A stretch of 52,556 nucleotides of DNA from Candidatus Krumholzibacteriota bacterium. GTDB lineage: Bacteria; Krumholzibacteriota; Krumholzibacteriia; LZORAL124-64-63. The notes under the pieces are model-generated. The model did not search any database, had not been told where the DNA came from, and was given only the letters and a program-made list of their open reading frames with translations. Each line of letters opens with the position of its first letter. Within the stretch, counting starts at the first letter, position 1. The stretch lies in NCBI GenBank assembly GCA_024275485.1, contig JAJRZA010000053.1, positions 88,608-141,163 of the forward strand, read 5' to 3'. Below, in pieces: positions 1 to 52,556 of this stretch. A program made the translations under genes and the position numbers.

Positions 1-1431
1 ACCGGCCAGCAGCTGTTGCTCGGAGTTTACAGCGCCCTGAGCCGTCAGGTTGCCGCAGGAACCGTCAAGATGTATCCGCGTCACGAAATGCTGGATCTGG
101 TCGTCGTCGACGGCAAGGCGCGTGGCATCATCGTGCGCGAACTGCTCACCGGCGAGATCAAGCGCTACGAAGCCGACGCCGTGGTGCTGGCCACCGGCGG
201 TTACAGTCCGGTGTTCTATCTGTCGACCAACGCGGTCAACAGCAACGCCACGGCGGCCTGGCGCGCCCACAAGCGTGGAGCATACTTCTCCAATCCCTGC
301 TACACGCAGATTCACCCCACGGCCGTGCCCCAAATGGGCGACTATCAGTCAAAGCTGACTTTGATGAGTGAATCCCTGCGCAACGATGGTCGGGTTTGGG
401 TGCCGTTGAAGGCTGGCGATACTCGTCGCCCCACGGAGATTCCCGAAAACGAACGCGATTATTACCTCGAGCGTCGTTATCCAGCTTTTGGTAATCTGGT
501 TCCCCGCGATATTGCTGCCAGAGCAGCCAAGGTGGAATGCGACAAGGGTAAACATGCCTATTATTCGCCCTACTCGGTCTACCTGGACTTCGATGAAGCC
601 ATTGGTCGATTGGGCAAGGACGTGGTGGGCGACCGTTACGGCAACCTCTTCGATATGTACGAAGAAATCATCGGCGACAGCCCTTACGAGTCTCCCATGA
701 TGATCTATCCCGCCCCCCACTACACCATGGGTGGACTGTGGGTGGATTACAACCTGCAGAGCACCATCGAAGGTTTGTTTGTGGCCGGGGAAGCCAACTT
801 CTCCGATCACGGCGCCAACCGTCTCGGTGCCAGCGCCCTGATGCAGGGTCTGGCCGACGGCTATTTCGTGGTTCCCCGTGTGGTTGCCAACTACCTGGCC
901 GGTACCAAGCTGGACAAGGTCACCACCGAGAACGAAGCCTTCAAGTCCACCGAGGACGATGTTCGCAAGCACTTCACTCGCTTGCTGGACATCAAGGGCA
1001 AGCGCACGGTGCGAGACATCCATTGGGATCTGGGCCGCGTCATGTGGGAAAATGTCGGCATGGCTCGCAACAAGGCCGGTTTGACCGAAGCCATCGACAA
1101 GATCGGCAAGTTGCGCGAAAACTTCTGGCAGGACCTGACCATCACCGGCAACGAAAACGACCTGAACAAGCAGCTCGAACAGGCCAACCGTCTGGGCGAC
1201 TACCTTGAGTTGGGTGAACTGATGGCCCGCGACGCGCTCATGCGTGAGGAATCCTGCGGTGGCCACTTCCGCGAAGAACACATGACCGAAGATGGCGAAG
1301 CCAAGCGCAACGATGCCGACTTCAGCTTCGTCTCGGCCTGGGAGTTCAAGGGTGAAAACCAGGCCCCTGAAATGCACAAGGAAACCCTGGATTTCAAAGA
1401 CGTGGAAGTCAAAACCCGTAGCTACAAATAG
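1..1431 (+). CDS. sdhA: Succinate dehydrogenase/fumarate reductase flavoprotein subunit (5' end outside window)
   Basis: Catalytic FAD subunit of complex II, interconverting succinate and fumarate at the inner face of the cytoplasmic membrane. The frame is open from base 1, so the N-terminal FAD-binding part and the histidyl-FAD site lie upstream. Visible family landmarks are HPTAVP (near base 313), RDIAARA with the expected catalytic Arg (near 505), HYTMGG (near 718) and HGANRLG (near 808). The C-terminal REES-GGHFREE segment is typical of the family. The long form with this C-terminus resembles the B-type enzymes of Bacteroidota, Chlorobi and epsilonproteobacteria. sdhB follows 13 bases downstream. 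A cytochrome b subunit gene is expected just upstream but is not in the window. The direction of the reaction (oxidase or reductase) cannot be decided from sequence. Confidence 0.95.
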
Positions 1432-1444
1432 AGAAAGGTTAGCC

Positions 1445-2218
1445 ATGTCAGACCAAAGCATTCAGAAAAACGGAATGACAATTCACCTGAAGATCTGGCG
1501 CCAGGCCAGTCGCAGCGACGACGGAAAGTTCGTCGACTACACGGTGGAGAATGTCCAGGCCGAGATGTCCTTTCTCGAAATGCTGGATATCCTCAACGAA
1601 GATCTGGTGCGCAAGGGTGAAGAAGCGGTTGAATTCGACAATGATTGTCGCGAAGGCATCTGCGGCACTTGCGGTATGATCGTCAGCGGAGTTGCCCACG
1701 GCACCCATGCGGCCACCACCACCTGCGAGATCCGCATGCGCAGCTACAAGGATGGCGAGACCATCACGGTGGAACCGTTCCGGGCCACGGCCTTCCCATT
1801 GATCAAGGATTTGGTAGTGGACCGAGCAGCCTTTGACCGCATCCAGACCAGGGGTGGTTTCGTGTCCATGAACGTGGGCTCAGCCCCCGACGGCAACGCG
1901 CAACTAATCTCCAAGCACAACGCCGACAACGCTCTCGACTCAGCCACCTGCATTGGTTGCGGCGCCTGTGTGGCCGCCTGCCCCAATGGGTCGGCCAGCC
2001 TGTTCGTCAGCGCCAAAATCAGTCAGTTCAGCTGGTTGCCACAAGGCGACCCCGAGCGAACTCGGCGGGCGTTGATGATGGTCGAGCAAATGGATGATGA
2101 AGGTTTTGGCGACTGCTCGAATCATGGGGAATGTGAGGCTGCTTGCCCCAAGGAGATAAGTATCCAGAACATTGCCCGGATGAGGCGGGAGTTTATCAAG
2201 GCGGCTTTCAAGGGGTAG
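1445..2218 (+). CDS. sdhB: Succinate dehydrogenase/fumarate reductase iron-sulfur subunit
   Basis: Electron-transfer subunit of complex II, 257 residues, carrying electrons between the SdhA flavin and the membrane quinone site. The plant-type [2Fe-2S] ligands are C68, C73, C76 and C94. The C-terminal ferredoxin domain has C169-x2-C172-x2-C175-x3-C179-P and C224, C230, C234-P, which supply the [4Fe-4S] and [3Fe-4S] clusters. The ATG at 1445 is preceded by GAGAAAGG, and it is chosen over an upstream in-frame start inside sdhA because the protein family begins here. It is cotranscribed with sdhA and is the last gene of the operon, since a hairpin follows it. Confidence 0.96.
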
Positions 2219-2252
2219 CTCTCGGGCCTTGATTGTTTGGTTGGATTGGTGG

Positions 2253-2284
2253 GACCTTGCTCCGCTGGAGCAGGGTCTCATTTG
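2253..2284 (+). terminator. Probable rho-independent terminator of the sdh operon
   Basis: An 11-bp stem (2253-2263 with 2267-2277, one G-U pair) closes a 3-base loop 34 bases after the sdhB stop. The following tract TCATTTG is only moderately T-rich, so termination may be partial. Confidence 0.6.
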
Positions 2285-2328
2285 CATAGGTCCGGTGCCG
2301 GACGGATGCCATCAGGAGCTCCATGAAA

Positions 2329-3975
2329 TCAGCCCCGGACCTGTGCCTCATTCGGGGAAACTTTCTGTATTCCTGGCAGATTGATCGACTCCATTATTGC
2401 CAGCATGTCGTGATAGGCCACCCTCGAGATGTAACCTGAGTAGAAATAATCCCGGATTTCTCCCGGTGTGACTGCGCAGCCTTCGCGGCAGGCGCGTTCA
2501 AGGCCTCTGGCGAGTTGGGAACGAAGGATTTCACGCACACCGTAAGCAGTCTTCATGATATGACTCTGGTGGTTAATGGTGAGTCCTCCGGTGACGGCGT
2601 CATCGCGTATTACTGCCACCAGCAAAGTGAGGGCGGCTATCCCTTCGACAATTTTGTTGACGCTGTTCTTGGCTCCATATTCCACGACGGGGACCTTCAA
2701 AGTACAGGCCTGCCTTTCCAGTTCCGTATGCATGGGAAGAGCTTCGGCATAAATATCCGTGATTGATTGCAGATATTTCGATTCCTTCTTGCTTGATACC
2801 AACCACAACAGGAGCAGGGCAATTGAAGTGCCGAAGGTATAGAGAAACAAAATCAGGACCAACCCGGTTTGCAGCAATGCAATGTTCTTGCTGGGATAGG
2901 TCTGGTTGATACGGCTTGCGAAGTCGCGGCCAAACATTGGTGAATCGGCGATTTGGCCATCCTCGGGCGTAAATTCCATAAGCCGATCGGCAACATCGCG
3001 GACAACCCACATGGGGACATTGGGATTCGCCACCAGCAAAGCCTCGGTCGCCAAAGTCGTGATGCCCTCGGCACCCGGGTAAGTCTGTTGCAGAGCCGAT
3101 TGTGCTCGGAAGGTTGTTTGTTTCATGGGCCGGTCATAGATCTTGGCCAGATCTTCTCTCACCGATGGGTGGATACTCATCATGCTTATCTTGTCGCCCG
3201 ATTCCAGAAGAATATTTCGGGCATCGATGTTGGGTGCCCCGCCAGTCCAGAACACCACGTCCAGCCCGCCACTAACCAAGCTATCCATAGCCTCGGTGAA
3301 TACCATCCCAGCGGGTTTGACTGTATCGCCAAGATTACAGATGTCCAGGATGTTTGCAGGCAGGCTCAAATGCGGTGCACTCTCGCTGGATTTCATGCGC
3401 ACCTTGGCATCATTGAAGAACGCGATCATGAACGCGTTTTTTTCTGGGGAGATCACCATGGAAGATGGCACCGGTAGATCGGTCGACTTCTGGATGGAGT
3501 CGCGGCGTGCAAGGTTGTAGAAGACATGGACCTTCTCTTCATAGACCGGTGCAATGATATCGATCTCCTTCTTGCTGTAGTCCTCTCGCAGAAGTATGTC
3601 CGACTGCACGATGGCGAGTGAGATGTCGTTGTTGGCGACACTTTGGGCGATCTCCTTGGATCCCGATGGTTTGGTGTCATTGGTGATGGTGATCCCCCGC
3701 ACTGACTTAGCGAGGTGATCGCCTAGTTTTTCATACAGGCCGCCCGATGTGGAATAAAAGGTGTAGTTGTTTTCACCCCTGACATATCGAATCGTATTGA
3801 TGGGGTTGTACTGTGGGAAAAAACTGCTGGTAATCAAGTAGAAAGCAACCAGTGATGTCACCAGCGAGATGAAATGAATGACCTTGCGTTCGCGGCTGCG
3901 CACCATGTTGTCGGGCTCAAAGAGGCCCAGAGCGCGGCTCATCAAGGCGGGAAACCAACCTATAAGCCAGAACAT
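2329..3975 (-). CDS. Membrane-anchored TAXI-family TRAP solute-receptor protein
   Basis: 548 residues. The segment from about residue 72 (FYSTSGGLYEKLG) to about 350 resembles the TAXI branch of TRAP transporter periplasmic receptors, including a FWTGGAPN stretch near 242. Ordinary TAXI receptors are about 320 residues with a cleaved signal. This one has an N-terminal membrane segment (about 32-53) and a second hydrophobic segment at about 365-393, followed by about 155 residues predicted to be cytoplasmic. The ligand domain would therefore be tethered outside the membrane with a C-terminal tail inside. No TRAP permease (DctQM) gene is nearby. The ATG at 3975 has a strong AGGAGG site. It may act as a sensor or as a receptor for a distant permease; the ligand is unknown. 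Confidence 0.8.
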   Translation of the reverse strand: MFWLIGWFPALMSRALGLFEPDNMVRSRERKVIHFISLVTSLVAFYLITSSFFPQYNPINTIRYVRGENNYTFYSTSGGLYEKLGDHLAKSVRGITITNDTKPSGSKEIAQSVANNDISLAIVQSDILLREDYSKKEIDIIAPVYEEKVHVFYNLARRDSIQKSTDLPVPSSMVISPEKNAFMIAFFNDAKVRMKSSESAPHLSLPANILDICNLGDTVKPAGMVFTEAMDSLVSGGLDVVFWTGGAPNIDARNILLESGDKISMMSIHPSVREDLAKIYDRPMKQTTFRAQSALQQTYPGAEGITTLATEALLVANPNVPMWVVRDVADRLMEFTPEDGQIADSPMFGRDFASRINQTYPSKNIALLQTGLVLILFLYTFGTSIALLLLWLVSSKKESKYLQSITDIYAEALPMHTELERQACTLKVPVVEYGAKNSVNKIVEGIAALTLLVAVIRDDAVTGGLTINHQSHIMKTAYGVREILRSQLARGLERACREGCAVTPGEIRDYFYSGYISRVAYHDMLAIMESINLPGIQKVSPNEAQVRG

Positions 3976-4333
3976 GAGAACTCCCTCCTGCTCAAACGGG
4001 AAATATCCGCAAAAAAGTCTAAGAGACTATTTGCCACCCGGGTATCCTCCCCGCCGCACAGGTTATCATTTTTTGTGCCGAGTCGCCAATGTTGCTGGTA
4101 TTAAGCAGGATACCGGATTGTCAATCCTGAATCCTTGTGGGTAGGGTTTTAGAAAATCCGCGCCTCTTCTGGATTTTCATTCCAACCGGTCGTCAAACAA
4201 GGAAGGTAAGACGTCCGGTTTCTTATCTGTGTTGATGGTCGGAGCTGGAGTCGGGTGGCCGCAGTATTTTTGATCAGAGGAGATTGAGAATCGTTAAAAA
4301 TTCTGTTTCGCACCCATACGGAGCAGCCCGATC
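3976..4333. other. Intergenic region between divergent genes, no gene seen
   Basis: No convincing coding frame, RNA gene or repeat is visible. It must hold the promoter of the TAXI receptor gene on the minus strand, but I cannot point to a good -35/-10 pair for it. Confidence 0.5.
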
Positions 4334-4362
4334 TTGACCTCCCTGGTTTGCAAGGCGATTAT
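4334..4362 (+). promoter_or_regulatory. Candidate sigma-70-type promoter for the P-loop gene
   Basis: TTGACC at 4334-4339, a 17-base spacer and GATTAT at 4357-4362 form a plausible housekeeping promoter, 47 bases upstream of the ATG at 4409. Confidence 0.45.
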
Positions 4363-4408
4363 TCGGGTTAGATTCTCGTTTCATTTCGCATCGAAGGAAG
4401 GGAAAACC

Positions 4409-5383
4409 ATGTCCAAGCATATTGACGTCCTGCTCCTGCTCGCCCTGCCCGCCAGCGGCAAAAGCGAAGCCCGCCGCTACCTGGCCAGCCTTAGTCCCGA
4501 ACAATGTCACGAGCAGTTCGGCATCGGCCACACCGTCCAGTTGGATGATTTCCCATACGTGCACATCATGCGTCGCATCACCGACGAACTGACCGAACGC
4601 GGCCACACCGGCATGTTCTTCCTTTCGCCCGCCTTGCCATTCCGCAACCCCGTGGACTGGCTGACGTTGATTGAGTTGCTCAACGAGGATTACGATGATC
4701 TGGTGGCCGGAAACAAGCCCGCCCCCGAATCAGCCGCCCTGTGGCTTTTCGACCGCATCGACGCGGCCAGGATGCGCGCCGGTGGTGAGGCCATAATCTG
4801 CACCTTGGATGAAAACCTGCGCCAGGAAATCGCCGGTCCCATTGAAGATGAAGCCCAAACCCTTTTACGCGACAAAATCGCCGAAGTGCCCGACAGCCTC
4901 GAAGGCAAAACCGTCGTCGTGGAATTTGCCCGTGGCGGCGCCGATGCCTCCCCCCTGCCCCTGGTGCACCCCTTCGGGTACAAAGCCAGCCTGGCTCAGC
5001 TCAACCAGAAGATGCTTGCCAAGGCCAGCATCCTTTACATCTGGGTGGAACCTGAAGAATCACGCCGCAAGAACGCCGCCCGCACCGACCCCAACGATCC
5101 CGGCAGCATCCTGCATCACGGTGTTCCCTTGGCCGTCATGTACGGGGACTATGGCATATGTGACATGGGATACCAGTTGGAACAGTCGGAAAAGGCCAAC
5201 ACCGTGCAGGTGGAAAAAGATGGTCAAACCTATTTCCTTCCTGTGGGTCGTTTCGACAACCGCCAGGATCGTACTTCGTTCATTCGCGAGGATGAAGACC
5301 AGTGGTCCGACGAAGACAAGGCAGCCCTGCAGGCCGGCATGCGGGAAGCCTTCGACCAGCTGGCTGATGGCAGTGAAGGCTGA
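4409..5383 (+). CDS. P-loop NTPase-like protein of unknown function
   Basis: 324 residues, soluble, no signal peptide. The N-terminus has a hydrophobic strand followed by a Walker A-like loop, ALPASGKSE, at residues 12-20, as in nucleotide or small-molecule kinases. The rest is acidic and matches no family I can name. A region near the middle holds WVEPEESRRKNAAR and a conserved-looking PNDPGS stretch. The start at 4409 is preceded by GAAGGAAGGG; an upstream in-frame TTG would sit inside the predicted promoter. It is a single-gene unit, convergent with the Nramp-like gene. ATP or GTP binding is inferred from the loop only. Confidence 0.75.
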   Translation: MSKHIDVLLLLALPASGKSEARRYLASLSPEQCHEQFGIGHTVQLDDFPYVHIMRRITDELTERGHTGMFFLSPALPFRNPVDWLTLIELLNEDYDDLVAGNKPAPESAALWLFDRIDAARMRAGGEAIICTLDENLRQEIAGPIEDEAQTLLRDKIAEVPDSLEGKTVVVEFARGGADASPLPLVHPFGYKASLAQLNQKMLAKASILYIWVEPEESRRKNAARTDPNDPGSILHHGVPLAVMYGDYGICDMGYQLEQSEKANTVQVEKDGQTYFLPVGRFDNRQDRTSFIREDEDQWSDEDKAALQAGMREAFDQLADGSEG

Positions 5384-5422
5384 GTCTTCCATGGATTTTC
5401 AGAAGACAGAATTAATCATTCA

Positions 5423-6682
5423 TCAGGCCAGCCATCTTACAAAGACCCAAAGCAGGCCAAATCCCACCAGAAAAACAATGCCGGCCCAGCTGAGCCAGGT
5501 CATGGCTCGTCCGGGTCGGTGTTCAACAGGCATATTGTCCCCGCGCACGGCACGGAAATTTAGGACGGCCACAAGGGGTGCGGTAAGAAAGGCCAGAATG
5601 GTCACCACATCCACCAGGGCCTTCATGTTGGTGACAAAGAAAGTAACAACCAGAAGTGATATCCCAATCAGGGAAAACAGGAAGAACAAATATCCTGTGC
5701 GCCCGGTCCGGGGCGACTGTCCCGATACCAGTCGAAGGCCCACGTCCAATGTTCGGGCATAACCATCCAACACGGTCAAGGTTGTGGAAAACATGGTGAT
5801 GAAAGCAACGGTGGCGATCACCCAGTAGCTCCAATCGCCCAGGGTTGCGGTGAACATTTCCACCAGTTGGGCCGAGAAACGCACAGCTTTGGGTGAAAAT
5901 TCGGTGCCTGTCCCGTGCATGACCAAAGCCCCGAAACTGACAAATGCCAGGGCCAGAATCACCGTGGCAATATAGCCCAGATTGTAATCCACCATGGCCT
6001 GCAGCATGGTAGGGGTTTTGCCCCGGGTGCGGTTTTTTTCCAGGACCCACAGTGAAGACCAGGCGCCTATTTCAAGAGGCGCGGGCATCCAACCCATCAG
6101 AGCCAGTAGAAAGGTTAATCCAACAGTGGAAAATACACCTGGATGGGTGAAGCCAGGGGCTCCAACCGGTCCATGGCGAAACGCCAAACCCACCGAGACA
6201 AGGGTCAACCCGCCCAGGACCAGGACCATTACCTTCATGAGGAGATCCAGGGTGCCATAGCGGCCGACCACCAGAATTCCACCAATCAGGATCAGGACCA
6301 GGAGGCTCACCATCGGCAGGGACAGACTTAGCCCCAACAAGGCTCCGGCAAACCCGGCGGTGACCACGGTCACTGCCGCCAAAGTAATAAAGGAGGATGC
6401 CAGAACAACAAACATGAAGACAGCCAAAATCCAGGGTCCCTGCCTCTGATAACCTTCAAGCAAACTCTCTCCCGTAGCCACGGTGTAACGATGGGCGTAT
6501 TGGAAAAAAGGATATTTGAACAACAGCACCAGCACCACGGCCCACAGCAAATCAAAACCGTACCCCGCCCCGGCCCTGGTTGCCTGAACCAAATGAGAAA
6601 CCCCGATGGCCGCCCCGGCGAAAAGAATTCCCGGTCCCACCGATTGAAACATTTCGGCAATACCTGGCCGGACTGCTCTCAT
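5423..6682 (-). CDS. Nramp-like divalent-metal-transporter family protein with atypical metal site
   Basis: 419 residues, about 11 hydrophobic segments, with the overall pattern of the Nramp (SLC11) family. Canonical members have DPGN in TM1 and MPHN in TM6, which bind Mn(II)/Fe(II). Here the corresponding positions read GPGI (residues 16-19) and MPAP (199-202), so the usual Asp, Asn, His ligands are missing while Met-Pro is kept. TM1 continues into IGVSHLVQ, a pattern I associate with a divergent Bacteroidota-type subgroup. Substrate may be another cation or not a metal at all. The ATG overlaps the stop of the thioesterase gene by 4 bases (ATGA), so translation is coupled and the gene is third in an operon. 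Confidence 0.8.
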   Translation of the reverse strand: MRAVRPGIAEMFQSVGPGILFAGAAIGVSHLVQATRAGAGYGFDLLWAVVLVLLFKYPFFQYAHRYTVATGESLLEGYQRQGPWILAVFMFVVLASSFITLAAVTVVTAGFAGALLGLSLSLPMVSLLVLILIGGILVVGRYGTLDLLMKVMVLVLGGLTLVSVGLAFRHGPVGAPGFTHPGVFSTVGLTFLLALMGWMPAPLEIGAWSSLWVLEKNRTRGKTPTMLQAMVDYNLGYIATVILALAFVSFGALVMHGTGTEFSPKAVRFSAQLVEMFTATLGDWSYWVIATVAFITMFSTTLTVLDGYARTLDVGLRLVSGQSPRTGRTGYLFFLFSLIGISLLVVTFFVTNMKALVDVVTILAFLTAPLVAVLNFRAVRGDNMPVEHRPGRAMTWLSWAGIVFLVGFGLLWVFVRWLA

Positions 6683-7107
6683 GAAGCATCTCTCGGCTTG
6701 TCGGCCACCCGGATTTTTTCAAATCCCGCAAGCACTTCACCAGCCATGGCTTTGGCCCGTCCGGTTTTCAGGTCGATCACGGAAAAAGTAACATCTGCAT
6801 CCGCCACTGTTTTTCCAGTTTGCCGGTTGATAACTTCTTGATGGATGGTCCCCTTGCGGCCTTCCAGTTTGGTTGTCTCCGAAAGAATCTCCAGATCAAT
6901 CCCCGGACTCGCCGGCCGCAGAAAATTGATGGTCACCGAAACAACAACAAATCCCAATCCGCGATCCTGCCAATAGGACAAATCCATGCCAGCTTCCAGG
7001 TACTGCCAGCGGGCCTCCTCCAGCATCTCCAGATAGCGTGCATTGTTCACGTGGCCATAATAATCGCAATGGTATCCACGAACCTTGATGATGGTCGAAT
7101 GGGGCAA
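6679..7107 (-). CDS. Acyl-CoA thioesterase, 4HBT/hotdog family (YbgC/FadM-like)
   Basis: 142 residues, one hotdog domain. The N-terminal motif YHCDYYGHVNNARYLE contains the catalytic Asp (D15) and the GHVNN pattern of FadM/YbgC-type thioesterases, which hydrolyse acyl-CoAs in the cytoplasm. Translation appears to start at TTG (7107), three bases after the upstream dehydratase stop. A GAGGAG site overlaps that stop codon, which supports coupling. The downstream Nramp-like gene overlaps by ATGA. The natural acyl chain cannot be read from sequence. Confidence 0.88.
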   Translation of the reverse strand: MPHSTIIKVRGYHCDYYGHVNNARYLEMLEEARWQYLEAGMDLSYWQDRGLGFVVVSVTINFLRPASPGIDLEILSETTKLEGRKGTIHQEVINRQTGKTVADADVTFSVIDLKTGRAKAMAGEVLAGFEKIRVADKPRDAS

Positions 7108-7110
7108 GAT

Positions 7111-8082
7111 TCACTCCTCTTTCTTCAGTTTGTCAGCATGCCAGGGCAAATGATCCAGGTCCACATTGCCGCCGGAAATGATGATGCCGATGTTCAGATC
7201 CTTCATTTCCCCAGCGTGCTGCAAAACCGCAGCCAAGCACACGGCGCTCGATGGTTCCACGATGATTTTCATGCGTTCCCAAATCAATCGCATGGCGGTG
7301 ATGATGGCGGCATCGTCCACCGTCCAGATCGTTTCAACATGGTCCCTGATGATGGGAAAATTCAACTTCCCCAGAGATGTCAACAGACCGTCGGCCACCG
7401 TATCGGGGTTGACCGAAGGTATAATATGCCCGGCTGTCAGGGAGCGGGCGGCATCGTCGGCTCCGCACGGCTCAGCGGCTATGACACGGGCACCGGGAGC
7501 CAGGGCTCGTGTGGACAAAGCCGTTCCCGACAACAGTCCGCCACCACCCACGGGTGCCATCATCACATCCAGGTTTGGCCGATCTTCAAGTAACTCCAGG
7601 GCGGAGGTGGCCTGACCGGCGATGATGCGCGCGTTGTCATAAGGATGGATGAAAACCGCGCCGGTTCGTTTCACCACTTCAGCGAGGGTTGATTCCCGGG
7701 CCTGCAAAGTGGGCTCGCAGTCGATGATCTCGGCACCATAACCGGCCACCGCTGCTTTTTTCACCGCTGGAGCACTGGTGGGCATAACCACGTAGGCAGT
7801 CACTCCGCGCAGCCGGGCGGCAAGGGCCAAAGCCTGGGCATGGTTGCCGGAACTGTGGGTGGCCACGCCCCTTGCCGCCTCTTCATCCGATAGGGAAAAC
7901 ACCGCATTGGTGGCACCTCGCATCTTGAAAGCGCCAACCTTCTGAAAATTCTCGCATTTGAAAAAAAGACGGCAATCGGCCTGATTGTCGATGGCAGAGC
8001 AGGTCAGCACCGGCGTGCGGTGAATATAGGGGGCGATGCGCCTTGCGGCTTCCCGGATTTCCATGATGGTGATCATCGTCAT
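7111..8082 (-). CDS. Threonine/serine dehydratase (PLP fold type II)
   Basis: 323 residues. It has the Schiff-base lysine in GAFKMRGA (K53), the SSGNHAQA substrate loop and the glycine-rich GGGGLLSG phosphate loop near residue 175. These define threonine ammonia-lyase, serine dehydratase and serine racemase enzymes, which convert threonine to 2-oxobutanoate or serine to pyruvate. It lacks the C-terminal ACT-like regulatory domain of biosynthetic IlvA, so it is the short catabolic or racemase type. It is the first gene of an operon with the thioesterase and the Nramp-like gene. The ATG at 8082 has only a weak ribosome site; a second ATG at residue 7 is possible. Confidence 0.88.
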   Translation of the reverse strand: MTMITIMEIREAARRIAPYIHRTPVLTCSAIDNQADCRLFFKCENFQKVGAFKMRGATNAVFSLSDEEAARGVATHSSGNHAQALALAARLRGVTAYVVMPTSAPAVKKAAVAGYGAEIIDCEPTLQARESTLAEVVKRTGAVFIHPYDNARIIAGQATSALELLEDRPNLDVMMAPVGGGGLLSGTALSTRALAPGARVIAAEPCGADDAARSLTAGHIIPSVNPDTVADGLLTSLGKLNFPIIRDHVETIWTVDDAAIITAMRLIWERMKIIVEPSSAVCLAAVLQHAGEMKDLNIGIIISGGNVDLDHLPWHADKLKKEE

Positions 8083-8264
8083 AGTTTATCAACCTATTCT
8101 GATCTTGGGCAGGAAAATTCCCGCACCGACGTTTTTTGATGTTTCCAGGCTGCGCCGAATCCCCCTAAAAAATTCCTTTCTTAACAAACGCCAGTCCATG
8201 CCCTAGATTTACTGAGATAATTCGACCGCAAGCCACCACATTGCCCCTGCCGCAGGAGATTTTT

Positions 8265-9617
8265 ATGAGCCAAGGCGCACAATCCTGGCACTTTCCCCGC
8301 TTGTTTTGGACCGGAAACGCCGCCGAACTGTTCGAGCGCGCTGCATATTACGGAACTTTCATCGCCCTGCGAACCTATTTGATCCGCGTTGTGGGCCTGG
8401 ACGATGTGCAAGCCGGCTGGGTGGCCGGTTTGTTCGGTGGCTGGATCTACCTGGTGCCATTCTTCACCGGCGCCCTGGCCGACCGCATCGGTTTTCGCCC
8501 ATCCTTGATGGTCGCTTTTGCCCTGCTGACCCTGGGCTACGGCACTTTGGGCGTCTTCCATACCATGGCACCGGTGGGTGTGGGCCTGGCGCTAATCGTC
8601 CTGGGTGGGGCCATCGTCAAACCCGTGATTACCGGGACGGTATCCAAATCATCCAATGAGGCGAACCGTGCCCGGGCATTCAGTATTTTCTACATGGTGG
8701 TCAACATCGGGTCGTTCACCGGTAAGACCATCGTCGCTCCCCTGCGTATCCAGATGGGGGTTGAGATGGTGCCCTATTTCTCGGCAGGAGCTTCGTTTCT
8801 GGCGCTGATCCTGGTAGCGATGATCTTCTTTCCCGAACGCGATACGAGCCGCAGAGGGTCCAAGAGTATCCGCGAGACCTTGGATGGAATGTGGATGGCC
8901 ATGAGCAATATGCGCTTTCTTATGTTGATCCTGATCACCGCCGGGTTTTGGGCCATTCAGGGCCAGCTCTACGCATCCATGCCCGACTACGTCCTGCGCA
9001 TGGCCGGTGAAACCTATAAGCCAGAGTGGTACGCAAACATCAACCCATTGGTGGTGGTGCTCTTCGTGGTTTTGATCACTCAACTAGTTCGCAAGTGGAA
9101 ACCCCAGAATTCTATCCTGGTGGCTATGATCTTGATTCCATTTTCCGCCATTTCCATGGCGGCATCAGCCTGGTTCCATGGCAATGTGCACATTTTTGGC
9201 ATGGAACTGCACCCGATCACTCTCATGATGATCATTGGTATTGCCATCCAGGGTATTGCCGAATGTTTTCTCAGCCCCAAGTGGCTTGAATTTGCTTCGC
9301 TTCAGGCCCCAAAAGGCAAGGAAGGCACCTATCTGGGTTTTGCTCACATGAATACGTTCTTCGCCTGGATCTTCGGGTTTGCTTTCTCCGGATACCTGCT
9401 CAGCAAGTACTGTCCGGAACCAAGTACTCTTGACCCGGCGATTCAAGCTGCCCACCAGGCTGCGCTGGTCGGCCAAGGTCCCATGCCCGAAGCTTATGTT
9501 CACGCCCATTATTTGTGGTATGCGTATGTCGGGGTGGGATTCATCTCGCTGGCAGCTTTGCTGGTCTTTATCGCCGTGACCAAGAGGCTGGATGAGAAAA
9601 AGGCCGCCATCGGTTAA
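8265..9617 (+). CDS. POT-family (MFS) proton-dependent peptide transporter
   Basis: 450 residues with about 12 membrane segments. The first helix carries the ExxER motif of proton-coupled oligopeptide transporters (E21, E24, R25, followed by YYG), and ADRIGFRPS fits the MFS loop between helices 2 and 3. The protein is therefore likely to import di- or tripeptides or related compounds across the inner membrane using protons. The ATG at 8265 follows AGGAGATTTTT; an in-frame TTG at 8241 is less likely. The gene stands alone, divergent from the dehydratase operon, and ends at a strong terminator. Confidence 0.85.
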   Translation: MSQGAQSWHFPRLFWTGNAAELFERAAYYGTFIALRTYLIRVVGLDDVQAGWVAGLFGGWIYLVPFFTGALADRIGFRPSLMVAFALLTLGYGTLGVFHTMAPVGVGLALIVLGGAIVKPVITGTVSKSSNEANRARAFSIFYMVVNIGSFTGKTIVAPLRIQMGVEMVPYFSAGASFLALILVAMIFFPERDTSRRGSKSIRETLDGMWMAMSNMRFLMLILITAGFWAIQGQLYASMPDYVLRMAGETYKPEWYANINPLVVVLFVVLITQLVRKWKPQNSILVAMILIPFSAISMAASAWFHGNVHIFGMELHPITLMMIIGIAIQGIAECFLSPKWLEFASLQAPKGKEGTYLGFAHMNTFFAWIFGFAFSGYLLSKYCPEPSTLDPAIQAAHQAALVGQGPMPEAYVHAHYLWYAYVGVGFISLAALLVFIAVTKRLDEKKAAIG

Positions 9618-9654
9618 TTGCAACCGGCTGGGCCGGAACTATTGAATTGGATAG

Positions 9655-9688
9655 AAACCCCTCGCCGATATCCTCGGCGAGGGGTTTT
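9655..9688. terminator. Strong bidirectional rho-independent terminator
   Basis: A 14-bp perfect stem (9655-9668 with 9674-9687), 5-base loop, TTTT on the plus side and a TTT tract on the minus side. It sits between the convergent POT and DUF2207 genes and can serve both. Confidence 0.88.
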
Positions 9689-9749
9689 CGGTTGGATCAA
9701 AACTAAAAAACCATTTTCCTAAAGCAATCTTCTACGCCAACATCGACAA

Positions 9750-11636
9750 TTATCCAGCCCCTCCACCACCTCCACCAGAACCGCCTCCCCCACCGCCACT
9801 GGCGCCACCACCGGCACCAGTGGAACTGGACATGGCCGAATTCACACTGGCCACCGCAGTGGAAAATGCGGAACCGAAAGAAGATCCCCCAAAACCATCC
9901 CCTGAATCCTGACGATGATACCACGGCATGTAATAAACACCCTTATTCATGGGAATCATCGAGCCCAGGCCGTCGAGTTGCTTCTTCGTCATCCCCATAA
10001 CCACCCCGTAAATAAAGTAGGGCTCAATGAAATCCAGAACGGCGTTTGGCTCACTCGATTTAAACTTTTGCCCCGTAAGGAATGATTTCAGGCTTTTCCA
10101 TTTTTTCTCTTGGATCCGGCCTTCGCGGTTGTGGTGAACAATGCCGTTGGAGCCCAGCATTATCACTACACCGGCAATGGCAGGGATCAGAGCCAGGGCA
10201 TGAACCAGCGGAATCATGGGCAGGGAAAGAACCAGCAAGGCTCCTCCGAGCATGAGTCCCTTGTTTCGGCCCTCAAAACTGTTTTGGTCAAAGAAATTAT
10301 GCTTCTCTCCGGCTTTTTTGATTTCTTTTGACCACTTGCCGAAAAACTTCTGCACTTTGGATTTGTGTTTTTTGAACGTTTCCAGATCCACCGTAACGGT
10401 GTCCGAACCTGGAGATTGATTGGCCGCAAGGTCTTCGAAAACAAACTTGACCAGCATGTTTTCAAAATCGGCCAGGTTGTCCCCATGCTCCTGATAATGA
10501 CTCTGCTTCAGCATCCAGGAGTGGGATATCTTCCATTTTTCACGACCAAAGAAATTTCTCCCCAGCTCCTGTTCTTCGCTGAATTCCAGGAATCCCCGAC
10601 GGGCCAGATCCATCATGGTGGCCATGACGGCGCTGGGTGAAACAGTTCGGCCGTTGATCAGATATCCCACCATGGCCGGAGGCAGGTCTGAGGGGACTTC
10701 GGGGGACGATGAAGCGATGGTGGGAACGGAGGGACGAGTGCCGTATTGGCTTGCGATCCGGTAGAACCAAACCCCAGCCACCATGACCACAAGAGGTAAG
10801 GCCCAAGCTCCGATGTTCTTTCTTTTTTCCAAGGAGGCTGAATTGGCTCTGGCCTGCTCCCGACGTAGATTTGCCGCATCGGACCAGGCACTTTCTTCGG
10901 TGGTGATTTCATCAACGATGTATCCTGTATTTTGGGGAGTTTCGCCAAATATATCGGCTGGGTAAAGAATCCGCAGTTCGAAAAATTGTTTCTTGGGCAG
11001 GTTCTGACAGGAGGCTGAGACTATTCCCTGATCAGAAGTCGCGCTGCTTCCCCATAACGGACCATGGGCCCACTGGCGAACTTTCCATTGATCAACAAGC
11101 ACAGGCGGGTTGACGGTGATGCTCAGGTTTCCGGTGGATTTATTAAATTTTTCGCCAATGAATTTATAGTACAGAACGGCGCCGTCCCGGTAGCGTTGCA
11201 CGGCATTGTTGACCTGGTAATGGATGACGAAGGTTCTGGTTTCGCTGTGAGCACGATAATACCAACGTACTTCTATTTCCTGATTGTTGGTTGTTACGGT
11301 AAAGGTCCCTGGTTCCTGACTGCGGGACAACTGATAAGGTTGGTTGTTTTCCGAGACCTGGAAGTCTTCATAGCCGACCCTTCCGTCCAGAGGGAAGGTT
11401 CGGTAGGCGTATTTGTATCGTCCCTGGAATTTATAGGTTCGTTCTTCGGAAATCGTCATGGAACCATCCGCGGCGAGGTCGGCCACGATGGAAACGTTTT
11501 CCATCGTGTAGGATTTTTCAGCCAGGGCATTATTGGCGGGAATAAGGATCAGCAACAGCGCGCAGAGACCTTCCAGTGTAAAACGCCTGGCTTGTCTGCA
11601 TTTCTTTTGGGGTAAACAATGGGTGCGTTTAAGCAT
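9750..11636 (-). CDS. DUF2207 domain membrane protein with glycine-rich tail
   Basis: 628 residues. A signal peptide (about 1-39) precedes an extracytoplasmic beta-rich domain beginning YTMENVSIVADLAADGS, which is the start of the DUF2207 domain. A membrane helix at about 276-294 leads to a cytoplasmic region, then two more hydrophobic segments near 460-495. The C-terminus is low-complexity Ser/Gly ending in runs of glycine, typical of this family. The function of DUF2207 proteins is unknown. The start at 11636 is chosen because GGTGAGG lies 6 bases upstream; a GTG four codons earlier overlaps that site. It follows the AbgT gene by 91 bases and may be cotranscribed with it. Confidence 0.82.
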   Translation of the reverse strand: MLKRTHCLPQKKCRQARRFTLEGLCALLLILIPANNALAEKSYTMENVSIVADLAADGSMTISEERTYKFQGRYKYAYRTFPLDGRVGYEDFQVSENNQPYQLSRSQEPGTFTVTTNNQEIEVRWYYRAHSETRTFVIHYQVNNAVQRYRDGAVLYYKFIGEKFNKSTGNLSITVNPPVLVDQWKVRQWAHGPLWGSSATSDQGIVSASCQNLPKKQFFELRILYPADIFGETPQNTGYIVDEITTEESAWSDAANLRREQARANSASLEKRKNIGAWALPLVVMVAGVWFYRIASQYGTRPSVPTIASSSPEVPSDLPPAMVGYLINGRTVSPSAVMATMMDLARRGFLEFSEEQELGRNFFGREKWKISHSWMLKQSHYQEHGDNLADFENMLVKFVFEDLAANQSPGSDTVTVDLETFKKHKSKVQKFFGKWSKEIKKAGEKHNFFDQNSFEGRNKGLMLGGALLVLSLPMIPLVHALALIPAIAGVVIMLGSNGIVHHNREGRIQEKKWKSLKSFLTGQKFKSSEPNAVLDFIEPYFIYGVVMGMTKKQLDGLGSMIPMNKGVYYMPWYHRQDSGDGFGGSSFGSAFSTAVASVNSAMSSSTGAGGGASGGGGGGSGGGGGGAG

Positions 11637-11727
11637 TCTATCCCTCACCTGGTCCTGGTTTCCCGTTGATTCTGTTCAAATACCCAAACGAAAGCTTTGA
11701 TATTCAGACTGGGAATGAATTAGGTAT

Positions 11728-13272
11728 TCAGTTTGCAAGGTTCAGCCCAGCCCCCGGACCCAACGGCAGCCCCAGCAACAGCCAGGCCACAAGCAACAGC
11801 ATCCAACCCAGGGTAAAGGCTATCGAGTAGGGCAGCATGGTGGCGATGACCGTGCCCAAGCCGGCCTTGGCATCGTATTTCTGGACGAAGGCCACAATCA
11901 AGGCGAAGAAGGACATCATGGGTGAGATCATGTTGGTCGTGCTGTCGCCGATCCGGTAAACGCCCTGCACCAATTCAGGGGTATAACCCAGCAGCATGAA
12001 CATGGGCACGAACACCGGCGCCATGAAGGCCCACTTGGCCGAAGCACTGCCCATGGTCATGTTGATGGCTGCCGAAAGCATGATGAACGACAACATCAGA
12101 GGGATGGGGCCCAGTCCCGAGGCCTTCAAGGCCTCCGCGCCGTTGATGGCCAGGATCATGCCGAGATTGGAATATTTGAAGAAGGCCACGAACTGGGCGG
12201 CGAAGAACACCAGGACCAGGAACAGGCCCAGCGTCTCCATGGACTCCTTCATTCCTCCGATCACATCAGTGTCGTTTTTGAAGGTGCCTGCGGCAAACCC
12301 GTAGGCAACACCGGACAGCAAGCCGCCCAGAAAGATAAAAGACACAATGCCGTGCATGAAGGGCGAGTGCAGAACGCTGCCGGTTTCCATGTTCCGCAGA
12401 AAACCGCTGGCCGGCACCAGCCCCCAGACCACCACTGCAAGCATCAGCAAACTGACCGCCAAAGACCACCACAAGCCCTTCTTCTCCATGTTGTTCAAGG
12501 GCCCCAGATCTTCTTCGTGACTGCCGACTTTCCCTTCGTAGGTGCCGAGCCGTGGCACCACCACCCTTTCAGTGACCCAAGTGCCAAGACCGGCGATGAG
12601 GAAAGTCGATACGAACATAAAATAGTAGTTGCAGGCCGGAGTCACCGTGTATTCCGGATCAATGATCCGGGCCGCCTCCTGCGTGATACCGGCCAGCAGT
12701 GGATCAATGGTGCCCAGTAGAAGATTTGCGCTGAAACCACCTGAAACACCGGCAAATGCTGCGGCCAATCCCGCGATGGGATGTCGACCAACCGAAAGGA
12801 AGATTATAGCACCCAAGGGCACCAACAGAACGTACCCCACGTCGCTGGCCATGTTGGACAGCACCCCAGCAAGCACGATCACGAAGGTCAAGAGACGTCG
12901 CGGAGCCGCATGCACCAGCAATCTCAAAACCGTGGCGATCAGGCCGCTTTTTTCAGCAACCCCGATGCCCAACATGGCAACCAGCACGGTGCCCAGCGGT
13001 GCGAAACCCGTGTAGTTGGTAACGACATGCTCCAGGATCCAGTGCAGGCCCTCACGCGACACCAAGCTGATCGGTTCAATGATCGATCCATCCTTGGGGT
13101 GGATCGCCGTCAGGCCCAGTTGACTCAACAGCCAGGACAAGAAGATGATCGACCCGGCGAGAATGGCGAAGATCGAGGCCGGATGTGGCAGGGCGTTGCC
13201 CACTTTCTCGATAGCGCTCAGGAATCGGTTCAGCCATGTGTTGCCAGGAGCCAAGGCCTTGTTGGAGGTCAT
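11728..13272 (-). CDS. AbgT-family transporter
   Basis: 514 residues with about 11-13 membrane segments. Family-like stretches include [13 protein letters not shown] near residue 28, [23 protein letters not shown] near 90 and [17 protein letters not shown] near 140. AbgT proteins import p-aminobenzoyl-glutamate or act as drug/proton antiporters for sulfonamides; substrate cannot be decided here. The ATG at 13272 follows AAGGAAG. There is no amidohydrolase (abgAB) neighbour, so folate-breakdown use is not supported by context. Confidence 0.9.
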
Positions 13273-13464
13273 TGGGCGGTCTTCCTTTCAGAGTGATGGA
13301 TGAATATCTTTGCATACCGTTTAATCAGTCCGACTTGTCCCCATTGGTGTTCATCTGGTGAATATTGCATGTTTGGACGTTCAAAGCCATGTAATCACTG
13401 ATGAAAATAAGACATCGTTGAAAATGATATGTTGGTTCGGTGCTAAAAGTTTGGGGCACTGAGA

Positions 13465-14781
13465 TCACTCCACTGGTCTCTCGTGCAATTTCCACTTGAG
13501 ATGCACGGCAGTGGTAATCTGGGGATACCGGAGGGAAAGTCGGAAGCCATGGAACTTGTTGGAGTCGATCCCTGCCCGATCAAAAATATAATCCAACAAT
13601 TGTGCATACCGGGGGTAGTGCCCCGTGGCAACTCCCGTAAGACCCTTCCCCAAACTGAGGACCTGATTGGACAGAGGTAAGTACCGGACCAATAAATCCC
13701 TCGGGTTAAACCCACTCGGGGTTGTCATTCGGTCCAAGAGTGTGCATTGGGGAGGGACAAAAAACTTAAGATCCTGATGAGCGTAGACATCGAAAAGCAT
13801 TTGTTCCAGGGGAGTGATTACATCAAAGAGCCCACTCACGAATTCATGTTTTCCCGGGACGCGGTAGATGGGTTGCCCTTTGACCAACCGATCGGCGATC
13901 ACGCAGGTCAATAGCCCGGCATTTCCAATGGGTCCTTCGGCAAGGTCAAAGCAGAGTACGGAGTCTCGCTTGATGGGAAAAAGGTTTGGCAAAGGGGAAG
14001 AACAGAATTCTTTTACAAAGGGAATAGAATTCATACCGTCCACCAACGGTTCCAGGGGGACGCAATCTTCATTCTGAATCGTGCCATCATCATTGTAACT
14101 GTGCATACGGTACAAGGGCCAGGACATGGAACGAAGTCTTCGAAAATCGACCATACCAAAAATGCGGATGGCATCCATCATGGTGGGATCTTCGACGTTT
14201 GGCAGCAGAATAACTGTTTTAAAGGAAAGCCGACTCTGAACACCCCATAAAGAGCTGTTGCTCAGGAAGGCCATCTTTCGAATGCTCTCCTGGCGTTGAG
14301 TCACGTCCTTGTAACCTAAGCCAGTAAGCATCAGGGAGAAAGACTGGCGATCGCCGGTGGATCGGGCTACGACCTCCTCAAATCTTTCTATGGCCAGACG
14401 AGCTTGCTGAACCAGGTCTGGTGGCGCGCCCTTGGCTTCGCAGGCATCACAGATCTTCTCGAATTTGATCCGATCGAGCACTTCGCTGCTTGCCGTCAGA
14501 ATGTCATCGGCATTGATGAATCGGGAAACAGGCCAGACCAGGTTGATGCTCAAGTCCAGGCGCCGGGCGGTATCGCGGGTCTTGGTGGGATCGGCACCAG
14601 TTGAGGCGACCAATTCAATCAGGGCTTCGCGGACCATATGGAGGACCTTAAGAATGGTATCTGGGGAGCCGTACAACTCCTCATCTAAAAAAAATTGAGC
14701 ATTCTTTTTTGATTTCAATATTCTGTCCAGGATAGAGTAAATAAAATGACTTTGGCAAGATGTATCGGATGAAACGTCCAT
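13465..14781 (-). CDS. Unknown protein, 438 residues, possible N-terminal DNA-binding segment
   Basis: I do not recognise the family. The protein is soluble with no signal or membrane segment. Residues about 65-90 (TARRLDLSINLVWPVSRF) could form a helix-turn-helix similar to those of regulators that choose between related DNA sites, but this is by eye only. The rest contains several cysteines and ends in a basic tail. The coding frame is long, uninterrupted and in keeping with its neighbours in base use, so the gene is probably real. It stands alone between the AbgT gene and a broken secreted-protein gene. No strong ribosome site precedes the ATG. Confidence 0.7.
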   Translation of the reverse strand: MDVSSDTSCQSHFIYSILDRILKSKKNAQFFLDEELYGSPDTILKVLHMVREALIELVASTGADPTKTRDTARRLDLSINLVWPVSRFINADDILTASSEVLDRIKFEKICDACEAKGAPPDLVQQARLAIERFEEVVARSTGDRQSFSLMLTGLGYKDVTQRQESIRKMAFLSNSSLWGVQSRLSFKTVILLPNVEDPTMMDAIRIFGMVDFRRLRSMSWPLYRMHSYNDDGTIQNEDCVPLEPLVDGMNSIPFVKEFCSSPLPNLFPIKRDSVLCFDLAEGPIGNAGLLTCVIADRLVKGQPIYRVPGKHEFVSGLFDVITPLEQMLFDVYAHQDLKFFVPPQCTLLDRMTTPSGFNPRDLLVRYLPLSNQVLSLGKGLTGVATGHYPRYAQLLDYIFDRAGIDSNKFHGFRLSLRYPQITTAVHLKWKLHERPVE

Positions 14782-14924
14782 TCGTCAAGCTAATCCATAC
14801 CAAGACTTCCCAGGTTCCTCTTTTTATCTGAAGGACCTCTACAATGCCGTATTGTTACCCATATTCTCAGAAATCCCATCATAATTTTTCGTTCTTGGTA
14901 TTGAATTCTCCAAGTACTTCTAAT

Positions 14925-14956
14925 TGAAAGGGGCGAAACCAGACCGGTTCCGCCCC
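14925..14956 (-). terminator. Probable terminator after the beta-propeller gene
   Basis: On the minus strand a 9-bp GC-rich stem (14948-14956 with 14930-14938, one G-U pair) is followed by TTTCAATT, 14 bases past the stop of the upstream reading frame. Confidence 0.65.
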
Positions 14957-14969
14957 GGATTATTCTAAA

Positions 14970-16271
14970 TTACCTGACCAGCATTATCTTCTGAGATGTC
15001 ACCCTTTCTTCAGTTCTAATGCGCACTAGATAGGTTCCCGAAGATACTGCCCGTCCCTGCAGATCTTTTCCCTGCCAGTCTATCGAGTGAGTACCGGCCT
15101 GAAACTCCCTGTTGGCCAGAACCGCAATGCGCGTGCCAGCCATGTCGAAGATGAAGAGTTCAATATTTTGAGGCTGCTCAAGGGAGAAGGAAATGGTGGT
15201 ACGGGGGTTGAAGGGGTTGGGATATACCGAAAGACCGGTCAACAGTTGAGGGGTGTCGGTGGGTTCGGGGTCGAGGTTGGCGTCATTGATTCCTACGGTA
15301 CCCTCAGATCCCTTGATCGAGAGGATTGTCGGGATTGAATCTGACCCGCCAAACCCATCGGTTAAGAACGGTCCCATCGGTTCACCGGTCGTAGCGTCGT
15401 AAGCATCGACCCTGCTGAGTGGGTAGATGGCTGAAACGAGTAGCCGTCCGAAGTTATCAAACCCCAACCCATTCACCCTCAATTCAGTATCAAAGGGGAC
15501 AAACTCACCAACAGGTTCACCACTCCAGCCGTCATACTCGAAAACACCACCTGCAGTTCCCATGGCAACGAAAAGATTGCCGTTGGGACCAAAGGTCATA
15601 TCTTGGGCTTGGATACTTCCGGTAGTGGTCGCAAAGACACCATCTTCCTGGATACCATCATCGTTCACCTGGTATCGTCTAATCTCATTGAATCAGCCGC
15701 TGACAACGAGGAGTTCACCGTCTAAATTGAAAAGCATTCCACTGGGCGTACCGATTTCACCTACATGGGTGCTCGCTTTGACCTCAAAAGTAGTTCCGTC
15801 ATACCGGGTTATATTGCCTAACCAAAAATTTCCGACATACAAATCTCCACTTGGACCGAATGTTAGTCCCTTGGCGAGATTAAAGTCTCCCGCAGAATGC
15901 GCAATAACCGTACTGATAAACTCGCCCGTCTCCCCATTATACTCATTGATCTTCCAGTTTCCAGTCGACATCATCAGAGTCAGATAGAGGTTCCCGTTCG
16001 GGCCCCATGCCATGCCCATGAAATTACCAAAAACAGCAGTAGCGAAAGGTCCAACCAACTCACCGGTCTGACCGTCGTACTGGAGGACGGCGGGTGAGTA
16101 GAATGGGAAATCACCCAAATAATGACCGATAACATAAATATCTCCTTCGGCACCAACAGGACCAGCACTCGCAGTTCCAATGAGAATAACCAGGAGCATC
16201 ATCCCAACCCCACACGCACACACAATTTTATGGAGTCGGTTCTGAGTTTTTCGCGTTGTCATTGTTGTCAT
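14970..16271 (-). pseudogene. Secreted beta-propeller protein with T9SS/FlgD-like tail, broken by an in-frame TGA
   Basis: The 434-codon frame is continuous except for a TGA at 15693-15695 (codon 193). The first half has a signal peptide (about 16-36) and blade-like repeats with GPNGNLYL and GPSGDLYV motifs. The second half, in the same frame, continues FNEIRRYQ and further blades (GPNGNLFV, FDNFGRLLV), then a C-terminal domain with YPNPFNPRTTISF. That domain is the T9SS type A/FlgD Ig-like sorting tail of FCB bacteria. The two halves form one NHL/SMP30-like propeller, so the TGA interrupts a real gene. Neighbouring genes use TGA as a true stop. The lesion may be a recent nonsense mutation or a sequencing error. 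A GTG eight codons past the stop could allow restart, but that product would lack a signal peptide. Confidence 0.8.
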
Positions 16272-16358
16272 TTGAGTCCCCTACCTTTTAAAATTCAAGT
16301 GGATCTCTTGTTGTGGAGTTACTAATGCTTTCCACCACGATGAGAATATGTCGTCAAG

Positions 16359-16388
16359 ACTGTAACGCATGAACGCAATTGATGTCAA
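16359..16388 (-). promoter_or_regulatory. Candidate promoter of the beta-propeller gene
   Basis: On the minus strand a perfect TTGACA (16383-16388), an 18-base spacer and TACAGT (16359-16364), 88 bases upstream of the ATG at 16271. Confidence 0.5.
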
Positions 16389-16808
16389 GTGTTTTTTAAA
16401 CAGTTTTATAAACAATAAAACAGGACCGGCCCCTGGTGTGGTAAACCATTTTGTTGCAGCCGGATAGTCGGATATTTCTTGCTGTTTTTATCCTGTGCAC
16501 ACCGTTAATTCCGAGAGCCTTGTCCAATTGTGATTAATTCTTGTGATATTGTACGCTCGGGATACCAAAAACAATTTTTCCTGTCGCATTTTCTGCTGAG
16601 ACCCAAGCATTGATTCGCCGAGTGCCCGTTGAAAGTCCACCAAGGTAGCTCGAACGACCATGTCTTTCCTGTGTATAATGGGGCATCTAAATGAATGTAA
16701 GGCGATGTGAAAGGAACCACTGCCCATCCATGATAACAATTCACTTCAGCGACAACAGCAGCTATATTGCACATACTCAGGCATCATTCCTCAAGCCCAA
16801 GAGACAGA
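16389..16808. other. Intergenic region, no gene supported
   Basis: AT-richer than its surroundings. The short frames on the minus strand have no ribosome site and unnatural composition. It should contain the promoter of the acyltransferase operon, which I could not pin down. Confidence 0.5.
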
Positions 16809-18185
16809 ATGCACGTCCCAATTCTCTATAGGATTTCCCGTATCTTCGTTCGCATCGGCGTGTACGGTTATTTTCGCCGACTAGAAATCACCGGTCGACA
16901 GAATATCCCTCCAACCGGACCGGTCATCTTCGCCTCAAACCACCCCCACTCCATTACCGACGCCCTGTTGCTCGGTCTCGGCACCGGTCGGATGCTTCAT
17001 TTCATTGCCCACAGCGGTTTGTTTCGGTCCAAATTCAAGGCTTGGTTTTTACGCAGCAGCGGCGTGATTCCCGTGTACAGACCCAAGGATGTGGAAGGTG
17101 CTCCCGACAAGAACTTCTCCATGTTCACCGCCTGCCACGATGTGCTCCGCCAGGGAGGATCCATCGGCATTTTTCCCGAAGGAACCAGCGCTGAAGAACG
17201 CCGTGTGCAGAAGCTCAAGACCGGCACTGCCCGCATCGCCCTGAGTGCCGAACAAGACGCGGACTGGACAATGGGCCTGACCATCGTGCCCGTTGGATTG
17301 AACTTCGAGAGCCGTCAGCGTTTCCGCAGCCGGGTCCTGGTTCGCTTTGGCAAGCCCATTGAGGTGGCTGCCTTGAGGCAACAGTACTGTGATGACGAAG
17401 TCGAAACAGTGAATTCCCTGACTTCAAGGCTTCAGGATTCCCTAAGGCGGGAAGTTGTCAACGTCGAGCGTTCGGAATTCGACACATTGCTGCGCGACGT
17501 GGTGAAAATTTACAAAGGCGAATTGATGGAGCGGGTTGACCTGGAGATTCCTGGCGAGACGAACTTCGAAAAAGATCAAACCCTGAACCGCGAATTTGCC
17601 CGTGCCCTGGACTTCTTCTACGAGCGCAGCCCTGAAGTGATTTGGGGGTTGGCACGCATGATGGAAGAATACCAGGCCCGTCGCCACAAACTGCGCCTGC
17701 GTGACGAATTGCTTCGCAAAGAGGAAGGACCTTCGGTGAGGGCCGAAATGATCCGTTTTCTGGTGATGGGTGCCATCGGTTTGCCCCTGGCAGTCTTTGG
17801 CGCCATTGGCAACGCCCTGCCCTATGTTCTGACTGACCGCATAGTTCGAGTTTTGGCTGTGGATTTGACTAAACGGCATTCCTTCCAATTCCTTATAGGA
17901 CTGGCTCTGTTCCTGGGTTGGTACGGATTTCTGCTGACGGAAGCCTTCCCCGTATTCGGCGGCTGGTTCACATTAGGCCTATTCTTTGCCCTGCCCCTGT
18001 CGGGCCTCTTCGCTCGCCAGTACATATTGCGAATGCGGAGGCGGCGACGCTGGCTGCGCTTTGCCTGGCTCGAATTTCAATTGGGCTATAAAATTCGCGA
18101 ATTACGGCAATTGCGCCGCCGATTGATCCGGGAACTCGACGCCTCCTTGGCTGAATATATGCAGGCTCTCAGGGAGGAATCATGA
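16809..18185 (+). CDS. 1-acyl-sn-glycerol-3-phosphate acyltransferase family protein (PlsC-like, with C-terminal membrane part)
   Basis: 458 residues. The PlsC acyltransferase domain occupies about 1-220. Block I is NHPHSITD (H45, D51), a spacing one residue longer than the usual H-x4-D but shared by the NHPNSLID subgroup. The phosphate-binding block is FPEGTS, about residue 123. The enzyme would transfer an acyl chain to a glycerophospholipid or lipid-like acceptor at the inner membrane. The C-terminal half has two or three hydrophobic segments and a basic end, making it longer than simple PlsC. The start is taken at ATG 16809; an in-frame TTG at 16767 is possible. Its stop overlaps the deacetylase start by ATGA. 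Confidence 0.85.
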   Translation: MHVPILYRISRIFVRIGVYGYFRRLEITGRQNIPPTGPVIFASNHPHSITDALLLGLGTGRMLHFIAHSGLFRSKFKAWFLRSSGVIPVYRPKDVEGAPDKNFSMFTACHDVLRQGGSIGIFPEGTSAEERRVQKLKTGTARIALSAEQDADWTMGLTIVPVGLNFESRQRFRSRVLVRFGKPIEVAALRQQYCDDEVETVNSLTSRLQDSLRREVVNVERSEFDTLLRDVVKIYKGELMERVDLEIPGETNFEKDQTLNREFARALDFFYERSPEVIWGLARMMEEYQARRHKLRLRDELLRKEEGPSVRAEMIRFLVMGAIGLPLAVFGAIGNALPYVLTDRIVRVLAVDLTKRHSFQFLIGLALFLGWYGFLLTEAFPVFGGWFTLGLFFALPLSGLFARQYILRMRRRRRWLRFAWLEFQLGYKIRELRQLRRRLIRELDASLAEYMQALREES

Positions 18186-18898
18186 GCCGGAGTCTCCTGG
18201 ATGTCGCGTCAGTCCGTGAATACCTGTCCCGACGGTTGTTGTGCTCAATGGAGACCAATGACAAAGTCCTGGCCCTGACTTTTGACGATGGGCCAAACCC
18301 TCATCACACTCCCCGCTTACTGGATATGTTCGCCGCAAAAGGAATCGATGCCACTTTCTTTGTGGTTGGGCGACGGGTGAGGCGTTTCCCGGAAATTTTA
18401 AAAGCGGTTCAAGATGCAGGGCATGAAATTGGGAACCACACCAACCATCACATCCCCATGTCGCTGCTGCCGCCGGCCTTGCTTCGTCGTGAAATCAGGG
18501 TCTGTGGTGAGTTGATTGAATCGACCACCGGACAGCGTCCACGATTTTTGCGACCTCCCATGGGCTGGATTAATGATTACGTACTGAAAACCATTCGCTC
18601 CATGGGGTATGAGCCGGTGATTGGAAGCATTCATCCCCAAGATTCCCGGCGACCGGGGCGAGACAAGATTATTCAACGGGTGCGAAAGCGAGTGGAACCC
18701 GGAAGTGTGATCATTCTGCATGATGGCGGATGGTGGCTTGGGGTTGATCGAGAACAAACCCTTGAGGCTGTTGATATACTGACGGATGAACTGCTTGAAG
18801 CGGGTTATAGATTTCTTACATTGAGTGGGATGTGCCCCAGGCTTTCTCCACACTCTCCTGAGAAACCGGCTTCTCCAGGAACGCCCCCAAGACAATGA
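18182..18898 (+). CDS. Polysaccharide deacetylase (NodB-homology domain)
   Basis: 238 residues, almost entirely one NodB domain. It shows TFDDGP (D35, D36), the metal-binding histidines of HTNHH (H86, H90), RPPMGW and HDGG near the end, all expected of carbohydrate esterase family 4. These remove N-acetyl groups from peptidoglycan or other amino-sugar polymers. There is no signal peptide, so it may act on a cytoplasmic, lipid-linked precursor. Translational coupling to the membrane acyltransferase suggests that the pair modifies the same glycolipid or envelope polymer (inference). Confidence 0.9.
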   Translation: MSRSLLDVASVREYLSRRLLCSMETNDKVLALTFDDGPNPHHTPRLLDMFAAKGIDATFFVVGRRVRRFPEILKAVQDAGHEIGNHTNHHIPMSLLPPALLRREIRVCGELIESTTGQRPRFLRPPMGWINDYVLKTIRSMGYEPVIGSIHPQDSRRPGRDKIIQRVRKRVEPGSVIILHDGGWWLGVDREQTLEAVDILTDELLEAGYRFLTLSGMCPRLSPHSPEKPASPGTPPRQ

Positions 18899-19043
18899 CC
18901 ACCCAGGAGAAAGCCGTCATCCCGGATGATGTCCTGGCGGCCTGAAGTTACTGTTGTCTTGTCGCTGGGGTGCCTCATATATGGAATTTGGAAGGGATGC
19001 AATCAAGGGGAGGAAGAAGAAATCAAATCCGGATTACAGGTTT

Positions 19044-19307
19044 TTACCAGGCCCTGCGGGGTGCCTTCGCTCCTCGGTCCCGGCTCTCGTTTACCCGCAG
19101 TATCTGCCCGCCAAACTCCACCCCATCAAGAGCATCAATGGCCACAAAGGCCTCATCATTCTCCATCACCACAAACCCAAACCCCCTGAAAACCCCATCG
19201 TCTTTCTGCATCAAAGTCACTTTTTCAACAGAACCATAGGGGGCAAAAAGCGCCACCACCTCATCGGCAGTGGCACTCAAGGGCAGATTCCCCACATAAA
19301 TCGTCAT
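19044..19307 (-). CDS. Small RNA-binding protein with one RRM domain
   Basis: 87 residues, a single RNA-recognition motif with a short basic tail. RNP2 is IYVGNL at the N-terminus and RNP1 is RGFGFVVM in the middle, both with the aromatic residues that stack on RNA bases. Such stand-alone RRM proteins are common in cyanobacteria and many FCB-type bacteria and are often cold-related; a specific RNA target is unknown. ATG at 19307 is preferred to the GTG one codon earlier. It begins 9 bases after the DsbD-like gene and is probably cotranscribed. Confidence 0.88.
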   Translation of the reverse strand: MTIYVGNLPLSATADEVVALFAPYGSVEKVTLMQKDDGVFRGFGFVVMENDEAFVAIDALDGVEFGGQILRVNESRDRGAKAPRRAW

Positions 19308-19316
19308 CACCGCTGT

Positions 19317-19796
19317 CTACTTCACCGTCAGTTTGACGCTGACCGGAAGATCGGTGGGAGGCAAACAGGTTTTGTCGTCGCAGGCCTGAACGGTGACTGC
19401 AAATTTCAAAACGTGGTCGCCTTTGTCCAGTGACGCAGGAACCAGAGCCGAAACCTTGATCACGTTCTTACCTTCAATCATGACCACTTTATCCCCGAAA
19501 AACTCGCCTTCATGGCCGTGTGGGTATTCGACCTTGATATCCTGCAACGGGCCTCCTTCTTCAGCCACCAGATCCACGCCGATATAGTTGCTGTCTCCAT
19601 GGGCGTAAATGTGCCACTTCTTGGAAATTTCGAGCTTGATGTCGAAGGCCACGCGCTGACCGGCAGCGACGCTGATTCCGGCAGCAGGGGGACTGCATTT
19701 TACAACATCGGCGCTACCTTTCATGGCCTGGGCTCCGGTGGCGATGACCAGGAAAATCAGGGTCATCACAATGCTCATATTTGCAAGTCGCTTCAT
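19317..19796 (-). CDS. Periplasmic DsbD N-terminal-domain (DsbD-alpha)-like protein
   Basis: 159 residues with a signal peptide (about 1-24). The mature part matches the immunoglobulin-like N-terminal domain of the thiol-disulfide interchange protein DsbD, including KKWHIYAHGD near residue 60 and the redox pair in CDDKTCLPP. The two cysteines are four residues apart, whereas E. coli DsbD-alpha has five between them. The membrane and thioredoxin domains of DsbD are absent and not encoded nearby. It could pass reducing equivalents to periplasmic partners from a separate CcdA/DsbD-beta. It lies between the decarboxylase and RRM genes in the same direction. Confidence 0.82.
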   Translation of the reverse strand: MKRLANMSIVMTLIFLVIATGAQAMKGSADVVKCSPPAAGISVAAGQRVAFDIKLEISKKWHIYAHGDSNYIGVDLVAEEGGPLQDIKVEYPHGHEGEFFGDKVVMIEGKNVIKVSALVPASLDKGDHVLKFAVTVQACDDKTCLPPTDLPVSVKLTVK

Positions 19797-19818
19797 CGGG
19801 GTCGTCCTTTCTGTATCA

Positions 19819-21432
19819 TTATTGTCGTTTCAGAATTCGGTCGGCAGTGCGGCGAATCACCAGCACCAGCCTTTCGATATCGCTTTGTTCCATCATTCGG
19901 TTTTCCACGTTCACCCGCAGGGCCACCCTGCCGTTCAGCATGGTGTAGCTGAACCAGGTATCGCCTTCGTTCTCAACCATTTCCTGCAAATCACGATTCA
20001 GCTGATCCACTTCCTCGACAGAATAATCAGAACCATGGCCGGGCCGTTTCGGTTCCCAGCGGAAATTGCAGATGCCCAGAGTGTTGGGGCCCATGATCAC
20101 AAAATCTTCCTGGCGGCGCATGCGTGCGGCCATGATCCGGGCCAGTTCAATATCCTTTTCCACCCAGGCCGCATATTGGCGGCGGCCCACCATTTTGAAG
20201 GTCATCCAGATTTTCAGGGCATTCAGGCGGCGGCTGCCCTGAACACCGTACTGAAAGAAGTTGACCTTCTCTCCCTGGTGAAAACTGCGCCGATCTTCGG
20301 GGGGCTGTTCTTCATCGGACAGAACTTTTTCCATATAGTATTCCGGATGAACCAGGAAACTCTTGCGCAGGAAATCACCATCCCGCACCAGGATTCCGCC
20401 GGCTGCAAAAGGCATATAAAACCACTTGTGCGGATCGACGGTGATGCTGTCGGCCTGGTCGATGCCCCGCAGCATCGGTCCATACATTTCAGACAAGATG
20501 ACCGCGCCGCCATAAGCGGCATCCACATGGAACCAACAATCGTAACGATCAGCCAGTTCCGCCAACTTGTCCAATTTGTCGATGCTACCGGTGTTGGTAC
20601 TGCCGGCGATGCCGATAATACAAGAGGGCTTCAGACCGGCCTTCAAGTCATCTTCAATGGCCTGCTCCATGGCCCACAAATCCACCCGAAAAATATCATC
20701 CTGGGGAATTTTTCGCAACTGGCCCCTGCCCAATCCCAAGACATCCACGGCCTTGTCGAAACTGTAGTGTCCCTGGCTGGATATATAAAAAACCAACTTG
20801 GATATATCGGATCCGGGGCCGTCAGTATCTTCTACCTGGGAAAGATCGCGCCCCAGGGATTTATTGATGGCCAGTTTCAGCGCGGTAATGTTGGACAAGG
20901 AACCGCCGGAAGCCAACGTGCCGAAACTCTTTTCAGGCATGCCGAACAGGTCGCAGAGCCAGCGGATCACCCGCTTTTCAATAGCCGTTCCGCTCGGAGC
21001 CTGGCGCCAGGTAGCCACGTTCTGGTTCATAGCCGAGGCCAGGGAATCTGCGAAAACCGCCACAGGCATGGGTGCGGGATTCATCATCCCAAAATAACGG
21101 CGACTGCCAACGGCCATGGTATTCGGAAAAACCTGGGCCCGACATTCCTGAAGCACATCGGCCAGTGGTGCGCCATTTTCCGGCAGGGGTTCATCGAACA
21201 TTTCATCCAAACCCACCGGTGAAAGCGGCCCAAACACCCGTCTGCCTTCCAGGCCTTTCCAGTATTCCACGATCATGTCCACAAACTGGTAACCCATTTC
21301 ACGGACGACGTTTTCGTCCATTCCGTGTTCACTAATTGACTGTTCCTGGAGATCGGCAATGGCATCTTCCACCCCGGGTGGAGGACGAAAACCGGGTTGG
21401 TTTTTGGGGTCTAGGTTCCTGCTTGGTTTCAC
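19819..21432 (-). CDS. Group II pyridoxal-dependent amino acid decarboxylase
   Basis: About 537 residues. The PLP lysine is in SITVDPHKWFYMP (about K336), and HVDAAYGGA supplies the Asp that pairs with the pyridine nitrogen. These identify the aromatic-L-amino-acid, glutamate and cysteine-sulfinate decarboxylase family. The exact substrate is not readable; the length and the W-x-QAPSGT segment fit the aromatic/tyrosine-tryptophan type. A GTG at 21432 preceded by AAGGAAAG is the best start; an earlier in-frame GTG would overlap the HAD gene. It follows the HAD phosphatase by 19 bases. Confidence 0.9.
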   Translation of the reverse strand: MKPSRNLDPKNQPGFRPPPGVEDAIADLQEQSISEHGMDENVVREMGYQFVDMIVEYWKGLEGRRVFGPLSPVGLDEMFDEPLPENGAPLADVLQECRAQVFPNTMAVGSRRYFGMMNPAPMPVAVFADSLASAMNQNVATWRQAPSGTAIEKRVIRWLCDLFGMPEKSFGTLASGGSLSNITALKLAINKSLGRDLSQVEDTDGPGSDISKLVFYISSQGHYSFDKAVDVLGLGRGQLRKIPQDDIFRVDLWAMEQAIEDDLKAGLKPSCIIGIAGSTNTGSIDKLDKLAELADRYDCWFHVDAAYGGAVILSEMYGPMLRGIDQADSITVDPHKWFYMPFAAGGILVRDGDFLRKSFLVHPEYYMEKVLSDEEQPPEDRRSFHQGEKVNFFQYGVQGSRRLNALKIWMTFKMVGRRQYAAWVEKDIELARIMAARMRRQEDFVIMGPNTLGICNFRWEPKRPGHGSDYSVEEVDQLNRDLQEMVENEGDTWFSYTMLNGRVALRVNVENRMMEQSDIERLVLVIRRTADRILKRQ

Positions 21433-21451
21433 GTTCTTTCCTTTCCGACTA

Positions 21452-22411
21452 TCACCCAATGCGCGGTGGGAATACACCCTCGGCCAGTTGCTCCAGCACC
21501 AGGGCCGCTCCGCTTTCAGTCACCGGTCGGGTGACCAGATTCGCCTGCTGACGTACATCCTCAGGTCCGTTGCCCATGGCCACACTGAAATCCGCGGCCG
21601 CAAACATATCAAGATCGTTATAGTTGTCCCCGATGGCCACCACCGGGCCGGTCACCTGGGGATAATGCGCTTGCAGCACCTTCAACCCCGAACCCTTGCC
21701 ACAGGAACCATGGAAGGCTTCGGCCCAATAGTAAAGGCCGCCCCCAAGCAAGCTCTGCGTATTGATTACTTTTACCCGCTCGCCCAACTCCTTGCCAATG
21801 GCCTGACTCAAAGCCAGCACCTTGTCTTTTTCGTCGATGCTGCCCACTTCCAGGGCCTCCTGCAGGGGAACCTTCAGCAAGTCATCCACTTCATGGATGG
21901 CGCCCACCATCCGTCTTCGTTTGTCGATATACCCGGCCAGGATGCCGTTCACCCGACTGGTCTCGTAGTGCAGGATTCCGCCCTCATCATCAGTGCCGTA
22001 GATCATGGGCACCACTTCATGCCGACGGAACAATTGAACCAATTCCGTAATTTCCCGGCGGCCGATCACCCGATTGGCCAGGCACCGACGAGGCCGGTCA
22101 CCCCAGACCGTGGCACCGTTCAACAAGACCAAAGGCAAGTCGTCTGGAAACCAGCCTGAGCCTTCCAGCAGCCCTTCAACCGAGCGCAGGTTTCGCCCCG
22201 TGCACAAGGCCAGGAGGTGCCCGGCTGCACGCACCGCCTGCATGGCTTCGATTTCGCGCGGGGCCAGGTGGTCGTCAAATTCGGTATTCAACAAGGTGCC
22301 ATCCACGTCTACGGCTATCAACATTTTCTTTGGCCCGGTTTGGTCTGCTTGGCTCGCTTGATCCACCTGGTTCATTTGCTCCACATGGTTCATTTGCTCC
22401 ACTGATCTCAT
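21452..22411 (-). CDS. HAD-superfamily hydrolase, Cof type
   Basis: 319 residues. Motif I is DVDGTLLN (D35, D37), motif II lies in CTGRN, and the C-terminal motif IV is GDNYNDLDMF. Together with a cap domain in the middle this is the Cof-type (HAD-IIB) phosphatase family, which acts on sugar phosphates or nucleotide cofactors. The first 29 residues are an unusual Gln/Met/Asn-rich extension encoded by an 18-base tandem repeat. If translation starts at M30 the protein would have normal family length. The first ATG overlaps the upstream stop (ATGA), which favours the long form. Confidence 0.88.
   Translation of the reverse strand: MRSVEQMNHVEQMNQVDQASQADQTGPKKMLIAVDVDGTLLNTEFDDHLAPREIEAMQAVRAAGHLLALCTGRNLRSVEGLLEGSGWFPDDLPLVLLNGATVWGDRPRRCLANRVIGRREITELVQLFRRHEVVPMIYGTDDEGGILHYETSRVNGILAGYIDKRRRMVGAIHEVDDLLKVPLQEALEVGSIDEKDKVLALSQAIGKELGERVKVINTQSLLGGGLYYWAEAFHGSCGKGSGLKVLQAHYPQVTGPVVAIGDNYNDLDMFAAADFSVAMGNGPEDVRQQANLVTRPVTESGAALVLEQLAEGVFPPRIG
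22332..22402 (-). repeat. 18-base tandem repeat, about four units, at the 5' end of the HAD gene
   Basis: Two units share 17 identical bases (22368-22384 and 22386-22402), and two more degenerate units follow into the gene. They encode repeats of VEQMNH/VEQMNQ/VDQASQ. The whole-codon period keeps the frame if the copy number changes. Confidence 0.8.
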
Positions 22412-23283
22412 GGCCCCTCCCAGGCCCGGTCCAGCGGATTGTCCTGTCCCCGGGTGAGAATGGTCCGACAGGCCGCGCTGAGTGCAGACATCACGGCCCG
22501 GCCGTTGGGCAAAACCTTGTCCTGTTTCAAATCAAATTCACCGTAAATATGACGCCCTTCATCGCCGATGGAAACAGCCAGGCTGACCAATCGGCCCTGC
22601 TCCCGGGCAGTTACAAACCCAATCACGGCGGCGTCATCCAGTTTCTTGCCCATAAGGGCGTCCAGCCAACCGTCCACGTCCAAAACCACTGTGCCCAACT
22701 CCAAACGGAAGACCTGAATTTCGGTGACGCTGATGCTGCCGTCTTCACTGCGCAACCCCATGGCGCCGAGGCTGGTTTCCGCCAAACGCAAAGCCCCCGA
22801 AACCCGCAAAGTCCCGGGGTGATAACCAAAAATGCTGTAGGGCATTGCCGGATCCTGCGGACCATTCAGTTCAATCTCCCAGACAGCCCTGATATCCACT
22901 CCCGGCCAAGCCAGCGAATCCTCAACACCGGGTCGATACCTGCTGAAGGAGACCAACTGTTCCGTGGGAAACCTTGAAGTGCGGCCAAATTTTTCAGAAA
23001 AAGCCAGGACATCGGACCCGGTCCAGGTGCCCAGGGAATCGTCGGCGGCCCATTGCAGGATCATGGCAAAAAAAGGTTCATGGACTTCCGGTGCGTCAGG
23101 ATCGAAAGATTCTTCCTTTTGGTCTGGTTGATCTTGATAATAAGTGAAGGGATCATCCCCCCACAGATCCACTTCCTGGCTGTGGGAAAGATCCACCCAT
23201 GGCAATGGGCAAAACAGGAGAGCGAGGACCACCATGGTGATCCTCGCTGCGGGGTTTCCGGTTGGCATAGCGCGGAAAATCAT
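22408..23283 (-). CDS. Secreted protein of unknown function
   Basis: 291 residues. A signal peptide covers about 1-36, ending near LSHSQE, and is followed by an acidic segment with WGDDPFTYYQDQ. No family is recognised. The mature region has alternating hydrophobic patterning suggestive of beta structure and two cysteine-poor domains. It overlaps the upstream lipoprotein gene and the downstream HAD gene by 4 bases each (ATGA at both ends), so its translation is coupled to both. It probably works in the periplasm or at the outer membrane together with the lipoprotein (inference). Confidence 0.72.
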   Translation of the reverse strand: MIFRAMPTGNPAARITMVVLALLFCPLPWVDLSHSQEVDLWGDDPFTYYQDQPDQKEESFDPDAPEVHEPFFAMILQWAADDSLGTWTGSDVLAFSEKFGRTSRFPTEQLVSFSRYRPGVEDSLAWPGVDIRAVWEIELNGPQDPAMPYSIFGYHPGTLRVSGALRLAETSLGAMGLRSEDGSISVTEIQVFRLELGTVVLDVDGWLDALMGKKLDDAAVIGFVTAREQGRLVSLAVSIGDEGRHIYGEFDLKQDKVLPNGRAVMSALSAACRTILTRGQDNPLDRAWEGP

Positions 23284-24302
23284 TGTTGGGAAATAATGGT
23301 GAAAGCTTCGCTCTCGCCGACACAGTACTGGTCATCAACACTGATGGCGCGGACCCGGTACGACGAATTACCGGTTTCATTGCCAAAATCCAACACCGTC
23401 CAGGCATAAGGCAGGTCCGCCACTAAAACATTGGTATGGATGGTTCCCAAAAAAACCGCCCCATTGTACAACCTCAGACTCACCTCGGTAACATCCGCAC
23501 TGTTGGTGATATCAATGTCATGGATTTGCCCCTCATTCCAAACATCACCAGGTTGTGGGCTCATCAGGGCAATGCTGCAAACATCCTCGTCCACCATGGC
23601 GAAAATAGGACTTTGACCAATACAATCGACCACCCCATTGGCCAGTATCTTCAGGTAATAGAAATCATAGGTACCGCTGTTGAGTGAATCAATGGTCCAG
23701 TCGTAGCTGCCGTCATCATCAATGGGAGCTTCGTTGATGAATCCCACGGGGGCGGCATTGTCGTCCATGCGCCACAACTCGACGGAAACATTGCCAAGTG
23801 TGTTGCCGCTGTCCCAGGTCAGGGTCAAGGTATTACCGGCCAGGTAAGGGATTTCACCATCAAATTCATTGGTGAAGGCAATGCTGCAACCTGAGATGCT
23901 GGTCAGGGAAAATTGTCCGCTTATGCCAAGACAGTCGTCTTCACCCAGGGCGGTCACCCGAATGGCAAAATCGGAGCCATTGGCAGCGCCCAAATTGTTG
24001 GCTATCCATTGGAAAAAGCCACTGTTGTTTACACTGGCGGCGATGACATCAACCAGTGCACCGGATTTCAGCAGTTCGATGGAAACCGTTGGGGCATTGC
24101 CACTCTTGTCCCAGCGAATTCTCACCGTCTGGTTGTCTACATCACCGGGAACAAAAGCATCTCCCACCGCCGGAGTAGTCACGGTTATGGCACAACTCTC
24201 GACAGGTGGATCTGTCGGGTCATCGTCGCCACCACATCCCCAAAGGAAAAATGGAAGAGCGACCAGAAGAGCTACCAACAAAATGACCCATTGCTTTTTC
24301 AT
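23280..24302 (-). CDS. Lipoprotein with three tandem Ig-like repeats
   Basis: 340 residues. The N-terminus is a lipoprotein signal with lipobox LWGC (C23), then an Asp-rich linker. The rest consists of three repeats of about 95 residues. Each starts with a C-x-I pattern (CAITVTTP, CSIAFTNE, CSIALMSP), has a central LxW or DIT strand, and ends with a second cysteine before G-x-S/Q-x-F, suggesting one disulfide per domain. The pattern recalls bacterial Ig-like/Kre9-type adhesive repeats. The ATG at 24302 is preceded by GAAGGAAC. It is the first gene of the ATGA-coupled chain that leads to the decarboxylase. Confidence 0.78.
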   Translation of the reverse strand: MKKQWVILLVALLVALPFFLWGCGGDDDPTDPPVESCAITVTTPAVGDAFVPGDVDNQTVRIRWDKSGNAPTVSIELLKSGALVDVIAASVNNSGFFQWIANNLGAANGSDFAIRVTALGEDDCLGISGQFSLTSISGCSIAFTNEFDGEIPYLAGNTLTLTWDSGNTLGNVSVELWRMDDNAAPVGFINEAPIDDDGSYDWTIDSLNSGTYDFYYLKILANGVVDCIGQSPIFAMVDEDVCSIALMSPQPGDVWNEGQIHDIDITNSADVTEVSLRLYNGAVFLGTIHTNVLVADLPYAWTVLDFGNETGNSSYRVRAISVDDQYCVGESEAFTIISQQ

Positions 24303-24383
24303 GGTGAGTTCCTTCATTTTCGCGGTAAAATCCGCATTTTCCTGCCCTGCTACAAAATACTGACAAACCAGTCACTTGTGAAA

Positions 24384-24971
24384 TCAAATTATTTCCAGGA
24401 AAGCCTGGTGAATTCGTCCGTCGGCGGTCAACTCGGGATGAAACGCCAGGCCCAACAGGTTTCCCTGCCGCACCGCCACCGGTTCTGTACCGTGCACGGC
24501 CACCACATCTGCTTGCGTTCCAACCTCCACAATGCGTGGAGCGCGGATAAAAATCGCGTCAAAGTTGGCCAAAGATCCATCAAGCACATCAATGCCCACC
24601 GGGGCGGTGAAAGAATCGATCTGCCGACCATAGCCGTTGCGCCGAACCAGGCAATCCAGTAGCCCAAGGGGCTCAACCCCGAAATCGCTGTTTTTCTCGT
24701 CCACCAGCCCGCTGCACATCATGATGAGACCGGCGCAGGTGCCCATCACCGGATGATCTACGGCAAAATCCAGCAGAGGTTGCCGCAAACCGATGCGATC
24801 CATCAAGCGGGTTAGGGTAGTGCTTTCACCACCAGGAATGACCAGGGCACAAACCTCGTCCAATTCGGCCGGGCGGCGCACTGCCAGGGTTTCAACTCCC
24901 AGATGGCCAAACGCCTGTTGATGTTTTTCGTAATCGCCCTGCAGGGTCAGCAGGCCCACTGGCTTGTTCAT
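24384..24971 (-). CDS. pdxT: Pyridoxal 5'-phosphate synthase glutaminase subunit
   Basis: 195 residues. A class I glutamine amidotransferase with GGEST (47-51), the nucleophile C79 in GTCAG, and the His/Glu pair H178 and E180 in FHPEL. It hydrolyses glutamine and channels ammonia to PdxS for de novo vitamin B6 synthesis. It lies 70 bases downstream of pdxS in the same direction. PLP made here would serve the nearby PLP enzymes (dehydratase, decarboxylase), although this is not specific evidence of linkage. Confidence 0.95.
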   Translation of the reverse strand: MNKPVGLLTLQGDYEKHQQAFGHLGVETLAVRRPAELDEVCALVIPGGESTTLTRLMDRIGLRQPLLDFAVDHPVMGTCAGLIMMCSGLVDEKNSDFGVEPLGLLDCLVRRNGYGRQIDSFTAPVGIDVLDGSLANFDAIFIRAPRIVEVGTQADVVAVHGTEPVAVRQGNLLGLAFHPELTADGRIHQAFLEII

Positions 24972-25041
24972 TTCATCCTCGTAAAGCGGCCCGCCGGAGT
25001 ATTTACCCCCCGCCGGGCCATCGATGTTGGAAAGCGAAAAT

Positions 25042-25947
25042 TTACCAGCCGCGGCCGGCCATTTTCTCGCTCTCGTCCATTTCGTTCACTGCGCGGCCCT
25101 TCATGGCCTCACCCAGGTTCATGCTGATTTCCATCAATTTGGCGGGGTCGTCGTAGAAAGTGACCGCATCGACGATGGCTTTGGCGCGAGGCGCGGGGTC
25201 ATCGCTGGCGAAAATGCCGCTGCCGACAAAAACGGTCTCCGCGCCCAGCTGCATCATCAGGGCAGCGTCTGCAGGAGTGGCAATGCCACCGGCAGCAAAG
25301 TTGGGCACCGGCAGTTTGCCCAGCTCAGCGGTCTGAACCAGGATGTGGTAGGGAGCGCCCAGCCTTTTGGCTTCGGCCATCAGCTCGTCGGTACGCATCA
25401 GCTGCAACCGCCGAATGCCTTCGGTGACCTCGCGCATGTGGGTCACCGCTTCGACGATGTCGCCACTGCCGGCCTCGCCCTTGGTGCGCATCATGGCAGC
25501 ACCTTCGCCGATGCGGCGCAGGGCTTCACCCAGGTTTCGGCAGCCACAAACAAAAGGAACCTTGAATTCGTGCTTGTAGACGTGATTGGCGTTGTCGGCC
25601 GGAGTAAGCACTTCGCTCTCGTCGATGAAATCCACATCCAGGGCCTGAAGGATCTGCGCTTCGGCAAAGTGACCAATGCGGACCTTGGCCATCACGGGAA
25701 TGGAAACCGTATCCTGGATTGCCTTGATCATACCCGGGGCGGACATGCGGCTGATGCCGCCTTCCTTGCGAATATCCGAAGGAATGCGCTCCAGGGCCAT
25801 GACGGCCACTGCGCCGGCCTCCTCGGCGATCTTGGCCTGCTCGGCATTGGTCACATCCATGATCACCCCGCCCTTGAGCATTTCGGCCAGGCCAATTTTG
25901 TGTTTGAAGTTATCCATTGTCTCGGTGTTGCCCCAGGGAGTCTCCAT
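25042..25947 (-). CDS. pdxS: Pyridoxal 5'-phosphate synthase lyase subunit
   Basis: 301 residues, a TIM barrel that combines ribose 5-phosphate, glyceraldehyde 3-phosphate and ammonia to form PLP. Visible are D31, the first Schiff-base lysine K88 in MAKVRIGH, the second catalytic lysine in [10 protein letters not shown], and the phosphate loop in GGIATPAD. The true start is the ATG at 25947, directly behind AAGGAGG; an earlier in-frame start adds 32 residues with no family counterpart. Confidence 0.96.
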
Positions 25948-26166
25948 GACTCGGCCTCCTTGATTCTCAAATGGCTGGTCGGATGGATCGGTTTTTGAAG
26001 CCCGGGGGTTCCACTGGGGATTCCGGGACGAGGGATATTCCATTCATACAAGATAATAGGTGTAATTGGGTTGCGAAAGGGAAGATGGACGGCCGATGCC
26101 TATCCATCAGCCCGCAAGCCGGACAACGGCCCCTTTTCCGACAAAATTTCCACCCAAAATCCATCC

Positions 26167-27780
26167 CTAGTCGAAAATCTCCCTCAATCGTTTGAGCAGG
26201 ACCGTGGGAGTAAAAGGTTTTTCGATCAACTCCACTCCCTCGGCCAATCCGCCCCGATGACTAAGAGCGCTGTCTGTGTAACCCGAAGTAAAAAGCACCT
26301 TCAGATCGGGAAGATGCTCGGTGAGGTTTGTTACCAATTCGGGACCGCCCATTTCGGGCATGATAACATCGGTTAAAAGTAGATCAGGTTTGAGATCGAA
26401 TGAATCCACCAAGCTCATGGCCTGTCGCCCGTTGGTGGCTGTAAATACCTTGTATCCTTCGCGACGCAGGGTGGTCTCCACCACCTCCGAAACTGACAGA
26501 TCATCTTCAACCAGGAGAATGGTTTCAGAGACCGACAAACCGCCAGCGGAAACCGGTTTCTCAGTGGGCAACGCCGTAAGCGGGGATTCGTTTGAAAGAG
26601 GGAGGTAGACTTTAAAGACCGTGCCTTGGCCAGGATTGCTGGTGACCATAATTTCTCCACCACTTTGCTTAATGATACCATGAGCCGTGGACAACCCCAG
26701 TCCAGTGCCCTTGCCCACTTCCTTGGTGGTGAAAAACGGATCAAAAATTCGATCAAGATTCTCGGGTGGAATCCCCTGACCCGTATCGGAAACCGATAGA
26801 ACAGCATACGATCCGGGGCTCAAACCGTTACATTCGTCTATCCTGTGCTCGTCCAGCTTAACCAAGAATGTTTCCAGAACCAGAGTTCCTTTTCCAGGTA
26901 TGGAGTCGCGGGCATTGGTCGATAGGTTCATGATGACCTGTTCAAGTTGGCTGGAGTCAGCCAGAACGGGCAGGCTCTCCCGGTGGTAGCGGGAAATGAA
27001 ATTGATGTCCTCACCGAGCACCGGCTCCAACAAAGTTTCAATTTTCCGGATCAAGTCATTGAATTCGACAACCTTGGGCTGCAACACCTGTTTGCGGCTG
27101 AAAGCCAGCAAATGCCTGATCAGTTCCGTGGCGCGATCACCCGCCAATTGAATCTGTTTAAGATACCCCATACCGGGACTGCCCTCGGGCAATTCATCCT
27201 GCAAGAGTTCCCCATAGCCGATGATGGCCATCAAAAAATTGTTGAAATCGTGGGCAATGCCCCCCGTCAGTTGCCCCACAGCTTCGATTTTTTGCGCGTG
27301 CCGCAATTCGAATTCCAGGCGTTTACGATCAGAGATATCTCGCCAGACCACGTGCAGGACCATGCGCTCATCGAGAGGGATGGGGGTCAGAAGAACTTCC
27401 ACGGGAAAAACCGAGCCATCGGCCCGCAGATGATTCCACTCAAAGCGATGATTACCGTTTTCAAAGGCCAAGGCGATCATCTCGTTGGCCTTTTCGAAGG
27501 AGGCACGACCGTCGGGTTGAAACTCCGGCGACAATTCAGAAGGGTGGGTCTGCAACAGTTCTTCTTTGGTGTGATAGCGCAACATGTCCACAGTGGCCTG
27601 GTTGCAATCCACGAAGGTTTCCCCATCGAGGATCAGGATCGCATCGGCGGTGCGGACAAAAAACTCCTCATACTGGCTGGTGTTTTTGGTGGCGGTATCC
27701 AGCCCCTTGGTGGGGCCCGGTTTGGGCTGGTTGCCATTTCCATTATCCATCTGCGAAACGGTGCGAGAATTTTTTGGCAA
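26167..27780 (-). CDS. Hybrid PAS-histidine kinase with C-terminal receiver
   Basis: 537 residues, cytoplasmic, no membrane segments. A PAS domain (about 38-155) is followed by a dimerisation/phosphoacceptor helix with H177 in GGIAHDFNN, an HATPase domain (about 280-395; DTGQGIP and GKGTGLGLS are the nucleotide-binding boxes), and a receiver domain (about 418-535; LLTDVIMP holds the phosphorylated Asp). It senses an intracellular signal and may pass phosphate from its own receiver to a partner not in the window. The start is a TTG at 27780 with an excellent AGGAGGG site; the in-frame ATG ten codons later has none. Confidence 0.93.
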
Positions 27781-27897
27781 TTAAACCCTCCTGTCCCCGG
27801 GGATTCGGTCAAAAATCACCCGATTATTCCCAACATGGTATGATAGATTGGAGGTCTAATGCCAGCATATTATTTTTATTTCGTGTTAGGGCCTTGG

Positions 27898-28308
27898 CTA
27901 AACCGACTTTTCTTCCCATGATATGCACGTGCCCAACGGGTGAATCGGTCCTTTCATTAGGGTGCAGGTGCCGCAAAGATCACCTTTGGACGAGGGGCGC
28001 CAGAAATCGCAGGTTCTGCAGAGGTCCGTTCCGTCCGAGGACCGGGACTCGTACTCGAAGTTCTCGCGGGTCGCTAGTTCGTCCTGACTCAATGACAAGG
28101 TATTATTGCAGGGATCCGCTGCTTCCTGGGCCGCGTCCAGAGCACTCTTGTATTGGTTGGAAAGCTCCTCGGAACCGGGTTTTTCGGCCTCCTGCTTGCC
28201 GTTGCAACCATTCAAAATTGCCAGCCCACCGGCGGCTGCAAGGCTGGCCAGACCGTATCGGCCCGCCTGTCGCAAAAATCGACGGCGACCATATTTTATT
28301 TTCAACAT
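27898..28308 (-). CDS. HiPIP-like iron-sulfur lipoprotein, Tat-exported
   Basis: 136 residues. The N-terminus has a twin-arginine motif (GRRRFLRQ, residues 7-14) and ends in ILNGC (C35), a lipobox, so the protein is probably a Tat-translocated lipoprotein. The C-terminus has the high-potential iron-sulfur protein pattern: C97-x2-C100-D-F-W, then C115 in GTC, then C128 followed by ISW. Those four cysteines would bind one [4Fe-4S] cluster. Two extra cysteines (C67, C112) are unusual. HiPIPs carry electrons to periplasmic oxidoreductases or photosynthetic centres; no partner is adjacent. The ATG at 28308 follows GGAGGGG. Confidence 0.82.
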   Translation of the reverse strand: MLKIKYGRRRFLRQAGRYGLASLAAAGGLAILNGCNGKQEAEKPGSEELSNQYKSALDAAQEAADPCNNTLSLSQDELATRENFEYESRSSDGTDLCRTCDFWRPSSKGDLCGTCTLMKGPIHPLGTCISWEEKSV

Positions 28309-28386
28309 GACACCCCTCCGGTTGATGGTCATAGCGCCGTGTCCAGGCACGTGCCATATCTTGGAGGCATAAACCAATCAATTCAA

Positions 28387-29865
28387 CTAATAAGACTGAG
28401 CAAACAAAACCCGCCCGATACTCTTGTTCCCACAATGCACGCATTCACCCTCGGTCTCGTCCCGCTCAAACGGGATGTTCCTGATGGTGACTTTGGTCTT
28501 GTCCTGAATTCCCTTCTCGCAGGCAGCATCTCCGCACCAGTGGCAATGGGCAAATCCACCTTCACCTTTGAACAGTTTGGTGAACTCTTCCCAGGAGTCG
28601 ATTTCAACGGTGGCTTCAACCAATCGCTGCTTCGCCCGGTCGAACAGATCCTGCTGAATCCTTTCCAGTTCCGCGGGTACGGCGGTGGCCAAATCGGCAA
28701 TTTTAACGGGCTGTTTCTGGCGATCATGACGCGCGGCCATCATCACCTGGTCGTCCTTCAAATCCCGGGGACCAATTTCCATGCGCAGAGGTACGCCCTT
28801 GCGCTCCCACTCGGCATATTTCCAACCGGGTCGCATGTTGTCGCGCTTGTCCACATGGACCGCACCTACAACAGGACGCAGATCGGCGGCAATTTTCTCA
28901 GCCGCGGCCACCACTTCAACCATCTCCTCATCCTTGCGCCAGATGGGAATGATGACAGCTTTGGTGCCGGCGATGCGCGGCGGCAGAATCAATCCGTCGT
29001 CATCGCTGTGGGTCATGATCAGGGCGCCGATGATGCGGGTGGACATACCCCAACTGGTAGCCCAAACATACTCCACCTGGCCTTCGGCATTTTGATATTT
29101 CACATCGAAGGCCTTGGCGAAGTTCTGGCCGAGATCGTGACTGGTGGCAGCCTGAAGGGCCTTCTGGTCCTGCATCATCGCTTCGATGGAGTAGGTCTCC
29201 TGGGCACCGGCGAAACGTTCGCTTTCGGATTTGGCACCGACAATCACCGGCATGGCCAGAATATCCTCGGCGAACCAGCGATACACCTCGAGCATCTGCA
29301 GGGTTTCTGCGCGGCCTTCTTCGGCGGTGGCATGGGCGGTGTGCCCTTCCTGCCACAGGAATTCCGTGGTGCGTAGGAACATACGGGTGCGCATTTCCCA
29401 ACGCATGACATTGGCCCACTGGTTGATCAACAGGGGCAAATCACGGTAGCTCTGGATCCACTTGCGATACTGATCCCAGATGATGGTCTCGCTGGTGGGA
29501 CGGATGATGTATTCCTCCTCCAGCTTGCTTTCCGGATCGGGGATCAAGTCCACTTTACCCTGGATCGTGACCTGTTTCAGCCGGTGATGGGTGACGATGG
29601 CGCATTCCTTGGCAAAGCCCTCTACGTGCTGGGCTTCCTTGGCCAGAAAACTCTTGGGAATCAGCAGGGGGAAGTAGGCGTTCACGTGACCCAGTTCCTT
29701 GAACTTGTCGTCCAGGGTGCGTTGGATGTTCTCCCAGATGGCATAACCGTTGGGGCGGATAACCATGCAACCGCGCACGGGACTGTTCTCGGCCATTTCG
29801 GCAGCCGCGATGACGTCCAGGTACCAGCGGCTGTAATCTTCGCTTCGTTTCGTGATCTGGGACAT
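28387..29865 (-). CDS. proS: Prolyl-tRNA synthetase, short (class 3) type
   Basis: 492 residues. A class II aminoacyl-tRNA synthetase core is followed by an anticodon domain and a C-terminal zinc-binding segment (CHWCGDAAC and CVHCGN), with a final tyrosine. This is the eukaryote/archaeal-like ProS found in a minority of bacteria; it lacks the INS editing domain of the bacterial type. It attaches proline to tRNA-Pro. ATG at 29865 is preceded by GGAAGG. Confidence 0.95.
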   Translation of the reverse strand: MSQITKRSEDYSRWYLDVIAAAEMAENSPVRGCMVIRPNGYAIWENIQRTLDDKFKELGHVNAYFPLLIPKSFLAKEAQHVEGFAKECAIVTHHRLKQVTIQGKVDLIPDPESKLEEEYIIRPTSETIIWDQYRKWIQSYRDLPLLINQWANVMRWEMRTRMFLRTTEFLWQEGHTAHATAEEGRAETLQMLEVYRWFAEDILAMPVIVGAKSESERFAGAQETYSIEAMMQDQKALQAATSHDLGQNFAKAFDVKYQNAEGQVEYVWATSWGMSTRIIGALIMTHSDDDGLILPPRIAGTKAVIIPIWRKDEEMVEVVAAAEKIAADLRPVVGAVHVDKRDNMRPGWKYAEWERKGVPLRMEIGPRDLKDDQVMMAARHDRQKQPVKIADLATAVPAELERIQQDLFDRAKQRLVEATVEIDSWEEFTKLFKGEGGFAHCHWCGDAACEKGIQDKTKVTIRNIPFERDETEGECVHCGNKSIGRVLFAQSY

Positions 29866-29972
29866 GATTAGCCTTCCTGCAGTTTCGGAAAATGGTTCAA
29901 GGCGGGAAAGATAGCAGATTGGGGGGCGGGACGAAAGGCTGAGGCCCCGTCAATTTCAGACTGATGAAAAAA

Positions 29973-31448
29973 TTATGATTCCAGAGGCACCTTTTTGGCC
30001 ATACCCAGGATCAACCCGATCTGTTGGGCCAGACCCGACAACTCGCTGGCCTGTTCGGCGCTGACATCTTCACCCTCGGCTCCACCATCGGCATAAAGGA
30101 TCCCGAAAACCGCACCATCGAGGGTACGCACCGGGGCCACCGCATAACCGATGCACTTGGTCAGTCGCACCAATTCTACCCCGGCCAAGTCCCCGTAGGT
30201 TGGGCTTGCGGCCTGTGGCACATGGAAATCCCGGTGTTCGAGTACGGCCAAAGCCACCGCGCCGCTGGATTTTTTAAGGGGAAGATCAAGAAAATGAGCC
30301 ATCTCATCGGCTTCCAATCCGGCCCAGCGCTGTGCTTGCAGACGATTTTCACCACGAATAGCCTTCACCAGAACAACCCGTTCATAACCCAGGATTTCCA
30401 CAGCTCCCTGCAGAACCTGGTCCAGCAATTCGTCCAGGCCTTCACCCGTGGCCAGACCCTGCCCCACCTTGCGGTACAAGTCCAACTGCTGAGCCGTGCG
30501 CTGGGCAATTTCTTCCGCCGTCATGGTGCGTGGTGCAACGTTGGCGCTGCCTCCTTTGTTGATCACGGCACCGTAGTCTTTCAGATCGCCCATTTCCATC
30601 CCCATGCACTGGGCCATGTCCTCGATATGACGGGCAATCTGGTCATCAACCTGATCCAGTTTGGCCGCAGGGATACCCAGGGTTCGTCCCGCTTTGCGCA
30701 AAATCCGGTATTCAATTTCCTGATTCTCACCATCGCAGGTAAAACGACTCATGGCGTTGGCGAAAACGATGGTGCCCAACAGCGGGTCCAGCCGTTTCGG
30801 TGGGGAAAGAGGGTCGATGTCGTGATGATCGCCAATGATGTTTTGCAATTGAACCGGCAATTGCCAGCGCGCAGCCAGGCGCCGGCCCGCCCGATCGTGG
30901 CTGATTCCGAAATGGCGCCGCTCCGCTTCCAGAGCCGGCACACCACCGACAAGATCAGACAGAACCTGATCCATGGCGGCTGGTGAACATTCCAACAAAA
31001 CCACTTTTCCGATGTCGTGTATCAACGCAGTCACAAAAGCTTCTTCCGGGAGAACACCAGTGGAATTTTCGGCCAGGATCTGGGCGAAAACAGCCGTGAC
31101 GAGGCTGTGCCGGGCAATTTCAGCCAACCACGGCGACCGGGACAACTTGCTCATCATGTCAAACACCGACAGGCCCAGTGCCAGATTGCGGACGGTCTCA
31201 AAACCCATGACAATGACGGCCCGGCGCACGGTGCGCACCTTCTCCCGGTTTCGTCGCTGATACATGGCGCTGTTGACAACCTTCAACACACGCATTGTAA
31301 GGGCCTGATCCTTGAGGATGCAGTTGGCCAAATCGTCGGCACAGCTGCGCTCGTCGCTGGCCACTTTCTGGATTTGCAGAAGCGACTGGGGCAGGCTGGG
31401 GAGCTCTCCCATTTTTTCTATTTGTTCAAAGACATTCGCGCTGTTCAT
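29973..31448 (-). CDS. HDOD-domain signalling protein with C-terminal GAF domain
   Basis: 491 residues. The N-terminal about 220 residues match the HDOD domain (LPSLPQSLLQIQKVASDE near residue 17, then a long helical part with HDIGK near 160). HDOD domains resemble HD phosphohydrolases and are found in signalling and DNA-damage regulators. The C-terminal part (about 330-480) resembles a GAF sensor domain. No catalytic output domain is attached. The ATG at 31448 follows GGAGACGGG. It is preceded by the methyltransferase gene at 72 bases. Ligand and partners unknown. Confidence 0.85.
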   Translation of the reverse strand: MNSANVFEQIEKMGELPSLPQSLLQIQKVASDERSCADDLANCILKDQALTMRVLKVVNSAMYQRRNREKVRTVRRAVIVMGFETVRNLALGLSVFDMMSKLSRSPWLAEIARHSLVTAVFAQILAENSTGVLPEEAFVTALIHDIGKVVLLECSPAAMDQVLSDLVGGVPALEAERRHFGISHDRAGRRLAARWQLPVQLQNIIGDHHDIDPLSPPKRLDPLLGTIVFANAMSRFTCDGENQEIEYRILRKAGRTLGIPAAKLDQVDDQIARHIEDMAQCMGMEMGDLKDYGAVINKGGSANVAPRTMTAEEIAQRTAQQLDLYRKVGQGLATGEGLDELLDQVLQGAVEILGYERVVLVKAIRGENRLQAQRWAGLEADEMAHFLDLPLKKSSGAVALAVLEHRDFHVPQAASPTYGDLAGVELVRLTKCIGYAVAPVRTLDGAVFGILYADGGAEGEDVSAEQASELSGLAQQIGLILGMAKKVPLES

Positions 31449-31520
31449 GGTCCCGTCTCCGGTCAAAAGATGAGGGTGCGTTGGCACCCCCAGGTATCGT
31501 CCAGAATGGCAAGACCTTGA

Positions 31521-32333
31521 TCAATCGTGCTTGCGGGCCAACCAGAAACGCTCCAGAGAATCGATGCCATAACGTTGACGATCACCCGCGGAAACCGAAT
31601 TTCCGGCAATGACTTCTCTCACTTCCCAGCCGGCGCGTTGGATGAGATTGCCGAAATCAGGAGCAAATTGCCAGGCATGGGCGTGGGCCCGGTGCAGATC
31701 GATTTCAATGCGGTGACTGTGGGCCTGACCGGGCTCAAAAGGCACCTGCAACCAGGCCGTGCCGCCGGGTTTGAGGATACGCAAAATCTCGTCAATACAA
31801 TCCTCCAACTCGGGAATGTGTTCCAGCACATGACTGCAGAAGACCCAGTCCACCGAAGAATCGGCGACGGGTGTTTGCCTGAGATCCGCAACAAAATCCG
31901 GGGAAAACCGTTTGTCGTCGGCATCCACATCGCAGCGAAAACAGCGTGCCAAACCTTCGTGTTCAAGCACAAAACGCATGGCTGTGGAGAGTGAAAAACC
32001 AACCATCACATCGGGATTCGAGCCTCGTCTCGAAGACAGTTCGTCACGCACTCCCAGAACCAGTTGGCGATGCCGGTCGAATGATCCGCAACCAGGGCAG
32101 ATGCAATGGGTGATGACTTCGTCCGCCGACAAAAAGGTGCGAAAGTTGCGTCCCTGCCAACCGCAAACCGTGCATTCCCGGCGTTCAACCGGAACCAGCT
32201 TTTCACCAAAGGGCAGCAACAAATTGTCCAGGGCACCGCCCACTACTTTCCCCGCCATCAAAGGGTGCTTCCAGAAACACGCGGGAGAATGGGTGTTGAA
32301 AAATATATCCTTGATGAATTTCAGGGCTGGCAA
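31521..32333 (-). CDS. SAM-dependent methyltransferase with N-terminal zinc ribbon
   Basis: 270 residues. Four cysteines, C54, C57, C79 and C82 (CTVCGW and CPGCG), form a likely zinc ribbon. The C-terminal domain is a class I methyltransferase (Methyltransf_11 type), with DVDADDKRFSPD as the acidic loop, VDWVFCSHVLEHIPE near 160 and ILKPGG further on. Such two-part proteins are often found with glycan or surface-polymer genes; the substrate is unknown. Translation starts at a TTG (32333) with a GGAGG site six bases upstream. The next gene is the HDOD protein. Confidence 0.83.
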   Translation of the reverse strand: MPALKFIKDIFFNTHSPACFWKHPLMAGKVVGGALDNLLLPFGEKLVPVERRECTVCGWQGRNFRTFLSADEVITHCICPGCGSFDRHRQLVLGVRDELSSRRGSNPDVMVGFSLSTAMRFVLEHEGLARCFRCDVDADDKRFSPDFVADLRQTPVADSSVDWVFCSHVLEHIPELEDCIDEILRILKPGGTAWLQVPFEPGQAHSHRIEIDLHRAHAHAWQFAPDFGNLIQRAGWEVREVIAGNSVSAGDRQRYGIDSLERFWLARKHD

Positions 32334-32484
32334 GGTTTCCTCCGCCTGGGCAAAAGTTCATGGTGACTTCAACTTACCGGGTATCGGCGGTGGGCAGAAC
32401 CACTGAAGTGAATCCGCCTTATGATAGCAGGGTGGCGGGTTAGGGCAAGGCCGGGTTTTCAGGAAAAGTGATGTTAGGAGGGCC

Positions 32485-33852
32485 TCAGGGCCGCCAGACC
32501 AAACGCAGGCTGCCGAACCCCAAACTTGAGTCGTCGGTATTTTCGGTATGTTTCTCCGGCTCGTAGTTGGCCATCATATCCAGACTGAAATTTTTGTTGA
32601 TGGCCCAGTTTGCCATGACCCAGATTTTCCAGTAGTTGAAATCGGAATAGAAAGAGATGAACTCATCTTCGAAAAAGATGTCCGTAGAATCGGGGTCGAG
32701 TGCCACAGATCCCTGGCTATAAACCCGCCGCCCGAATTCGATCATGATTGAGCCACTCACATTCGACCCAAAAGATTCAACCCCCGATCGCAAACCAAAC
32801 TGGGTGTACGTTTCGGGTGAATTACCGGCATCCAGGCGTTCGGCGGCCACGCCCAGGCGCCAGTTGGCGCTGAGAATATCGCCCCACTTGTACCCCATGG
32901 TGCTGTTGATACGCCAGGAATCAAAATAGACATTCGTCTCCTTATCGTATTTCCAGATTTCACTTTGCACATCTAGAAAGACGAACCCATTACCGGCGGT
33001 GACCAGACCGTTGAAATCCGTCCAGTGGGCCCAGGCCGATGGGCGCAGGGTCTCATCCTTGATCAGGCGGCGGCCGCTTTTGTGAAACAGACGCACGCCT
33101 TGGCCATGGTCATCGTGAAAATCGAGGTCGCCTTCAATGCGATGAACATTTCGATTGATTCCCGTGGTGTCCGGATAGGTACGGGCGGAATACCGGTACC
33201 CCACACTCCAAAGATTCTCGGTCAACCCATGGCTGCGCAGGAATGCTCCACCTCCCAACTCGCGTAAATCCACCTCCAGAGTGGATGTGTTCTTGTAATC
33301 AACCGTACTTCCCCAGCCCCGCAACTCGAGCTTTGATTTGGACCCTGCCCAGGGAAATGCGCGCAGGTCGAGGCGACCCTCAAGGTTGTCGCTTGAGAGG
33401 GAATAATTGGTTGTTTTACGGTACTGTCGACCATAGAACCGTCCGTCGAAGCGGAATCTTGTCACACGATTGTGGTCCAGGAATTTGTATTGTCCTTCGA
33501 GATGCTGGCGATAGAGTTCGCTGCCGATGGAAGCTTCGGCCCGCAGCCGCCACCGGTGTTTGGTTTTGCGCGGGCTGCGTCCTTCAATACCGGCTGAGAT
33601 CATGTATTCAGCAATGGTTTCGGTGGTGTCGGTGGTGGCCAACGGGTAGGAGTGCAGCAGGGCATCGAAGCCGGAGGTCAGCACCGGGGACCAATCGGTT
33701 TGGTCGCGCCGGGAGGTAAAACCTGCAAATCCGGCCAAGGGGTCAGCCGCTTCAGGGGAAACCTCAGCAAAAGCAGATGCTGGGAGCACTGAATTTTCAA
33801 TCAACACTCCCAGCAACAATCCGAGGACAATGACGATGCAAACAACCCTCAT
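32485..33852 (-). CDS. Outer-membrane beta-barrel-like protein
   Basis: 455 residues with a signal peptide (about 1-29). The mature part is rich in alternating polar and hydrophobic strands with many aromatic girdle residues (Tyr, Trp, Phe), and the chain ends LRLVWRP, close to the aromatic end of barrel proteins. I cannot name the family. It overlaps the coiled-coil gene upstream by ATGA, so the two are translated together. The pair is probably expressed from the sigma-54 promoter at 34976. A channel or surface-structure role is inferred only from the fold. Confidence 0.75.
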   Translation of the reverse strand: MRVVCIVIVLGLLLGVLIENSVLPASAFAEVSPEAADPLAGFAGFTSRRDQTDWSPVLTSGFDALLHSYPLATTDTTETIAEYMISAGIEGRSPRKTKHRWRLRAEASIGSELYRQHLEGQYKFLDHNRVTRFRFDGRFYGRQYRKTTNYSLSSDNLEGRLDLRAFPWAGSKSKLELRGWGSTVDYKNTSTLEVDLRELGGGAFLRSHGLTENLWSVGYRYSARTYPDTTGINRNVHRIEGDLDFHDDHGQGVRLFHKSGRRLIKDETLRPSAWAHWTDFNGLVTAGNGFVFLDVQSEIWKYDKETNVYFDSWRINSTMGYKWGDILSANWRLGVAAERLDAGNSPETYTQFGLRSGVESFGSNVSGSIMIEFGRRVYSQGSVALDPDSTDIFFEDEFISFYSDFNYWKIWVMANWAINKNFSLDMMANYEPEKHTENTDDSSLGFGSLRLVWRP

Positions 33853-34916
33853 CTTACCATATCTTCAGCCTGGGTCAGCAGATCGTGGGCAGCCCTGATG
33901 CGTCGCAGGGCCGTTTCGATTTCGTCCTGATCCAAACTCTGACCAGCACCAGCACGGTGTTCCCTGGCTCGCTCCAGCAAACGCACTGCTGTATCATTGC
34001 GGGCATCCCGGACCATTTCAGTTACTCGTTCACTGCGTTCGTCCCAGCGTTCGATCTGGCGCAGAACCACTTCGCGGTTGAGACCGTTGAGGCCACCTGT
34101 GGCGGCACGATTGGCAAGCCGCTGGGCTATACCCGCCATTTGCAAAGCGCTACCCGGCTGCCCCTGGTCCCTGAATTCCAGAGCCCGATCCAGGGCTTCG
34201 TCGGACTCGGTCAACAGTTTCCGGGCGGCCGGGTCGGCGCTGTTCTCTAGTTTTTCCTGGGCACGTTCCAAGGCCAATCGTGCCATTTCAATCTGACGAT
34301 CCAATCGGTCGGCGCCACCGTCGCGAGCCAGCATTCTGGCTGCGCGGTTCATCAATTCTTCGGCCTGTTCCAGCATTTTGAAAGCCAGACGGGCATCACC
34401 CTGCTGATATTGCTCGTAGGCCCGGATACCCATGGATTCGCTACGCCGCAGAAAATCCAGGGCCTGCTGATTGTTGGCTTCCCGAGCCTTCTCGAGAAGA
34501 TGAGCGTGTTGATCGCGGAAACGTTCCGAGCGCAAGCGGATTCGCTCATCATATCCCATGGATTCCCGGGCCAGGCGCACGGCGTTGCGCATGGCGGTGC
34601 GGCTGCCCTTGGCTGTTTTGTAAGACATGAGAGGATAGTCATCCATCAGTCTGATTGACCGTCGATGCAAATTCAGGGCTTCTTCAAGAACTTTGCGTGC
34701 CGGCATATTTTCAGTGTCACGCACCACATCGTAGGCCCAATCAAGCAGTTCTCTATTGCGTTCGATGTATTCCTGGAGCTGTTCGTGTTGAGCATCTTGG
34801 GCCAAGACGGGCTGAGCATGAAGGAGACCGAAAAGAACAAAAAGAAGTCCGAAGGCTGTCATCAGGGGCGAGGCCATGGAAAATATTCGTGCTTGTTCCT
34901 GGGTGCGGGTGCTCAT
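33849..34916 (-). CDS. Exported alpha-helical (coiled-coil) protein of unknown function
   Basis: 355 residues. A hydrophobic signal segment (about 18-40, ending near VLAQDAQ) is followed by an almost entirely helical, Arg/Glu/Leu-rich sequence with repeated units such as RLARESMGYDERIRL and NRAARMLARDGGADR. The helical repeats of 30-40 residues suggest a long rod or solenoid in the periplasm. No enzyme motif is seen. The ATG at 34916 has GGAAGG upstream. It is the first gene of a two-gene operon with the barrel protein and lies just downstream of the NtrC-type regulator. Function unknown; a periplasmic partner of the barrel is a reasonable guess. Confidence 0.75.
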   Translation of the reverse strand: MSTRTQEQARIFSMASPLMTAFGLLFVLFGLLHAQPVLAQDAQHEQLQEYIERNRELLDWAYDVVRDTENMPARKVLEEALNLHRRSIRLMDDYPLMSYKTAKGSRTAMRNAVRLARESMGYDERIRLRSERFRDQHAHLLEKAREANNQQALDFLRRSESMGIRAYEQYQQGDARLAFKMLEQAEELMNRAARMLARDGGADRLDRQIEMARLALERAQEKLENSADPAARKLLTESDEALDRALEFRDQGQPGSALQMAGIAQRLANRAATGGLNGLNREVVLRQIERWDERSERVTEMVRDARNDTAVRLLERAREHRAGAGQSLDQDEIETALRRIRAAHDLLTQAEDMVR

Positions 34917-34975
34917 GGCAAACCTTCCAAAGTCGAGGGCCAATGCCCTGAAATCCTATTATTTCCCCAACGAGA

Positions 34976-34991
34976 TGCAGGGGTTGTGCCA
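34976..34991 (-). promoter_or_regulatory. Sigma-54 (-24/-12) promoter of the coiled-coil/barrel operon
   Basis: On the minus strand, TGGCACAACCCCTGCA matches the consensus TGGCACG-N4-TTGCW at 10 of 12 defined positions with exact spacing; the invariant GG and GC are both present. It lies about 60 bases upstream of the ATG at 34916. The only sigma-54 activator gene in the window (35149-36501) ends 158 bases further upstream, which supports the call. Confidence 0.72.
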
Positions 34992-35033
34992 CGAGTTGGG
35001 CTATTGACAGCAATCACCCTAACAGTTTACAAA

Positions 35034-35061
35034 CCCATCAATTACCCATCAAGGGCCATCA
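35034..35061 (-). repeat. Three helically phased direct repeats upstream of the sigma-54 promoter
   Basis: On the minus strand the heptamer TGATGG(G/C) occurs at 35055-35061, 35045-35051 and 35034-35040, with periods of 10 and 11 bases (one helical turn). A fourth, similar copy lies at 35103-35109. They end 43 bases upstream of the -24 element. This could be the binding site of the NtrC-type activator. Confidence 0.5.
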
Positions 35062-35092
35062 GTACATCAAATCAAAAAAAGCCCAAAAGACG

Positions 35093-35114
35093 AAAAAACC
35101 GTACCATCAGGTAC
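35093..35114 (-). terminator. Possible terminator after the NtrC-type gene
   Basis: On the minus strand a short stem (GTACC-TGAT-GGTAC, 35101-35114) is followed by GGTTTTTTC. A second hairpin (TGGTCC/GGACCA, 35131-35146) lies next to it. The 5-bp stem is weak but the T tract is good. Confidence 0.5.
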
Positions 35115-35148
35115 ATTTCAGCCCTTCAAATGGTCCCCGAGGACCAGT

Positions 35149-36501
35149 TCATTGCCCGGGATCGTCGTCCATACCCAGCAATTTCAACCGTGAATATAGA
35201 GTGCGACGGGTGATGCCCAGCATCTGCGCAGCCTGGCTCTTGTTGCCACCGGCACGGTCGAGAGCGGCGGTGATCAGGCGACGGGCGTTGTTGTCCAGAT
35301 TCAGGTCCCCACCCAATGAATTTTCGGTCCGAACGGCCGACGTCGCCCCGGCCACATTCAACATCACATGTTCATCTTCAATTTTTCCGGGACCGGCCAG
35401 GATGTGGGCACGTTCGATAAGATTGCGCAGTTCACGAATGTTGCCTGGCCAGGAATAGGCCCGCAGCCCGGTTATTGTTTTGGCCGACAATTTTTTCTGC
35501 CTCCGGCCAAACTGTTTCATGAAATGGGCGGCCAGCATGGCGATGTCGTCGGTGCGATCACGCAACGACGGTACGTCCAGCGGGAAGACCAGAAGCCGGT
35601 AATACAAATCCTCACGGAAGGTTTTTTGGGCAATGGCATCTTCCAAAGGACGATTGGTGGCGGCAATGATGCGCACATCCACATCGGTTTCCCGCGGGTC
35701 GCCCACGCGGTTGATTTTTCGCTCTTCGAGCACCCGCAGAAGTTTAGCCTGCACCGCCATGGGTGCTTCACCGATTTCGTCCAGGAAAAGTGTTCCCCCA
35801 CGGGCTGCCTCGAACAAGCCTTCGCGGTCGGCATCGGCTCCGGTGAAGGCGCCTTTGCGATAGCCAAAGAGTTCGCTTTCCAGCAGGGACTCGGCGATGG
35901 CCGCACAGTTGACTGCCACAAAAGGTCCCTCGCGGCGGGCGCTGGCATTGTGAATGGCCCGGGCGGTGATCTCTTTGCCGGTGCCACTCTCCCCCCGGAT
36001 CAGAACCGTGGCCTCCGAAGGTGCCACCCGGCCAATCATCTCCCGCATTTTTTCCGTAGCCGCCGCTTCACCAATGATATTTTCGCCGACGTTGAGCACA
36101 GCCACGGCCAGTTTCAGACTGCGGTTTTCCCGTGTCAACTCGCCGACTCGGGCGAATTTTTTAACCATGGCCGCCACATCGGTAAAATTGACCGGCTTGG
36201 TCATGTAATGACAGGCCCCGGCCTGCATGCACTTCACGGCGGATTCCACTTCACCATAGGCCGTCAAAACGATAATCTCGGTGTCGGGACTGTTATCTTT
36301 CACACCAACCACAACGGCCATGCCATCGACCGGCTCCATGTGCAAATCCGTCAACACGATGTCGTATTTATTCTCTTTGACCAAGTCCAGGGCATCCTGA
36401 CCCGAATGAGCGCCGTCCACTTGGTGGCCCTGGCTCTCCAAAGCCGATTTCAGGAGCATCACCAGACGGGTTTCATCGTCCACCACGAGAATTTTTGCCA
36501 A
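35149..36501 (-). CDS. NtrC-family sigma-54-dependent response regulator
   Basis: 450 residues. A receiver domain (D8, D9 acidic pocket; phosphoacceptor D52 in VLTDLHM) is joined to an AAA+ domain with Walker A GESGTGKE, the sigma-54 contact loop GAFTGA and Walker B LFLDEIGE. The C-terminus is a Fis-type helix-turn-helix (KSQAAQMLGITRRTL). It activates sigma-54 RNA polymerase at -24/-12 promoters after phosphorylation. The start is a TTG at 36501 preceded by AAAGGA; it gives the normal family N-terminus MAKILVVDDE. It follows the histidine kinase by 13 bases and is therefore its partner. A likely target promoter lies 158 bases after its stop. Confidence 0.95.
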   Translation of the reverse strand: MAKILVVDDETRLVMLLKSALESQGHQVDGAHSGQDALDLVKENKYDIVLTDLHMEPVDGMAVVVGVKDNSPDTEIIVLTAYGEVESAVKCMQAGACHYMTKPVNFTDVAAMVKKFARVGELTRENRSLKLAVAVLNVGENIIGEAAATEKMREMIGRVAPSEATVLIRGESGTGKEITARAIHNASARREGPFVAVNCAAIAESLLESELFGYRKGAFTGADADREGLFEAARGGTLFLDEIGEAPMAVQAKLLRVLEERKINRVGDPRETDVDVRIIAATNRPLEDAIAQKTFREDLYYRLLVFPLDVPSLRDRTDDIAMLAAHFMKQFGRRQKKLSAKTITGLRAYSWPGNIRELRNLIERAHILAGPGKIEDEHVMLNVAGATSAVRTENSLGGDLNLDNNARRLITAALDRAGGNKSQAAQMLGITRRTLYSRLKLLGMDDDPGQ

Positions 36502-36514
36502 AAGTTTGGTCCTT

Positions 36515-37861
36515 TCAAGAACCTTCCCCATGCAGGGGGAGGCTGATTTCCGCCACGGCACCAGTCCGGTCCACCCGTTCGTACAGATCCAGACTGCCAT
36601 TCATGTCTTCGACGATGCGCCGGGACATGGCCAAACCCAAACCGCTGCCTTTTTCCTTGTTGGTCCAGAATGGCTCAAACAGGCGATCGCTAGCCACTTG
36701 GGACAAGCCACAACCTTCGTCCGTCACGGTGACCAAGGCGTTGCTGTTTTCACAGGCCAGAGCCACTTCGATGTTACCACCATGGGGCATGGCATCGCGG
36801 GCATTGATCAAAAGATTCAAAACCACCTGCTGAAGACGCAGAGGATCGCCCAAAACCGTCACTTTGTTCACTGCATCGGGAAGACTAACCGATATACCGG
36901 CTTTTTCCATCTCATCCTGAATCAACTTGGCTCCCCGATGCAAACAATGGCCAAGATCCAAAGGCTCCATGACCAGCTCGCGGTTTGAACCAAAAGCCAG
37001 GTAGCCGCTCAAGATATGGTTCAGCCGGTCCACTTCTTCGGGAATGAACCCAGCCACGGGGTCTTCGATGCCTGCTTTTTCCAGAACCCTCTGCAGATGC
37101 TCCCCCGCTCCACGAATAATTCCCAGGGGGTTGCGGATTTCATGGGCAATGCCGGCAGTCATGCGTCCCATGGCTGCCAGGTTTTCCTGCCGCCGGATCG
37201 ACTCCTGGTAACGGGCAAAACTCAAGTTGATACGATACAGAAAAACACCCATCAGAACCAATACCACCAGGACCACTGCCCCGGTTGCCAGGGCACCACG
37301 CTGGAGCTGCTGCAGGGATCCAAAGAAATCGGCGTTGCCACTGACGGTGAGCACGGCCACAACTTCGTTGATATCGAATTCCGTATCAAAATCGTAGACG
37401 GGGACGTGAGCACTTTTCTGAAGGGTACCGCCCTTGTCGTAAAGCGGAGTCACGGTCGAGACACCAGCCAAAGCGGCATCCACTTCGCTGGTATCGAGTC
37501 CAAGAAAATCGTTGGGGAGGCCAACCTGCAGACTCGGATTGCTGGCTACCAGAACAATGCCTTCGCCGGAAGTGAGACTGATTTCGGCAAGGGCTTGATC
37601 CTGACGCAAACTTTTGAAATCGGTTTCCAGGAGTTGAAGCTCATCGGAGCTCTTGCCTGCGCCCGCTGCCGCCTCGGAAACCAGACGGCCATCAATCCTG
37701 GGCGCCAGGGTGGTGGCCACGGCCAACAAACGTTCACCCAGAGCCTGGTCCAAACGATCCCGGGAAGCCTGGTAAAGATTTACCAAGCCAAACCAGACCA
37801 CGGCAATGATCACCGCGTAAGCCACCACAGCCCACACAAACCACTGCCGTCGGCGGGTCAC
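36515..37861 (-). CDS. Membrane histidine kinase, NtrB-like, partner of the NtrC-type regulator
   Basis: 448 residues. Two membrane segments (about 8-28 and 189-210) enclose a periplasmic domain of about 160 residues. The cytoplasmic part has H240 in GIAHEIRNPLG and an ATP-binding domain with DEGCG and GSGLGLA boxes. It lacks PAS domains, so the signal is sensed outside the inner membrane. Its ATG overlaps the lipA stop (ATGA), which puts it in the lipA operon. It would phosphorylate the regulator encoded 13 bases downstream and respond to an envelope condition (inference). Confidence 0.93.
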   Translation of the reverse strand: MTRRRQWFVWAVVAYAVIIAVVWFGLVNLYQASRDRLDQALGERLLAVATTLAPRIDGRLVSEAAAGAGKSSDELQLLETDFKSLRQDQALAEISLTSGEGIVLVASNPSLQVGLPNDFLGLDTSEVDAALAGVSTVTPLYDKGGTLQKSAHVPVYDFDTEFDINEVVAVLTVSGNADFFGSLQQLQRGALATGAVVLVVLVLMGVFLYRINLSFARYQESIRRQENLAAMGRMTAGIAHEIRNPLGIIRGAGEHLQRVLEKAGIEDPVAGFIPEEVDRLNHILSGYLAFGSNRELVMEPLDLGHCLHRGAKLIQDEMEKAGISVSLPDAVNKVTVLGDPLRLQQVVLNLLINARDAMPHGGNIEVALACENSNALVTVTDEGCGLSQVASDRLFEPFWTNKEKGSGLGLAMSRRIVEDMNGSLDLYERVDRTGAVAEISLPLHGEGS

Positions 37862-38844
37862 CCTGCAGCCGCCTGCCGGGGACCACGTCCACTGGCTTTG
37901 TTGGTTGGACGATTGATCGAATGATTGATCGAATGAGCCAGTATTTCACTTTGCTCCCGGGCATGATAACTGGACCGCACCAGGGGTCCCGATTCCACCC
38001 AGCCAATGCCCATCTGGCGCCCGAGTTCACCCAGTTCATCAAACTCTCCCGGTTCCACATAACGAATCACCGGATGGTGTTTTTGACTGGGCTGCAAATA
38101 CTGCCCGATGGTGAGAATCTGTGTGCCGTGCTCGGCTGCGTCGCGCATCAATTCAATCACTTCATCCCGTTCTTCACCCACCCCCAACATGATGCCGGTT
38201 TTGACTTTCAGGTCCAGTTGGTGGGCATTCACCCATTGGCGGGTGCGACGCAAGACCTGAAGGGATCGATGGTAATCGGCCTGGGGCCGCATGGCTTTGT
38301 AAAGGCGCCGAACCGTTTCGAGGTTGTGATTCAAGACCTCCGGCCGAGCGTCGATAACCGTTTCCAGATCCAAAGGGCTGCCCATGAAATCGGGGATCAG
38401 AACCTCAATGCCGCAGCCCGGATTCAGGCGCCGGATTTGCCGAACTGTGGATGCGAAATGTGCGGCGCCACCATCGCGCAAATCGTCCCGGTTCACGGAT
38501 GTGACCACGGCAAACTTGAGCCCCAGGGTGGCCACTGTTTCAGCAACCCGGCGCGGTTCGTCGGCATCAAGACCCTGCACGCGGCCGCCGGGAATATTGC
38601 AGAAAGTGCAGTGCCGGGTGCAAATATCGCCCATGAGCAGAAAAGTGGCCGTCCGGCTGCCGAAACACTCGGCCCGGTTGGGGCAGTTCGCGCTTTCACA
38701 AACCGTGTTCAGGGATGCCGACCTCAACAGCCTCCGGACTTCGTTGAAATCATCTCTGCCCCTGCGTTTCATGCGCAACCAATCGGGCTTTCGCCGAGAA
38801 GTCCCGACAGGTTGCAGATCAGGAATCAGACCATCGTTTTTCAT
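37858..38844 (-). CDS. lipA: Lipoyl synthase
   Basis: 328 residues. A radical SAM enzyme that inserts two sulfurs into the octanoyl chain on lipoate-dependent proteins. The auxiliary cluster ligands are C49-x4-C54-x5-C60. The radical SAM cluster ligands are C75-x3-C79-x2-C82, and the conserved RSSYHA motif near the C-terminus provides the serine ligand. The last 25 residues are an unusual tail with a short repeat (HSINHSIN). lipB is not present nearby. The gene starts 5 bases after the MBL hydrolase stop and overlaps the histidine kinase start, so it sits in a regulatory operon, which is unusual. Confidence 0.95.
   Translation of the reverse strand: MKNDGLIPDLQPVGTSRRKPDWLRMKRRGRDDFNEVRRLLRSASLNTVCESANCPNRAECFGSRTATFLLMGDICTRHCTFCNIPGGRVQGLDADEPRRVAETVATLGLKFAVVTSVNRDDLRDGGAAHFASTVRQIRRLNPGCGIEVLIPDFMGSPLDLETVIDARPEVLNHNLETVRRLYKAMRPQADYHRSLQVLRRTRQWVNAHQLDLKVKTGIMLGVGEERDEVIELMRDAAEHGTQILTIGQYLQPSQKHHPVIRYVEPGEFDELGELGRQMGIGWVESGPLVRSSYHAREQSEILAHSINHSINRPTNKASGRGPRQAAAG
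37911..37934 (-). repeat. Perfect 12-base tandem duplication in the lipA C-terminal tail
   Basis: On the plus strand the unit gattgatcgaat occurs twice in succession; on the coding strand it produces the HSINHSIN stretch outside the conserved enzyme. Confidence 0.75.
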
Positions 38845-38849
38845 GGTTA

Positions 38850-39707
38850 TCAGAACCCTGGATTGTCGAGGGTGAAGGTGCGCACAGCCCGGAATTTTCC
38901 TTCGTTGAACTCCACGGTGGAGGCTTCATTGGCTTTGTCGTGCTCAAACACGAGAATAAATCCCTCATCCGCGGCCCGGGTCAGCAATTGATTTTTCTCG
39001 GTCACGGTCAGCAATGGGTTCAGGTCGAAACCCATGATCCAGGGCACATGCACCTGGCTGCGGAAGGGGATCAGGTCGCCGCAGAAAACGACAACCTTCT
39101 TCCCGGTGTTGAACTCCACGATTTGCTGGCCTGGGGTATGGCCATTGACCGGGGAGACGGTGATGCCGGGCAGGATTTCCTGGCGGCCATCCACAAGTTC
39201 AAGCTTCCCGCTTTCCAACAACCCTTCGAAGTCTTCCACCCGGAAACTGGCCCGATCGCGCTGGGAGGGATTGTTGGCCCAGTCCCATTGCCTTTTCTGC
39301 ACCCAGTGGGTGGCGTTGGGGAAAACCGGCTCCAAATCACCTTCACCCGGCCGGAAAACCCCACCGGCGTGATCAAAATGCAGATGGGTCAGAACTACGT
39401 CGGTAATGGACTCGCGGATAATGCCCGCCTCGGCCAACTCGGCCACCAGGTGATTGGGTCGGCGATCCAGGCCGAAAACCCCCATCATCTTTTCGTCCCA
39501 GCGGTCGCCCATGCCGGTGTCCACCAGGATGCGGCGGTCTCCGTGATCGGCCAAAAGGCAACGCAGATCCAGATCAATGCGGTTCATGTCGTCTGCAGGA
39601 TGGTGTTTTTCCCACATGACCTTCGGCACGATGCCGAACATGGCACCGCCATCGAGTTTGAATTGTCCGTCATGGAAGGCGCGGAAATGCCAATCGCCGA
39701 GTTTCAT
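38850..39707 (-). CDS. Metallo-beta-lactamase-fold hydrolase
   Basis: 285 residues. The metal-binding motif is THLHFDHAGG (H108, H110, D112, H113) with a later histidine in NGHTPGQ and the aspartate in FCGDLIP. This is the MBL fold shared by lactonases, glyoxalase II-like enzymes and similar hydrolases, most like the AHL-lactonase/MBL group; the substrate is unknown. The ATG at 39707 follows AAGAGG; an earlier in-frame start would add residues with no family counterpart. It is the first gene of an operon continuing into lipA, the kinase and the regulator (gap 5 bases to lipA). Confidence 0.88.
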   Translation of the reverse strand: MKLGDWHFRAFHDGQFKLDGGAMFGIVPKVMWEKHHPADDMNRIDLDLRCLLADHGDRRILVDTGMGDRWDEKMMGVFGLDRRPNHLVAELAEAGIIRESITDVVLTHLHFDHAGGVFRPGEGDLEPVFPNATHWVQKRQWDWANNPSQRDRASFRVEDFEGLLESGKLELVDGRQEILPGITVSPVNGHTPGQQIVEFNTGKKVVVFCGDLIPFRSQVHVPWIMGFDLNPLLTVTEKNQLLTRAADEGFILVFEHDKANEASTVEFNEGKFRAVRTFTLDNPGF

Positions 39708-39893
39708 GTCAACCTCTTGTGAATGGTTTTTTGCCTGGCGGCTTTTGAAAATTATAACCCCGGGTGCGGGATGGGGCAATGGTGGAGATGCCTTTCCAGT
39801 AAAGCTCCTTCAGTTTGTGCCGAAGATACCGTTGATGGTTCTCGTCCAACCGAATCGTCGTATTTTCTAATTATATTGGGGGATTTTCGGGGG

Positions 39894-41837
39894 ATGACTA
39901 CAAACATGATCAACACCGATACGATCTGTGATCTGCAGGGAAAGCCCTTGCATCCGGACACGGTGACTCTTCTCAAAGCACTCGACAAGCTGCTCACAGT
40001 GGGGTCCTACTACTCTTCGGAACACGAACAGTACCTGCAGGCGGCCAGGAAAGAACGCAATGACATTGTCGACGTTATCGACGGGGCCAACAAGCGCGTC
40101 GCCATTGAAATCACAGCCCAGGGGGTGATGATCGGCACCCAGAACATCGACCCTCGCCACCGCAATGTGCGTTTGCTGCACGAGCTGCTGGTGCCGTTGA
40201 ACATCGCGCGGTTGGAAATCGGCGGGACGCTCACGCCCGAGGATTTGCGCCAGGCCATTGCCGCCTTGCAGGAATACAAGATGGCCCTCGGCAATTCCAG
40301 TACTTTCCACGAAATCGTTTTCGAAAACCTGCCCTCCTCGGTACAGGCAATCAGCTGCAGTGTGCTACAGCAGTCCGAAGACCAAATGAAAAGCGACCAG
40401 GAGGAAAACTCCCTCGACGACCTGCTCGGCCAGTGGAACGACGACACTCCTTCCACCGTGGATCACGAATCCGAGACCGAACAGCTGGCCCGCCAGTTCA
40501 TGGACATGGTCTCGCGGATCCTCGAAAATCTTGAACAGCTCGATCGCGAGTCCGGGATCGCGGCCAAGGACGGTGAAGACGGTTCCTACGTGACCCGTGC
40601 CGACCTCATCAATCTCAAGCAGGCCCTGCAGCGGCTGGTGGAAGTGAACCCCGATCCGGCCGAACTGACCAAGCTCATCTCCCAGGCCCAGCGCGCCCTC
40701 GACCTGAGTCGAGATCCCCGCTCGGTCAACCTCGTCTTCAGGATCCTGAAAAAAGACATGGAAAAGAAACGCTTGGAGAAAGACGCCGACAGAACGCTGA
40801 AATCCCCCCAAATCGAGTACAAACTCACCATTGACGAGCTTCTCGAGTCGGTGGCCGAGCTGGAAACCGCGAACGCTCTGGTGGATGATCCATGGGCTGG
40901 CTCCCGGACCAACCAATTGGCCATCAGTTTGCATATGTTGCGGTCGGACCCGCCATGGGCATTGCGCACAAGCATGGTCGATGTGATCGAGCGCGCAGTG
41001 ATCCGTCCGGATTTCGCCACCCACAATCTGCTGGTGTGCGCCCAGGCTTTCGATACGATCTTGCGGGAGGAAGGTGCCGACGGGTTGGAAGATCTGCTGA
41101 CCCTGGTGACGGGCATCATGCGCCTAAAACGTTCCGAAATGATCGCGCCCTTCTGGGTACACCTGATCGAGCTGATAGACGACAACCAAATACCGGAGCT
41201 TTGGCCGCATCTGGTCAACGACATTCTGCTGGGGTTCGAAGGAGCGTCTCGCGAAACGGTGACCAGACTGGTGCTGGCCTCCGGTAAGATCTCCGTACAG
41301 GGGGCCAAGGCCCACCGACGTGTACTCGGGAAGCAACCGGCCCTGCAGGGCAAAACCGCGTCCCGGGATATTTTCACCGCCCCGCTGAACAAGCTGTATC
41401 CGGTTTATGGCATGCTCATGGCTTCGCCGCTGCGCAGTTGGTTGGGCGCAGAGCTCTATCGTGCCTTGCGCCTGAAACCCGGTTCGGACCTGGCCGAGAT
41501 CGTGATGGCAGCCCTGGGCGAACATCAGCCGGAGCTCGTCACATTCTATCTGGATCTGATTCGGCATCATGGCCATCCCCAGCCGCCGACCGAGGTTCTC
41601 AAACCCGCGGTTGAGATCCTGCAAGGGGCACTGTCGGGCGCATCGTCTGAAGTGCGCCAGGAAAGTTGGGTTCCCGGTGGCCTGACTGAGCTGGGGAAGC
41701 TTGATCCGGAAGGGGCAGTCCCTCTTTTGGAATGTGTCCTCAACGATCGTAAATTTTTCTTTTTCAAAGCCTGGCCCGCCCCCGCGCGTGAAGCGGCCGA
41801 AAAGTCCCTGACCACCGTCCGCAAGGAGGTCGAATAA
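39894..41837 (+). CDS. Solenoid protein with N-terminal module shared with the downstream HD-GYP protein
   Basis: 647 residues, no signal or membrane segment. Residues about 15-125 form a module with the features Y-x-x-(E/N)H, a central G, and TPEDLRQAI; the next gene's N-terminus has the same arrangement (TPADLVTFF). The C-terminal about 350 residues are helical, in a pattern like HEAT or armadillo repeats. No catalytic motif is recognised. A glycine-rich run precedes the ATG at 39894. The stop is one base before the HD-GYP start, so the two are an operon and probably work together. Solenoid protein-protein binding is an inference from composition. Confidence 0.72.
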   Translation: MTTNMINTDTICDLQGKPLHPDTVTLLKALDKLLTVGSYYSSEHEQYLQAARKERNDIVDVIDGANKRVAIEITAQGVMIGTQNIDPRHRNVRLLHELLVPLNIARLEIGGTLTPEDLRQAIAALQEYKMALGNSSTFHEIVFENLPSSVQAISCSVLQQSEDQMKSDQEENSLDDLLGQWNDDTPSTVDHESETEQLARQFMDMVSRILENLEQLDRESGIAAKDGEDGSYVTRADLINLKQALQRLVEVNPDPAELTKLISQAQRALDLSRDPRSVNLVFRILKKDMEKKRLEKDADRTLKSPQIEYKLTIDELLESVAELETANALVDDPWAGSRTNQLAISLHMLRSDPPWALRTSMVDVIERAVIRPDFATHNLLVCAQAFDTILREEGADGLEDLLTLVTGIMRLKRSEMIAPFWVHLIELIDDNQIPELWPHLVNDILLGFEGASRETVTRLVLASGKISVQGAKAHRRVLGKQPALQGKTASRDIFTAPLNKLYPVYGMLMASPLRSWLGAELYRALRLKPGSDLAEIVMAALGEHQPELVTFYLDLIRHHGHPQPPTEVLKPAVEILQGALSGASSEVRQESWVPGGLTELGKLDPEGAVPLLECVLNDRKFFFFKAWPAPAREAAEKSLTTVRKEVE

Positions 41838-41838
41838 A

Positions 41839-43266
41839 ATGGAACAGCGTTTAAGTGACCTGATCATCCTGTTGGCCAGTGGCATCAACCAGCGCCGAAT
41901 GTATTTCGACAATCACCCCAATGTGCAGGCCCTCAGCGCCGAAATTGTCGAGAAGCTGCGGGCCATGCTCAGTGAATCCGAGCAAAACGAGTTCGCCTTC
42001 GGGGTTTTCAGCAGCAAATTCATCCGCAAGGGAAAATACCTGGTGGGCCCGTCTATTGCGGGCCGCTCCCTGATTGAGTTTTCCGAATGTTTGTGTTGCG
42101 GCGGTTTTGTTTTTCGTTGGCCCATCACTCCCGCCGACCTGGTGACTTTCTTCCGGTTGGGCGCCGAACAAAAGGACAAACTTGACAGCCTCGAAACAGC
42201 GCGGGCGTTCTTTGCCTCGGCCGGCTTGAGCCACATTGAAATTTCTCCCCCTTTAAGCGAAGATCGCCAAGAGGGCAGGGACGACGGTAAGAATTCCGAG
42301 TCCGATGACAACGACGACATGGACTTCATGGCTGCCGACTTCGCACCCCTGCTGCGTGTCTATCAGTCTCTGTACGAGACCGTGGCCACCAATAACATTG
42401 CCCTCAACAGCGACAACCGCATCGACCTGGACCAGGCTCGCTCCAGTGGCGAAGAGTTGGTCGCCGTCTCGGATAAGGGAGCCTTGGATGTCATGCAGTT
42501 CATGCGCTACCCCGACTTCGACAGCTACACCATCGGCCATTCGGTGCGGGTGGCCGCTCTTGGCGCACTTCTCGCCCGCGAGTTGGACTGGCCACGGGAT
42601 CTGCAGAACGAAATCGCCACCGCGGGCCTTCTGCACGACCTGGGCAAGGGCAGTGTGCCGGACGAAATCCTCTTCAAGCCGGGATGCCTGAGCGACGACG
42701 AACGACAGATCATGGAGACTCACCCGGTGCTCGGCGTGCGAATCCTTTTGGCCAACGGTGAGACCAATCCCATCGTGCTGTCTGCGGCCTGGGGACATCA
42801 CATTCGCGAAGACGGGCGCGGTTACCCGGTGATGCCACCGTGGTTTGCCCGCAGCTCGGCTGCGGCCCTGATCCATGTGTGCGACGTGTTCGAGGCCCTG
42901 ACGGCGGCGCGGCCCTACAAGAACCCCATGTGCCCACGCCGGGCCTATGAGATCATGATCAAAGACAAGGGCGCCTTCCAACCCCTGATTCTCGCGGCAT
43001 TGATTCGCACCCTTTGCCTGTACCCACCGGGCAGCGAGGTGCTGCTCTCAGACCGTCGACGTGCGGTGGTGGTTGCCAAGGGGCCAACGCCCGGGCTGCC
43101 GTTGGTGCGCATAACCCACGACGAGTCCGGGGTGCCGCTCCCCCGTCAGAAGCAACCGGCCGTGCACCTGCACAGGGAGCCCAAACTCCAGATCGACGAG
43201 TTCATGCAGGTGGGGGTCGATTCGGATGAAAATGCCGACACCGAAACGGTGGTGCATACGGTTTGA
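41839..43266 (+). CDS. HD-GYP domain protein, probable cyclic-di-GMP phosphodiesterase
   Basis: 475 residues. An N-terminal module (about 5-120) is followed by an acidic linker (about 138-165) and an HD-GYP domain with H266-D267 in LLHDLGKG, H295-P296 in METHPVLG, H320-H321 and GYP at 328-330. HD-GYP proteins hydrolyse cyclic-di-GMP to GMP or pGpG. The N-terminal module resembles that of the preceding gene. The start is one base after the previous stop, so translation is coupled. The acidic linker suggests a hinge between sensing and catalytic parts. Confidence 0.9.
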   Translation: MEQRLSDLIILLASGINQRRMYFDNHPNVQALSAEIVEKLRAMLSESEQNEFAFGVFSSKFIRKGKYLVGPSIAGRSLIEFSECLCCGGFVFRWPITPADLVTFFRLGAEQKDKLDSLETARAFFASAGLSHIEISPPLSEDRQEGRDDGKNSESDDNDDMDFMAADFAPLLRVYQSLYETVATNNIALNSDNRIDLDQARSSGEELVAVSDKGALDVMQFMRYPDFDSYTIGHSVRVAALGALLARELDWPRDLQNEIATAGLLHDLGKGSVPDEILFKPGCLSDDERQIMETHPVLGVRILLANGETNPIVLSAAWGHHIREDGRGYPVMPPWFARSSAAALIHVCDVFEALTAARPYKNPMCPRRAYEIMIKDKGAFQPLILAALIRTLCLYPPGSEVLLSDRRRAVVVAKGPTPGLPLVRITHDESGVPLPRQKQPAVHLHREPKLQIDEFMQVGVDSDENADTETVVHTV

Positions 43267-43371
43267 TCTTGGCCATATGCGAGGTGCTGACTCGTAATTC
43301 AAAAACCTGAAACTTGGTTCCTGTAAAAAGGTGGGTACATTTGTATTTCACCACCAAGTATCGGAGTTTTC

Positions 43372-43912
43372 ATGGACTTCCCGCATCCGTTAACCAAAGC
43401 CATCTTCCTGAAACGCGAAAAACGCTTTCTCGTCCATGCCAAATTGGAAGACGGCCGCCGCGTCGCCGCCCACACCAACAACACCGGCAGCATGCGTGGC
43501 TGTCTGGCTCCCCAAGCCGAGATCTGGCTCAGCCGTGCCACCAATCCGGCCCGAAAGCTGCAATGGACCCTGGAATTGGTCCGCACCGTGGAAAACCCTA
43601 CAAACGCAGTACAGGGTGATGTCCTTGTGGGAGTCAACACCATTATAGCCAATAGGTTGTTGCGTGAAGCCCTGGATACAAATCATCTCCCCCTGCTGCC
43701 GCCTGAAGCCGAGATCCGTGCCGAAGTAAAGTACGGCCAAAGTTCCCGGGTGGATTTTCTGGTCACCGAAGCTTCCGGCCGACGACGTCGACCCCCTTTA
43801 CGGGCAACTTCTGAGGCAGGTTGTCGAGACCGGTGTGAAGGTTTTCGGATTGGGTTGCCGAGTTACTCCCAAAAGCATTTTACCCCATAACATCGCTACG
43901 CTTATGTTATAA
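43372..43912 (+). pseudogene. sfsA: sfsA remnant with internal deletion
   Basis: The first about 137 codons encode the N-terminal two thirds of the DNA/RNA nuclease SfsA, from KREKRFLVHAKL through NTGSMRGC to EVKYGQSSRVDFLV. After EASGRR (near base 43785) the frame changes. In the +1 frame DVDPLYGQLLRQVV and GCRVTPKSI continue to the stop at 43910-43912; that is the normal C-terminus of SfsA. Compared with the family (about 235 residues) roughly 60 residues are missing at the junction, including the EVK catalytic motif. The gene was therefore broken by a deletion of about 180 bases that also changed the frame. The translated frame itself stops at 43890. A 7-base inverted repeat (43887-43893 with 43904-43910) lies at the 3' end. 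Confidence 0.8.
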
Positions 43913-44017
43913 CGCATGGAGCCCTATCCATTAATTTGTCTGATTTGGGGGGATACCACGGACAAGCAATTCAACGGGATGATGCCGATATTGCAGTAAC
44001 AACCCACTGCCTGACAT

Positions 44018-44054
44018 TAAAAAACCGGCCGCAGGTTCTAACCCACAGCCGGTT
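44018..44054 (-). terminator. Rho-independent terminator of the kor operon
   Basis: On the minus strand AACCGGC (44048-44054) pairs with GCCGGTT (44023-44029), with partial inner pairing, and is followed by a run of T's, 33 bases past the korB stop. Confidence 0.78.
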
Positions 44055-44086
44055 ATCTTGACAACTTTTGCACCCAATCGGAAAAA

Positions 44087-45085
44087 CTATTCCACCGTCC
44101 AGCAATCCGGAGTGTAAAGCAGATTCTTGATATCACCGACGCCGCGCTGGTCGGTAACTACCTTGATCTGGTCGGAAACCATGCCGTCCAGGGTAGGCTT
44201 GTTCACCCCACGCAACACACCGAAGGGACGCGGCATGTCCGGGTCATTGTCCAACTGAGACATGACAAAAGCAGGGCCGGGAGAATCCGGGCTGCTGTCC
44301 CAAATCGAAGCTTCGCTTGCGGCCACGACTTTAATATTAAAGCCTTCGACTCTCAGACCCTTGTCCTTTTCGGCACCGAAGATCATCGGTTGACCACTGA
44401 CCAGGTCGATGGTCTGTTCGTCTCGAACCTTCTTATCGGTCCACGCTTTGTAGGCCCCATCGTTGAAGATGACACAATTCTGCCAGACTTCCACAAAGGC
44501 GCTGCCCTTGTGATCGGCTGCGGCTCTCAGCACTTCTTTCATGTGCTTGGGCCGGGTGTCCATGGTGCGGGCCACAAAAGTGGCGCCGGCGCCCAGGGCC
44601 AGCTGGACAGGATTGAATGGAGCATCCACCGAACCGAAGGGTGAGGTTTTGGTCCTCAGGCCCAGGGGCGAGGTGGGAGAATACTGGCCTTTGGTCAGGC
44701 CATATATCTCGTTGTTGAACAGGATGATCTTCAGGTCCACGTTTCGCCGCAGGGAGTGGATCATGTGGTTGCCGCCGATGGAAAGACCATCGCCGTCACC
44801 GGTGATCACCCATACGCTCAGATCGGAGTTGGACACCTTCACACCCGTGGCGATAGCGTTGGCCCGACCGTGGATTCCGTGGAATCCGAAGGTATCCATG
44901 TAGTAGGGAAAACGGCTGGAGCAGCCGATGCCCGAAACACAGACCATATTCTCTTTGGCAATACCAATGTCAGCCAGGGTGGCCTGCACCGAGTTGATGA
45001 TGGAATAATCACCACAACCGGGACACCAGCGAACTTCCTGGTCGGACTTGAAGTCCTTGGCTTTCAGCTGTTGCACCTCGCTCAT
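44087..45085 (-). CDS. korB: 2-oxoacid:ferredoxin oxidoreductase beta subunit
   Basis: 332 residues. The thiamine diphosphate-binding subunit, with GDGDGLSIGGNH near residue 96. The four [4Fe-4S] ligands are C21, C24 (CPGCGDY), C55 (GIGCSS) and C204. With KorA it converts 2-oxoglutarate or another 2-oxoacid plus CoA to the acyl-CoA while reducing ferredoxin, or runs in reverse. Its start overlaps the korA stop by 4 bases. A terminator follows. Confidence 0.93.
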   Translation of the reverse strand: MSEVQQLKAKDFKSDQEVRWCPGCGDYSIINSVQATLADIGIAKENMVCVSGIGCSSRFPYYMDTFGFHGIHGRANAIATGVKVSNSDLSVWVITGDGDGLSIGGNHMIHSLRRNVDLKIILFNNEIYGLTKGQYSPTSPLGLRTKTSPFGSVDAPFNPVQLALGAGATFVARTMDTRPKHMKEVLRAAADHKGSAFVEVWQNCVIFNDGAYKAWTDKKVRDEQTIDLVSGQPMIFGAEKDKGLRVEGFNIKVVAASEASIWDSSPDSPGPAFVMSQLDNDPDMPRPFGVLRGVNKPTLDGMVSDQIKVVTDQRGVGDIKNLLYTPDCWTVE

Positions 45086-46923
45086 GACTTTTCCTCCAAC
45101 AAGGTTTCGAAGTGGATTTTCAACTGGAAGGCCTGGAATGGTTTACCCTTGACCTTATGATGTGTCTCGAACCTGAAATCGGGATACTCTGCCTGAAGCA
45201 CCCGGGCCAGCTGGCCAAAGTTCATCTCAGGAACAACGATGCGTTTGAATTTGCTGAAAATTTCCGCCAACCCTTTGGGGAAGGGGAAAATGTGGCGCAG
45301 GTGCAGATGCGAAGCCGCAACGCTTTCCTTCTGCATTCGCTCAACCGCCGCCCGGGTCGCACCATAGGTGGAACCCCAGGCCACCACCAGCAGGTCGCCC
45401 TCGTCGGGACCATTCAACTTTGGTGTTTCAATGGTTTCACGAATGTTCATGATTTTGTCCAGACGGGTCTGGCACATGATTTCATGATTGTCCGGATCGT
45501 GGCTGACATTACCTGTGACAGCATCTTTCTCCAAACCACCGATGCGATGCTCCATGCCGGGAGTGCCGGGTCGGGCCCAGTTGCGCGCCAATTTCTCATT
45601 GCGAGTGTAGGGACTAAAACCTTCCGGATCCGTGGCGAACTTCACCTTGAATTCCGGCAGATCTTCCATGTTGGGCAGCTTCCAGGGCTCGGTTCCGTTG
45701 GCAATGTAATTATCGCTCAATAGAATCACTGGAGTCATGAACTCGGTGGCAATGCGGCAGGCCTCCACGGCGCAATCGAATGCGTCGGCAGGACAGCTGG
45801 CAGCCAGCACCGGTATGGGAGCTTCACCGTTGCGACCATACAGGGCCTGCAACAGATCGGCCTGCTCCACCTTGGTGGGCAATCCGGTTGAAGGCCCGGC
45901 TCGCTGCACGTTCACCACAACCAGGGGCAGCTCGGTAATCATAGCCAATCCCAGGGCCTCGGCCTTAAGGGCCAGCCCGGGGCCGGAAGTGGTCGTGATG
46001 CCCAAACGACCAGCAAAACTGCCACCAATGGCGGAGCAAATACCGGCGATCTCGTCTTCCATCTGGCAGGTGATAATATCGTAGTTCTTCATCAAGGACA
46101 TATACTGAAGGATGTCCGTGGCCGGCGTGATGGGGTACGAACCCAGGAAGACCTTCAGTCCAGCCTGATGAGCGCCCACGGCCAAGCCGATGGCCACAGC
46201 CTCGTTGCCAATAATATTCCGGTAGGTCCCCTGCTCCACATTCTCCACCTTGGGCACTTCATAGCGACCCTGGAAAAGCCGCAGCAACTCGCCGTGATTG
46301 TACCCGGCTTTCAATGCCTTGGAGTTGGCTTCGGCCACAAGGGGCAATTTGGCGAACTTCTTGGTCAACCATTCCAGGGTGGGCTCGCAGGGACGACTGA
46401 ACAGCCAGTACATCATGCCGAGGGTGTAGAAGTTCTTGCAGCGAAGCACGTCCTTCTTGCTCAGGTCGCTGCCTTCGAGGGCTTCGATGGTGCGCTGGTT
46501 GATATCTTCCTGGATCACCCGGTAGCCCGCAAGGGTGCCGTCTTCCAGGGGATTGGTTTCCAGTTCGGCTTTCTTCAGGTCCTTCTCGGTGAAAGCACCG
46601 GTGTTGGCCAAGATGATGCCGCCTGGACGAAGGTCCTTGTAGTTGGTAATCAGGGCTGCAGGATTCATGGCCACCAACACCGTCGGAGCATCGCCCGGGG
46701 TGTAGATGTCATGAGAGCTGAAGTGGATCTGAAAACCGGAAACACCGGCCCGGGTACCAGCCGGTGCTCGGATCTCCGAAGGGAAATCGGGGAAAGTAGC
46801 CAGATCGTTGCCGACCTTGGCTGTCGTATCAGTAAACTGGGTACCGGTCAGCTGCATCCCATCGCCGGAGTCGCCTGCGAAGCGGATGGTGACATCGTCT
46901 TGCCTGATGAGTTCAGAAGACAT
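45082..46923 (-). CDS. korA: 2-oxoacid:ferredoxin oxidoreductase, fused gamma-alpha subunit
   Basis: 613 residues. The first about 190 residues are the gamma domain (FAGDSGDGMQLTG near residue 15); the rest is the alpha domain with SYPITPATDI near 260. Fused gamma-alpha with a separate beta is the arrangement of KorAB-type enzymes in aerobic and FCB bacteria. 2-Oxoglutarate is the likely substrate, though pyruvate or branched-chain 2-oxoacids cannot be excluded. It starts behind a GAGGAGG site, with a hairpin just upstream of that site. It works with the complex II subunits at the window start in an oxidative or reductive TCA cycle. Confidence 0.92.
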   Translation of the reverse strand: MSSELIRQDDVTIRFAGDSGDGMQLTGTQFTDTTAKVGNDLATFPDFPSEIRAPAGTRAGVSGFQIHFSSHDIYTPGDAPTVLVAMNPAALITNYKDLRPGGIILANTGAFTEKDLKKAELETNPLEDGTLAGYRVIQEDINQRTIEALEGSDLSKKDVLRCKNFYTLGMMYWLFSRPCEPTLEWLTKKFAKLPLVAEANSKALKAGYNHGELLRLFQGRYEVPKVENVEQGTYRNIIGNEAVAIGLAVGAHQAGLKVFLGSYPITPATDILQYMSLMKNYDIITCQMEDEIAGICSAIGGSFAGRLGITTTSGPGLALKAEALGLAMITELPLVVVNVQRAGPSTGLPTKVEQADLLQALYGRNGEAPIPVLAASCPADAFDCAVEACRIATEFMTPVILLSDNYIANGTEPWKLPNMEDLPEFKVKFATDPEGFSPYTRNEKLARNWARPGTPGMEHRIGGLEKDAVTGNVSHDPDNHEIMCQTRLDKIMNIRETIETPKLNGPDEGDLLVVAWGSTYGATRAAVERMQKESVAASHLHLRHIFPFPKGLAEIFSKFKRIVVPEMNFGQLARVLQAEYPDFRFETHHKVKGKPFQAFQLKIHFETLLEEKS

Positions 46924-46944
46924 GACTTTACGGTCGCCTCCTCA

Positions 46945-46978
46945 CCCTCAGTCCCGTTGTTTTATCCACGGGAGAGGG
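46945..46978 (-). promoter_or_regulatory. Leader hairpin directly upstream of the korA ribosome site
   Basis: On the minus strand CCCTC and TCCCGT pair with GAGGG and ACGGGA with a two-base bulge; the stem ends 2-3 bases upstream of the GAGGAGG site of korA. A second inverted repeat (CCCGGACC/GGTCCGGG, 46998-47020) lies 20 bases further upstream. Either could modulate expression; no known riboswitch is recognised. Confidence 0.4.
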
Positions 46979-47020
46979 AATAAGGGTCCTAGGTCGTCCC
47001 GGACCGGTAACTGGTCCGGG

Positions 47021-47307
47021 CGGAAGTGATTGCTCCCCCATTTAGAGGGAGACCGCACCATGCTGATGCAGTACCTGGAAAAGGTATACCAGCAAATTCC
47101 TAAATGCCAGAAATTGCATGGCTTCGCAACAATTTATTTTAGCCACTTTCCAGCTATTTAGAAAGGATATGACTATTTATCGCCGCCGAAAGGGTTTCCA
47201 GTCGCGAACCCGGTTGCAAAACCTGTTCCAACAGTCGCAAAGACACACCGCCACAAAACATTTCTTAAATTTTTGTGATATTTAACCAAATCAGTATCCA
47301 TTGAGGC
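47021..47307. other. Intergenic region between korA and the protease gene
   Basis: AT-rich and non-coding. It should hold the divergent promoters of korA and the protease. No gene, tRNA or repeat is visible. Confidence 0.5.
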
Positions 47308-47313
47308 TATAAT
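47308..47313 (+). promoter_or_regulatory. Candidate -10 element of the protease gene
   Basis: A perfect TATAAT, 60 bases upstream of the ATG at 47374. The region 17-18 bases before it (AACCAA) is a poor -35, so this is a weak call. Confidence 0.35.
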
Positions 47314-47373
47314 CGAGTAAAATCATTGTTAATTAAGTTATTGTCTGCCATTTAAAGAAAACCGGAGAAGAAC

Positions 47374-50300
47374 ATGACCACTCGCCCCATTTCCCGAGCC
47401 AACGGTTTGATCACTTTGGCTTCAGGAGGTCTGCTTGTCCTCTCATCCGTATTGTTTGCCGGCCTGTCCTTTGCGATAATACCAACAGAACATCTGCAAA
47501 CATCAGTGTTGCATTTTGGGGAAAATACAAACGACGGTGCCCCCCAGTGGGAAATAACTGACTCCAACGATCAGGTTCTGGAAATAAAATTCACCTTGCC
47601 CGCCCTGGAATTGAATCAAATTCAAGCCGATGGCCGGATCTGGCAAACCCTGAATATTGAAGGTGCTGTAGAGCATGGTTCCATTGGTGAGCCAGGTCTG
47701 CCGGTGATCAGCCGCCTGATCGCCGTGCCGCGGGGAATGACTCTTTCTGCGCGATTGGAAAGTGCAGTCCCTACCAAGGTTTCCAACCTGCAGATTTTGC
47801 CGGTCCAGGATCCGGCCGGGGCAAAATTCTCCTATTCCATGTCCGTGTACGAAAACAATACCTCCGCCAGGGCGACTGAACCGGAAATCCGCGTTGGTGG
47901 TGCAGCCATCCTTGCCGGTCAGACTGTTGTTCCCTTGACCATCCGTCTGGTGGATTTCGACACATCCAGACAGGAAGCCACCGTCTGGACCGAAGTCATT
48001 CTGAAACTTGAATTTGTTGCCGACCCCAAAGCTTCGGCAACTTCCCACCAACCCACCCACGCGGTGCCAGCTTCTTTTTCCAGGCAGATGCAGTCCGATG
48101 TCCTCGGTTATCAACTGCAGAACTCAGGCGATAGCGTCAAATCCGGAACCGCCGCTTCGGGTCTTGGAACCTACGTCGCCGTTCATTCCGGCCAGGCTGG
48201 TGTCTCCACGGGCATCGCCCCCTTGTTGCAATGGCGCCGGGAGCAAGGCTACCACGTGATCGAATTCAATTCCAACCTGAGCGGCAACACTACCACTGCG
48301 ATAAAAGATGCCCTGCAGGATATCTACAACGACGAGACAATCCCTCCTCTGGAATTCATCAGCATCTTCGGGGACGCCTCCGGGACATCTTTCGTACCCA
48401 CCTGGACCGAAACCCTCTCCGGTTACAACGGTGGTGGGGACCACTATTACACCATGCTGGATGGCGACGACATTCTGGCCGACGCGCACATCGGCCGGGT
48501 CTCCTTCGGATCGCTCACTGAGATGAACACCATCATTGGCAAGATCCTGGGTTATGAAAAAACGCCTCCCATGGACGACACCGGATGGTATGGCCGAGCC
48601 TGCCTGCAGGGTGACCCCAGCGCTTCGGGCATCACCACCATCTACACCAACCAGTGGGTCAAGGGTCAACTCCAGAATCTTGGCTGGTCCCAAGTCGACA
48701 CCACCTGGTCCGGCAACTTCGTCTCGCCCATGATGGCCCAGGTGGGGCAGGGCGTCACTGCTTATGGTTACCGGGGCTATCTCGGAACCAGCGGCATCAC
48801 CAACGGTCACGTCACCTCCCTGACCAATGGCGGAAAGTTGGCCATGGCCCTGTTGCCCACCTGCGCTTCTGGCAGTTTCGCCAACCAGACGGCCCGCAGT
48901 GAAGCATGGCTTCGCGCGCCCAACGGCGGTGCTGTGGCTGCCATCGGAACGGCCACCACCGGGACTCATACGCGTTACAACAACTGCTACTATCTTGGTA
49001 CCTGGGACGGCCTTTTGAACCGAAACGACTACCGCATCGGCACCGCCCACACCCTGGGCAAGATTGCCCTGTACACCGGCTACTACCTGGCGGAGCCCGC
49101 ACGCGCCGAGATCTGGGCCGTGTGGAACAACATCATGGGCGACCCGGCCACCGAAATGTGGACCGGTGTGCCGCGCATGCTGGATGTTGATTATCCTGCT
49201 CAAATTTCTATTGGCGGCCAGGCTGTCACCATCAGCGTCAGCCACCTGGGATCACCTGTGGTCGGCGCGCAGGTATGTTTGTACCGGGCCGCCGGAGCCC
49301 AACCCGATATCATTCAGATCACCGGCCTGACCGATTCCGCCGGTCAGGTGGTTCTGAATCTTCCCGATCTTGCCAGCGGTTCCGTCACCATCACGGTCAC
49401 CGGACACAACTTTCTACCCCACCTCGGAGGCCTCACCGTTGGCCTGGTCGATGTTTTCTGCGGAGTCACCAGCCGAACCATTGATGATGGTGGAGACGGC
49501 TTCTTCAATCCCGGCGAAAATGTGGATCTTACTGCCGGCCTGACCAACCATGGCACCAGCGATGCTTTTGGAGTCACTGCGGAATTGACCCTCCTGAGCG
49601 GCCCGGCCAGTGTCAGTGCCGGAAGTCTGAACTTCGGAACCATCACTGCCGGCGACGAAGTCTACGCATCCACCCCTGCAGTGATCACCATGGATACGAA
49701 CGCCGTGGACGGCGCCACTGTTGAACTTTTGCTGACCGCCACCGACGGCCAGGACACCTGGACATCCTTGCTGGAAGAAAGTGTTCGGGCTGCAGCTTTC
49801 AGTGTAACGGCCATGGACCTGTCCGATTTTGGTGGCAGCATCGATCCAGGCGAAACCGGCCGCTTCGACCTGACCCTTGAAAACTTGGGTAGCCTGGATG
49901 CCGGCGCAGTCAGCGCCACCCTGAGCACCAACAGCCCCTGGGTTATCATCACCGACGGGTCCGCCTCCTTTGGTTCCATCGATTCCGGCAGCACCGGCCG
50001 GGATCTGCTCTCTCCCTTCAGGGTGAGTGTTTCCAGCGACAGTTACGGCGGACACCTGGCCAGCTTCGAGTTGACTGTCAGCTACAATGACGGCTTGCAG
50101 GCCACCACTCACACCGTCGCCACCATAGGCATCTCCACAAGCGACCAGCCCACCGGCCCGGATGCCTACGGCTACTACGCTTTCGACAACACCGACGCCG
50201 GTAGCCAGATGGCCCCCGAATACAACTGGGTGGGCATCGACCCTGATCATGGCGGCCAGGGAACCGACCTGGGATTGACGGATTTCGGCTGGGAGCAGGA

Positions 50301-52206
50301 CGATACCAAAACCATCAGACTGCCTTTCGACTTCGGATTCTATGGTGATATTTACGAATTTGCCAGTATCTGCTCCAACGGCTGGTTGGCCATGGGAGGG
50401 ACCCCGGTCAATTTCTACCGCAATTTTCCCTTGCCCGCCTCCCACAGCGCCGGTGCCCTGATCGCGCCCTTCTGGGATAACCTCAACCAAACGGGTAATA
50501 AAAAAGTCTACACCTGGTATGACGAAGTCGAACACCGCTTCATCATCCAGTGGTACGAAATGCCAAACCACTACACCAGCAGCATCCAAAACTTTGAAGT
50601 CATACTGCTGGATCCTGACTACCACCCCACGACCACCGGCGACGGCATGATCATTTTCCAGTATGCCGAGGTGCACAACACCGATTCACGGGATGGTTAC
50701 GCCACCGTCGGTATCCAGAACATGCCCCGCACCGACGGCATCAATTACAGCTACTGGAACCAGTATGCCCCCGGCGCCGCGCCCCTGGCTGCCGGCCGCG
50801 CCATCCTGTTTGCCCCCATGGGCGAGTTGGCCTTGCCCGCCGTGAATGTCACCCCGGGTGTCCTGGCCCAAACGTTGATGCCCGGCGATCAGATCACCGA
50901 GTACCTGCATATCGCCAACAATGGTGATGCGGGATCGATCCTGAACTTCACCGTCAACATATTTGACCCGGCCACTGTAGAGTCGGGAAAATCTGCTGGT
51001 GGCCAGAACGATATCATTGTCGAACCCAGCAGCCTTTTGAACAGTGAAGTCAGCAGCACAACCGTGGATTATGATGCCGGCTCCACCATTGATTTCCCGC
51101 TGCACGTGATTTGCCACAGCCCCGACGACGAATGGCTGATGAAGATGGAACTGGACCTTCCGGACGGCGTCACCGTGAACTCCGCCGATGATCTGGGCAC
51201 ACCCCATGGACCCATGGCATGGAACGGCCAAACCGGCAACGGAGTCATCACCAATTGGGGTGACGTGGGCTGGGGATCCGGTGCCTATTTCACCGACGGT
51301 GAATCCGGGGATACTTCGGTGAACCTGAGTTTTGATGCCGGCTTGTCGGATGATGTGGTGATCGGCTGGACGGTTTTCGGTGACGAATATGGCGGAGCTC
51401 CCCACCAGGTTTCCGGGCAAATCGTTTTGACGCTCATCGCTCCGTTCATCAATGTCAGCCGACCAAGTGACGGTGAGGTGGCAGTTCTGGGCGAAACCCT
51501 GGACGTGGTTTTCACAGCTGCCAACGGCCCGGAAATAGTGAGCATCGACCTTCAACGCCAAGAAGGCGGAACCTGGGAAAACCTCGCTTATGCCCTGAAT
51601 GCAAACACTTCTCCCTGGAGTTGGAATATCAGCGGCGAGCCCGGTCCCTACGCCCGCATCAGGGTGCGGGATTCGGCCGATTCGGAAGTATTCGGCCTCA
51701 GTGGCGTGTTCGCCGTCAGCAACAATCTGGACTGGCTGCAATTGGCGACCGATTCCGGTCAAGTCAACGCGGGTGAAGCCATGGACCTGGCTGTAGTCCT
51801 GGATTCCGCTGGCTTGAACCAGGGTGTGTACGAAGCCGGTATCGCCATTGCCAGCAATGGTGGCCCACCCGTCGTTATCCCCGTGACGATGACGGTTTCG
51901 GATGCTTCTTCGGTGGGCGAACTGCCCGGTGCAGTGGCCTTGCTGGGCAACCACCCGAACCCCTTCAACCCACAAACGATCATCAGCTTTGCCCTGCCAA
52001 CCAGTCAGGATGTGACGTTGCGGGTTTATTCGGCTCGCGGCGCACTGATTCGCTCCCTGCTGCGTGGAGTCCAACCCGCCGGTCTGCATCGTGCGGTATG
52101 GGACGGGCGTGATGACCGCGGCCATGGTGTGGCTTCGGGGGTTTATTTCTATCGGCTGGAGACGGATGAAGCCAACTTCACCGGGAAAATGGTTTTGACC
52201 AAATAG
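47374..52206 (+). CDS. Large secreted C25 (gingipain-family) peptidase with T9SS-type tail
   Basis: 1610 residues. A signal peptide (about 1-34) precedes a propeptide-like N-terminal region (to about 260), a C25 peptidase domain (about 265-595) and Ig-like/beta-sandwich domains (about 600-925). A beta-rich domain with FDFGFYGDIYEF follows near 990, then further beta domains and a C-terminal sorting domain with NHPNPFNP near 1525. The catalytic Cys aligns with C497 in LPTCASGSF. The catalytic His of gingipains (GHG) aligns by eye with R467 in GYRGYLG, so activity may be altered; H479 is a nearby candidate. It should be exported by the Sec and type IX systems to the surface or outside. ATG at 47374 has GGAGAAG upstream. 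Confidence 0.87.
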   Translation: MTTRPISRANGLITLASGGLLVLSSVLFAGLSFAIIPTEHLQTSVLHFGENTNDGAPQWEITDSNDQVLEIKFTLPALELNQIQADGRIWQTLNIEGAVEHGSIGEPGLPVISRLIAVPRGMTLSARLESAVPTKVSNLQILPVQDPAGAKFSYSMSVYENNTSARATEPEIRVGGAAILAGQTVVPLTIRLVDFDTSRQEATVWTEVILKLEFVADPKASATSHQPTHAVPASFSRQMQSDVLGYQLQNSGDSVKSGTAASGLGTYVAVHSGQAGVSTGIAPLLQWRREQGYHVIEFNSNLSGNTTTAIKDALQDIYNDETIPPLEFISIFGDASGTSFVPTWTETLSGYNGGGDHYYTMLDGDDILADAHIGRVSFGSLTEMNTIIGKILGYEKTPPMDDTGWYGRACLQGDPSASGITTIYTNQWVKGQLQNLGWSQVDTTWSGNFVSPMMAQVGQGVTAYGYRGYLGTSGITNGHVTSLTNGGKLAMALLPTCASGSFANQTARSEAWLRAPNGGAVAAIGTATTGTHTRYNNCYYLGTWDGLLNRNDYRIGTAHTLGKIALYTGYYLAEPARAEIWAVWNNIMGDPATEMWTGVPRMLDVDYPAQISIGGQAVTISVSHLGSPVVGAQVCLYRAAGAQPDIIQITGLTDSAGQVVLNLPDLASGSVTITVTGHNFLPHLGGLTVGLVDVFCGVTSRTIDDGGDGFFNPGENVDLTAGLTNHGTSDAFGVTAELTLLSGPASVSAGSLNFGTITAGDEVYASTPAVITMDTNAVDGATVELLLTATDGQDTWTSLLEESVRAAAFSVTAMDLSDFGGSIDPGETGRFDLTLENLGSLDAGAVSATLSTNSPWVIITDGSASFGSIDSGSTGRDLLSPFRVSVSSDSYGGHLASFELTVSYNDGLQATTHTVATIGISTSDQPTGPDAYGYYAFDNTDAGSQMAPEYNWVGIDPDHGGQGTDLGLTDFGWEQDDTKTIRLPFDFGFYGDIYEFASICSNGWLAMGGTPVNFYRNFPLPASHSAGALIAPFWDNLNQTGNKKVYTWYDEVEHRFIIQWYEMPNHYTSSIQNFEVILLDPDYHPTTTGDGMIIFQYAEVHNTDSRDGYATVGIQNMPRTDGINYSYWNQYAPGAAPLAAGRAILFAPMGELALPAVNVTPGVLAQTLMPGDQITEYLHIANNGDAGSILNFTVNIFDPATVESGKSAGGQNDIIVEPSSLLNSEVSSTTVDYDAGSTIDFPLHVICHSPDDEWLMKMELDLPDGVTVNSADDLGTPHGPMAWNGQTGNGVITNWGDVGWGSGAYFTDGESGDTSVNLSFDAGLSDDVVIGWTVFGDEYGGAPHQVSGQIVLTLIAPFINVSRPSDGEVAVLGETLDVVFTAANGPEIVSIDLQRQEGGTWENLAYALNANTSPWSWNISGEPGPYARIRVRDSADSEVFGLSGVFAVSNNLDWLQLATDSGQVNAGEAMDLAVVLDSAGLNQGVYEAGIAIASNGGPPVVIPVTMTVSDASSVGELPGAVALLGNHPNPFNPQTIISFALPTSQDVTLRVYSARGALIRSLLRGVQPAGLHRAVWDGRDDRGHGVASGVYFYRLETDEANFTGKMVLTK

Positions 52207-52280
52207 GAACTTGAAGCACGAAAAGACTGGCCTGGAACAACTGTTATAGTGGATTTAAAATTCAACAGCATGAGATAACC

Positions 52281-52547
52281 ATGCCGGAAGTCAGCTCAAC
52301 AAACAGCACAGGCACACCTCGTCACCTCTGGATAATCGGGGTCATCGCACTTCTGTGGAGTGCCATGGGCGCCATGGATTTTGTGATGACGACGACCAGG
52401 AATGAAGCCTACTTGACCCCAACTATGCAAAACCACGTTGAGGCGAAAGCTGTCAGGGTGCGCCAGCAGTGGAAAAAGTCAGGATTTTCTGGACCTCATG
52501 TATCACGGATACACCACGGTCCAGAAAATCCTGACTTTTTCCGCTGA
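52281..52547 (+). pseudogene. Truncated small membrane protein, disrupted by an inverted-repeat element
   Basis: The first about 47 residues (HLWIIGVIALLWSAMGAMDF then TTTRNEAYL) match the start of a family of about 150-residue proteins with several membrane helices, sometimes labelled sugar transporter without evidence. After about base 52420 the sequence no longer follows the family. The rest of the frame runs into a long inverted repeat and stops at 52547. The gene was probably interrupted by a small repeat element; the C-terminal part, if any, lies beyond the window. Confidence 0.55.
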
Positions 52548-52556
52548 TGGTGTACC
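52457..52556. repeat. Long inverted repeat with 39-base arms, cut by the window end
   Basis: The inner 25 bases (52471-52495 and 52518-52542) are perfectly complementary; the outer 14 have four mismatches, three of which are G-U pairs as RNA. The 22-base loop itself contains a 6-bp palindrome (TGTATC-ACG-GATACA). It could be a MITE or REP-type element or the end of an insertion sequence. The element may extend beyond the window. Confidence 0.8.

Follow-up and report, generated by a model that had tools for sequence, protein, structure and literature searches.

A conserved gene pair encoding a putative HEAT-type solenoid protein and a predicted HD-GYP phosphodiesterase with a common N-terminal module

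Introduction

HD-GYP proteins are among the main enzymes that break down cyclic dinucleotides and, to our knowledge, how most of them are controlled is unknown. Two adjacent genes in the 52,556-nucleotide stretch of a Candidatus Krumholzibacteriota genome analysed here (the window; the host genome is a 4.0 Mb draft) raise the question of whether such an enzyme can be tied to one fixed partner. An initial annotation, made from the sequence of the window, had described the two genes as encoding a solenoid protein (here SOL) and an HD-GYP phosphodiesterase (here HDG), both beginning with a similar module through which the two proteins could pair. We asked whether the module is really common to both proteins, whether the genes are kept together in other genomes, and which explanation fits the pair best.

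Results

Layout of the two genes

The features of the locus are reported in Table 1. The SOL gene ends at 41837 and the HDG gene starts at 41839, in agreement with the single intervening base previously noted, and the relatives of SOL use the same ATG. Neither SOL nor the first 170 residues of HDG matched any Pfam or NCBIfam family. Two motifs on which the initial annotation had based the resemblance in part, Y-x-x-(E/N)H and TP-x-DL, are present in both proteins, as Y40-S-S-E-H44 and LTPEDL in SOL and as Y22-F-D-N-H26 and ITPADL in HDG. Elsewhere in the window, positions 47374-52206 encode a secreted protein of 1,610 aa that by eye resembles a peptidase of the gingipain type, its C-terminal tail being of the sorting or FlgD-like kind.

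Table 1. Coordinates of the features of the SOL-HDG locus in the window
Feature	Position	Strand	Basis
SOL (gene 1, P0001), N-terminal module and putative diverged HEAT-type helical solenoid, 647 aa	39894..41837	+	ORF/translation
Shared N-terminal module in SOL	39948..40346	+	Profile A11 match (A11 includes own sequence); hhalign
SOL solenoid part matching the HEAT-repeat part of partners in other phyla, approximate borders	40914..41834	+	hhalign
AAGGAGG, ribosome-binding-site-like, within the SOL end, 9 bases before the HDG start	41823..41829	+	Read from sequence
HDG (gene 2, P0002), N-terminal module and HD-GYP domain, 475 aa	41839..43266	+	ORF/translation; Pfam HD_5; PDB 4mcw, 5z7c
Shared N-terminal module in HDG	41839..42246	+	Profile A11 match (A11 includes own sequence); hhalign
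HD-GYP domain of HDG, Pfam HD_5, residues 230-378	42526..42972	+	Pfam; alignment A5 (27 rows); alignment to PmGH
Conserved stretch LYPPGSEVxLxD... after the HD-GYP domain, residues about 396-445	43024..43173	+	Alignment A5

Homology of the N-terminal modules

The module common to the two N-termini spans ~140 residues. When 32 SOL rows and 39 HDG rows, all from the phylum of the window, were compared with hhalign, the N-termini matched with a probability of 89.2 and an E-value of 2.2e-6 over 92 columns, in the register originally proposed. The score of this match (41.2) lies far above the best of 200 column shuffles of one side (19.4), the reversed profile (12.4), and 11 other segments of the two proteins used as displaced controls (8.5-14.2). 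The profile-profile comparison that had been suggested together with the initial annotation thus found the similarity that the annotation claimed. Furthermore, 56 SOL-type and 56 HDG-type modules from a wide sample, mostly of other phyla, matched each other with a probability of 99.8 (E 1.7e-30, 139 columns), and both phylum profiles matched both wide profiles with E-values from 7.9e-14 to 3.2e-17. The E-values involving the wide profiles are partly biased to the generous side, because the profile used to collect the wide modules (A6) contains both types; the phylum-only comparison is free of this bias. Only a Y is near invariant across the module family (90% or more in alignment A11), and a four-row alignment of SOL and HDG modules came out of register.

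Conservation of the pair within the phylum

Within the phylum, the HDG protein served as the sole query against 80 genomes, and loci were fetched on HDG only. HDG was found in 29 of the 80 genomes at E 1e-45, and SOL lies directly upstream of 38 of the 39 homologous HDG genes (31 fetched loci plus the window; one unrelated HD-GYP match in L049 was left out of this count). The single unpaired gene, in L050, sits at a contig end. Of the 38 paired SOL genes, four run off a contig end and another is broken across two reading frames. In L069 (4157-6337), the HDG frame is about 727-760 residues long and holds a second HD-GYP stretch, either a fusion or an assembly artefact.

In seven loci there are two pairs on the same strand, which are adjacent in six of these loci and about 2.5 kb apart in L047. 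In the four tandem arrays in which both SOL genes are complete, the two pairs have diverged widely (24-26% and 43-47% identity), and for all eight pairs the closest SOL and the closest HDG both belong to pairs that lie outside the array. The genome of the window has a second SOL-HDG pair elsewhere, and a search of that genome with the module profile A11 at E 0.1 gave no copy beyond the four paired genes (A11 includes those four). With SOL as the query, a single scan of genome contigs retrieved one locus.

Conservation of the pair beyond the phylum

In unrelated genomes, the phylum HDG-module profile matched three proteins weakly (E 2.0e-6, 1.0e-4, and 7.0e-4). Each of these is an HD-GYP protein with a module-bearing HEAT-repeat protein encoded directly upstream. 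The six modules of these three distant pairs, of both types, form profile A6, with which the module was detected in 139 of 387 genomes (E 0.01). The wide sample comprises 83 loci, 80 from the best part of the A6 match list plus the first three.

In this sample, 61 ORFs carry the module together with an HD-GYP domain, and 56 of them are immediately preceded, on the same strand, by a module-only ORF. The 56 pairs come from 55 loci in 55 genomes and represent 45 family-level lineages, 42 of which lie outside the window's phylum. Gene order is SOL then HDG in every wide pair, and the distance from the SOL stop to the HDG module start ranges from -19 to +160 bases in 55 of the 56, the remaining one (L143) having 1,175 bases. 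The proposal that the genes are conserved as neighbors therefore holds within the phylum and in many other lineages. The five unpaired ORFs include two at contig ends and three that stand alone (L180, L189, and L190), from one family of the window's class; by eye, the gene upstream of the lone ORF in L180 and L189 encodes a divergent TPR-like, lipoprotein-like product.

Neighbor families beside the pair recur in 4 of the 45 families at most. Module-only ORFs without an HD-GYP partner numbered 25, several of them at contig ends, so pairing with an HD-GYP protein is not the only use of the module. Searches of viral contigs gave 10 pattern matches, none confirmed, and a search of plasmids gave none. 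Other arrangements were also seen: in L163 (3937-6048), a scaffold protein with two tandem module copies is followed by one HD-GYP partner, and in L182, L183, and L184-L186 the module occurs in proteins of about 1,370 and 360 residues, with no Pfam match for those of L182, L184, and L185. Since bacteria that are only very remotely related share this gene pair, it probably represents a signaling unit that is widespread and so far undescribed.

The solenoid of SOL

Among the wide partners, 51 of 53 match Pfam HEAT_2. The window SOL matched no Pfam HEAT family at E 1, nor did any of the 28 phylum SOL relatives, the window copy included, match one at E 0.01. By hhalign, the C-terminal part of SOL matched the HEAT part of the wide partners (probability 85.9, E 5.2e-6, 276 columns), with a score of 53.8 versus 17.4 for the best of 60 shuffles; the match failed when the eight nearer HEAT partners were used alone (probability 2.6). 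We read the window SOL as a diverged HEAT solenoid on the strength of this profile match.

The enzyme domain of HDG

HDG matches Pfam HD_5 (E 1.4e-22, 80.7 bits versus a cut-off of 27.2) and, in the PDB, 4mcw (E 3.4e-21 for the window protein) and also 5z7c; the initial reading of a helical-repeat protein adjoining an HD-GYP homologue is supported at the sequence level. The metal ligands of PmGH given in PMC4159591 are E185, H189, H221, D222, H250, H276, H277, and D305. Placing these residue numbers with an offset of 6 from the PDB chain numbers, seven of the eight ligands are kept in HDG, as H234, H266, D267, H295, H320, H321, and D349, and are invariant in the 27 rows of alignment A5, as is the GYP motif (G328-Y329-P330). 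The eighth, E185, corresponds to Y230, the mark of the Y/F subfamily, which is predicted to hold two metals (PMC4159591). A lysine, K270, and two residues that bind guanine show little or no variation among the 27 relatives. These residues point to HDG being a cyclic-dinucleotide phosphodiesterase, with c-di-GMP or a related dinucleotide as the predicted substrate.

Among the wide paired HD-GYP proteins, the Y of the GYP motif is kept in 49 of 56. All nine checked residues are present in 46 of 56, and at least one is missing in the other 10, in one case by a contig end; hydrolysis is thus not the whole point everywhere. The paired HD-GYP proteins of L160, L164, L170, and L181 have an altered GYP motif or lack active-site residues, and may be non-catalytic members kept in the pair. 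Single chains with the order GGDEF-AAA-module-HEAT were found in two family-level lineages (L159:1147-5877 and L188:2419-6042); the former keeps GGDEF and an RxxD, and the latter has AGDEF. These fusions tie the module to cyclic-dinucleotide signaling, and they are possible synthesizing counterparts of the pair.

The module and known domains

Pfam and NCBIfam searches with 72 modules gave single stray matches only, with no family covering the module, and a PDB profile search with the module alignment A2 found nothing below E 0.45. Octarellin V.1, a designed beta-alpha barrel, was matched by A11 in the PDB (E 1.8e-8, 41 columns), and we read this as a resemblance between beta-alpha units rather than as kinship. 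AlphaFold2 models built on two-row alignments (window and L040) had a mean pLDDT of 54.8 for the HDG module (36-38 for the other four models) and of 45.8 for SOL, the latter all-helical and untrustworthy. PADLOC gave no match for the window SOL and weak ones elsewhere, namely of HD-GYP proteins to Cas3-type HD models and of two wide HEAT partners to OloA and a HEAT-ARM model; we do not take these as a sign of a defense system.

Two explanations carry the least weight. In one of them, an ordinary HD-GYP gene happens to lie beside an unrelated neighbor and the N-terminal similarity arose by chance, in line with an identity of only 14% between the two modules of the window; this is refuted by profile scores far above every control, by the independent match of both modules to the wide profiles, and by a neighborhood kept in 45 families. 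The other takes the module as a diverged DUF3391, a known and uncharacterized N-terminal domain of many HD-GYP proteins, and we consider it very improbable. PMC12943098 suggests that many unannotated HD-GYP N-termini may belong to DUF3391, and two wide HD-GYP proteins do match it, at E 0.062 and 0.14, but in the linker and not in the module. None of the 72 modules matches DUF3391 at E 0.01, and hhalign comparison of the module with six HD-GYP N-termini from DUF3391-bearing genomes gave probabilities of 0.1-0.7, a weak test because two of the six excised stretches miss the DUF3391 part. DUF3391 is moreover described as mostly antiparallel beta (PMC12943098).

History of the module

A tree built from 76 modules separates the SOL type from the HDG type with 2 changes, against a mean of 25.7 with shuffled labels, and SOL as one clade is not rejected (p-AU 0.695). 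On the tree of all 120 modules, 6 changes are needed versus a shuffled mean of about 40, and the well-supported branches force only 1; both trees are limited by few columns and long branches. The nearly separate SOL and HDG branches across phyla make the pair look ancient and not remade by local duplication, and repeated local duplication is disfavored because SOL modules do not group with those of their own HDG partners. The two versions of the module look like the products of one ancient split.

Discussion

The reading that we favor, to which we assign a probability of about one half, is that SOL and HDG form a self-contained signaling pair held together by a shared docking module. Under this reading, one old duplication would have given two complementary versions of the module, which would dock a HEAT-type solenoid protein onto an HD-GYP cyclic-dinucleotide phosphodiesterase; the solenoid, by sensing or presenting a client, would then control or place the enzyme. 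Docking fits the strict pairing, the fixed order, the near-zero spacing, the unit-wise divergence, and the existence of two old module types. Physical pairing through the module, which we infer together with the direction of control (from solenoid to enzyme), is the best explanation.

Two other explanations accept the module and give it a different role. It could be a sensor of the same ligand or surface in both proteins, with SOL and HDG responding in parallel and unbound. We regard this as rather unlikely, even though HD-GYP N-terminal domains are often taken as sensors, as PMC12943098 does for DUF3391, and the module also heads solenoid proteins that have no HD-GYP neighbor and lies inside the GGDEF-AAA-HEAT proteins. 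A common sensor alone would not require one-to-one pairs, a single order, and two old module types across phyla, and a family in which only a Y is near invariant is unlike one with a ligand pocket. Less probable again, in our judgment, is that the module recruits each protein to a third partner, such as a membrane body, the pole, or the ribosome, so that the two are co-localized and not mutually docked. HEAT solenoids commonly bind other proteins, and the gene data are compatible with this; no third gene accompanies the pair (the best neighbor family reaches 4 of 45 families), but such a partner could be encoded elsewhere.

The docking reading can be extended, tentatively and with less than even odds, to an ancient two-protein second-messenger system spanning phyla. 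A new docking domain would have been duplicated once, early on, into a scaffold version and an enzyme version and the pair inherited as a unit, the HD-GYP proteins with altered sites, found in some lineages, would be nucleotide-reading subunits, and the GGDEF-AAA-module-HEAT chains would be the synthesizing counterpart.

We found no description of a HEAT/HD-GYP pair in the open-access PMC literature, nor anything there on Krumholzibacteria and cyclic di-GMP. The text of PMC3071791 that mentions HD-GYP or HEAT repeats is unrelated to the pair. A large group of HD-GYP proteins over many phyla thus has one fixed partner and one unnamed common domain. With the domain and the partner named, the control of these enzymes becomes directly testable, and annotators could label hundreds of proteins that are now only "HEAT repeat" or "HD domain".

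Comparison with known systems

An HD-GYP domain with another domain in front is known, and a fixed HEAT partner sharing that front domain is, as far as we have seen, new. PmGH, RpfG, and V-cGAP3, as presented in PMC4159591, resemble HDG in having a regulatory domain before the HD-GYP domain, and PmGH has in common with HDG the seven metal ligands and the GYP motif (PMC4159591). PmxA has the order Cache-HAMP-HD-GYP. Unlike the front domains of PmGH, RpfG, and V-cGAP3, that of HDG is an unnamed module, not GAF, REC, PAS, or DUF3391, and it also occurs on a separate HEAT partner encoded directly upstream. The DUF3391-HD-GYP proteins likewise have an uncharacterized domain of similar length before the HD-GYP domain (PMC12943098), but that domain shows no profile similarity to the module by the weak test above, and the paper describes it as beta-rich and without a paired HEAT gene. 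Finally, SOL resembles HEAT-repeat proteins in that the wide partners match HEAT_2 and the window solenoid matches their HEAT part by profile, whereas the window copy and its 27 phylum relatives lie below the reach of Pfam, and all carry the N-terminal module.
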